A stretch of 37,262 nt of DNA. Source: Treponema sp. (lineage in GTDB: Bacteria; Spirochaetota; Spirochaetia; Treponematales; Breznakiellaceae). Shown piece after piece: positions 1-37,262 of the stretch. The notes beneath the pieces are model-generated. The model was not told the origin of the DNA and searched no databases. It saw only the letters and a list, made by a program, of their open reading frames with translations. The first letter of the stretch is position 1. Each line of letters opens with the position of its first letter. A program made the translations under genes and the position numbers. Location of the stretch: assembly GCA_031256635.1 (NCBI GenBank), contig JAIRQF010000070.1, forward strand, positions 1 through 37,262, read 5' to 3'.

Positions 1-22
1 AAACGCGAGGGAAACATAATCA

Positions 23-35
23 CCCCAGTATGGGG
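23..35 (+). promoter_or_regulatory. Small GC hairpin before the ribosome binding site
   Basis: Bases 23-27 (CCCCA) pair perfectly with 31-35 (TGGGG) around a 3-base loop. The next 14 bases contain an AAGGAG ribosome binding site and lead straight to the ATG at 50. It is the first of five similar hairpins in this gene block. There is no T-run, so it is not an intrinsic terminator. A role in mRNA processing or translation is inference. Confidence 0.5.
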
Positions 36-49
36 ATAAGGAGTAAAAC

Positions 50-736
50 ATGGGAACAGTAATTGACGGAATAAACTGGGGAACACGGACATTTCAGAGT
101 GCGGAAATTCCGCAACGGCAACCGGCGGCATACGAAACAACCGCGCCGAAACCGTTAAAAAAAGAAAGTGAAAAACCTATAATTGTAGAGGTACTTCCCG
201 GGCAAAAATTACCGGAAGGTTACGCAGACTACAGACCGCTTTTACAGAGGGACGGCCTTATTCTTTACGCATGGGAAATCCATGATGATGAAATCAGGAT
301 CATATGGATAACCGCAAACCGTGGAATGTATAAATATCAGGCATGGGCAGACAACGAAAAAGACCTTGCAACGCTCTACCCAAAAAGTAAATATGATATA
401 GGCCGCTATAACGATCCCACTTCAAACAAAGCTGACTTTATTATTTACGCCGCGCCCTCCAGCCTTACATTAAATATCAAAGCCGCATTTATAGCGAAAC
501 TTAAAGAAGCTGGATCAACTGTCAATTTTGAATATGAATTCTCTCTGGGCAGACAAAAAGCGGAAAGGGAACGCGCCGTATTTGACAAGATTGAAAACCG
601 CCAAACAGAGCGCACATTGAATTCGGACGAAAAAGAAATTCTGGAGCAATACCGCAAGTTAAACGCTAAAGAAAAAAGCGTGTTTTTAAACTACACAAAA
701 AACCTATTAAAAAATCAAAAGGAAAATTTGGTATAA
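50..736 (+). CDS. Unknown accessory protein, 228 aa
   Basis: I do not recognise the family. The start is well supported by AAGGAG 7 bases upstream of the ATG. The first 45 residues or so are rich in proline and charged residues and look like a flexible tail. Residues 45-165 form a mixed hydrophobic and polar globular-looking region with no signal peptide or membrane segment, so a cytoplasmic protein is likely. The last 40 residues are charged and helical, and carry the motif DEKEIL-x3-YRKLN ending in LLK. The same motif returns in the 67-aa product at 1085-1288. A similar YRKL-type tail is known from some phage and plasmid helix-turn-helix regulators, but no DNA-binding domain can be seen here. 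It is the first gene of a packed plus-strand block and probably belongs to an integrated element. Confidence 0.75.
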   Translation: MGTVIDGINWGTRTFQSAEIPQRQPAAYETTAPKPLKKESEKPIIVEVLPGQKLPEGYADYRPLLQRDGLILYAWEIHDDEIRIIWITANRGMYKYQAWADNEKDLATLYPKSKYDIGRYNDPTSNKADFIIYAAPSSLTLNIKAAFIAKLKEAGSTVNFEYEFSLGRQKAERERAVFDKIENRQTERTLNSDEKEILEQYRKLNAKEKSVFLNYTKNLLKNQKENLV

Positions 737-778
737 GAAAACAAAGTCCGGGGCTGCATTGCTCCGTAAACTTAAAAC

Positions 779-792
779 GCCGGAAATCCGGC
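779..792 (+). promoter_or_regulatory. Small GC hairpin before the ribosome binding site
   Basis: GCCGG at 779-783 pairs perfectly with CCGGC at 788-792 around the loop AAAT. Exactly 14 bases separate it from the ATG at 807, and this spacer carries the AAGGGG ribosome binding site. The arrangement matches the hairpins at 23-35 and 1642-1656. Confidence 0.5.
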
Positions 793-806
793 AAGGGGAA
801 TTTATC

Positions 807-1088
807 ATGGCAGAATTGGCATTATGTTTCAGGGACAAAAAAGACTACCGCCTTCTTACGGTAAATGAAATTGAGGAACTGACGAAAACGGCGCAGGGTG
901 CAAGAGCAATCATTAAGGTTATGGAGCGTTATGCTTGCGACCAACCAGCAGACAACGGCGCAGAGGGGCTTGCGGTTTATCTAAACGCTTTCAATGTTTT
1001 AGGCTTGCTTATGGAACCGCTAGCAGACTTCATGTTCAATCAGGCAGGGGAAGCCGCAGCCCCGGAAGGGAAGGAGAATAAAATATGA
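807..1088 (+). CDS. Unknown small accessory protein, 93 aa
   Basis: The reading frame is open from 759, but the ATG at 807 is preferred because AAGGGG lies 8 bases upstream and the hairpin at 779-792 has the same 14-base spacing as in front of two neighbours. The product is acidic to neutral and predicted mostly helical. It has a hydrophobic patch around residues 65-75 (LNAFNVLGLLMEPLADFMF) that is too short and polar for a confident membrane segment. The stop codon overlaps the next ATG by 4 bases (ATGA), so the two genes are translationally coupled. I do not recognise the family, and function is unknown. Confidence 0.6.
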   Translation: MAELALCFRDKKDYRLLTVNEIEELTKTAQGARAIIKVMERYACDQPADNGAEGLAVYLNAFNVLGLLMEPLADFMFNQAGEAAAPEGKENKI

Positions 1089-1288
1089 AAACCCAAACAG
1101 CGATTTTAACAAAAGATGAACAGAAAATATTAAACAGCTACCGAAAACTTGACAGCGAAAAAAAAGAAGCGGTTGCGTATCATTGCAATTATTTATTAAA
1201 ACATGAGCCGAGAAAAGAATTTGATTTTCAAACGCTGGCGAATCTGAATCTTGACGGCTTTCTCCACGAAATTGGGTATATAGATTGA
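1085..1288 (+). CDS. Unknown small protein with YRKL motif, 67 aa
   Basis: AAGGAG lies 8 bases before the ATG, which overlaps the preceding stop codon. Residues 10-40 carry DEQKIL-x2-YRKLD-x2-KK followed by LLKHE, closely resembling the C-terminal end of the 228-aa product encoded at 50-736. The two genes therefore share a small helical module, either by duplication or as a common interaction surface. There is no membrane segment and no recognisable catalytic motif. Some helix-turn-helix regulators of phages and Firmicutes have a comparable tail after their DNA-binding domain. Here the tail is almost the whole protein, so an interaction or antagonist role is possible but unproven. Confidence 0.65.
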   Translation: MKTQTAILTKDEQKILNSYRKLDSEKKEAVAYHCNYLLKHEPRKEFDFQTLANLNLDGFLHEIGYID

Positions 1289-1294
1289 GCCTTG

Positions 1295-1311
1295 CCCCGA
1301 TATTTCCGGGG
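1295..1311 (+). promoter_or_regulatory. Small GC hairpin between genes
   Basis: CCCCG at 1295-1299 pairs with CGGGG at 1307-1311 around a 7-base AT-rich loop. It begins 6 bases after the stop of the preceding gene. The distance to the next ATG (1336) is 24 bases, longer than the 14 seen for three sister hairpins. No T-run follows. Confidence 0.45.
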
Positions 1312-1335
1312 TTTATTCCCATACAGGAACGAATC

Positions 1336-1674
1336 ATGACAGACGGCATTATTAACATCGACACCGAACCGGCGCGACTACTTGAATTCACGAGCGACAA
1401 ATTTAACCCCGCTTCATATCTCTGGAAAACAGGCGACACCATTGTAATCAGTTTCATAATGGCAAAGACAAAAGGTGTGTTCTGCCAACTGATAAAAAAC
1501 ATCACAGCCCAGGGCTTTTATTTTAAGATACCGACACCAAGCAGCCGCATGAGGGAGATCGGGGAAAAACAAGGCTGGCATTATTGCCAAAGAGAGCATG
1601 AGGAATTAGGGCTTATTGATTTTCTGACCAATAAGCCAAACCCCGGAAATACCGGGCAGGAGATAAAGCAATGA
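1336..1674 (+). CDS. Unknown accessory protein, 112 aa
   Basis: The frame is open from 1285, but the ATG at 1336 has AGGA 7 bases upstream and lies beyond the hairpin at 1295-1311, so it is the likely start. The product is soluble, with a predicted beta-rich middle (residues 28-68) and a basic helix near residues 68-90. No known domain is recognised. The last codons encode the hairpin at 1642-1656, and the TGA overlaps the following ATG by 4 bases. Packing with its neighbours indicates a shared transcript. Function is unknown. Confidence 0.65.
   Translation: MTDGIINIDTEPARLLEFTSDKFNPASYLWKTGDTIVISFIMAKTKGVFCQLIKNITAQGFYFKIPTPSSRMREIGEKQGWHYCQREHEELGLIDFLTNKPNPGNTGQEIKQ
1642..1656 (+). promoter_or_regulatory. 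Small GC hairpin before the ribosome binding site
   Basis: CCCGG at 1642-1646 pairs perfectly with CCGGG at 1652-1656 around the loop AAATA. It lies inside the end of the upstream coding sequence, and exactly 14 bases including AGGAG separate it from the ATG at 1671. Confidence 0.5.
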
Positions 1675-1850
1675 ATGAATTATCGGAAAACGAAAAATGG
1701 GAGCTTGCTGTATTTTTCAAGCGGCTATCATTCAATCTTGTTTTGGAAACAACGGACGGCGGCGCGGATAAAGCCCAGGCGTACAGGATATTAACGGCAA
1801 TCGACAAACTACAAAAAGAGCTTGCCGACATGGGATATAACCCCCGGTAA
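1671..1850 (+). CDS. Unknown very small protein, 59 aa
   Basis: This short frame runs from ATG 1671 to TAA 1848-1850. AGGAG sits 8 bases before the start, and the ATG overlaps the previous TGA by 4 bases (ATGA), both strong signs of a real translated gene despite its size. The product is one long amphipathic helix candidate, beginning MNELSENEKWELAVFF and ending KELADMGYNPR. Residues 4-15 are reminiscent of the charged starts of the YRKL segments in the genes at 50 and 1085, but similarity is weak. No family is recognised. Its stop codon lies inside the hairpin at 1843-1858. Confidence 0.6.
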   Translation: MNELSENEKWELAVFFKRLSFNLVLETTDGGADKAQAYRILTAIDKLQKELADMGYNPR

Positions 1851-1858
1851 TGTCCGGG
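1843..1858 (+). promoter_or_regulatory. Small GC hairpin over a stop codon
   Basis: CCCGG at 1843-1847 pairs with CCGGG at 1854-1858 around the loop TAATGT, so the stem straddles the TAA of the 59-aa gene. The next start codon is 65 bases away, unlike the 14-base spacing of three sisters. A candidate promoter lies between. Confidence 0.45.
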
Positions 1859-1876
1859 ACAAATATTGTTCTGGAT

Positions 1877-1905
1877 TTTATATATAAATACATCAGACGT
1901 ATAAT
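1877..1905 (+). promoter_or_regulatory. Candidate promoter for the gene at 1924
   Basis: A perfect TATAAT lies at 1900-1905. With a 17-base spacer the -35 position reads TTTATA, which matches the sigma-70 consensus at only four of six bases. The very AT-rich context means chance matches are likely. Confidence 0.35.
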
Positions 1906-1923
1906 TAATTGGAGGGTATCAAT

Positions 1924-2109
1924 ATGGCTGAAGAAAAGTATCCGGGAGCATATACCAAACATGATCCCAATAAATGGGAATATGATTTTGGCGATACTGA
2001 ATTCACAGGCGATTTTGACAAACTGCCTCCGAATATTCAGAGAATAGCGAATCAAATTCATAAAGACGCTTTTGGGGATAATGATACAAAACAAAAACAA
2101 GACCAATAA
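1924..2109 (+). CDS. Unknown small acidic protein, 61 aa
   Basis: GGAGGG 7 bases before ATG 1924 decides the start; the frame is open a little further upstream. The product is polar, rich in Asp, Lys and Asn, with no membrane segment. Residues 8-35 contain several aromatic residues (KYPGAY, KWEYDFG) that could form a small compact fold. No known family is recognised. It is separated from the preceding genes by about 70 bases and may have its own promoter. Confidence 0.6.
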   Translation: MAEEKYPGAYTKHDPNKWEYDFGDTEFTGDFDKLPPNIQRIANQIHKDAFGDNDTKQKQDQ

Positions 2110-2123
2110 AAGGAGTGAGCGGA

Positions 2124-2336
2124 ATGGCAAAAGAAAGAATAATATTGGAATTGGATCACGAGAATTATCCGCTGATTCTCCGGCAGTACGGGGAACAGGG
2201 AGCGAAAGCACAAGCGGTCTCGATGTGCATAGCCCAGGGCAGACCGATAACAAAAGAGAATCTGGAAGGGCTTCTGTCTAATCTGGAGGAGGCTCTGGAG
2301 GAGATTTTCGAGAGCGGAGTAGACGATCAAGAATAA
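2124..2336 (+). CDS. Unknown small acidic protein, 70 aa
   Basis: AAGGAG at 2110-2115 lies 8 bases before ATG 2124; a GTG at 2115 in the same frame falls on the ribosome binding site and is unlikely. The N-terminal 25 residues (MAKERIILELDHENYPLIL) suggest a beta strand followed by helices. The C-terminal 30 residues are a strongly acidic helix (LEGLLSNLEEALEEIFESG). No catalytic motif or membrane segment is seen. The gene starts 14 bases after the previous stop and is the last gene before the repeat-rich stretch and the broken recombinase. Confidence 0.6.
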   Translation: MAKERIILELDHENYPLILRQYGEQGAKAQAVSMCIAQGRPITKENLEGLLSNLEEALEEIFESGVDDQE

Positions 2337-2409
2337 GGTTGTTATTTAAAAAAAGCATAGTTAAAAATGTAGGCTATTTGTAGGCATAACAAGGTTAATG
2401 CTTTATAAC

Positions 2410-2500
2410 TCTATATCTTGTATGGACTTACGCAAAATTAGCAGGCGTGAGTCCTGTCCTTGCTAAAGCGTAAGTCTATACGTTGTATGGATTTACATAA
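2410..2500. repeat. Direct and inverted repeats before the broken recombinase
   Basis: Two 26-base direct repeats lie at 2410-2435 and 2475-2500. They differ at about five positions and are offset by 65 bases; both contain TTGTATGGA. Between and partly inside them is an imperfect hairpin: 2425-2433 (GACTTACGC) pairs perfectly with 2468-2476, and 2438-2443 (TTAGCA) with 2461-2466. The surrounding 2337-2613 interval holds no convincing gene. Arm-type recombinase binding sites or an attachment region are plausible given the recombinase that follows, but this is inference. Confidence 0.55.
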
Positions 2501-2613
2501 GACTGACTGACAGCAGAGGTCTTTGATCATTGCAGATCATCAAATTAACACCTGTATTTACACCTAAACTCAATGTTAGGTTTTATTGGGGTGTGTTTGC
2601 AAGGATTAGAGAT

Positions 2614-3538
2614 ATGAAGCGTCTTCCTTTTTCGATCTTTAAAAGATCAAACAGCCGTTATTATTACGTCAAATTTAAAAATGAAGAAACAGGCGATTAT
2701 CTGCCAGCTATCAGTACAAAACAGGAATCCGAAATCGAAGCTTCTAAAACCGCATTTGAATGGCTTAGAACAGGCATCCCGAAACAAGGGGAGGCAATTT
2801 CTTTTAAACAATATTCATTAAGAGATATGGCGAAGGCAGCGGAAATTTCTAAAGATGATTCTGTTTTCATCTGTAAGGGACTACAGCGGAGAGGTTTATT
2901 AAAAACCTATATAATACCTGAAAGTAAAAATGCTGTAAGCTTCACAGAGTTTCTTCAGAATTTCTGGAATTGGGAGAAATCTCTTTATGTAAAAGAAAAA
3001 CTTCGAAAGAATCATAGCCTTCATCGTAGTCATACTATCGAAATGAATGGAGCCGTATGTAAGTATTGGATTCCTTTCTTTGATGGCAAATTACTAGGTG
3101 AGGTTACCCGCCAGGATGTAGAAAATTTTGTTGACCATATTGATTCTATCGAAGATAGAGCAAGAGAAGAACAAGCCAGAATTGATAAGGCTCTTGAAGA
3201 AGCCGCATTAAAAGAAAAAGCAGAAATTGCATTCGGAGTCAGAAAACCTAAACGAAAAAATGCCGCTAAAATTAAACGGCCTATAATACGGTTCCCAAAA
3301 TCCGGAAAAAGGAAAAACTCAATAATCCAAACCGGTACAATTCCGCTCGTTTGGGCTTTCCGTAAGGAGATGATCGATCGGGATGTTACAGCAGGAATAA
3401 CTTGGTTTTCCGGTATTTCAAACTGAAACGTATTATCTGTGGAAAGAAAAACTTGAAAATGGATATACCGGAGAAAAAGTATTTCGTGAACGTAAAAGAA
3501 AGATAGACAAAGATATATTGAGGCATACGTTATCCTAG
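2614..3538 (+). pseudogene. Decayed tyrosine recombinase (phage-type integrase)
   Basis: From ATG 2614 (AAGGA 8 bases upstream) the frame encodes an N-terminal part typical of tyrosine integrases. There is a short beta-rich arm-binding-like start (SIFKRSNSRYYYVKFKNEE, residues 7-25), a helical core-binding region, and a charged insert around residues 190-245. The frame ends at 3424-3426, right after an AGITWFSG segment that, as far as I recall from related spirochaete integrases, lies at the start of the catalytic domain. In the next frame coding resumes to TAG at 3538 with a few dozen residues ending ILRHTLS. The Arg, His-x-x-Arg and Tyr catalytic residues are missing, so a frameshift together with an internal deletion is likely. 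It cannot be an active recombinase. The integrase assignment is fairly confident; the exact break point is not. Confidence 0.7.
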
Positions 3539-3717
3539 CAATTTCCTTTGCGGCTCATGCTCTGACGAACACATGGACACAGTTTGCGCATAACGCCTTT
3601 GAATGAAAGAGCGCAATACTGTATGCCGCGGTCGGAATGAAATATGAAATCTGTCTGAGTGACACTGATAATTTTATTGGTATAAGTTTGAGTTAAAAAA
3701 TACTCCTGTTTCTGCCT
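3539..3717. other. Non-coding junction between accessory block and DAP operon
   Basis: No credible gene is seen here. There is a 6-base inverted repeat TTGCGC (3584-3589) / GCGCAA (3611-3616) with a 21-base gap, without a following T-run. The stretch probably contains the right boundary of the old mobile element and the 3-prime end of the minus-strand operon transcript. I could not find a clear terminator for that operon. Confidence 0.4.
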
Positions 3718-4230
3718 TCATGTTTTCCAATAGGCGTGTTCCTTAAAATTCTCCTCCAGCAGCTGCGGATTCTCAAAATCATTATAAAAATACAGACTTC
3801 TTCTCAAGGTCACTTTTTTTATATCTATCACAAATCCGGGAGAACCGGTTTTTTTATCAGCAGCAGGCGTTAATTTAAATTTATCATAAGTTATAAATAA
3901 CTGTTTATTATTTTTCATGTTGGTTATCCGAATACCGTTCTGATATATTTCAATGATATCAATATAAAAACTGCGCAGTATTGAAAACGGAGCGATAATT
4001 AATAACAGCCCAGCAATGACAGCCATTCCGGGCGACAGGTAGTAAATAATTCCCGGCAGAGAATTATCTGCGAAATTCATTCCGCGGTTTTCAAGATTTT
4101 CCATAAAAAAACGAATTCCAATACAGGCTGCGAATAGTATAAAAATATATAATATGTTCAACGCGTTTGTCTTTTTATAGTCATTTGAATGTACGAGTAA
4201 TTTGTGTGTCGAGAGTATATTATCTTCCAA
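3718..4230 (-). CDS. Small membrane protein, PH-like tail, last gene of the DAP operon
   Basis: Two hydrophobic segments are visible, at about residues 23-42 (LNILYIFILFAACIGIRFF) and 62-85 (YYLSPGMAVIAGLLLIIAPFSI). They are followed by a soluble tail of about 80 residues. The tail (IEIYQNGIRITNMKNNKQLFITYDKFK) has the strand pattern of bacterial PH-like (DUF304-type) domains, but this is only a resemblance. The start codon lies 2 bases after the dapA stop, so it is co-transcribed with lysC-dapB-dapA. No link to lysine or peptidoglycan synthesis can be shown beyond this position. The family is not recognised. Confidence 0.65.
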   Translation of the reverse strand: MEDNILSTHKLLVHSNDYKKTNALNILYIFILFAACIGIRFFMENLENRGMNFADNSLPGIIYYLSPGMAVIAGLLLIIAPFSILRSFYIDIIEIYQNGIRITNMKNNKQLFITYDKFKLTPAADKKTGSPGFVIDIKKVTLRRSLYFYNDFENPQLLEENFKEHAYWKT

Positions 4231-4232
4231 AC

Positions 4233-5135
4233 TTATTTAATTATCCCCAAATCAACCATTGCTTTTTTTAAAACAGCTTCGTTTGCCGGGGACATTTTGC
4301 CTAACGGAAGGCGTGCAGGACCTCCGGGCAGACCGGCCCAGCTTAGGGCCTGTTTGATCGGTACGGGATTTGTCTCGATAAAGGCGGCTTTTATAAAGGG
4401 AAGCAGTTCGTAATGGATAGCGCGGGCGTCTTCGAACCTGCCGTTAAGAGCGGCTTCTGTTAACGCTTTTACTTTTGCGGGCAGTAAATTTGAAATGACA
4501 GAAATAACTCCGTCTCCGCCCATGCTGATTAAAGGCAGGGTAAATGAATCATCTCCTGAAATGACATAAAACTTATCCTTGCTGTTTCTGCGCGGTATTG
4601 CGACTTCCCTTATTATATCTCCCATCTGGTTAATATCACCTGATGACTCCTTTACACCGGCGATTCCTGTGTTACGTGCAATTTTTTCCATCAGCGGAGC
4701 CGGGATATTTCTTCCTGTACGGGATGCGATATTGTAAACCATGATGGGAATACCGGCATTGGCGGCGGCTTCAAAATGGCGGAGCATTCCGTCATCGTTG
4801 GGTTTGTTGTAATAGGGCGTTACCACCAACGCGGCGTCAGCGCCCATATTTTTCGCGCGCTGAACGTATTTTACCATGTGTTTGGTGTCATTTGATCCGG
4901 CTCCGACAATAACCTTAATTTTTCCGGCGGCTTCCTTTACCGCGATTTCAATTATTTCATCTTCTTCATCTTCATCAAGGGTGGGATTCTCTCCTGTGGT
5001 TCCAAGCGGAACAATTCCGTCTATACCTTGTGTTATCTGAAACTTAACAAGGGAGCGGAAACCTTCGTAATCAACTTCTCCCGATTCCTTCATCGGCGTA
5101 ACAAGCGCCGTATATGCTCCCCTGAACTCTGTCAT
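4233..5135 (-). CDS. dapA: 4-hydroxy-tetrahydrodipicolinate synthase DapA
   Basis: This cytoplasmic enzyme condenses pyruvate with aspartate semialdehyde in the first step specific to diaminopimelate/lysine synthesis. The 300-residue length is normal for the family. Hallmarks seen are GTTGE at 45-49, the catalytic Tyr134 (MVYN), Arg139 for substrate carboxylate binding, and the Schiff-base Lys162 in VKESSGD. AGGAG lies just upstream of the ATG. The gene follows dapB by 28 bases and lysC earlier in the same operon, which fixes the pathway role. Related aldolases such as N-acetylneuraminate lyase share the fold, but this operon context makes DapA by far the best call. A membrane-protein gene follows 2 bases after the stop. 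Confidence 0.95.
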   Translation of the reverse strand: MTEFRGAYTALVTPMKESGEVDYEGFRSLVKFQITQGIDGIVPLGTTGENPTLDEDEEDEIIEIAVKEAAGKIKVIVGAGSNDTKHMVKYVQRAKNMGADAALVVTPYYNKPNDDGMLRHFEAAANAGIPIMVYNIASRTGRNIPAPLMEKIARNTGIAGVKESSGDINQMGDIIREVAIPRRNSKDKFYVISGDDSFTLPLISMGGDGVISVISNLLPAKVKALTEAALNGRFEDARAIHYELLPFIKAAFIETNPVPIKQALSWAGLPGGPARLPLGKMSPANEAVLKKAMVDLGIIK

Positions 5136-5163
5136 AATGACTCCTGTATTGTCCGGATATTAA

Positions 5164-5934
5164 TTACTCTTTAAAAAGATCCTTCATCATATCGTCAATC
5201 GTAAAAACGCCCTTGCGTTTTTTTGCCGTAAGCCACTGCGCAGCTCTTATCGCGCCGGAAGCAAAGCCTTCGCGGTTTCGGGCGGTGTGCGTAATTTCAA
5301 TTGTATCCGCCGGAGAGTCAAAAAACAAGCTGTGAGCGCCTGGTACGCTGCCCATCCGAAGGCTTGGAAAATGAAGCTCGTCCGCTTCCGGTTTATGATT
5401 CATTGTTTCGTATACAATTCTCTTTTTTCGATCAATTCTTGACAGCACTCCTTCAGCAAGAATTTTCGCCGTTCCGGATGGGCTGTCCATCTTTTTATTA
5501 TGATGAATTTCAAAACCACCTGCGTCATATTCTGAAAAATTATTGGCAAGCTGCGCGGCATACCACGCTATGCGGTAAAACATGTTAACCCCGATAGAAA
5601 AATTTGACGCCCAAAGCACGGAACCGTTCGTTTTTTTTATCATCTTGCTGACTTCACCAAGCTGGTTATACCAGCCTGTTGTTCCTGTAACGGTCGGGAT
5701 TTTTTTTTCCGCAAGCGCGATGATATTTTCTACAGCGGTATCAGGCTGGGTAAATTCAATTGCGGCGTCAACAGAGTCAAAAACTGCGCTCGCAATCGTT
5801 CTTGTTATCTGTAAACCAGCCTGAGTATTTGCCGCTAACGGATCAACAATAACCGAAACGCTGTGTCCGCAAGTCCGCGCTATCTGTTCAATTATTTTTC
5901 CCATTTTCCCGTAACCGATTATTGCAATGTTCAT
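5164..5934 (-). CDS. dapB: 4-hydroxy-tetrahydrodipicolinate reductase DapB
   Basis: DapB reduces the DapA product to tetrahydrodipicolinate using NAD(P)H. The N-terminal Rossmann segment MNIAIIGYGKMG is present, as is the family signature HHNKKMDSPSGTA at residues 144-156 with the catalytic His pair and the Lys and Ser-Gly-Thr that bind substrate. The length of 256 residues is typical of the compact bacterial form. The segment VTGTTGW (82-88) is the conserved NAD-loop region. A GGAGGG ribosome binding site lies about 12 bases before the ATG, a little far. The gene sits between lysC and dapA on the same strand. Confidence 0.95.
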   Translation of the reverse strand: MNIAIIGYGKMGKIIEQIARTCGHSVSVIVDPLAANTQAGLQITRTIASAVFDSVDAAIEFTQPDTAVENIIALAEKKIPTVTGTTGWYNQLGEVSKMIKKTNGSVLWASNFSIGVNMFYRIAWYAAQLANNFSEYDAGGFEIHHNKKMDSPSGTAKILAEGVLSRIDRKKRIVYETMNHKPEADELHFPSLRMGSVPGAHSLFFDSPADTIEITHTARNREGFASGAIRAAQWLTAKKRKGVFTIDDMMKDLFKE

Positions 5935-5973
5935 GTTATCTTCAATCCCTCCGTTCTATCTGTTAACCTTGGT

Positions 5974-7332
5974 TCAATGTTTATCACCATTTTTCTCCTG
6001 AGGAGAAAAAAAATCCATATGAAGAGCCCTGACAACTTCAGCGGCTTCGCTGTCGCTTATAATAAAACTGACATTTACCTTGCTTGCGCCCTGGGAAACC
6101 ATCTGTACAGGTACGCCGATCAGTTGGCAGATTCTGAATGCCCTTGCGAGAATTTCAGATGATCGTTTTACGTTTCCGACAATCGAAATTATTGAGTTTC
6201 CTGTTCTGACTTCAACGCCTGCGATTTTACTCAGTTCTTTTTTTATTTCTGTCAAATCGTATGCCGCGTCGAGCGTAAGGGAGACAGACACTTCGCTGGT
6301 TGCGACCATATCCACCGATATGCTGTGTCTTGCGAAAACAGAAAATACTTCCGCAAGAAAACCGTATTGCCCCAGCATTCTTGTTGAGACAATATCCACA
6401 ATTGTGATATTTTGCTTTGATGTTATGGCGCGTACCGGAGGACTTTTTTTCTGCGCTGACGATGTTTGGCTGGTTCTTGTGCCAGGCGCGTCAATGTTAT
6501 ATGAATTTTTTATCTGCACCGGTGTTCCTGTTTTAATGCACGGCTGCATGGCTCTTGGGTGAAGAATCTGCGCGCCGAAGTAGGCAAGCTCCGCCGCTTC
6601 ATCGTATGTAATATTCTGCACAGGCTTTGTATCTTTTATGATTCTGGGATCTGCTGTCATAATGCCGTCGACATCTTTCCAGAATTGAACTTCCTCAGAT
6701 CTGCATGAAGCCGCGATCATTGTAGCCGTAAGATCCGATCCGCCGCGCCCAAGAGTTGTTATATTCCCTTTCTCATCCTTTGCGAGAAAACCCGTAACAA
6801 CCGGAATCACATTACCCTTTATCTGAGGCAGAATTTTCTCCGGAATCATTTCCCAGCTTTCCTTTAATAATTCGGCTCGGGTATAATTTGAATTGGAAAT
6901 AAATCCCGCTTCCCACGCGTCAAAGACTCTGGCGTTCATGTTGATTGATTTCATATAAGCTGCCGCTATCCTCACGGAAACCCGCTCTCCGAAAGAAACA
7001 AGAAAATCTTTAGTTCTGGGCGTTAGTTCCCTGATTAGCGCAATGCCGGACAAGAGGCGCGTAAGCTCTTCCATCAGCGTGCCAATTTCTTTTTGAGCGG
7101 GGAGTTTTAAATTTTTTATGGTTTCCTGATGTAATTTTTCTATATGTTTTATCTGAACTTTTCCATCTTTCAATGCTAAATCCCCGGCTTCCAGAAGATG
7201 ATCGGTTGTATCGCCCATTGCGGATAAAACAATAACAGGCTTTTTTGAAAGCTGTGTTTTTATTATTTCCGTAACATGACGCAATCGGGCTGCGTCCGCT
7301 ACGGAGCTTCCGCCGAATTTCATTACAATCAT
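5974..7332 (-). CDS. lysC: Aspartate kinase, lysine-pathway type
   Basis: Aspartate kinase phosphorylates aspartate, the entry step to lysine, threonine, methionine and diaminopimelate. MIVMKFGGSSV at the N-terminus is the nucleotide-binding signature. VTGFLAKDEKGNITTLGRGGSDLTA and the FWKDVDGIMTADPR segment are classical kinase-domain motifs. The last 150 residues or so form two ACT-type regulatory domains (for example ITIVDIVSTRMLGQYGFLA), so feedback control by an amino acid is likely. There is no fused homoserine dehydrogenase. The frame is open upstream to a GTG at 7347, but AAGGAG at 7338-7343 fits the ATG at 7332. A strong candidate promoter at 7351-7379 leaves only a very short leader, with no space for a lysine riboswitch. 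Confidence 0.93.
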   Translation of the reverse strand: MIVMKFGGSSVADAARLRHVTEIIKTQLSKKPVIVLSAMGDTTDHLLEAGDLALKDGKVQIKHIEKLHQETIKNLKLPAQKEIGTLMEELTRLLSGIALIRELTPRTKDFLVSFGERVSVRIAAAYMKSINMNARVFDAWEAGFISNSNYTRAELLKESWEMIPEKILPQIKGNVIPVVTGFLAKDEKGNITTLGRGGSDLTATMIAASCRSEEVQFWKDVDGIMTADPRIIKDTKPVQNITYDEAAELAYFGAQILHPRAMQPCIKTGTPVQIKNSYNIDAPGTRTSQTSSAQKKSPPVRAITSKQNITIVDIVSTRMLGQYGFLAEVFSVFARHSISVDMVATSEVSVSLTLDAAYDLTEIKKELSKIAGVEVRTGNSIISIVGNVKRSSEILARAFRICQLIGVPVQMVSQGASKVNVSFIISDSEAAEVVRALHMDFFSPQEKNGDKH

Positions 7333-7350
7333 TTCATACTCCTTCACAGA

Positions 7351-7379
7351 ATTATACTGATAATAATTCCGATGTACAA
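7351..7379 (-). promoter_or_regulatory. Candidate sigma-70 promoter of the lysC-dapBA operon
   Basis: On the minus strand, TTGTAC (7379-7374), a 17-base spacer and a perfect TATAAT (7356-7351) precede lysC. Transcription would start near 7344, giving a leader of about 12 bases that contains the AAGGAG site. Confidence 0.55.
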
Positions 7380-7390
7380 TTATACTGCTA

Positions 7391-7419
7391 TTGATTTAAT
7401 TTTTATCCGCCGCTATTAT
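7391..7419 (+). promoter_or_regulatory. Candidate promoter of the YesL-like gene
   Basis: TTGATT at 7391-7396, a 17-base spacer and TATTAT at 7414-7419 form a good sigma-70-like match. The expected transcription start falls at or next to the ATG at 7426, which would make the mRNA leaderless. Confidence 0.4.
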
Positions 7420-7425
7420 AAGGTC

Positions 7426-8211
7426 ATGATTGGCTTCCTTATTAAGAAAACTTTTTATGATTTATGGGATAACCTTTTCAAAATAGTCGTGCTTAATCTT
7501 GGTTTTTTTGCCTGTTCCGCAATTCCGATTTTTCTTCCAAGGCTGGGAGCGTTATTTATTGAATCTGTCGTATTGGAAATTACATTAACAGTATTTGGCG
7601 TATTTTGCTGTACGGTATATCTTTCGGCTGCCGCTCATACAATCAAGCCGATATCTGATTACGGTACATTTACTTTTAAAGAATTTATTCAGTCATTTAA
7701 AAACGTATGGCCTGCCGGTCTTGTTATGGGATTTGTTGTAATTCTTCTGTTTCTTGTAGTTACTGTGATCATACCATTTTACCTTAGTATGGATCCTCCG
7801 GTTGCCGGGCTTGCTTTGGCTGCTGTTATTTTCTGGACTGCCGTTTTTACAGTTCTTTCTTTTCAGTTTTTATTCACTGTAGCGGCAAGGCTCAGTCCGA
7901 ATCTTGTAAAGGCGGTTAAGAAATGCCTGCTAATCGCTTTTGATAATACTGCGCTGTCATTTTTTCTGATAATAAATAATATTATCGCAATTGTAATTTC
8001 CGTGTTTTTCGCATTTATGTTTCCTGGCCCTGTCGGCGCTCTTCTTTACCTTGATGAAGCGCTTCGGCTGCGTCTTTTAAAATACGACTGGCTGGAAGCA
8101 AATCCGGGTGAAAACCGCCGCAAGATTCCCTGGGATGCCCTTTTAATTGACGAACGCGAAAGAACCGGAACGCGTACTTTCAAGAATTTTATTTTTCCGT
8201 GGAAAGATTAA
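7426..8211 (+). CDS. YesL/DUF624-like integral membrane protein
   Basis: The 261-residue product has about five or six hydrophobic segments, roughly at residues 18-36, 45-68, 97-120, 127-155 and 175-200. The layout and the ending (YLDEALRLRLLKYDWLE) resemble YesL/DUF624 membrane proteins, which are often found with carbohydrate uptake genes and have no firm biochemical role. The frame is open from 7276, but that part overlaps lysC antisense. ATG 7426 is chosen because a promoter-like element lies directly before it and the hydrophobic pattern begins there. ATG 7372 is an alternative. No good ribosome binding site is seen for either. The gene diverges from lysC and is convergent with the glycosidase gene downstream. 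Confidence 0.7.
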   Translation: MIGFLIKKTFYDLWDNLFKIVVLNLGFFACSAIPIFLPRLGALFIESVVLEITLTVFGVFCCTVYLSAAAHTIKPISDYGTFTFKEFIQSFKNVWPAGLVMGFVVILLFLVVTVIIPFYLSMDPPVAGLALAAVIFWTAVFTVLSFQFLFTVAARLSPNLVKAVKKCLLIAFDNTALSFFLIINNIIAIVISVFFAFMFPGPVGALLYLDEALRLRLLKYDWLEANPGENRRKIPWDALLIDERERTGTRTFKNFIFPWKD

Positions 8212-8268
8212 GGTTTTTATTACAGGAAGATTATTTTAATAAAACATTTAACGTCTGATTTTTAAACC

Positions 8269-9231
8269 TCAGTCCGCCCTGATTCCAATGCAGCCTGCGA
8301 CTGCGCGTTCCTGTCCTGGAAAAATGTTTACGGGCGTGTTTACCGTTCTTACAATTCCGTCCTGGAAACGCATTGCAAGCGCGCTTGAACCGCCGCCGTC
8401 AAGGTTTATTCCGTTATGTGAACCGAGCGCCGAGAGGATCAATGCGGTCTCTCTTTCCGTGCTTCCGACGCTGCCTGTCCTTCTGCCGTCAATCACAAGA
8501 AGATAAAGAAAATCTCCGTTAGCTGAAACACCGGCGGCGCTTCGCGGATGTCTTGCGTCATTGTTTACCGTTCTTTGCGCGGGATTTCCGTCGGCAAGTA
8601 TTTTATGAAACCCGCCTACGGCGTTTTCAATATTTTCCGCAGAACCAATTGAGGACTGGCTTACAATTGCCGCTCTGGGTGCAGCTTCGTCATGTTCTTC
8701 GGTTTTGTAAAAAACAAGCGCGTCATAGTACCTGTTAGCCGGTGAGAGAAGCGCGCCATTTGAAATAACGATGCCTATATTCTGAATTGGCTGTCCTTCT
8801 GCTGTTGTGCTTATATCGAAGGGAAGAGCGTTTATACCGGCGACAAGATTGTTGCCGCGGACAAAACTTGATACTCTTGTGCTTAAAGAGCTACCGCTGT
8901 TTGCCGCGCCGGTTCCTGTAACAATGGAAATATTTTCCGCGCGAAGATCAACTTTTATTGCCCAGAATTCAAGGCGCGGGTTTTCAGTTCTTCCGTGAAA
9001 ATATCCGACGCCGCCGGTAAAATGCTGCCATTGCGGATTAATATTTTCGATTAACGGATAAACCGCTGGAAACTCCCCCTCCGCGGAAACATGAGAAATA
9101 GTCGCACATGAAATATTTATTAATATGAATGAAAGAAAAACGAAGCGCTTTGACCACGAACCGCAGGAATCATTACGATTTATCCGGCAGGTCCGCGGTA
9201 AAGAAATTTGAAATGAATTTTTAATACTCAC
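8269..9231 (-). CDS. Exported phosphodiester glycosidase (NAGPA-like) family protein
   Basis: The region from residue 95 to the end matches the phosphodiester glycosidase fold related to human N-acetylglucosamine-1-phosphodiester alpha-N-acetylglucosaminidase (NAGPA). Visible motifs are RHPRSAAGV (227-235), LLVIDGR (244-250) and the highly conserved [10 protein letters not shown] (276-284). Bacterial members cleave sugar-phosphodiester links or act on envelope polymers; the substrate here is unknown. A hydrophobic segment at about 30-48 followed by a Cys (INISCATIS) suggests a signal peptide or a relaxed spirochaetal lipoprotein signal after an unusually long 28-residue lead. The start is a GTG overlapping the end of rpsU by 11 bases, with AAGG just upstream; no later ATG exists before the hydrophobic segment. 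Confidence 0.8.
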
Positions 9232-9424
9232 CCTTGCCCTTGCGGTTTCTCTTCAGCAATTTGCGGGCGTTGGCTTTCTTTTTCCTGTTAAGGATAGTGG
9301 AAGGTTTTTCATAGTATTCCCGTTTTTTGAATTCACGGATGATGCCTTCTTTTTCCACCATGCGTTTAAAACGTTTGATGGCTTTTTCAAGCATCTCGTT
9401 GTCATCAACTGTAATGTGCGCCAA
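9221..9424 (-). CDS. rpsU: 30S ribosomal protein S21
   Basis: S21 binds the small ribosomal subunit near the 3-prime end of 16S rRNA and helps start translation. The 67-residue, very basic protein shows the classical order: an N-terminal strand ([10 protein letters not shown]), the long helix [24 protein letters not shown], and a Lys/Arg-rich tail. A near-perfect ribosome binding site, AAAGGAGGTGA, precedes the ATG. It lies between the M23 peptidase gene and the glycosidase gene, whose GTG overlaps its last codons, so the genes are probably co-transcribed. Confidence 0.95.
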
Positions 9425-9472
9425 TTAAATCACCTCCTTTCCTTTAGGTATTATCCGGCAAACAGCGCTAAA

Positions 9473-10435
9473 TCAAAACAATAGATTAATCTGTAAACCG
9501 TTGTTATAAATTCTACTGATAATTAAAGCTTTGTCAATAAGAGGACGGCTGACAAACGCGTCAGGGTCGGCGTTCTCTGTGCTTATTCTCAATTCCCAAT
9601 GCAGATGAGCTCCTGTTGAAAAACCTGTCGAGCCGACATAACCGATTAACGCTCCTGCTTCCACTATAGCGCCTTCCCGTGCGACAAGACTGTCCAAATG
9701 ATAATATATTGAGTAAACTCCGGGAGCATGTTCAATGATTACAGAATTACCTGATAGAATTCTCATGCGGCTGAGGATTACCATTCCCCTTCCGCAGGCG
9801 AAAACTTCCGCTCCCTGCAGCGACTGTCCCGCTACAGGCCCTCCGATATCAACGCCTGCGTGGATATCAGTCGTCCTTCTTCCGTCCGGATATACATTAA
9901 CGCGCCTCGTGCCAAATTGGCTGGTTCTTCTTGTTGACGCGGTAACAGGAAGAACAAAAGGCCCTTCATGGTAAATTTGATTTCCTGTTGTTGTGAGAAT
10001 CTCCCACAGCCTTTCCGATTCAATGGTTCTTTGAGGATCGGGGGTTGTAACAAGGTTAGACATCGCGGCAGTCAAAGCGAGCGTTTCAGACCGGAACGTC
10101 CTTTGAGTTATTTTTACCGGTATTTCCTGAATTATATTTCCCGCGTTATTTAACCTGATAACCGCGTTTTCGGCTTCCACCGTGGAAGGAACCGCGAGAA
10201 TTGCCGCCATAAACCCCGGCTGCGTTCCTTCCGGAGGTACCGTAAACCCTGCCGCTTTCGCCGCCTGCCTTCCATTAACAATCAACTGCGCGTCTGTTAT
10301 TGGCGTGTTCACGGCGATTGTTACAGGGTCGCCAGGACGCGGCGATTCAGGAATAACAGTATACCTGACCTGCGCATGGATACTGGCTGTTAGAATGAAA
10401 CCGGTTAAAAGAAAAATCAATACGCGCTTTAGCAT
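9473..10435 (-). CDS. Exported M23-family zinc metallopeptidase
   Basis: M23 (LytM-type) peptidases cut peptide bridges in peptidoglycan, acting in the periplasm. Residues 1-22 are a clear signal peptide ending ASIHAQ. Residues 25-110 look like an immunoglobulin-like beta domain (SPRPGDPVTIAVN). The catalytic domain covers about 165-300, with zinc ligands in HAGVD (His192, Asp196) and HLHWELR (His277, His279), and the GYVGSTGFSTGAHLHW block is classical. All metal ligands are present, so the enzyme should be active rather than a degenerate activator. The frame also allows a GTG at 10441, but AAGGAG spacing fits ATG 10435. It follows recJ by 24 bases on the same strand. Confidence 0.88.
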   Translation of the reverse strand: MLKRVLIFLLTGFILTASIHAQVRYTVIPESPRPGDPVTIAVNTPITDAQLIVNGRQAAKAAGFTVPPEGTQPGFMAAILAVPSTVEAENAVIRLNNAGNIIQEIPVKITQRTFRSETLALTAAMSNLVTTPDPQRTIESERLWEILTTTGNQIYHEGPFVLPVTASTRRTSQFGTRRVNVYPDGRRTTDIHAGVDIGGPVAGQSLQGAEVFACGRGMVILSRMRILSGNSVIIEHAPGVYSIYYHLDSLVAREGAIVEAGALIGYVGSTGFSTGAHLHWELRISTENADPDAFVSRPLIDKALIISRIYNNGLQINLLF

Positions 10436-10459
10436 ACGCACTCCTTTATGTACATGGAA

Positions 10460-12604
10460 TCAGGAACTTAAACTATCACTTTTCTTCAGATCCATAATCA
10501 TCATTTGAGGGGTTTCATTTCCCCTGTAATAATCGCGGCCTATGTTATAAACAATGTCTACCTTATCATTAACGGCAAATTCCTTATTTTGTACACGGTC
10601 TGCGCTTTGCCAGTAAAGAGCGGGCCATTTATATTTTCCGGCGTCAAGGATCATTTTTACGTGTTTTGATTCCGGCTTTCCTATAAAGTTTATTTCTTTG
10701 ACAGTGATTTTTTTTGTCATGAATACAATCTGTTCATTATCGTGTCCGTAAGGTTCAAAACGGTCAACGATTTTTAACAAGTCAGGGGACAGATAATCAT
10801 GAGGAAGTTCCGCGTCAATTTGAATAACATCTTCGTCCGTGCCTTCTTCAAACTCAATCGCCGATGTTATTTTCTTTAACCTGTCCATGAACATGTCCCA
10901 GTTTTTCATATACATGCTGAAACCTCCGGCCGCTTTATGCCCTCCTGAGTCAATAAACAAATCGCCGCATTGATCCAACAGGACGCATATGTTGTAACCA
11001 CGAACCGAACGCAGCGAACCTGTGCAAACATCATCGCCGAGTGAAACTGCCATCGCCGGAACATTAAAACAGCGGACAGCGCGCTGAGCCATAAGGCCGG
11101 TGACTCCCTTGTTGATTTTTTCGCTGAAGACAAACACAAATTTTTCGCCGCATTCATCAAAATATTTATAAGCCATGGATTCAACAGCCGCCCATGTTTC
11201 CTCTTCAAGGTCTTTGCGTTTTTCATTCATCGACGCGAGTTCTCCCGCGAGCGTTTCTCTTTTTAAAAGATCTTTTTCAAAGAACAATTCCGCCGCTGTC
11301 TGCGCGCAGCCCATCCGCCGCGCCGCGTTAATGGCCGGGCATAATTTCCACGAGATGTCTTTTGTCTCAAAATGGCGGCCGGCCAAATCCAGTTTATGAA
11401 GCAGCTGCGAAATTCCCTGTCTTGGTTTTTTTTCAAGGTATTCAATTCCCCTGCGCACGATTATTCTGTTTTCATCCATAAGAGGCATAAGGTCGGCTAT
11501 TGTGCCAAGAGCTGCCAGCTGAATATCGGAGTTTTCATTTTCCGTGTCAGCCTGATTTTTTTCGCATACTTTAGCGTAGGATGTAAAAAGATTAACCAAA
11601 ACATCAAGCTCGCTTAATTCCCTGTCCGAATATTTGGCGATCTTTGAAAGCTCTTTTATGCGAAGAAGGCTCTGTCCCGCGGTCTGCGGAATTTCTTTGC
11701 CGATCTGTTTGGAAATATCCATCAATCCAAACTCGACTCCGCTGCCGAAGAGCTTGAAAAATGTCTGTTTATGCAAGGGCGCGTCCCAGCATAAAATATG
11801 CTGCCCTTCAAGATAGGAAGGCAGCCGCGTTTCGCCGATTGAAATCATTCCCGGCACGATTGTTTCGCTTAACGTGTCAAAGACATGAAGGTTGCGCATT
11901 TTTACAATTTCGATTATCCACGCGTCATTCACGGGTCTTGTGTTTAACAGGCAAATCTGTTGTCCGTAAAGCTCGCTTTTTTGCGCGAAACGCAGCGCGC
12001 AGACCAGCTTAAACGCGACGCCGCAGCCCGCTAAATTACGGAACGGGTATGTTGAATCCTTCAGTTTTGGATTTATTATAACAAGGGCTTCGGGCAGTTC
12101 GTCCTGCGGTTCATGGTGATCTGTTACGATCACATCGATTGAAAGTTCCGCGGCTCTTTTTACTTCCGAAAAACGCGAAATGCCGCAGTCAACGGTAATT
12201 ATTAATGTGCCGTCCTTTGCCGCGAAATCTTCGACCGCTTCAATTGAGAGGCCGTAAGATTCATCGCCTGTCGGTATGCGCCATGTTACATCCATGCCCA
12301 TGTTTTCAAGGTATCCTGCAAGGAGGGCGGTTCCTGTAATACCGTCCACATCGCCGTCTCCGAAGACCAGCACTTTTTCGCCTTCTTCTTTTGCGGCAAG
12401 GATGCGCTCGACGGCGTCTTCCATCCCGTTCAGCGCGAACGGATTACGCAGGGACATTATGTCGTCTTCAAGGAAGTACCGTATTGAATCGCCTGTTTTA
12501 ATGCCGCGCCTTTCCAGTATTGAGGCTGTTAGAAGATCGCAATTATATTTTAATGAGATTTCTTTTACCTGTTCCGCGGAAATCTCTTTTTTTGCCCATT
12601 TCAT
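10460..12604 (-). CDS. recJ: Single-stranded-DNA exonuclease RecJ with extra domain
   Basis: RecJ degrades single-stranded DNA 5-prime to 3-prime in recombination and mismatch or base-excision repair. The DHH phosphoesterase core is clear: FGDGDVDG (81-88, metal Asps 83, 85 and 87), VDCGIS (138-143) and TDHH (161-164). The DHHA1 half carries SGGHKAAGG (553-561), and an OB-fold-like C-terminus follows. The 714 residues exceed the usual 560-580. The excess is an insert at about 205-360, between AGCGVAFKL and LAALGTIADLMPL, with no motif I recognise. The first motif normally reads DYD; here it is DGD. Transcription is divergent from xylB, with about 100 bases between. No downstream operon partner other than the M23 gene is obvious. 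Confidence 0.9.
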   Translation of the reverse strand: MKWAKKEISAEQVKEISLKYNCDLLTASILERRGIKTGDSIRYFLEDDIMSLRNPFALNGMEDAVERILAAKEEGEKVLVFGDGDVDGITGTALLAGYLENMGMDVTWRIPTGDESYGLSIEAVEDFAAKDGTLIITVDCGISRFSEVKRAAELSIDVIVTDHHEPQDELPEALVIINPKLKDSTYPFRNLAGCGVAFKLVCALRFAQKSELYGQQICLLNTRPVNDAWIIEIVKMRNLHVFDTLSETIVPGMISIGETRLPSYLEGQHILCWDAPLHKQTFFKLFGSGVEFGLMDISKQIGKEIPQTAGQSLLRIKELSKIAKYSDRELSELDVLVNLFTSYAKVCEKNQADTENENSDIQLAALGTIADLMPLMDENRIIVRRGIEYLEKKPRQGISQLLHKLDLAGRHFETKDISWKLCPAINAARRMGCAQTAAELFFEKDLLKRETLAGELASMNEKRKDLEEETWAAVESMAYKYFDECGEKFVFVFSEKINKGVTGLMAQRAVRCFNVPAMAVSLGDDVCTGSLRSVRGYNICVLLDQCGDLFIDSGGHKAAGGFSMYMKNWDMFMDRLKKITSAIEFEEGTDEDVIQIDAELPHDYLSPDLLKIVDRFEPYGHDNEQIVFMTKKITVKEINFIGKPESKHVKMILDAGKYKWPALYWQSADRVQNKEFAVNDKVDIVYNIGRDYYRGNETPQMMIMDLKKSDSLSS

Positions 12605-12655
12605 GTACGGTTATTGTACAAAAAAGGATGATAATATACCAGTGTAATTATCTGA

Positions 12656-12684
12656 TAGACAATCCGTCATTCATGCAATAAAAT
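12656..12684 (+). promoter_or_regulatory. Candidate sigma-70 promoter of xylBA
   Basis: TAGACA (12656-12661), a 17-base spacer and TAAAAT (12679-12684) lie 23 bases before the xylB ATG. No convincing repressor palindrome is seen beside it. Confidence 0.5.
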
Positions 12685-12707
12685 GGTGATAATAATGCGG
12701 AGGATTT

Positions 12708-14189
12708 ATGCAGACTGTTTGCGGAATTGACCTTGGAACGCAGAGTTGCAAGATTGTAGTTTACGATTTTGAAAAAAATAAAATAATAGCCCAATCATCG
12801 TTTCCTGTTGAAATAATTGCTGAAAATGACGGCACAAGAGAGCAGAAAGCCGAGTGGTACGGGGAAGTCTTAAAAAAATGTTTTGATAAAATAGATAAAA
12901 AAACCAAATCGACAATTGCGGCTATCGGCGTTTCGGGGCAGCAGCACGGGTTTGTGCCGCTGGATGAAAAGGGAAAGCCTGTATACAATGTGAAACTCTG
13001 GTGCGATACTTCCACAGCCGGTGAATGTGACGAAATTACAAAAGCGGCGGGAGGCGAAAAAAAGCTCATCGAAAAGACCGGGCTTCCGATGCGCCCGGGG
13101 TATACAGCGCCTAAAGTTCTCTGGCTTAAAAAGCGCAAGCCGTCTCAATTTTCAAAATTGCGGCATATTCTTCTTCCCCATAACTATATCAATTTTCTTC
13201 TGACAGGCGAATATTGGGCGGAGTACGGCGACGCTTCGGGAACCGCCCTCTTCGATGTAAGAAACCGCAAATGGTCATCAGAAGTCTGCAAATACATTTC
13301 CGATGATATTGAAAAATATCTCCCGCAGCTTGCCTCTTCCGAAAAAACAGCCGGTGTTGTAAACAAGGAAGCCTCAGAAATTTACGGCCTTTCGGAAGGA
13401 ACATTGGTTTCTTCAGGCGGCGGCGATAACATGATGAGCGCGATCGGCACAGGCGCTGTCCGCGACGGATTTTTAACAATGAGTCTTGGCACATCAGGCA
13501 CTCTTTTTGGTTTTTCCAAAAAGCCTGTTGTCGATCCGTCAGGGGATCTTGCCGCCTTTTGTTCTTCTTCGGGAGGCTGGCTGCCTCTTCTCTGTACAAT
13601 GAACTGCACAGTGGCAAGCGAAGAGATGCGCGGCCTTTTGGGATTTGATGTCAAATCCTTCGACGCGGAAGCCGCGAAATCTCCGATCGGCGCGGACGGC
13701 ATCGCTGTTCTTCCGTTCTTTAACGGAGAGAGAACACCCAATCTGCCGAACGGAAAAGCAAGCGTTAACGGAATCACCGCGGCGAATTTTAACAAGCAGA
13801 ACCTTGCCCGCGCGTCTTTGGAATCGGCAATTTTCGGAATGAGGATCGGCCTTGACGGTTTTAAATCGCTCGGTTTTAAACCGAAGGAAATCCGCCTGAC
13901 AGGCGGAGGAGCGAAAAGCGCAATCTGGCAGAGCATTGCAGCTAACGTTACCAATGTTCCTGTGCGCATTCTTGAAGGCTCGGAAGCCGCTGCGATGGGA
14001 GGCGCGATTCAGGCGCTGTGGTGTCTTGAAAATCATGAAGGGAAAAAGACTTCCATTGAGGATCTGGCGGACAAGCATGTCATGCTGGGCGCGGCGATAA
14101 AACCGGATAAAAAGAGCGTTGATAAATATAATGAAGCATACGCGGTTTATTCAAGGTATCTTGGGGCGTTAAGCCCATTATATAAATAA
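12708..14189 (+). CDS. xylB: Xylulokinase
   Basis: This FGGY-family kinase phosphorylates D-xylulose to xylulose-5-phosphate for the pentose phosphate pathway. The first ATPase motif GIDLGTQSCK (6-15) is present, together with SGQQHGFV (76-83), WCD (98-100) and the catalytic Asp240 in SGGGDNM. SLGTSGTLFGF and the late RLTGGGAKSAIWQ are further nucleotide-binding blocks. Its 493 residues are the normal length. GGAGG lies 5 bases before the ATG. xylA follows after 21 bases and confirms the substrate. No xylose transporter or XylR regulator is present in the window, so these must be elsewhere. Confidence 0.94.
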   Translation: MQTVCGIDLGTQSCKIVVYDFEKNKIIAQSSFPVEIIAENDGTREQKAEWYGEVLKKCFDKIDKKTKSTIAAIGVSGQQHGFVPLDEKGKPVYNVKLWCDTSTAGECDEITKAAGGEKKLIEKTGLPMRPGYTAPKVLWLKKRKPSQFSKLRHILLPHNYINFLLTGEYWAEYGDASGTALFDVRNRKWSSEVCKYISDDIEKYLPQLASSEKTAGVVNKEASEIYGLSEGTLVSSGGGDNMMSAIGTGAVRDGFLTMSLGTSGTLFGFSKKPVVDPSGDLAAFCSSSGGWLPLLCTMNCTVASEEMRGLLGFDVKSFDAEAAKSPIGADGIAVLPFFNGERTPNLPNGKASVNGITAANFNKQNLARASLESAIFGMRIGLDGFKSLGFKPKEIRLTGGGAKSAIWQSIAANVTNVPVRILEGSEAAAMGGAIQALWCLENHEGKKTSIEDLADKHVMLGAAIKPDKKSVDKYNEAYAVYSRYLGALSPLYK

Positions 14190-14210
14190 CTTAAAAATAC
14201 GGAGGCTGTC

Positions 14211-15560
14211 ATGGCGGATTATTACACGGGAGCAAAGGAATATTTCCCCGGAATTCAAAAAATCAAATACGAAGGACCGAAGAGCAAAAACCCGCTGTCT
14301 TTCAGGTATTACGACGCTGATAAAGTAATCGGCGGAAAAAAGATGAAGGATCATCTTCGCTTCGCGATTGCATACTGGCACAGTTTTTGCGCGGACGGCG
14401 CGGATCCTTTCGGTCCCGGTACGCACATCTTCCCGTGGAATGTAGACGCAAAAAACCCGATGGACGCTGCTGAAAAGAAAATGGACGCAGCCTTTGAGTT
14501 CATCACAAAAATTGGCACGGAATATTACACGTTTCATGACAGGGACATGGCTCCTGAAGGCGCAACTCCCGCGGAGAGCGAAAAAAACCTAATGACATTA
14601 ACCGCGAAAGCGAAGACACTCCAGGCCCAAACAGGCGTTAAACTTCTTTGGGGAACCGCGAATGTTTTCAGCAGCCCGCGCTTTATGAACGGAGCCGCGA
14701 CCAATCCCGAGTTTGGTGTTGTAGCGCTTGCCGCTACTCAGGTAAAAGCCGCGATTGACGCCACAATAGAACTTGGAGGAGCGGGCTACACTTTCTGGGG
14801 CGGCCGCGAAGGATACATGAGCTTACTCAATACAGACCTTAAAAGGGAAAAAGACAACCTTGCCCGCTTCCTTACAATGGCGCGTGATTATGCGCGCAAG
14901 CAGGGGTTTAAAGGCGTGTTCTATATTGAACCCAAACCTATGGAACCGACAAAACATCAGTATGATTTTGACACAGAAACCGTTATCGGCTTTTTACGCA
15001 ACTACGGTCTTGATAAGGATTTCCGCATGAATATTGAGGCAAATCACGCCGAGCTTGCCGGGCACGACTTTTTCCATGAGCTTGAAACAGCCGCAGCCGC
15101 AGGTTTCTTCGGTTCTGTAGACGCAAACCGCGGCGATTTTATTAACGGCTGGGATACGGATCAGTTCCCGATGAGTTATTATGAAACCGCTTTAGCCATG
15201 TACACCATTTTGAAAATCGGCGGCTTTACAACAGGCGGTTTAAACTTCGATTCCAAAATACGGCGCAATTCAGTTGATCCCGCTGATCTTTTTATCGCAC
15301 ATGCCGGAGGAATGGACACATTCGCGGTAGGTTTACAAATCGCACAGCGCATAATTGACGACGGAGTAATACCCGGCTTTGTAAAGGATCGTTACGCGTC
15401 ATTCACCGCGGGAGACGGCGCGAAGTTCTCAAACGGAGACCTTACCCTTGAGCAGCTCGCTAAAATAGGAGCAGACGCAGGATACGGAAAAACAGGCATT
15501 ACAAGCGGCAAGCAGGAATATCTTGAGAATGTGCTTAACAGTTACCTTTTGGGACTTTAA
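14211..15560 (+). CDS. xylA: Xylose isomerase, class II
   Basis: Xylose isomerase converts D-xylose to D-xylulose in the cytoplasm with two divalent metal ions. The 449-residue length and the N-terminal extension fit class II. The catalytic His109-Asp110 pair is in YTFHDRD. Metal ligands are all seen at Glu240, Glu276, His279, Asp304, Asp315, Asp317 and Asp347. GGAGG precedes the ATG by 6 bases. The gene is second in a two-gene operon with xylB and is followed directly by a strong intrinsic terminator. Confidence 0.96.
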
Positions 15561-15576
15561 TCACTGCCGAATGAAT

Positions 15577-15606
15577 AAAACCTCCGGTTAAAGCCGGAGG
15601 TTTTTT
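15577..15606 (+). terminator. Intrinsic terminator after xylA, probably bidirectional
   Basis: A perfect 7-base stem, CCTCCGG (15581-15587) with CCGGAGG (15594-15600), has a 6-base loop. It is flanked by AAAA on the left and TTTTTT on the right. It serves the plus-strand xylBA transcript and, read from the other strand, ends the converging envelope operon, whose last stop codon lies at 15605. Confidence 0.9.
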
Positions 15607-16873
15607 AATAATAGTAACTTGCGCGCACATCGCCTTTCAGTGTGACATATAATAAAATGCTGAAAGGTTTTATATCACCCCTGACATCCGCGGCCGCTGT
15701 TCTGTAATGACCGTTTCCGAAAGCAATGGGAAGCGCAAGGTATATTTCCAGATTTTGAAACGGAGTTATTCTGATACCGGGAACAATACTGAACGAATCA
15801 TCGCCGTAAAGAAACCTTGCAAATAAACGCGGGCTGCCCCATCCGTCAAAACGGTAGAGCAGATTAACCGCCGCGTTAAACCCGCCAAGAAACGGAGTTG
15901 ATCCGTATAATTCATATTGCGTATCCGGTTTGTAAAAATTCGCTCTTCCTTCCCCGTTATAAAAAAATTCCGCGTTCACATCAAATTTGTTGTCGAAAAA
16001 GGACCTTAGAAAACCAGCGTTAAAAGCAAAGCTTGCCGCTTTGTCGGTATGCGTATTAAAAGCGGTAAGCCACTCATTGTAAATTTCAAAATCCCAAAGC
16101 GTTGTTTTTACGGAAAAAAAAGCGCGCGTGCTCATATTCTTCTGATAAAAAGCGCCCATGTTAAAATCGGCCCATTTAAACGCCAGATTATATTTTCCTC
16201 CGAAACCAGTTTTATCAAGTTCAGGAATATCGCCGCCTGCGATATTTGATCTAGTCTGGGCGATAAGCTGAAGGCCGCCGATTCCGATTGGTATGTCAAA
16301 CCTCGCAAGATATGAAGGGCCTGAAGGTCCGTTATCCGGAACGCGCGACAATAGATTTGTAAAACCGAAGTTAGGTGAAACTCCCCATCCTTGTTCCACT
16401 TTTCCGGCGCGGATAAAAACCCTGTCCAGGAAATTATAGTCAAAAAAGAAATCGCCAAGGCTTATATACGGAAAATCACCCGGAATTGAGAAATTAACGG
16501 CGCTTTGAACACGGAAAACTTCAGAAATCCTGGCGTTTATTCCGAGCGAAGATCCCATATTTAAAGCCGGCGCCCACGTAAAATTATCGCCTGAGCTTTG
16601 CTCCCACGGATAAAAATCTATCCAGCCCGGATTGACAGCTCCCCTGAAGACATAGGAAAAGTCAAACTCAAGTCCCCTTCTTCTTAGACTCTGAACAATT
16701 GAAACAGTTTCCTCTTCCTGTGTATCTTTTTCTTGGGCTTCTGTTTGCTGCGCAGGCTCATCAAAGATTGAATCAAGGAAGTTCATATCAATATCAAGCA
16801 AGTCTGATTCCTGAACCAAAGCGAAAGAAAGGGAAATTAAAAAAAGCAGAAAAACAAAAAACAGCTTTTTCAC
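15605..16873 (-). CDS. Predicted outer-membrane beta-barrel protein
   Basis: Residues 1-20 are a signal peptide (KKLFFVFLLFLISLSFALVQ). An acidic linker rich in Glu and Gln follows to about residue 60. The rest alternates aromatic and polar residues in short strands with turn-forming NG/DG motifs, and the chain ends in YYY, as expected for an outer-membrane barrel with an aromatic C-terminus. I do not recognise a named family; the pattern recalls DUF1302-type or porin-like barrels. The ATG overlaps the previous stop by 4 bases (ATGA), so it is translationally coupled to a LolA-like carrier and an ABC exporter. It could be the outer-membrane end of that transport route. Direct evidence for cargo is absent. 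Confidence 0.75.
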   Translation of the reverse strand: MKKLFFVFLLFLISLSFALVQESDLLDIDMNFLDSIFDEPAQQTEAQEKDTQEEETVSIVQSLRRRGLEFDFSYVFRGAVNPGWIDFYPWEQSSGDNFTWAPALNMGSSLGINARISEVFRVQSAVNFSIPGDFPYISLGDFFFDYNFLDRVFIRAGKVEQGWGVSPNFGFTNLLSRVPDNGPSGPSYLARFDIPIGIGGLQLIAQTRSNIAGGDIPELDKTGFGGKYNLAFKWADFNMGAFYQKNMSTRAFFSVKTTLWDFEIYNEWLTAFNTHTDKAASFAFNAGFLRSFFDNKFDVNAEFFYNGEGRANFYKPDTQYELYGSTPFLGGFNAAVNLLYRFDGWGSPRLFARFLYGDDSFSIVPGIRITPFQNLEIYLALPIAFGNGHYRTAAADVRGDIKPFSILLYVTLKGDVRASYYY

Positions 16874-17652
16874 CGGCTGACTGATTCCAAAAAGGTCTGG
16901 GAGAAAACTGAATCCGCTATTCTGTTAAACGACGGCCTGTTTATGGTTATTTGAGTGCGTTCATTAACAAAAGTTCCGTTTATATCGGCGCCTCTTAACA
17001 TATCAACATACATTATCTGCCTTGGAACAAATCGTCCGCTGATATTGTAATAATCCGCAACTACGGTTGTGCGAAGAAGCTGTCCTGAAAGGCTGTAATC
17101 TTCGGACTTACGCAATAAATTGTCATCCGTGCTGATCCATACCTTCATTTTGGAATATGTAACCTCGGTTGTAACAGCTTCAAGGGTAAGCACTCTGCAA
17201 TTAAAGCGGCCCAATTGCTCGTTAACGCCTGAAACCACCCTGTAATCCTGCGCAAGAGTAGACCGCGTAAAATCCGAATTCCTTGCGTTTGTATTCTGGA
17301 AACGGCTGGAACTGCTTGTAGTATTGAATCTGCGGCTTTCCGGATCATAAAACCAGAGTGTATTTCCTTCCTTAAGATAACCCTGCCCCCTGCTGATTGA
17401 CGGTTCCATAATTACTATTACATACTGTTCCCGTGAATCACGGCGGAAAACGCCTGCAACCGTCGTAGATCGCGATTGTCCTGGTCTGTCCTGCACAATG
17501 ACATACTCCGCCTGAAAATCCGTGTTAAGGTAACTTACAGTCGCGTCAACTCTTGCAAGCAATTCCTGATCAGCGTTTGATGATCTGGTTTGCGCCCAAA
17601 GCCCTGTTAAGATAAAAAGACCGGATAAAACAATTAATATTATTTTTTTCAT
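16870..17652 (-). CDS. LolA-like periplasmic carrier (outer-membrane lipoprotein-sorting protein)
   Basis: The first 20 residues are a signal peptide ending GLWAQ. The mature part (about 240 residues) has the outline of the COG2834 LolA/LolB-like fold. There are repeated strands such as FQAEYVIVQ, GVFRRDSREQYVIVIMEP, GNTLWFYDPESRRF and MKVWISTDDNLLRKSE, which match the YLKEGNTLWFYDP type of segment seen in lipoprotein-sorting proteins. Such proteins carry an acyl-chain cargo in a hydrophobic half-barrel. An AGGAG-like site lies upstream, and the start overlaps the stop of the permease gene by 4 bases. Beyond the fold and context, cargo and partner are inference. A Cys for lipid anchoring is not seen near the cleavage site. 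Confidence 0.8.
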   Translation of the reverse strand: MKKIILIVLSGLFILTGLWAQTRSSNADQELLARVDATVSYLNTDFQAEYVIVQDRPGQSRSTTVAGVFRRDSREQYVIVIMEPSISRGQGYLKEGNTLWFYDPESRRFNTTSSSSRFQNTNARNSDFTRSTLAQDYRVVSGVNEQLGRFNCRVLTLEAVTTEVTYSKMKVWISTDDNLLRKSEDYSLSGQLLRTTVVADYYNISGRFVPRQIMYVDMLRGADINGTFVNERTQITINRPSFNRIADSVFSQTFLESVSR

Positions 17653-18935
17653 AATGGCTCTCCTGATAAAAGAGACGGCAGATTTTTTCTTGACGCTCGC
17701 AGTGAAGGAACAATTACAGCCGCGGCCAGAATTAACAGCGTAAAGAATATATTTACAAGAACTGTATTTAAAAGATATAAAGGAGTAAGCCTTCCGTTTC
17801 TTAAAAATATTTCAAAACTTGGAAACCATGAAAATGATATAAATGAAGATGCGAAATTTAAAAGCAATGCCGTTAAAAATCCCGCGATTAAGGATATAAC
17901 TCCCAGTATTATAACTTCGGTCCAGAGAACCGTCCTTAAGTCGCCGCCAAAAAAGCCGATCGCTCTCATTACACCCATCTCCTTTGTCCTCTCATGAAGT
18001 ATAAGAGAGTAAGTTACAGCCGCGCTTGCAAAAATAATTACCAGCATCATTCCGTAAAGGAAGTATGTAATTAAATTCATAGCGTCCAGTAAATCAGATA
18101 CTTCCGATAAATAAACCGGGAGCGTAAGGAGATAAACCATATTGGTTGGTCCTTCGTCCAATTGAACCCTGTTGTAAACCAAAGGACCCATGTCAATTTT
18201 TTCTGAAAGTATATCCTGTAAAATACGGCGGTTTCTTTCAGCAGCGGAAGGATTATGAAAAAAGAAACCAATATTAGTACAATCAGTATCTTCGTAAAGT
18301 AACAAACGGTTAAGGCTTAATTTTGATATATAAACTTTATAGTAGCCGAATATTGAAGCGTCATTGACAATACCCTTAACAATATACCGGCTTGTATTTT
18401 TTTGATTGTTCACGGTATCAACTTCCAGAATGATACTGTCTCCGTTTTTCGCGCCCAGATGTTCTGCGACAGGAGCGGAAAGAATGATACTGTTTTCATC
18501 AAGCGGAGAATCTACAGGGGAAGAAAAATCCATCTTCAAAAATAAATGCTTTTCATTTTCCCAGTCGCTGCCAATCACATATTTAAGGTTAAGCGCGTTT
18601 CCGTTAAAATACACTATTCCTGAATTGAAAGATACTGTCCTGAATAAAGTATAAACAGGTTTAATTCCTGACAATTTTACTGCATCCAATAATACGGATA
18701 TCTCAGCTGATTTCATTTGATTATAAATGCCGTATCCGACAGCGATAATATCTCCCGCATAATGCGACTGCGCGGTGATATAAACATTGTCGTACATTCC
18801 GTCTTTGGTTGAAGTAATAAAAGTAACAACCGCGAAGCAAAACACAAGCGCAATCAGTAAAAAACCGTAACGCCGCCTGTAGCGGTAAAGATATTTTATT
18901 CCAAGCCTGAAAAGCATTAAAATTTTTTCTGTCAT
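17649..18935 (-). CDS. ABC transporter permease, FtsX/MacB/LolE fold (second)
   Basis: The architecture is one N-terminal membrane segment (about residues 22-41, YGFLLIALVFCFAVVTFITS), a large periplasmic domain of about 240 residues, then three C-terminal membrane segments near 290-315, 335-365 and 385-410. This is the MacB/LolC-E permease topology. ERTKEMGVMRAIGFFGGDLR is the cytoplasmic coupling segment expected in FtsX-type permeases. Such transporters do not move substrate through the membrane but extract or push lipoproteins or periplasmic molecules. Start and stop each overlap a neighbour by 4 bases. Together with the preceding permease it would form a heterodimer, as LolC and LolE do. 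Confidence 0.87.
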   Translation of the reverse strand: MTEKILMLFRLGIKYLYRYRRRYGFLLIALVFCFAVVTFITSTKDGMYDNVYITAQSHYAGDIIAVGYGIYNQMKSAEISVLLDAVKLSGIKPVYTLFRTVSFNSGIVYFNGNALNLKYVIGSDWENEKHLFLKMDFSSPVDSPLDENSIILSAPVAEHLGAKNGDSIILEVDTVNNQKNTSRYIVKGIVNDASIFGYYKVYISKLSLNRLLLYEDTDCTNIGFFFHNPSAAERNRRILQDILSEKIDMGPLVYNRVQLDEGPTNMVYLLTLPVYLSEVSDLLDAMNLITYFLYGMMLVIIFASAAVTYSLILHERTKEMGVMRAIGFFGGDLRTVLWTEVIILGVISLIAGFLTALLLNFASSFISFSWFPSFEIFLRNGRLTPLYLLNTVLVNIFFTLLILAAAVIVPSLRASRKNLPSLLSGEPL

Positions 18936-20386
18936 CCCTGCCTCACCGCTTCTACCGGTTCAATGCGAAGAGTGACATGAACAGGATAAATTGATACGAT
19001 TACTCCCAATATTATTGCCAAAATAAAGGAAAGAAAGGCCGTATGCGGAATAAAATCCAGCCTTAATAAAGACCCTCCAAGAAGGGATGCAACAAGTTCA
19101 TTCGGGATATTAAAGGCAGTTGCGTTAATCCATCTGATAAAAACCAAACCTGCAAGAATTCCCGCGGCGCCTGAAACCGCCGACAGAATAATATTTTCCT
19201 GGAGAATAAGGGAGCTTATGTAAAAATCAGAAGAACCTATAGCGCGTAACGTACCTATTTCCCTGGTTCTTCTGAATACGGAGATTAAAAGAATATTGAT
19301 TACTGTTATTACCCCTGTTACGCACACAAGAAACATTCCCGCGTTAAATAAAACCTGTATCAATAAAAGAAGAATTGCAGATGATCCTACCGCAGTCCGC
19401 CAGTCAACCGCGGTAACGCCGTAGAGATCAATTTTTTTATTTAATGATTTAATGAACGCGTTTGAAGAAACATTGTCATTAAGGTTTATAATAATGAAAT
19501 TCCAGTCTCCGCCTGCCTGATTGGCATCATTTCCGGCGGGGGATTCGGCCAGCCAGCCCATCAGAAAATCCACAGAAAAATCTTCCTCATCAGCGGGTAA
19601 AGAGATGGAGGTCTCCATATTAAATATATCGTCAATGTCGAATGAAAAAAGTGACGCTGTTTGCCGCGGATTATCATGGCTTATTTCCTGCAGCGATGCG
19701 ACCTGAATTGAGTTCAACACTCTTACTGTCTGCGGATCGATAATGACAATTTCGTTCATAAACAAGCCGGGATTCTGATAGTTGAAAATTCCTGTAAGCG
19801 GAACTTCCCTTATTTTAAATCCAAGATTTCCGCCGGATGTAAAAAGAAGGGGATCTCCGATACGGGGATAAATACCCGTTTCTTTTTCAATTTTTTGCGC
19901 TCTGTCCAAAGTGATCATTGCGCCGTATTCACCGGCACGCAGCGTCCGCCCTTCATTGAGAAAAATACCGGGAAACATGGAAAAATATGTGCGCGAGTCC
20001 ACTCCGCAAAGCAAAGCGGGAGAGCGGACTCCATATACATCAAGATACGCCTTTCCCGATACCTGGCTTGTAATTTCCGCGATTCCGCTTTCCGCGCGGA
20101 CTATATCCATTACCGCCTCATATGCCGGAAAAACCGGAATAACAAAAAACTCATCAATTACCGGAGTATTCGCGCCAAAAAGGTTCATGCTCACGTCAGC
20201 TTTTTTTTGAATCATTACATCGCCTGTAAGACTTTTGATAAAAGCTTCGTGAAGGCTCAAATTTGATCTCTGTATTATGCTGTTTCCGGTAAAAAAAATA
20301 AAAACGATTACAGCGATAAGAAGCGCTACAATGGCGCTGTTTTTTCTGTTTCTTGCAATGTTGCGAAGAGCGAGTAAAAAAATCAT
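18932..20386 (-). CDS. ABC transporter permease, FtsX/MacB/LolC fold (first)
   Basis: The frame is open to 20467, but the ATG at 20386 shares one base with the TAA of the ATPase gene (TAATG) and begins MIFLLALRNIARNRKNS, the classic start of this family, so 20386 is taken. A membrane segment (about residues 17-38) precedes a long periplasmic domain of about 310 residues. Three C-terminal segments follow, with the coupling motif RRTREIGTLRAIGSSDFYI between the second and third. The 484-residue length is larger than typical LolC because of the periplasmic domain. It is the partner of the second permease and of the LolD-like ATPase in the same operon. Confidence 0.87.
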   Translation of the reverse strand: MIFLLALRNIARNRKNSAIVALLIAVIVFIFFTGNSIIQRSNLSLHEAFIKSLTGDVMIQKKADVSMNLFGANTPVIDEFFVIPVFPAYEAVMDIVRAESGIAEITSQVSGKAYLDVYGVRSPALLCGVDSRTYFSMFPGIFLNEGRTLRAGEYGAMITLDRAQKIEKETGIYPRIGDPLLFTSGGNLGFKIREVPLTGIFNYQNPGLFMNEIVIIDPQTVRVLNSIQVASLQEISHDNPRQTASLFSFDIDDIFNMETSISLPADEEDFSVDFLMGWLAESPAGNDANQAGGDWNFIIINLNDNVSSNAFIKSLNKKIDLYGVTAVDWRTAVGSSAILLLLIQVLFNAGMFLVCVTGVITVINILLISVFRRTREIGTLRAIGSSDFYISSLILQENIILSAVSGAAGILAGLVFIRWINATAFNIPNELVASLLGGSLLRLDFIPHTAFLSFILAIILGVIVSIYPVHVTLRIEPVEAVRQG

Positions 20387-21087
20387 TATTGCCTCTGCGG
20401 CAACTGAAGTTGCTCTGATTTTATAAGGCCGTCCTGAAGGAACACAATATGATCCGCGATTTTCCATATCCCCGGATCATGCGTTGAAAAAATGAAAGTT
20501 GTTTTTTCGCTTTGGTTAATTGCTTTCATCAGGTTTAAAACAATCCCGCCTGTTTCCGAGTCAAGGTTTGCGGTAGGTTCATCCGCGATTACTATTCTTG
20601 GGCTTGTAACCAGAGCGCGCGCTATCGCCACTCGCTGCTGCTGACCGCCTGATAATTCCGCCGGAACATGTTTGCTTCTCTGCGCCAGTCCGACTTCTTC
20701 AAGGAGATAATTTACTCTTTCTTTTCTTTTTGATTTATTACCGCCTTTTCCCGAGATGATTAGGGGAAGTTCGACATTTTCATATACATTCAAAACCGGA
20801 AGAAGGTTAAACGATTGAAACACATAGCCCAGCAATTCACGGCGCAGGCGGGCCAGCTCTCTGCGGTTTTGTTTGTTAATTTCAAGGCCGTCAATTATAA
20901 GGCTTCCTTCATTAAAGCTGTCGATTAATCCTATGATGTTCATCAATGTGGTCTTTCCGGATCCTGAAGGCCCTGCGACTGACAGAAACTCTCCTTCTGT
21001 AATATCAAGGCTTACGCCCTTAAGCGCCTGTACCTCAAAGTTTCCCATTGGATAAATTTTCCGGAGATTTCTTATGGAAACAATCAT
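20386..21087 (-). CDS. ABC transporter ATP-binding protein, LolD/MacB type
   Basis: This is the energy-supplying subunit of the envelope transporter encoded next to it. It has Walker A GPSGSGKTT (39-47), signature LSGGQQQRVAIARAL (145-159), Walker B IVIADE (165-170), the D-loop ANLDSE, and the switch His203 in STHDP. All catalytic residues are intact. The 233-residue single domain and the motif NLLPVLNVYENVELPL are typical of the LolD/MacB/FtsE branch. It is the first gene of a five-gene operon; a strong candidate promoter precedes it by about 30 bases. Naming it lolD would over-state the evidence, since MacB-type exporters have near-identical ATPases. Confidence 0.93.
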   Translation of the reverse strand: MIVSIRNLRKIYPMGNFEVQALKGVSLDITEGEFLSVAGPSGSGKTTLMNIIGLIDSFNEGSLIIDGLEINKQNRRELARLRRELLGYVFQSFNLLPVLNVYENVELPLIISGKGGNKSKRKERVNYLLEEVGLAQRSKHVPAELSGGQQQRVAIARALVTSPRIVIADEPTANLDSETGGIVLNLMKAINQSEKTTFIFSTHDPGIWKIADHIVFLQDGLIKSEQLQLPQRQ

Positions 21088-21117
21088 TTAGAGCCCTTTT
21101 TGCCTGTTAATAAGTAC

Positions 21118-21146
21118 AATATATCTGCTTTTTTCGGTATTTTCAA
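21118..21146 (-). promoter_or_regulatory. Candidate sigma-70 promoter of the envelope transport operon
   Basis: On the minus strand, TTGAAA (21146-21141), a 17-base spacer and TATATT (21123-21118) give a transcription start near 21111, about 24 bases before the ATPase ATG. No other good match lies in the 87-base gap. Confidence 0.55.
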
Positions 21147-21174
21147 GGTAAAATGCAGGTTTCCCAATAAAACA

Positions 21175-22335
21175 TCACCCAATACAGCTTTTTAACAATG
21201 AATCGCATACGATATTAACCTCGTCAACAGTCATATCCGGATATAACGGCAATGTCAGTTCATGAGCGCTGACATATTCCGCTTTGGGCGCCGGATTTAC
21301 AATGTTTTTATACGCGCTGAACATGTTAACCGCCGGGTAGTGAATGCTTGTTTGCACTCCGTCCTGTTTCATGGATTGTATTACTTTTGCCCTGTCTGTT
21401 TCAGCGGAAAGCAAAACCGGCATTATGTGATAGTTCGGCTTTCCGCGCGAAAAACGCCTGAACGGTATTGAGATTGAAGGCGCATTATCAAGACGTTTGT
21501 AATAATGTTCGACAAGGAGGCGGCGTTTTTCATTTGCTTCCGGAAGTTTCGCAAGCTGAACAAGTCCGATCGCGGAATTAGTTTCTGTCAGGCGGTAATT
21601 TAAACCGGCTGACACTACATCGTAAGATACAGCTCTTCCCTTGTAGCGGTCAAAGGATTGGGCGGACATCCCGTGAGAGCGCAGGAGTTTCAGTTTTTCA
21701 TACAGTTCATCGCTGCGTGTAACAACCATGCCTCCTTCACCAATCGCAATATTTTTATTTGCGAAAAAACTGAAGGCGGATACATCGCCAAATGTACCAT
21801 GCGGCTGTCCTCGTTCCTTCGGAACGTTTTCCGAAGAAACGCAGTAATCTGCTCCCGGTGAATGCGCGCAGTCTTCGATAAGGAGAAGTCCGTGTTTTTT
21901 ACAGATGGATGTTATGCGCTCCATGTCGCAGGCGAAACCTGCGTAGTGAACTATCATCACAGCTTTTGTTTTATTTGTAATTCGCGCTTCTATGTCATCA
22001 GGATCGGCTGACCAGTCTTCCATTGATGTGATGTCGGAAAGAACATTTTTCGCTCCGATCATTTGGGTGACATTCTGATCAGCGATAAAAGTCAGAGCCG
22101 GCGTTATTACTTCATCGCCGCTTTTGATACCGCACGCAAGGAGCGCCATGTGCAGGGCGGCAGTGCAGTTGGAAACAGCAAGGCTCTTTGCGCCGTTTGA
22201 AAGAAAGTTTGAAAAGGCCGCTTCGAAGGAATAGGTTTTTTCGCTGATGGTAAGCCAGCCTGAATCAAGGACTTCTTTGACTGCTTGATACTCTCTTTCA
22301 TCGAAATTTATTTTGTGAAGCTGCACACGCCACAT
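21175..22335 (-). CDS. DegT/DnrJ/EryC1-family PLP aminotransferase
   Basis: These enzymes add an amino group to keto-sugars for envelope polysaccharides or secondary metabolites. Hallmarks seen are VSNCTAALHMAL (54-65), ITPALTFIA (77-85), IEDCAHSPGA (153-162) with Asp155, and the Schiff-base Lys194 in FSFFANKNIAIGEGGMV. The frame stays open far upstream to 22851, but that part is the antisense of the aldolase gene. ATG 22335 begins MWRVQLHKINFDEREYQAV, the normal family start, giving 386 residues. The ribosome binding site is weak. It is divergent from the aldolase gene; no other sugar-nucleotide genes are nearby, so the substrate is unknown. Confidence 0.9.
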   Translation of the reverse strand: MWRVQLHKINFDEREYQAVKEVLDSGWLTISEKTYSFEAAFSNFLSNGAKSLAVSNCTAALHMALLACGIKSGDEVITPALTFIADQNVTQMIGAKNVLSDITSMEDWSADPDDIEARITNKTKAVMIVHYAGFACDMERITSICKKHGLLLIEDCAHSPGADYCVSSENVPKERGQPHGTFGDVSAFSFFANKNIAIGEGGMVVTRSDELYEKLKLLRSHGMSAQSFDRYKGRAVSYDVVSAGLNYRLTETNSAIGLVQLAKLPEANEKRRLLVEHYYKRLDNAPSISIPFRRFSRGKPNYHIMPVLLSAETDRAKVIQSMKQDGVQTSIHYPAVNMFSAYKNIVNPAPKAEYVSAHELTLPLYPDMTVDEVNIVCDSLLKSCIG

Positions 22336-22396
22336 AGCTTTTAAAAGTATATCAAAAAATATATACTGATGCCAGATCGCCGCACAAGGAGAAGTT

Positions 22397-23059
22397 ATGA
22401 AATTGACAATGTCAAAAGAAATACAGGATGAAATCGCAGGGCAGGGAATTATCGCTGTCCTGGAAATAGAATCGGAGGATAACGCTGTTCCGCTTGCAAA
22501 AGCGCTTCTTGACGGAGGCATCACTGTGATTGAGCTTGCGCTGCGCACGAAGGCTGCTTTTCCTTCCATTTCGCTTATCGCAAGCGAATTTCCGCAGATG
22601 TATATGGGAATTGGGACTGTCATTGAGCCGGGACAGGCGCAAAAAGTCAGGAAGGAAAGGGGCGTACGCTTCGCTGTCTCTCCCGGCATCAACGCAGAAA
22701 TTGTAAAGGAAGCAATCGCGGCGGATTTGCCTTTCGCTCCCGGAATATCAACCGCAAGCGAACTTGAGCTTGCCATCTCTCTTGGCTGCCGCACAGTAAA
22801 GTTTTTTCCAGCGGAGAGCATGGGCGGGCTTAAGTATCTGAAGAGCATCAACGGACCATATAATCATCTGGGTATTAAATACATTCCGCTCGGAGGCGTC
22901 ACGACGGAAAACCTCGCAAGTTACGCATCCTTCGCTCCAGTGCTTGCCATCGGCGGCAGCTGGATCGCGACTAAAGAACTGATAAATGCGCAGAATTGGA
23001 ATGAAATTACAAAGAGAGCAAGAGAAGCGAAGGACATCTGGGACAGCAGCCGGAAATAG
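22397..23059 (+). CDS. eda: KDPG / 4-hydroxy-2-oxoglutarate aldolase
   Basis: This class I aldolase splits 2-keto-3-deoxy-6-phosphogluconate to pyruvate and glyceraldehyde-3-phosphate (Entner-Doudoroff and uronate routes) or acts on 4-hydroxy-2-oxoglutarate. Seen are the catalytic Glu46 in VIELALRT, Arg50, GIGTV (71-75), PGI (96-98) and the Schiff-base Lys135 in VKFFPAE. The 220 residues are the usual length, and LGGVT and IGGSW near the end bind phosphate. AAGGAG sits 5 bases before the ATG. Neither a KDPG-forming dehydratase nor a uronate isomerase is in the window, so the exact pathway cannot be fixed. The symbol follows family use. Confidence 0.88.
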   Translation: MKLTMSKEIQDEIAGQGIIAVLEIESEDNAVPLAKALLDGGITVIELALRTKAAFPSISLIASEFPQMYMGIGTVIEPGQAQKVRKERGVRFAVSPGINAEIVKEAIAADLPFAPGISTASELELAISLGCRTVKFFPAESMGGLKYLKSINGPYNHLGIKYIPLGGVTTENLASYASFAPVLAIGGSWIATKELINAQNWNEITKRAREAKDIWDSSRK

Positions 23060-23064
23060 TATCA

Positions 23065-23113
23065 GTAGCCGCTTGCAAAACTCGGTTAGTGCGAACCTTT
23101 GGTTCGATGCTAC
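23065..23113 (+). terminator. Hairpin after the aldolase gene, possible terminator
   Basis: A perfect 6-base stem, CGAACC (23092-23097) with GGTTCG (23101-23106), has a TTT loop. It is nested within an outer 5-base pairing of GTAGC (23065-23069) and GCTAC (23109-23113). A T-rich stretch starts 9 bases later, so a weak terminator is possible. Confidence 0.35.
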
Positions 23114-23205
23114 GGATAAAGTTTTTATTTAATTAATAATGTAGGCCCTTATATAGCGCTTTACTTGATTTTCTATTAATTTTTATATTAACATTACAGA
23201 ATATA

Positions 23206-24201
23206 ATGAAATATACAGCAAATGAAAATCGTTATGAACTGATGAAGTACCGCAGATGCGGAAGAAGCGGGCTTAAGCTGCCGGAAATTTCGCTCGGTCT
23301 TTGGCATAATTTCGGCGGTGTTGACTGCTATGAAACAGGACGGGAAACAGTTTTGGCGGCGTTTGACGCCGGAGTATGCCACTTCGATCTTGCCAACAAT
23401 TACGGGCCTCCTCCGGGATCCGCGGAAATTACATTCGGCCGTATTTTAAAAGAAAACCTCCTGCCCTACCGCGATGAAATTATTATTTCTACAAAAGCAG
23501 GCTATGGAATGTGGCAGGGCCCTTACGGCGAATGGGGCAGCAGGAAATATCTTTTCGCAAGCCTTGAAGCGAGCCTTAAAAGGATGTCCATTGATTATAC
23601 CGATATTTTTTACAGCCACCGCCCGGATCCGGACACTCCGATAGAAGAAACAATGGGCGCTCTCGCCGATATAGTCCGGCAGGGAAAAGCGCTTTACACC
23701 GGTATTTCAAATTACAATCCCCAGCAAACCGCAAAGGCAATTTCCGCGCTCCGCGGTTTTGGCGTACCATGTCTTATCCATCAGGCAAGTTATTCAATGC
23801 TAAACCGGTGGATCGAAGACGGTCTTTTGGACGTTCTTGAAAAAGAGGGAACGGGCTGCATATGTTTTTCTCCTCTGGCGCAGGGGCTGTTAACAGGGAG
23901 ATACCTTGACGGCGCGATCCCGGAAGGTTCACGCGCTTCCAAAGGCGTCTTTCTTAAGTCTTCCGCAATAACACCGCAGCTTCTGAAAAATTTGAATGCG
24001 TTAAATACCATCGCCAAACAGGGAGGCAGAACGCTTTCTTCGCTCGCGATTTCATGGATACTGCGCGACAGCCGCAACACCAGCGTATTAATTGGCGCAA
24101 GCTCATCAGCTCAGCTTAAGGAAAATCTTTGCGCTCTTTCACAGCCGCCTTTATCAGATGAAGAGCTTGGTAAAATTGAAGAAATTCTGAAAACAAACTG
24201 A
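23206..24201 (+). CDS. Aldo/keto reductase, YghZ-like
   Basis: This NADPH-dependent reductase has the AKR barrel. The opening YTANENRYELMKYRRCGRSG closely matches the YghZ (L-glyceraldehyde-3-phosphate reductase) branch, and supports the start at 23206 rather than the inner ATG at 23242. The catalytic tetrad is visible: Asp61, Tyr66 (LANNYG), Lys97 (STKAG) and His138 (YSHRPD). GGRTLSSLAISWILRD and VLIGASSSAQLKEN near the end form the NADP-binding site. The 331 residues are normal. No convincing ribosome binding site is seen. Substrates of this branch include methylglyoxal and short aldehydes; the physiological one here is unknown. Confidence 0.9.
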   Translation: MKYTANENRYELMKYRRCGRSGLKLPEISLGLWHNFGGVDCYETGRETVLAAFDAGVCHFDLANNYGPPPGSAEITFGRILKENLLPYRDEIIISTKAGYGMWQGPYGEWGSRKYLFASLEASLKRMSIDYTDIFYSHRPDPDTPIEETMGALADIVRQGKALYTGISNYNPQQTAKAISALRGFGVPCLIHQASYSMLNRWIEDGLLDVLEKEGTGCICFSPLAQGLLTGRYLDGAIPEGSRASKGVFLKSSAITPQLLKNLNALNTIAKQGGRTLSSLAISWILRDSRNTSVLIGASSSAQLKENLCALSQPPLSDEELGKIEEILKTN

Positions 24202-24295
24202 AATATAATTCAATTTAATTTTTTTTCTCTGTTTTTTATAGGTTATTTTTCCTGTAATTGACTTTATTTTCGTTTCTTACCACAATGGAGCAATC

Positions 24296-25009
24296 ATGGA
24301 AGAAAGCCCGCACTCACCCGTGTCACGTATCTGGCTGGATAGCCTTAGTACAGACGAACTGATAAAGTACGCAGACTCTTACGGAGTTGACATCCCTGCG
24401 GAACTGGAGAGGATATTCATTATCGAAGAAATTCTGGAAGCCGCCAGCATAGACATACAGGAACCTGAAGACCTTATCGAAGTTAATCCGTCCTATTCCG
24501 AACCGGCGTTACTGCCAAAACAATACAATATTTCCTACATCGAAGTGATTGTAAGGGATCCGCTTTGGGTTTTTGCTTTCTGGGAAATAAAGCTGCATGA
24601 CAGGGAAATCCATGAAAACGCAAAGAATTTCGGGGGTTATTTCCTGAGGGTCATTCCATTGGACAAGGAAGGAAATGAGCGTGAATCGAATGAGAACACC
24701 TTCACTGTTTCTGTAAGCACGGAGGACTGCGCAAGATATCTGGGATTCGCAGGCTATTCGAATAATGAAACAGAAACAAACCCGAAAAATGGCGACTTAA
24801 AAAATTTAAATTGTTATGTGATTAAACTTGGCGTAGTGCGCGGAAGTTCGGAACTGTTAATAGCGTCTTCCTCTCCGTTTACCCTTCCCACATTAAGCGA
24901 AAATGATAATATCGCTGATTTAAGCCGCAATCCGCTGCTCCGTCTTTCAGGCGTGCAGGATTTATCAGTAATAAAGAGTAAAGACCGTCATATCAGGGCC
25001 AAGAGGTAA
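24296..25009 (+). CDS. DUF4912 protein with SAP/Rho-N-like start
   Basis: Residues 10-48 (RIWLDSLSTDELIKYADSYG then a helix ending EEILEAA) look like a two-helix SAP or Rho-N type motif. Residues 78-200 match DUF4912: the block YIEVIVRDPLWVFAFWEIK is its most recognisable part, followed by the FFLRV-like strand YFLRVIP and a late strand YVIKLGVV. DUF4912 proteins have no established biochemical role but are frequently encoded beside GH57 proteins. Here the GH57-fold gene starts 8 bases after the stop, so the two are co-transcribed. GGAG lies about 7 bases before the ATG. There is no signal peptide; it is cytoplasmic. A carbohydrate-binding role is inference from its neighbour. Confidence 0.85.
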   Translation: MEESPHSPVSRIWLDSLSTDELIKYADSYGVDIPAELERIFIIEEILEAASIDIQEPEDLIEVNPSYSEPALLPKQYNISYIEVIVRDPLWVFAFWEIKLHDREIHENAKNFGGYFLRVIPLDKEGNERESNENTFTVSVSTEDCARYLGFAGYSNNETETNPKNGDLKNLNCYVIKLGVVRGSSELLIASSSPFTLPTLSENDNIADLSRNPLLRLSGVQDLSVIKSKDRHIRAKR

Positions 25010-25017
25010 TAAAATTT

Positions 25018-26637
25018 ATGGATTTCCGTTATGCGATCTCCTTTGTTCTGGAAGCGCATTTGCCGCTTGTAAGAGAATACAGCAAGGAAGAAGATCTGAC
25101 ACATTCAGGCGAGGAAGTCCGTTTTTTTGAATATATATCGGAAACCCTTCTTCCGCTTCTTGAAGTGTTAAGCAAACTGGAAAACGATCATGTGCCTTTC
25201 CGGCTGGGACTCGCGATTTCACCTTCCCTTTGCCACATGTTATGCGATGAGTATCTTCAGAAAAAGTATCTTGCCTTCGTTGACAAACAGATCGATTTCG
25301 GCAGGCATGAACTGGAGCGGACCATCAGTGATGAAAAAGACAGCGGAGCTTTTAACAAACTCGCTCAAATTTATTACAACCATGTTGTGGACAGAAGAAT
25401 CGCCTATACGGAGAAATATGAAAAAAACATTTTAAAGGCGTTTGATTTTTATAAACGCAGGGGAAAAGTTGAAATTCTCGGCTGCTGCGCGACAAACGCC
25501 TTTTTGCCTTTCATAAGCCACAATCAGGAATCTTTGCAGGCGCAAATGGAAACGCCGACATCTATTTTCCGCCGCCACTTTGGAAGCTGCTCTCAGGGGT
25601 TCTGGCTGCCGTGTCTTGGCTGGACTGAGGCAATAGAGCCGTATTTAAAGGCGTACAACTACAGTTACACAATTATCGACAGCCACGGCCTTTTCTTCGG
25701 CAGTCCGGCGGCGGAAAAGGGCAGTTTTGCGCCGGTAAAAACACCTAACGGAACTTTTGTTCTTGCAAGGGATCTGTATGCGGCGCAGGAGATAGAAAAA
25801 ATTACAAATGATGAATTATTCCGCAATAATAACCGCGATATCGGTTATGAACTTCCGCATGATAAAGTCAGTCTTTTTCAAAGCGCGGAAGGCAGGAGAA
25901 GCATGACAGGGTTCAAGTACTGGGCGCATCATTCATCAAACGGCAAAAAGAATGCGCAGGATAATATTTATAACCCGCAGGCGGCACAGGAAAAAGTGCT
26001 TGAGTATACAAGAGCGTTTCTGGATAACACCGCGGCAAGGCTTGAAGAAGCGTCCAAAAACATGAAAGACGCGCCAATCATTCTTTACGCGAATAACGCG
26101 GATAATTTCGGCAGGTTATGGCACGAAGGCCCAATGTTTCTTGAGTCGCTTTTTCGCTTGGCAGCCGGCAATAAAGATATAAAATTTGTCTGCCCTGGCG
26201 AATATATCTACAGACAGAGCATTACATCACTTCAGGTTGTAACCCCGGATTTTTCATCCGGATGCGAAAACGGCTATGCCGAAACCTGGCTGGATGTGTC
26301 AAATGACTGGATATACCGCCATTTATACCGCGCAATGGAAAGAATGACAGAGCTTGCGGAGCGCTTCCCTGACGACACAGGCTTAAAAGAGCGCGCGCTG
26401 AATCAGGCTGCCAGGGAGATATTGATTGCTCAATCCTCAGACTGGCCCGCGCTTTTATACAGGCAGGATTCCACGGAATATGCGCGAAACAAGGTGGAAA
26501 ATTCGCTTCGCAATTTTACTACGATTTATGAAGCGCTCGGCAGCAACTATATCAGCACCGAATGGCTGACTACGCTTGAACGCCGCCACAACATTTTCCC
26601 GAATGTCAATTACCGCGTCTTCCGCAGAAAGAAATAA
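25018..26637 (+). CDS. GH57-fold protein with substituted catalytic motifs
   Basis: The whole 539-residue chain aligns by eye to GH57 glucan branching enzymes (DUF1957-type): the FEYISETLLPLLEVLSKLE region, the ATNAFLPFI strand, GFWLP at 194-198, and FGRLWHEGP at 364-372. However, the key residues differ. The first motif, normally HAHLPYVRH, reads EAHLPLVRE (12-20). The nucleophile motif, normally WLPE, reads WLPC with Cys199. The acid motif, normally DTELFGHWW, reads NADNFGRLW, so Asp is replaced by Asn360. Loss of both catalytic acids predicts a protein without branching or hydrolase activity, perhaps a glucan-binding or regulatory pseudoenzyme. It is translated right after the DUF4912 gene. 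The start is acceptable but the ribosome binding site is poor, suggesting coupling. Confidence 0.82.
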   Translation: MDFRYAISFVLEAHLPLVREYSKEEDLTHSGEEVRFFEYISETLLPLLEVLSKLENDHVPFRLGLAISPSLCHMLCDEYLQKKYLAFVDKQIDFGRHELERTISDEKDSGAFNKLAQIYYNHVVDRRIAYTEKYEKNILKAFDFYKRRGKVEILGCCATNAFLPFISHNQESLQAQMETPTSIFRRHFGSCSQGFWLPCLGWTEAIEPYLKAYNYSYTIIDSHGLFFGSPAAEKGSFAPVKTPNGTFVLARDLYAAQEIEKITNDELFRNNNRDIGYELPHDKVSLFQSAEGRRSMTGFKYWAHHSSNGKKNAQDNIYNPQAAQEKVLEYTRAFLDNTAARLEEASKNMKDAPIILYANNADNFGRLWHEGPMFLESLFRLAAGNKDIKFVCPGEYIYRQSITSLQVVTPDFSSGCENGYAETWLDVSNDWIYRHLYRAMERMTELAERFPDDTGLKERALNQAAREILIAQSSDWPALLYRQDSTEYARNKVENSLRNFTTIYEALGSNYISTEWLTTLERRHNIFPNVNYRVFRRKK

Positions 26638-26657
26638 AATCTGTCTTTAATCAAGCG

Positions 26658-27938
26658 CTAAAGATCCAGCCTTTGCATGTCATCGACGCGCTGCATAATA
26701 TTTTCGCGCGCATTCATAATGGCAAGGCTTTCTATAGCAGGCTGGTAGCGCGGATTGATGCGCAGCGCTTCTTCCCAGCAGTATCTGGCGTCTGCGGCGT
26801 TTCCGCGGGAGTAAGCGTCATGTCCCAAAAGATACAGTTCTTCAACCCTGTTTGACGCCGCTATACGCCCGCCGTCGCCCAGATCGAGACGCACTCCCAT
26901 ACTTACCCTGTTCAGCGGCTGCAATTGCGTAAGCAAATCCAATGTATAGTTAATATCAATTGAAAGTCCGTTCAGGTTAACCGCGCTGCCTATATTAATG
27001 CGGCTGCTTCCGGCCTTGTACATAAAACCCGCGCGCATTGATAAAAAATTGGTAATATTAACAGAGACGCCAAGAGAGGCATAGGGTTTTTCAGAAAGTG
27101 AAAAATCAGTCAAATTTATGGGAAGGGTAAAATCAAGGCCAATGGTAAGCGGCCGGATAGGCTTATATGAAATTGCGGCGTTTAAAGCGGTAGGCAGAGG
27201 ATCATCCATCGCGGGAGGGCCGAGATTACGCACAACAAGGGCGGCGGAAGCGTTTTTCTCTCTTGCTGTATAACTTTTTAAAAAATCAAATCTTGTAAGA
27301 AAGCCGATATCCGCCATCGCCATGAACGCGGATTGGGACATACCCGAACCGCTGATAATATTGTCATAATTGTCGGTATAATCGGGCATTACCCGGAAAG
27401 CGCCTTTTAAATTAACTCCCATGGAAACACCTGAAAAATTAAATCTCTGGAAAAAATTATAGGAAATATTTAAAATGGCAACTCCTTCCGAATAATAACC
27501 TCCGGATACTCTCTCACCGTAGATATTATATTCAGTAAAAGGGGTATACAGCCATTTCATACCGGTTCCAAAACCGAGGCTGGAGAAACGGGAGGTGTAA
27601 GCTATCGATTCCATTTTAGTATCCGCAATCCAATTATTGTGAAAAAATGCAAGTTCGGATTTTCCAAGCATGGAAGAGCCCGCAGGGTTAAACTCCAGAA
27701 AGGAAACATCGTCCGAAACAGCGGAAAAAGCTCCGCCCATACCTTCGGCGCGTCCTCCAATCGGGATATTTAATATCGGAAAAGCAGTTAACCCGGCATT
27801 ATTGTCAATGCCGTAAATATTATTAAGATAATCAGCCATGTTTCCGTAAGTATCCTGTCCTTCGGAGTCAAATACAAATATAAGTGAAGTTAATATCAGA
27901 TGGGCGGTCAGAAAAACCGCTTTTTTGGTCTTTGTCAT
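26658..27938 (-). CDS. UPF0164-type outer-membrane barrel with C-terminal TPR
   Basis: Residues 1-28 are a signal peptide. The segment IGGRAEGMGGAFSAVSDDVSFLEFNPAG (about 45-72) is the hallmark of the PorV/UPF0164 group, related to FadL-type barrels and expanded in Treponema. Alternating strands follow up to about residue 365 (for example LSMRAGFMYKAGSSRINIG). The last 60 residues form a TPR-like helix pair (YLLGHDAYSRGNAADARYCWEEALRINPRYQPAI). ATG 27938 is preferred; the frame also allows TTG at 27944, and neither has a clear ribosome binding site. Transport of fatty acids or other hydrophobic molecules is proposed for the family but not proven. It is divergent from the TPR/SpoIIE operon. 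Confidence 0.83.
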   Translation of the reverse strand: MTKTKKAVFLTAHLILTSLIFVFDSEGQDTYGNMADYLNNIYGIDNNAGLTAFPILNIPIGGRAEGMGGAFSAVSDDVSFLEFNPAGSSMLGKSELAFFHNNWIADTKMESIAYTSRFSSLGFGTGMKWLYTPFTEYNIYGERVSGGYYSEGVAILNISYNFFQRFNFSGVSMGVNLKGAFRVMPDYTDNYDNIISGSGMSQSAFMAMADIGFLTRFDFLKSYTAREKNASAALVVRNLGPPAMDDPLPTALNAAISYKPIRPLTIGLDFTLPINLTDFSLSEKPYASLGVSVNITNFLSMRAGFMYKAGSSRINIGSAVNLNGLSIDINYTLDLLTQLQPLNRVSMGVRLDLGDGGRIAASNRVEELYLLGHDAYSRGNAADARYCWEEALRINPRYQPAIESLAIMNARENIMQRVDDMQRLDL

Positions 27939-27983
27939 TAACAATTATTGGCGGAATCCTGATATTTGAGGTTAATCCAAAAC

Positions 27984-28006
27984 ATGAGTTAGTGGAAAAA
28001 ACTCAT
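27984..28006. other. AT-rich hairpin between divergent genes
   Basis: ATGAGTT (27984-27990) pairs perfectly with AACTCAT (28000-28006) around a 9-base loop, followed by TTTT. In the plus direction it looks like a weak terminator or attenuator, yet it lies upstream of both divergent genes. Its role is unclear. Confidence 0.4.
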
Positions 28007-28106
28007 TTTTCATTAAATCGTTACTTATACTATAAACCGGTTAATATAAAAAGAACAGTGTATATGGAAAAGATTATAAGGAAAGTTACGATAATATAGT
28101 ATAATA

Positions 28107-31091
28107 ATGAAAATGTCGGAATTTGCCCGGATAAAAGCAATTTTTCTTATTTCAATCTTTCTTTTTCTACTGCCGGTCTTAGCGGTATTTGGGGGCGGTG
28201 GCAGGGAAACGGAGCTTACAAGGGCGGATGAGCTGATAAATAACAAGCTGTACGACGACGCTATTATACTTTTAAGCGATTTTACAAGGCGTAATCCGGA
28301 TTATTTTGATGAAACACAGAAGCGGCTTCACAGAATTTATCAAATACGGGAAGATTTTAACCGCGCCGCAGACGAATTAATAATTACGCTTTTGGATGAC
28401 CCGGATAACAATGAAAAAATATATACGCTTACAAGGTATCTTTACACGCTGGAACACGAAAACAGCCCCATTATGATTAACTTTGTCGCAAGAGCGCAGG
28501 AAATCGCGCTTTTTAACATCAACAGGAACAAGCTGCGCGGTATAATGGAAAGGGGCGGAAACTTGCTGGAAAGGGGAGAAAGTTATTCTGCGCTTCAAAC
28601 ATATGCGGAAGGCATGACAATTATGCGCGATGATTTTTACGCGGGAAATTTTACAGAAAGCAATAAAAGCGAAGTCAGGCGTGAAGCGCAAAGGATAGAT
28701 TCAATTCTTGCTTCTTTCCGGCAGACAAGCGCGCAGTTAAGCTCATCATCGGCGGAATATATCCGCGCCATTGAACGCGGCGATATGAGCATGATACGGG
28801 AAACATCAGGGCAATTATCATCCGCTTCCGACAGATTTCATTCGTTAAAACAGGAGCTTTATACATCAAATAATATATTTAACAGGATATTAAATGAAAT
28901 AAGATCCGCAAATCCGGATATAGGCGACAGAAATCATCTTGCGTTTGTTTCGGTAATTATTAACGGACGATCAGGCGAATCAATACAGGAAGGGATGCTT
29001 GGAGCATTCGATATATTCTGGAATATTTCAATCGATCCTGTTTACAGAGCAATCGCGTCCTATATGGAAAGAGTAAAAAACATGTATATCGCCGCGATAA
29101 ACGAAGGAAATTATTTTATTGACACATCTTCCCTGAATACAATGGCATATCATGTAAATTTTTCAAAGATTCTTTTTGAAAAAAAACGGCAGTTGATTGA
29201 AAGTTCAGATTCGCAGACATTTATTGTACAGGGAAATAGTGTTTTAATTTCAGATATCCGGCCGTACATTGAGATAAGCGCTTTAAACGAAGCCGGAAAC
29301 TCCCTGAATCAGGCGGTAAACGCGGGTCTGCGCAGGAACATCGATCTCTCATCGCTTGACCGCCGTAACGAAGGAAACATTACAGCATCAGACGCGTTCG
29401 GAATTGAACAGCAGACCATAATTATACTAAATGATCTGCAAAATGAAATTGACGCAATAATCGCAAACGCAAACGCAGTCAACACGGAATTGAATGATTA
29501 TTACCGTGTTACGCATATAACAGACGCTGTAAGAGCAATCGAGAATATACACACGCAGTTCCTCGCGCAGGAACAGCAGTCAATTAACAGATATTTCACC
29601 ATTGCGCATCAAAATTTACAAAGTACCCTTAATACAAGAAGAGGCGAACTGGAAACAGGAAGAAGATATATTTACGGACCCCGCGGAGAAGAAGAAAGTT
29701 TTACGGCATTGCGTTATCCTTCACAGGCGCTGCCGGTATTAACAGCCATGCTTGCGGCCGCTTCAGCTGATCTGGATAACGCCAATGCCTTAACAGGGCT
29801 GTCCGCCGCTCCGGAAATTGCGGCTTCAAGCGCCGGTTATCAGGTTACAATCAGGGAATTAACGGCGATTGTCGCGCAGGGCCGCGAACTTCTGGAAGCC
29901 GCGCGCAGCCGCAGCGCGCAGGCGGAAGCGTACAGGCAGGAAGGAGAGCGCCTTTTCTCCGAAGCGCAAAACGCTTTTCAAAGACGGGATTTCAGCACCG
30001 CGCGGGATCGCATCGAGCGCGCGTCTGTCAGATTCGGCGATTCTCTTTTTTTGCAGGATTCTGCTTCTGTACGCGAAATGCGCGATGTTCAATTGATCAA
30101 TCTGGGACAGTCTATCGCCTCCGCGGAAAACGAAACGGTAATAGCGGAAGTGCGCAGTCTTTTAAACAGCGCGCGTAACTCGTACTTTAACGGAAATTTC
30201 GTGCAGGCGGAGGACAGTCTTGTAAGGGCGAGAAACCGCTGGCATACCACAAACCCGGAGGAAAATGAAGAGGTTTCCCTGTGGCTAAGCATTGTGCGCA
30301 ATGCGTTATCTGCAAATACAGGAAGGGTGATATCGCCGACAGCTCCACTGTACCCCGAAATGAGCCAGCTTTTAAGCCAAGCGCAGAGAAATTACGAAGA
30401 AGGAGTGCGCTATATAAACACAAATGAGCGGACGCCCGGACTTGCGAAATTTGACGAAGCGCGGCAGCTTACAAGAGAAGTAAAAATTGTGTTTCCTCTT
30501 AATCAGGAAGCAGGCATTCTGGATCTGCGGATTGAACAATTTATCGATCCGGCCGAATTCAACGCTACGTTTGAACAGCGCATCAGAAACGCGGTAGCAG
30601 GGACCAAAACGCGGTCAATAGAGGCATTCGCGGACCTTCAGAACCTCGCGGAAATAAATCCGAATTATCCTAACATCAGGGCTCTGATAAACCAGGCGGA
30701 AATTGATATGGGATACCGCCCGCCGCCTGTTAATCCTGCGGAAATCGCGCGTTCAAACGAGTTAACGGCTTCCGCAAACCGGATAGTACAGGCAAACCAA
30801 ACGGCGCAATATGAAGTAGCCCGTCTTCAGCTTGATCAGGCGATTACCTTAAACCCCGACAATACAGAAGCAATGCGCGTAAGGGACATACTGCTCGGAA
30901 GAATGAGCATTCCCGGAACCATCATCCTTACAATGGATGATGAAGCCAGTTATCAGCAGGCGTTACGCGAACTAAACGCGGGCAATGTCCTTGTAGCTTA
31001 CGCGCGTGTGGAAGCGCTTTTGCAAAATCCAAGAAACCGGAATATAACAAAGCTGCTAGAATTACAGCGGAGGATACAATCGGTATTATGA
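28107..31091 (+). CDS. Giant exported helical/TPR-like repeat protein, 994 aa
   Basis: The first 30 residues contain a basic start and a hydrophobic stretch (FLISIFLFLLPVLAVFG) followed by small residues, so it is exported or membrane-anchored in the periplasm. The rest is almost entirely helical. TPR-like units are visible near residues 35-60 (INNKLYDDAIILLSDFTRRNPDYF), 635-665, 705-735, 790-815 and 940-975 (LRELNAGNVLVAYARVEALLQNP), with long coiled-coil-like stretches between. No catalytic motif is seen. The stop overlaps the ATG of the SpoIIE receptor gene by 4 bases, so the two are made together and probably interact. ATG 28107 or 28113 may be used; no ribosome binding site is visible. 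Similar large proteins seem specific to Treponema-like spirochaetes. Confidence 0.8.
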   Translation: MKMSEFARIKAIFLISIFLFLLPVLAVFGGGGRETELTRADELINNKLYDDAIILLSDFTRRNPDYFDETQKRLHRIYQIREDFNRAADELIITLLDDPDNNEKIYTLTRYLYTLEHENSPIMINFVARAQEIALFNINRNKLRGIMERGGNLLERGESYSALQTYAEGMTIMRDDFYAGNFTESNKSEVRREAQRIDSILASFRQTSAQLSSSSAEYIRAIERGDMSMIRETSGQLSSASDRFHSLKQELYTSNNIFNRILNEIRSANPDIGDRNHLAFVSVIINGRSGESIQEGMLGAFDIFWNISIDPVYRAIASYMERVKNMYIAAINEGNYFIDTSSLNTMAYHVNFSKILFEKKRQLIESSDSQTFIVQGNSVLISDIRPYIEISALNEAGNSLNQAVNAGLRRNIDLSSLDRRNEGNITASDAFGIEQQTIIILNDLQNEIDAIIANANAVNTELNDYYRVTHITDAVRAIENIHTQFLAQEQQSINRYFTIAHQNLQSTLNTRRGELETGRRYIYGPRGEEESFTALRYPSQALPVLTAMLAAASADLDNANALTGLSAAPEIAASSAGYQVTIRELTAIVAQGRELLEAARSRSAQAEAYRQEGERLFSEAQNAFQRRDFSTARDRIERASVRFGDSLFLQDSASVREMRDVQLINLGQSIASAENETVIAEVRSLLNSARNSYFNGNFVQAEDSLVRARNRWHTTNPEENEEVSLWLSIVRNALSANTGRVISPTAPLYPEMSQLLSQAQRNYEEGVRYINTNERTPGLAKFDEARQLTREVKIVFPLNQEAGILDLRIEQFIDPAEFNATFEQRIRNAVAGTKTRSIEAFADLQNLAEINPNYPNIRALINQAEIDMGYRPPPVNPAEIARSNELTASANRIVQANQTAQYEVARLQLDQAITLNPDNTEAMRVRDILLGRMSIPGTIILTMDDEASYQQALRELNAGNVLVAYARVEALLQNPRNRNITKLLELQRRIQSVL

Positions 31092-34000
31092 TGCGAAAAT
31101 GCGTAAAAAATAAAAATTTTTCACTGTATTCAATAAAAAAACACGCGTTATTTTTGGCGATTGTAATCTTAACAGCGCAGAATCTTTGCGCAGTTGATCT
31201 ATATTGGGAAGAACCGGCTGTATTTTCTCCCGGAGAAGGCACATTTCCAGTAAGCGCGCACTCAGGTAATTTTTCGGTTATCGCGTGGCAGGAAGCTTCA
31301 CCTAACGCATCAGGCGGCGGTTCCATAAATGTCAGCATTGCCGTAAAGGAAACAGGAGGCAATTGGGAACATGGAGGAATCGCGGGCGGGCCTTACGCGT
31401 ATCCCGGCGCGGAACCGTCAATATTAAGCCTTGTAATTGATAACCGCGGCAGAATAATAATCGCGGCGGCGGCGGGAGACGCGCAGGCGGAGATACTGAT
31501 ATCAGAGGACAGGGGCCGCACATTTACAGGACGAATGTTGAATCTTGGCGCGGATAATTCCGTCGCTCCTAAATTGTTTGTGCGCTCAGACGGAGGTTAT
31601 CTTCTTTTTACAACAAGAGGCAGATCGGAATCAATGTCAATCTTCTATTCCCGCTCCGATGACGGAATAAACTGGTCGCCTTTTGAATCATTTGTTACGG
31701 AAAGCAATCTGACGCTGAACTTTCTTCCGGCTCACGCAAGCTCAGGACAAAGAGACGTAGTTTTTTTTCAGTCGCTTTCAATGGGATCCGATTCAATGTC
31801 CACTTTCCAGCTATTTTATAAAACCAGCGACAATGGCGGAAGAACATGGACAGCGGCAAGACAGTTCACTGTATTTCAAGATCCGGTAATACAGACCCGT
31901 TCGGATCCGCGCAGTTTTGACAATCAGCGTCCCCATCTTACAGGATACGGAAATAATTTATTACTGGTATGGGAAAGGCGTTTTACAAATCAATCGCCGC
32001 AAATATACAGCGCTGTAATTTCGTCAAGCGGAAATATAATCGGCAATGTTGAGCGGGTGAACAGCGTAGAAGCCTATTGCCAGAACCCAATCGGTTTTAT
32101 TTACGATAATGTTCCTGTCGTTGTATGGTTCGACAGCCGCAGCGGCAATAACAGCGTCATTCTGGCCCAGCGCGGCGAGTATAACTGGCAGAATTATCAG
32201 CTTTCAAGCGCCGCATCTGAGGCGTCTTTCGCAAGGCCGGTTGCGGCCAGGGACGGCACGTACGTTTTCTGGCAGACAACATCAAGGGATTCAAAACGAA
32301 TCTACATGCTTGCTCCGGACGCGACTGTAGCAAGCCCGCAGATAACGCCGCTTAACTTTACCGCTTCAGGAGCGGGCAGGTCGGAAAGAACAAGAGTTAC
32401 ATGGAATATTCCTGAGGATACTTCCGGTATTTACGGCTTTTCATGGACATGGAATCAAAATGAAAGCTCTGTGCCATCTGAGCAAATAATGGTTTACAAT
32501 ACCGGAAATACGCAGAATCTGAACCTTGAACTTGACACCGGCGCGGACGGAGAATGGTATTTTAAAATCCGCGCGGCGGATTACGCAGGCAACTGGTCCG
32601 CGCCTTCGCAGGTCATGTATTACAGAAAAACCGCAGCGCCGCCTGAACTGACAATTATTGAACCGGAAACAGATGAACGCGGATTTCTTCATTCCAATAC
32701 ATTCGAAATATTATGGGAACCGTCAACAGATCCGTATACGGCAGGCTATACATGGAATCTTCAATATTTGGGAGCAGCCGCTCCGAATAACATTGTTATT
32801 AATAATGTTGTTATTAGCGCTCCGCCGTCAAATATAACCGGAACGTCAGCGTCGGCAAATTTCGTAAATCAGGAAAACGGCGCTTACGCGTTTACGGTAT
32901 CCGCCATTGATCAGGCGGGCAATATAAGCAGGCCCTCCAGCATAATAATTAACACAAATAAATTTATACCCTTTACAAGCGTCACCTTTATTGACGCGCA
33001 GCAGAACGAACAGGGAGAACTTTCTATCAGGATAATCGGGCGCGGATTTTCAACTAACGGCGTGATAACGTCGGTTATTCTGGAACAGGCAGGCCGCCCC
33101 AATCAGGTAACAACAGATTTTAACATTGTCTCGGACAGGGAAATAGAAGGCATTGTTTTTCATATAACCGATGAAGGCCAATACAATATAAGTCTGGAAC
33201 ATTCGACAAGAGGCCGGTATACGGCGGACTCATTCGTTCCGGCGGCCAGAACAGGAACCGTAAAATTCGGCGATTATACAGAAGAATGGAAACCTTCATG
33301 GAGAATACAGCAGAATAAACTGTTAACAATAAATCCAATCATGGCGCTTGCCGTTATTTTGATCATTTTCTGCGCGCTTGGCGCAGCCGCGATAATCAGA
33401 GGTATAGGCGGAATAATTACGGAAGGCTCAGCCATCAGGCAGGAAGCGCTTGCGATCATTACAGGAGATTTTATGCCGACGGAAAAAAAACAAAAAATTG
33501 TAAAAATTCAAAAAAGGGGAAGAGGGCTCCGGTTTAAGCTTTCATCATTTACAATAGGGCTTATTCTTCTTGTGGTTATAATGATTTCAATACCCATGTA
33601 CATATTAATGACAAATACCCAGCGCGAAACACTGCTGAACAGTTTATGGGATCGATCAAAAGTTCTGCTGGAAGGAATCGCTTCCAGCTCAAGATCATAT
33701 CTGCCAATGGCGCTTCAATCCATGGGAGAAAGAGGTGCGCTGGAATTAATGTTCCTTCCGTCCCAGTCAGCGGCTCTTCCGGAAGCGAAATATATAACGA
33801 TAACAGGTTACGGTATTAATTCGATTCATACTGATCATGTTTGGGCGACAAATGATCCGGCTATAGCCTCAAAGATTGACACAGCAGAGCTGCGAAGCGG
33901 CGTGTCAAGATTAACCGATTCAATTACTCCGTTTTATGATGAATTAAGCAGCCGGCTTGATAAAAGCGCGCAGGAAAGAGCGGGAGAGCTTTCCAAAAAT

Positions 34001-35680
34001 ATCAGGGAACTGTATGAAGAAGGCTTAAGGAGAGCGCTTGATACAGGTGCTGAAGCAGAACGCTTAAGAGCTGATATTCAGGTCGCGATCAATGATATGG
34101 AAGTTAAACTCAATGATATACTTTCACAAATATCAGGGGACATCGGATCTTATCCGCGCTTTTCGGTTGACAGAATCAGCAAGGAAGGAGACGGCACCCA
34201 TATTTTCTATAAACCGGTAATGTACCGCCAAAACGCCGATGATCATTTTTACCGCGGATTAATCAGGCTGGAAGTATCCCTTGATTCAATTATGGAAGCG
34301 ATTTATCAGGGACAGATAACACTGCTTTCAACCATCGGAATTGTCGCGTTAGCTGTAATGGCGATAGGAATAATCGCCGCGTTTATTTTCTCTGTTATAA
34401 TCATAAGGCCAATCAGAAAGCTGGTAAAACACATAGAAATAATCCGCGATACGGAAGACAAGTCAAAGCTCGCGGGCGTTGACATAGACATTAAGACAAA
34501 TGACGAAATAGCGATTCTTGGCGGCACCGTAAATGACATGACGCACGGGCTTGTTAAAGCGGCAATCGCCGCGTCCGACCTGAGCATCGGCAAGGAAATA
34601 CAGAAAAAATTTATACCGCTTGAAGTAGACAGCCACGGCAACAAGCAGTCAAGCGGCATGAACAATACGGTCAATCTTGATTTCTTCGGTTACTACGAAG
34701 GCGCAAAGGGCGTATCAGGAGATTATTTTGATTACAAAGACCTTGACGGCCGTTACTACGCAATCATAAAGTGCGATGTAGCCGGAAAGGGAATTCCCGC
34801 GGCTTTAATTATGATTCAGGTAGCGACAATGTTTATCGGCCACTTTAAAAGATGGAAACCAACCGAGAAAGGTTTTCATATCGAGGATCTTGTTTATCAG
34901 ATTAACGACTTTATCGAAGCCTTGGCTTTTAAGGGCCGGTTTGCCGCTTTTACTCTCTGCCTCTTTGACTCGCAGACAGGGCTTGTCAGATTCTGTAACG
35001 CCGGAGACAATGTCATTCATTTTTATGATGAATCCGAGAACAGGGTAAAAGCGATCACCCTTCCGCAAACTCCCGCAACAGGAGTGCTTCCCAATATAAT
35101 GATACAGGCTACAGGCGGTTATAAAGTTCAGACCGCGCAAATAGACAAGGGCGATATACTGCTGCTCTACACAGACGGTATTGAGGAAGCAAAAAGAAAA
35201 TTCAGGGATAAAAAATTCAGGGAAATAACATGCAAGGAAGGGCCCGCCGATACTCCTCATGAAAACCACCTTTGCGGACAGGCGGACGAAGAGATGGGAG
35301 CGGATCGGGTAGAAGCGATTATAAACGCAGTAATGGCGCGGGAAATCTATACCCTGCACAAACATCACAACGGCGAAGGCAATATTGAGCTGCAGTTTGA
35401 TTTTTCAGGCTGCGAGGGCCGGGCAGACGAAGTAATCATGGCTATGGTATCGGTAGAAAAAATATTCAGATGCTATAAAACCGAAAACTCAGGAGATGAA
35501 TCCCGCGTACTTGTGGATAAAAAAGTCGACGAATTCCTAAAAAACCACTTCCTGCAATACAGACGCTACTGTTCGCATACAAAAGAATTTCCTGAAAATC
35601 CCGCGTATATGTATTATACTCATGTTATGGAAGACGAGCAGTATGACGATTTGACCATACTGGGGATAAAACGTAAGTAA
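31088..35680 (+). CDS. Giant membrane receptor with SpoIIE/PP2C-type serine phosphatase
   Basis: The 1530-residue chain starts with a signal sequence (about 12-34). Next come a sialidase/BNR-like propeller with repeated Asp-box-like pieces such as SEDRGRTFTG and TSDNGGRTWTA (about 40-430), fibronectin-like domains (about 430-640) and another beta domain to 735. Membrane segments lie near 747-775, 819-842 and 1077-1104. A predicted periplasmic helical sensor lies between the last two, followed by a HAMP-like linker (1105-1160). The SpoIIE phosphatase domain (about 1170-1530) keeps the metal-binding Asps: Asp1212 in GDYFDY, Asp1230 in CDVAGKG, Asp1363 in YTDG and Asp1520/1521 in YDDLTIL. It should be catalytically active. 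It likely senses an extracellular or envelope signal and dephosphorylates an anti-sigma antagonist or other protein. The partner is not in this window. Confidence 0.87.
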   Translation: MMRKCVKNKNFSLYSIKKHALFLAIVILTAQNLCAVDLYWEEPAVFSPGEGTFPVSAHSGNFSVIAWQEASPNASGGGSINVSIAVKETGGNWEHGGIAGGPYAYPGAEPSILSLVIDNRGRIIIAAAAGDAQAEILISEDRGRTFTGRMLNLGADNSVAPKLFVRSDGGYLLFTTRGRSESMSIFYSRSDDGINWSPFESFVTESNLTLNFLPAHASSGQRDVVFFQSLSMGSDSMSTFQLFYKTSDNGGRTWTAARQFTVFQDPVIQTRSDPRSFDNQRPHLTGYGNNLLLVWERRFTNQSPQIYSAVISSSGNIIGNVERVNSVEAYCQNPIGFIYDNVPVVVWFDSRSGNNSVILAQRGEYNWQNYQLSSAASEASFARPVAARDGTYVFWQTTSRDSKRIYMLAPDATVASPQITPLNFTASGAGRSERTRVTWNIPEDTSGIYGFSWTWNQNESSVPSEQIMVYNTGNTQNLNLELDTGADGEWYFKIRAADYAGNWSAPSQVMYYRKTAAPPELTIIEPETDERGFLHSNTFEILWEPSTDPYTAGYTWNLQYLGAAAPNNIVINNVVISAPPSNITGTSASANFVNQENGAYAFTVSAIDQAGNISRPSSIIINTNKFIPFTSVTFIDAQQNEQGELSIRIIGRGFSTNGVITSVILEQAGRPNQVTTDFNIVSDREIEGIVFHITDEGQYNISLEHSTRGRYTADSFVPAARTGTVKFGDYTEEWKPSWRIQQNKLLTINPIMALAVILIIFCALGAAAIIRGIGGIITEGSAIRQEALAIITGDFMPTEKKQKIVKIQKRGRGLRFKLSSFTIGLILLVVIMISIPMYILMTNTQRETLLNSLWDRSKVLLEGIASSSRSYLPMALQSMGERGALELMFLPSQSAALPEAKYITITGYGINSIHTDHVWATNDPAIASKIDTAELRSGVSRLTDSITPFYDELSSRLDKSAQERAGELSKNIRELYEEGLRRALDTGAEAERLRADIQVAINDMEVKLNDILSQISGDIGSYPRFSVDRISKEGDGTHIFYKPVMYRQNADDHFYRGLIRLEVSLDSIMEAIYQGQITLLSTIGIVALAVMAIGIIAAFIFSVIIIRPIRKLVKHIEIIRDTEDKSKLAGVDIDIKTNDEIAILGGTVNDMTHGLVKAAIAASDLSIGKEIQKKFIPLEVDSHGNKQSSGMNNTVNLDFFGYYEGAKGVSGDYFDYKDLDGRYYAIIKCDVAGKGIPAALIMIQVATMFIGHFKRWKPTEKGFHIEDLVYQINDFIEALAFKGRFAAFTLCLFDSQTGLVRFCNAGDNVIHFYDESENRVKAITLPQTPATGVLPNIMIQATGGYKVQTAQIDKGDILLLYTDGIEEAKRKFRDKKFREITCKEGPADTPHENHLCGQADEEMGADRVEAIINAVMAREIYTLHKHHNGEGNIELQFDFSGCEGRADEVIMAMVSVEKIFRCYKTENSGDESRVLVDKKVDEFLKNHFLQYRRYCSHTKEFPENPAYMYYTHVMEDEQYDDLTILGIKRK

Positions 35681-35695
35681 ATCAGGAGGTTAACA

Positions 35696-36010
35696 ATGAC
35701 ATTCAGCGAAAGAATGAAAGACATGCTGGAGCAGGGCTGGGCAGTATCAAAAGACTTTGCCTTAAAAGCGGGAGCAAAAGCGCAGGATTTAGGCGAGAGG
35801 GGAGTATTAATGTGGGACATCAAACAGCTTGAAAATCAGGCTGAAAAACTCCTTGCAAAACTTGGAAATGAAGCCTATGTCGCGTTTACAGAACGCGGAC
35901 AGGACACAATTGAACGCGACGCGATCGAATTCCGGTCATTATTGGAAGAACTCGCATTAATAAAAGAACAAATCGAGAAAAAAGACACAGAACTTAAAAA
36001 AAAGGGCTAA
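35696..36010 (+). CDS. Small coiled-coil protein, 104 aa
   Basis: The gene starts 15 bases after the receptor gene, with AGGAGG 6 bases before the ATG, and is the third gene of that operon. The product is charged and helical. Residues 38-65 (WDIKQLENQAEKLLAKLGNEAYVAF) and 75-104 (FRSLLEELALIKEQIEKKDTELKKK) form two heptad-like helices, a coiled coil or helical hairpin. There is no signal peptide or membrane segment, so it is cytoplasmic. The family is not recognised by name. It could be an adaptor or substrate of the phosphatase; this is inferred only from position. Confidence 0.75.
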   Translation: MTFSERMKDMLEQGWAVSKDFALKAGAKAQDLGERGVLMWDIKQLENQAEKLLAKLGNEAYVAFTERGQDTIERDAIEFRSLLEELALIKEQIEKKDTELKKKG

Positions 36011-36020
36011 AACAACGATG

Positions 36021-36065
36021 TGACTAATGAGGAATCAGCGAAAGCATATCACTCCGCATTAGTCA
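36021..36065 (+). other. Long inverted repeat after the receptor operon
   Basis: TGACTAATG (36021-36029) pairs perfectly with CATTAGTCA (36057-36065). After one mismatch, three more pairs extend the stem inward. The loop is about 19 bases. No T-run follows directly (a T6 lies some 25 bases on), so it may be a Rho-independent-like barrier, an RNA-processing signal or a binding site. Confidence 0.45.
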
Positions 36066-36078
36066 TTATCGCAGCCAC

Positions 36079-36107
36079 TTGATTCATTTAGTTTTTTATA
36101 ATATAAA
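36079..36107 (+). promoter_or_regulatory. Candidate promoter of tRNA-Lys
   Basis: TTGATT (36079-36084), a 17-base spacer and TATAAA (36102-36107) lie 36 bases before the tRNA 5-prime end. A TATAAT overlaps at 36097-36102 but has no well-spaced -35. Confidence 0.5.
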
Positions 36108-36143
36108 TAAAAAGGCTCCTATGCTTCATAAAGCTTGGGACAC

Positions 36144-36216
36144 GGGCCGCTAGCTCAGTCGGTAGAGCATCGCCCTTTTAAGGCGGTGGTCGGAGGTTCG
36201 AATCCTGCGCGGCTCA
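36144..36216 (+). tRNA. tRNA-Lys (anticodon UUU)
   Basis: A full cloverleaf can be drawn. The acceptor stem pairs 36144-36150 with 36209-36215, with one G-U. The D-arm is at 36153-36168 with the GG of the D-loop. The anticodon stem pairs 36170-36174 with 36182-36186, and the loop at 36175-36181 has anticodon TTT (36177-36179). The T-arm carries TTCGAAT. The discriminator is A, and CCA is not encoded. The T-stem has one G-G mismatch (36193/36207). It decodes AAA and AAG lysine codons. Confidence 0.95.
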
Positions 36217-36380
36217 AATTTGTTAATTTATAGCTTTAAGCGATATCGTAAATGAGTTAAATCTAAAAAAGCAGGTATCATCTCTCCTATAACATAATAA
36301 TTGATATCTTTTCAAAATAATCAAGAACTAAAATGCCTTCCTGGGCGTCTAATAATAAGAAGAGCGGGAGAAATTTGGCG

Positions 36381-36890
36381 GTGAATAATATAACAATCAA
36401 GAGCATTGCAGAAAAAGCTTTAAGGGGCGATGAAAAAAGTTTTGTCGAGTTATGCGATTTAATGAAAACAAAACTTTACCGTACCGCTAAAGGTATTCTC
36501 GGCGATGAATCACTGGCTCTTGATGCGGTAAGCGAAGCTGTTTTTCGTGCATTTAAGGGAATAAAACGGCTTCGTGAACCTAAATTTGTGGAAACATGGT
36601 TTATCCGCATAATAATAAATGCGGCAAATGACTTGTATAGGAGGCAAAAACATGAAGTAACAATGAAAGACGTGCCCGAAGGCATATATCATGAAAATCA
36701 TAACGAAATGAAATTCAATCAAATGATTGAATCATTGCAACCTGAGCTGCGTGAAATAATCAGCCTGAAATATTATTCCGGTTATACTCTTAATGAAATA
36801 GCGGGAATATTAAAAATACCTGAAGGTACTGTAAAAAGCCGTTTGAACAGGGCGTTAAATTTGTTAAGGTTGGAGGTTATGAATGAATAA
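36381..36890 (+). CDS. ECF-type RNA polymerase sigma factor
   Basis: Region 2 covers about residues 15-80: the helix ALRGDEKSFVELCDL, the ESLALDAVSEAVFRAFKGI segment that contacts core and -10 DNA, and FVETWFIRIIINAANDLYRR. Region 4 covers about 112-165, with the helix-turn-helix YSGYTLNEIAGILKIPEGTVKSRLNRALNLLR that reads the -35 element. The 169 residues fit the family. The frame is open from ATG 36333, but GGGAG sits 10 bases before the GTG at 36381 and no site precedes 36333, so GTG is preferred. The end overlaps the next ATG by 8 bases. Such factors usually activate their own operon; the AT-rich 160-base leader holds no promoter I can name. Confidence 0.9.
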   Translation: MNNITIKSIAEKALRGDEKSFVELCDLMKTKLYRTAKGILGDESLALDAVSEAVFRAFKGIKRLREPKFVETWFIRIIINAANDLYRRQKHEVTMKDVPEGIYHENHNEMKFNQMIESLQPELREIISLKYYSGYTLNEIAGILKIPEGTVKSRLNRALNLLRLEVMNE

Positions 36891-37197
36891 AGAATTGTTT
36901 TTGCAATTAATTGAAAACAATTGTGACTGTAAACAAGACTGTCTTGATACTGCCATAAACAGAGGACTTCAAAAGGCAAAAAATGACAGGGTTGATACAA
37001 AAAAAATATTAACGCTTGCCGTTGCATTTGTATTAACTTTTTCAATGTGTTTTACTGTAAACACAAGGCCGTTAAAAATGGCTGTGGATGGTTATTATGT
37101 GAATTGGAATAAAACAATGTCAGGTAATATAGAAATTTTAAATGATTATTTGGTTGAAATGACCAGTAATATAAAGAAACATTTAGGAGGAAAATAA
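36883..37197 (+). CDS. Likely anti-sigma factor, single-pass membrane protein
   Basis: A GGAGG site precedes the ATG, which lies inside the end of the sigma factor gene; this is the usual layout for a cognate anti-sigma. Residues 1-40 are a charged cytoplasmic part with a Cys cluster (CDCKQDC, residues 14-20). Residues 42-60 are a membrane segment (ILTLAVAFVLTFSMCF), and about 44 residues lie outside. The classical zinc anti-sigma motif (His-x3-Cys-x2-Cys) is absent. The C-terminal domain is small with no recognised fold. The function is assigned from position and topology, not sequence family. Confidence 0.65.
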   Translation: MNKELFLQLIENNCDCKQDCLDTAINRGLQKAKNDRVDTKKILTLAVAFVLTFSMCFTVNTRPLKMAVDGYYVNWNKTMSGNIEILNDYLVEMTSNIKKHLGGK

Positions 37198-37262
37198 ATG
37201 ATTTTATTTTTAGGATTTTTGTTCATGCTTTTTTTCATTGCGATTATCGGCTTAGCGGGAGG
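37198..37262 (+). CDS. Start of a membrane protein gene (cut by window end)
   Basis: AGGAGG at 37185-37190 lies 7 bases before the ATG, which directly follows the TAA of the anti-sigma gene. The visible 21 residues (MILFLGFLFMLFFIAIIGLAG) are all hydrophobic, a membrane segment or signal sequence. It is the third gene of the sigma factor operon and may be part of the signal-sensing or target apparatus. Confidence 0.6.
   Translation, partial: MILFLGFLFMLFFIAIIGLAG

Follow-up and report, generated by a model that had tools for sequence, protein, structure and literature searches.

A GH57-fold predicted pseudoenzyme and its conserved DUF4912 partner in Treponema and other spirochetes

The locus described here raises the question of why a GH57 protein whose catalytic residues have been replaced should be maintained next to a DUF4912 protein, and what the two could be doing together. 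The window, that is the whole stretch of 37,262 nucleotides analysed (contig JAIRQF010000070.1 of a Treponema sp.), carries on its plus strand the DUF4912 gene (24296..25009, 237 aa; PF16258, E 3.6e-11), followed after 8 bp and on the same strand by the gene for a predicted GH57-fold pseudoenzyme, an AmyC-type branching-enzyme homologue (25018..26637, 539 aa; PF03065, E 2e-24; PF09210 (BE_C), E 4.4e-36). The open reading frames, the Pfam matches and the match to the solved structure 2b5d all agree with the original prediction of two adjacent genes of these types. The sequence AAGAGG (25001..25006, plus strand), located within the 3' end of the DUF4912 gene, is Shine-Dalgarno-like and is plausibly the ribosome site of the GH57 gene. 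No convincing terminator was found in the region, where the single weak match is on the opposite strand and shuffled sequences gave more; the spacing of the two genes and their conserved arrangement point to co-transcription. A scan of genome contigs gave one locus. The pair is followed by a convergent UPF0164 + TPR gene (26658-27944), as is the case at 25 other loci in families f1 and f3 (families, genomes and loci are given by our own f, G and L numbers). At 31088-36890 three consecutive genes encode a SpoIIE/HAMP protein of 1530 aa, a protein of 104 aa with no match in Pfam, and an ECF-type sigma factor; a SpoIIE/HAMP gene adjoins the DUF4912-GH57 pair in L166 too.

The closest solved structure to the GH57 protein is AmyC of Thermotoga maritima (2b5d, E 7.3e-88), a glycogen-branching enzyme in which E185 is the nucleophile, D349 the acid and H10 the polariser of the acid (PMC6616209). 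A structural comparison with a characterised GH57 branching enzyme had been proposed as a check, and it shows that the fold is whole, since superposition of the AlphaFold model (pLDDT 95.1) on 2b5d gives Z 46.4 and 1.8 A over 512 residues at 34% identity, while the catalytic residues are replaced. The domain order (GH57 barrel, inserted helices, BE_C) is that of AmyC, and both barrel and BE_C domain score above the Pfam cut-off in the window protein; the NCBIfam branching-enzyme models match as well, far under their cut-off (206 vs 920 bits). What sets the protein apart from AmyC is the replacement of nucleophile, acid and polarising His together with the loss of most groove aromatics. On alignment with AmyC, C199 (25612..25614, plus strand as for all residues given here) occupies the position of the nucleophile E185, and N360 (26095..26097) the acid/base position D349, both as had been predicted. 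The third predicted loss, HAH to EAH, holds for its first residue: within E12-A13-H14 (25051..25059; AmyC H10, H12) E12 falls on H10, but His14, the equivalent of H12, is retained, so that the HxH pair has lost a single histidine. In addition, R35 (25120..25122) replaces the aromatic gatekeeper W29, N160 (25495..25497) replaces the His of the ATH motif (AmyC H146), and F261, W356, W402 and F466 correspond to N, L367, G415 and A478. This leaves 5 of the 14 listed active-site residues, and W411 alone from among the glucan-binding aromatics W29, F261, W356, W402, W411 and F466. In the clade of the window protein, 20 of the 22 proteins with E or D at position 12 have R35, and N12 is found together with W35; the E/D12-R35 pairing looks like a structural salt bridge, E12-R35, filling the former active-site region in place of H10 and W29. 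In this E12 clade E, C, A, N, S, D or G can stand at the nucleophile position and N, S or K at that of the acid, a variability which indicates that no replacement chemistry is conserved.

The history of these replacements was addressed by gathering orthologues from the order of the window's organism (n = 86) and from elsewhere in the phylum (n = 47), aligning them with AmyC and building a tree; the AmyC-type set H10, H12, E185 and D349 is abbreviated as HHED in the four-letter shorthand used for the orthologues. The full HHED set is present in 33 of the 47 proteins from outside the order and in none of the 86 from within it, which indicates that the active enzyme is ancestral and that its erosion was stepwise and repeated. 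His10 was replaced first, by N in most of the order, and N, Q or T is also found in f8, f10, f11, f16 and part of f13. Later changes within the order were E185 to Q in f4/f5 and D349 to N in most of f1 or to E in f2, with the set scrambled in f3, and independent losses occurred in f12 (D to S), f11 (E to D) and one genome each of f13 and f16 (E to Y). Parsimony on the orthologue tree requires at least 15 changes at E185 and at least 13 at D349. Five members of the order retain both E185 and D349; full inactivity is therefore not to be assumed for every species, and, judging from these residues, those five may retain activity. The f4/f5 proteins have lost H10 and E185 and retain nearly all of the groove aromatics.

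Loss of the catalytic residues has not been accompanied by loss of selection. In the closest genus pairs listed, dN/dS is 0.06-0.13 for GH57 and 0.09-0.22 for DUF4912, and the GH57 gene is thus under purifying selection (dN/dS about 0.1). It is the distribution of constraint which has changed, as seen in column entropies, figures which depend on sampling and come, within the genus, from sequences that are not independent of each other. Active homologues have a mean entropy of 0.11 at active-site columns vs 1.40 overall, in the window's genus the values are 1.03 vs 1.00 (random column sets were as low in 56% of cases), and in f3 the active site is even above average (2.44 vs 1.80); in f4/f5 it is still constrained (0.22 vs 0.89). 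The C-terminal helical BE_C domain (residues 435-535; 26320..26622, plus strand) is by column entropy the most conserved part in the pseudoenzymes, with a mean in the genus of 0.48 vs 1.16 in the barrel, and its relative constraint has increased with respect to the active homologues (p 7e-4 in f4/f5, 1.6e-10 in the genus and 7e-8 in f3). Taken together, an average groove and a shifted BE_C domain show that constraint left the groove and stayed or grew in the BE_C domain.

The second constant of the locus is the partner. The DUF4912 gene lies immediately upstream of the GH57 gene in every locus of the order examined, and overall in 114 loci from 19 families. Across 296 genomes of the phylum DUF4912 was found in 154, GH57 in 167 and both in 151, the three genomes with DUF4912 and without GH57 each being 73-85% complete. 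In f25, f30, f40, f43, f47 and f53 both genes are present and not adjacent. In two genomes with an unlinked DUF4912 gene the neighbours were LytB and an ABC1-like kinase, or DHH, metallophosphoesterase and YbeY, with no theme common to the two. This distribution makes the pairing older than the catalytic loss. The original prediction of a pseudoenzyme with a DUF4912 partner is thus well supported, by the residue losses on the one hand and by an ancient and near-obligate pairing on the other. In L133 (4946-7000) and 12 other loci (f8, f11, f13, f15) a divergent second GH57 gene with DUF3536 precedes the pair on the other strand.

The DUF4912 protein itself passes the curated cut-off of its family (43.8 bits against PF16258, cut-off 29.4), the Pfam match comprising residues 77-149. 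Its predicted model (pLDDT 83) is composed of an N-terminal Rho_N/SAP-like helical domain, a linker, the beta-sandwich DUF4912 domain and short C-terminal helices. The N-terminal module (residues 10-53; 24323..24454, plus strand; model helices 11-16, 19-28 and 39-53) was assigned from a weak profile match: the DUF4912 family profile matches Rho chains in the PDB over residues about 8-56 with E 0.003-0.02, a likeness to the N-terminal domain of Rho which does not suffice to assign a family, and an Ish1 match is under cut-off (E 0.041). Unlike Rho, the protein is without the ATPase part. The window protein is a PF16258 member whose N-terminus weakly resembles Rho_N/SAP domains. DUF4912 companions of active enzymes share this type of N-terminus, except in f21 and f25, where it is a tail that is short or rich in lysine; in L149 (3370-4188, f25) a long lysine/alanine-rich N-terminus takes the place of the Rho_N-like helices. 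These types of N-terminus hint that nucleic acid or some other polyanion is bound. The sandwich (residues 80-199; 24533..24892, plus strand), which covers the Pfam match, resembles fibronectin-III/Ig-type domains in the predicted model, with a best VIA-align hit of the model to FnIII domains at Z 10.0 and 2.8-3.2 A over 93 residues, a common fold from which no claim of family is made. FnIII domains predominate among the Foldseek and VIA matches, and no carbohydrate-binding module is among the matches listed.

Whether the pair could serve glycogen metabolism was addressed by profile searches. Of 35 genomes tested, 30 had a glycogen synthase match above cut-off and 31 a GT35-type phosphorylase. 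A GH13 branching enzyme was not detected by these searches in any genome of the order tested, some of which are incomplete, and PF02806 was absent; TIGR01515 was above cut-off in G084 only, a genome from outside the order. Genome G000 and further genomes of the order carry glycogen synthase without a detected GH13 branching enzyme. A 717-aa GH13 protein found in these genomes was considered as a replacement branching enzyme and rejected, as its sequence reads as that of a GlgX-like debranching enzyme. With this GH13 read as GlgX-like and PF02806 not found in the order, replacement by a GH13 branching enzyme does not explain the GH57 loss. The glucan of the genomes with glycogen synthase would be linear, or branched either by an unidentified enzyme or by residual GH57 activity in some species. 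Particular attention is warranted by G046 (f3), a single contig of 1.14 Mb which retains both genes of the pair at full length and in which glycogen synthase, GT35 phosphorylase and GH13 (branching-enzyme profile) were not detected by profile searches; a role in glycogen alone fails to explain this retention. The reduced genomes of f7, Borrelia-like by inference, are without the pair.

A different context is offered by mraZ-mraW, the head of the dcw cluster. The pair is directly upstream of and co-directional with mraZ-mraW at 19 loci (L042, L102, L104, L108, L110, L112, L114, L118, L119, L121, L122, L124, L125, L127-L131 and L133) in eight Spirochaetia families (f2, f6, f9, f11, f12, f13, f15 and f17), of which f2 belongs to the window's own order, with gaps of 93 bp to 1.3 kb between pair and mraZ. 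This link no longer holds in most of the order, mraZ being about 26 kb away in G046 and on another contig in G000. That this gene order is conserved in eight families may reflect shared regulation or old synteny, and we regard a possible ancestral dcw link as a lead.

The reading which we favour, and hold to be probable though well short of certain, is that of an ancient two-gene module in which the GH57 protein is now a non-catalytic scaffold that binds or stabilises the DUF4912 protein, independently of glycogen. The spirochetes would have had from early on a module composed of a DUF4912 protein (an N-terminus of the nucleic-acid-binding type and a beta sandwich) and an AmyC-type GH57 protein, the latter a working glucan-branching enzyme in the ancestor of the phylum. 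In the window's order catalysis would have been lost stepwise and the GH57 protein would have become a folded partner, with its C-terminal helical domain as a working surface. Inactivity, physical binding between the two proteins and the surface used are what we infer here, and the pair probably serves something other than making glycogen. Several observations count against this: five members of the order retain E185 and D349 together, the two genes are not adjacent in the six families named above, and, as no GH13 branching enzyme was detected in the genomes of the order tested while glgA and a phosphorylase are present in most of them, the branching function would otherwise be vacant. The original prediction had instead proposed a glucan-sensing or glycogen-organising module, in which the dead groove would hold glucan and DUF4912 would transmit or anchor. 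The f4/f5 proteins do show such a lectin-like pattern, aromatics without H10 and E185, glgA is found in most genomes of the order, and beta-sandwich folds such as that of DUF4912 occur in carbohydrate-binding modules too. In the window protein the five aromatics have been replaced, the active-site positions of the genus evolve like average ones, and the pair persists in G046; the idea is accordingly weak for this protein and improbable in general, and could survive for the f4/f5 relatives (NHQD, aromatics mostly retained).

An active but altered enzyme, one that relies on different acidic residues (E12, D362) or on a nucleophile of an unusual kind for branching or for a different reaction, would fill the vacancy left by the undetected GH13 branching enzyme, and both the near-invariance of E12 in its clade (E, once D) and a Glu at the nucleophile position in 8 of its 22 proteins could be seen in this light. 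We find it distinctly unlikely, since nucleophile and acid positions are free to vary among close relatives, E12 co-varies with R35 in the manner of a structural salt bridge, and D362 aligns on AmyC E351, a non-catalytic residue. A decaying pseudogene, which repeated loss of active-site residues might by itself suggest, is contradicted by the selection data and hardly credible: the frames are full-length in essentially all genomes, dN/dS is about 0.1 and the C-terminal domain is conserved. The linkage to mraZ-mraW bears on the process rather than on the mode of action. A module acting in cell division or envelope growth, or in its control, with an exapted GH57 protein, is compatible with the scaffold, and the eight families, f2 among them, speak for it; the gaps leave room for a separate mraZ promoter, the pair and mraZ are not neighbours in most of the order, and the linkage could be inherited gene order without function, for which reasons we rate it as rather improbable. 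The more specific proposal that the GH57 enzyme was recruited, before or during its catalytic loss, into a DUF4912 module for cell division or envelope growth or its mraZ-mraW control is unlikely too, if a little less so; on that proposal the division or envelope role would be what has kept it in a reduced genome where no glycogen metabolism is detectable.

GH57-like proteins with substituted catalytic residues were already known, as had been stated in the original prediction: a group of 60 sequences, closest to branching enzymes and missing one or both catalytic residues, has been named GBE-like (Martinovicova and Janecek, 2018; PMC6037648), and the window protein, being closest to branching enzymes and missing both catalytic residues, fits this group; the passages found on it mention no Treponema, no partner gene and no function. 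Searches of the literature on GH57 pseudoenzymes, DUF4912, GH57 in Treponema, TP0358 and treponemal structural modelling found nothing useful. To the known group the present analysis adds a history that covers the order, a fixed partner, a shift of constraint and the persistence of the pair in a genome without detected glycogen synthase or phosphorylase. An anonymous "GBE-like" annotation thereby becomes a case in which catalysis was lost across an order and the partner stayed fixed, and it is misleading to call these treponemal GH57 genes branching enzymes or amylases. The finding also raises the question of what, if anything, branches glycogen in an order whose tested genomes yielded no GH13 branching enzyme. 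As neighbouring families carry active and inactive GH57 proteins within this one gene pair, a direct comparison of the post-catalytic role is possible.
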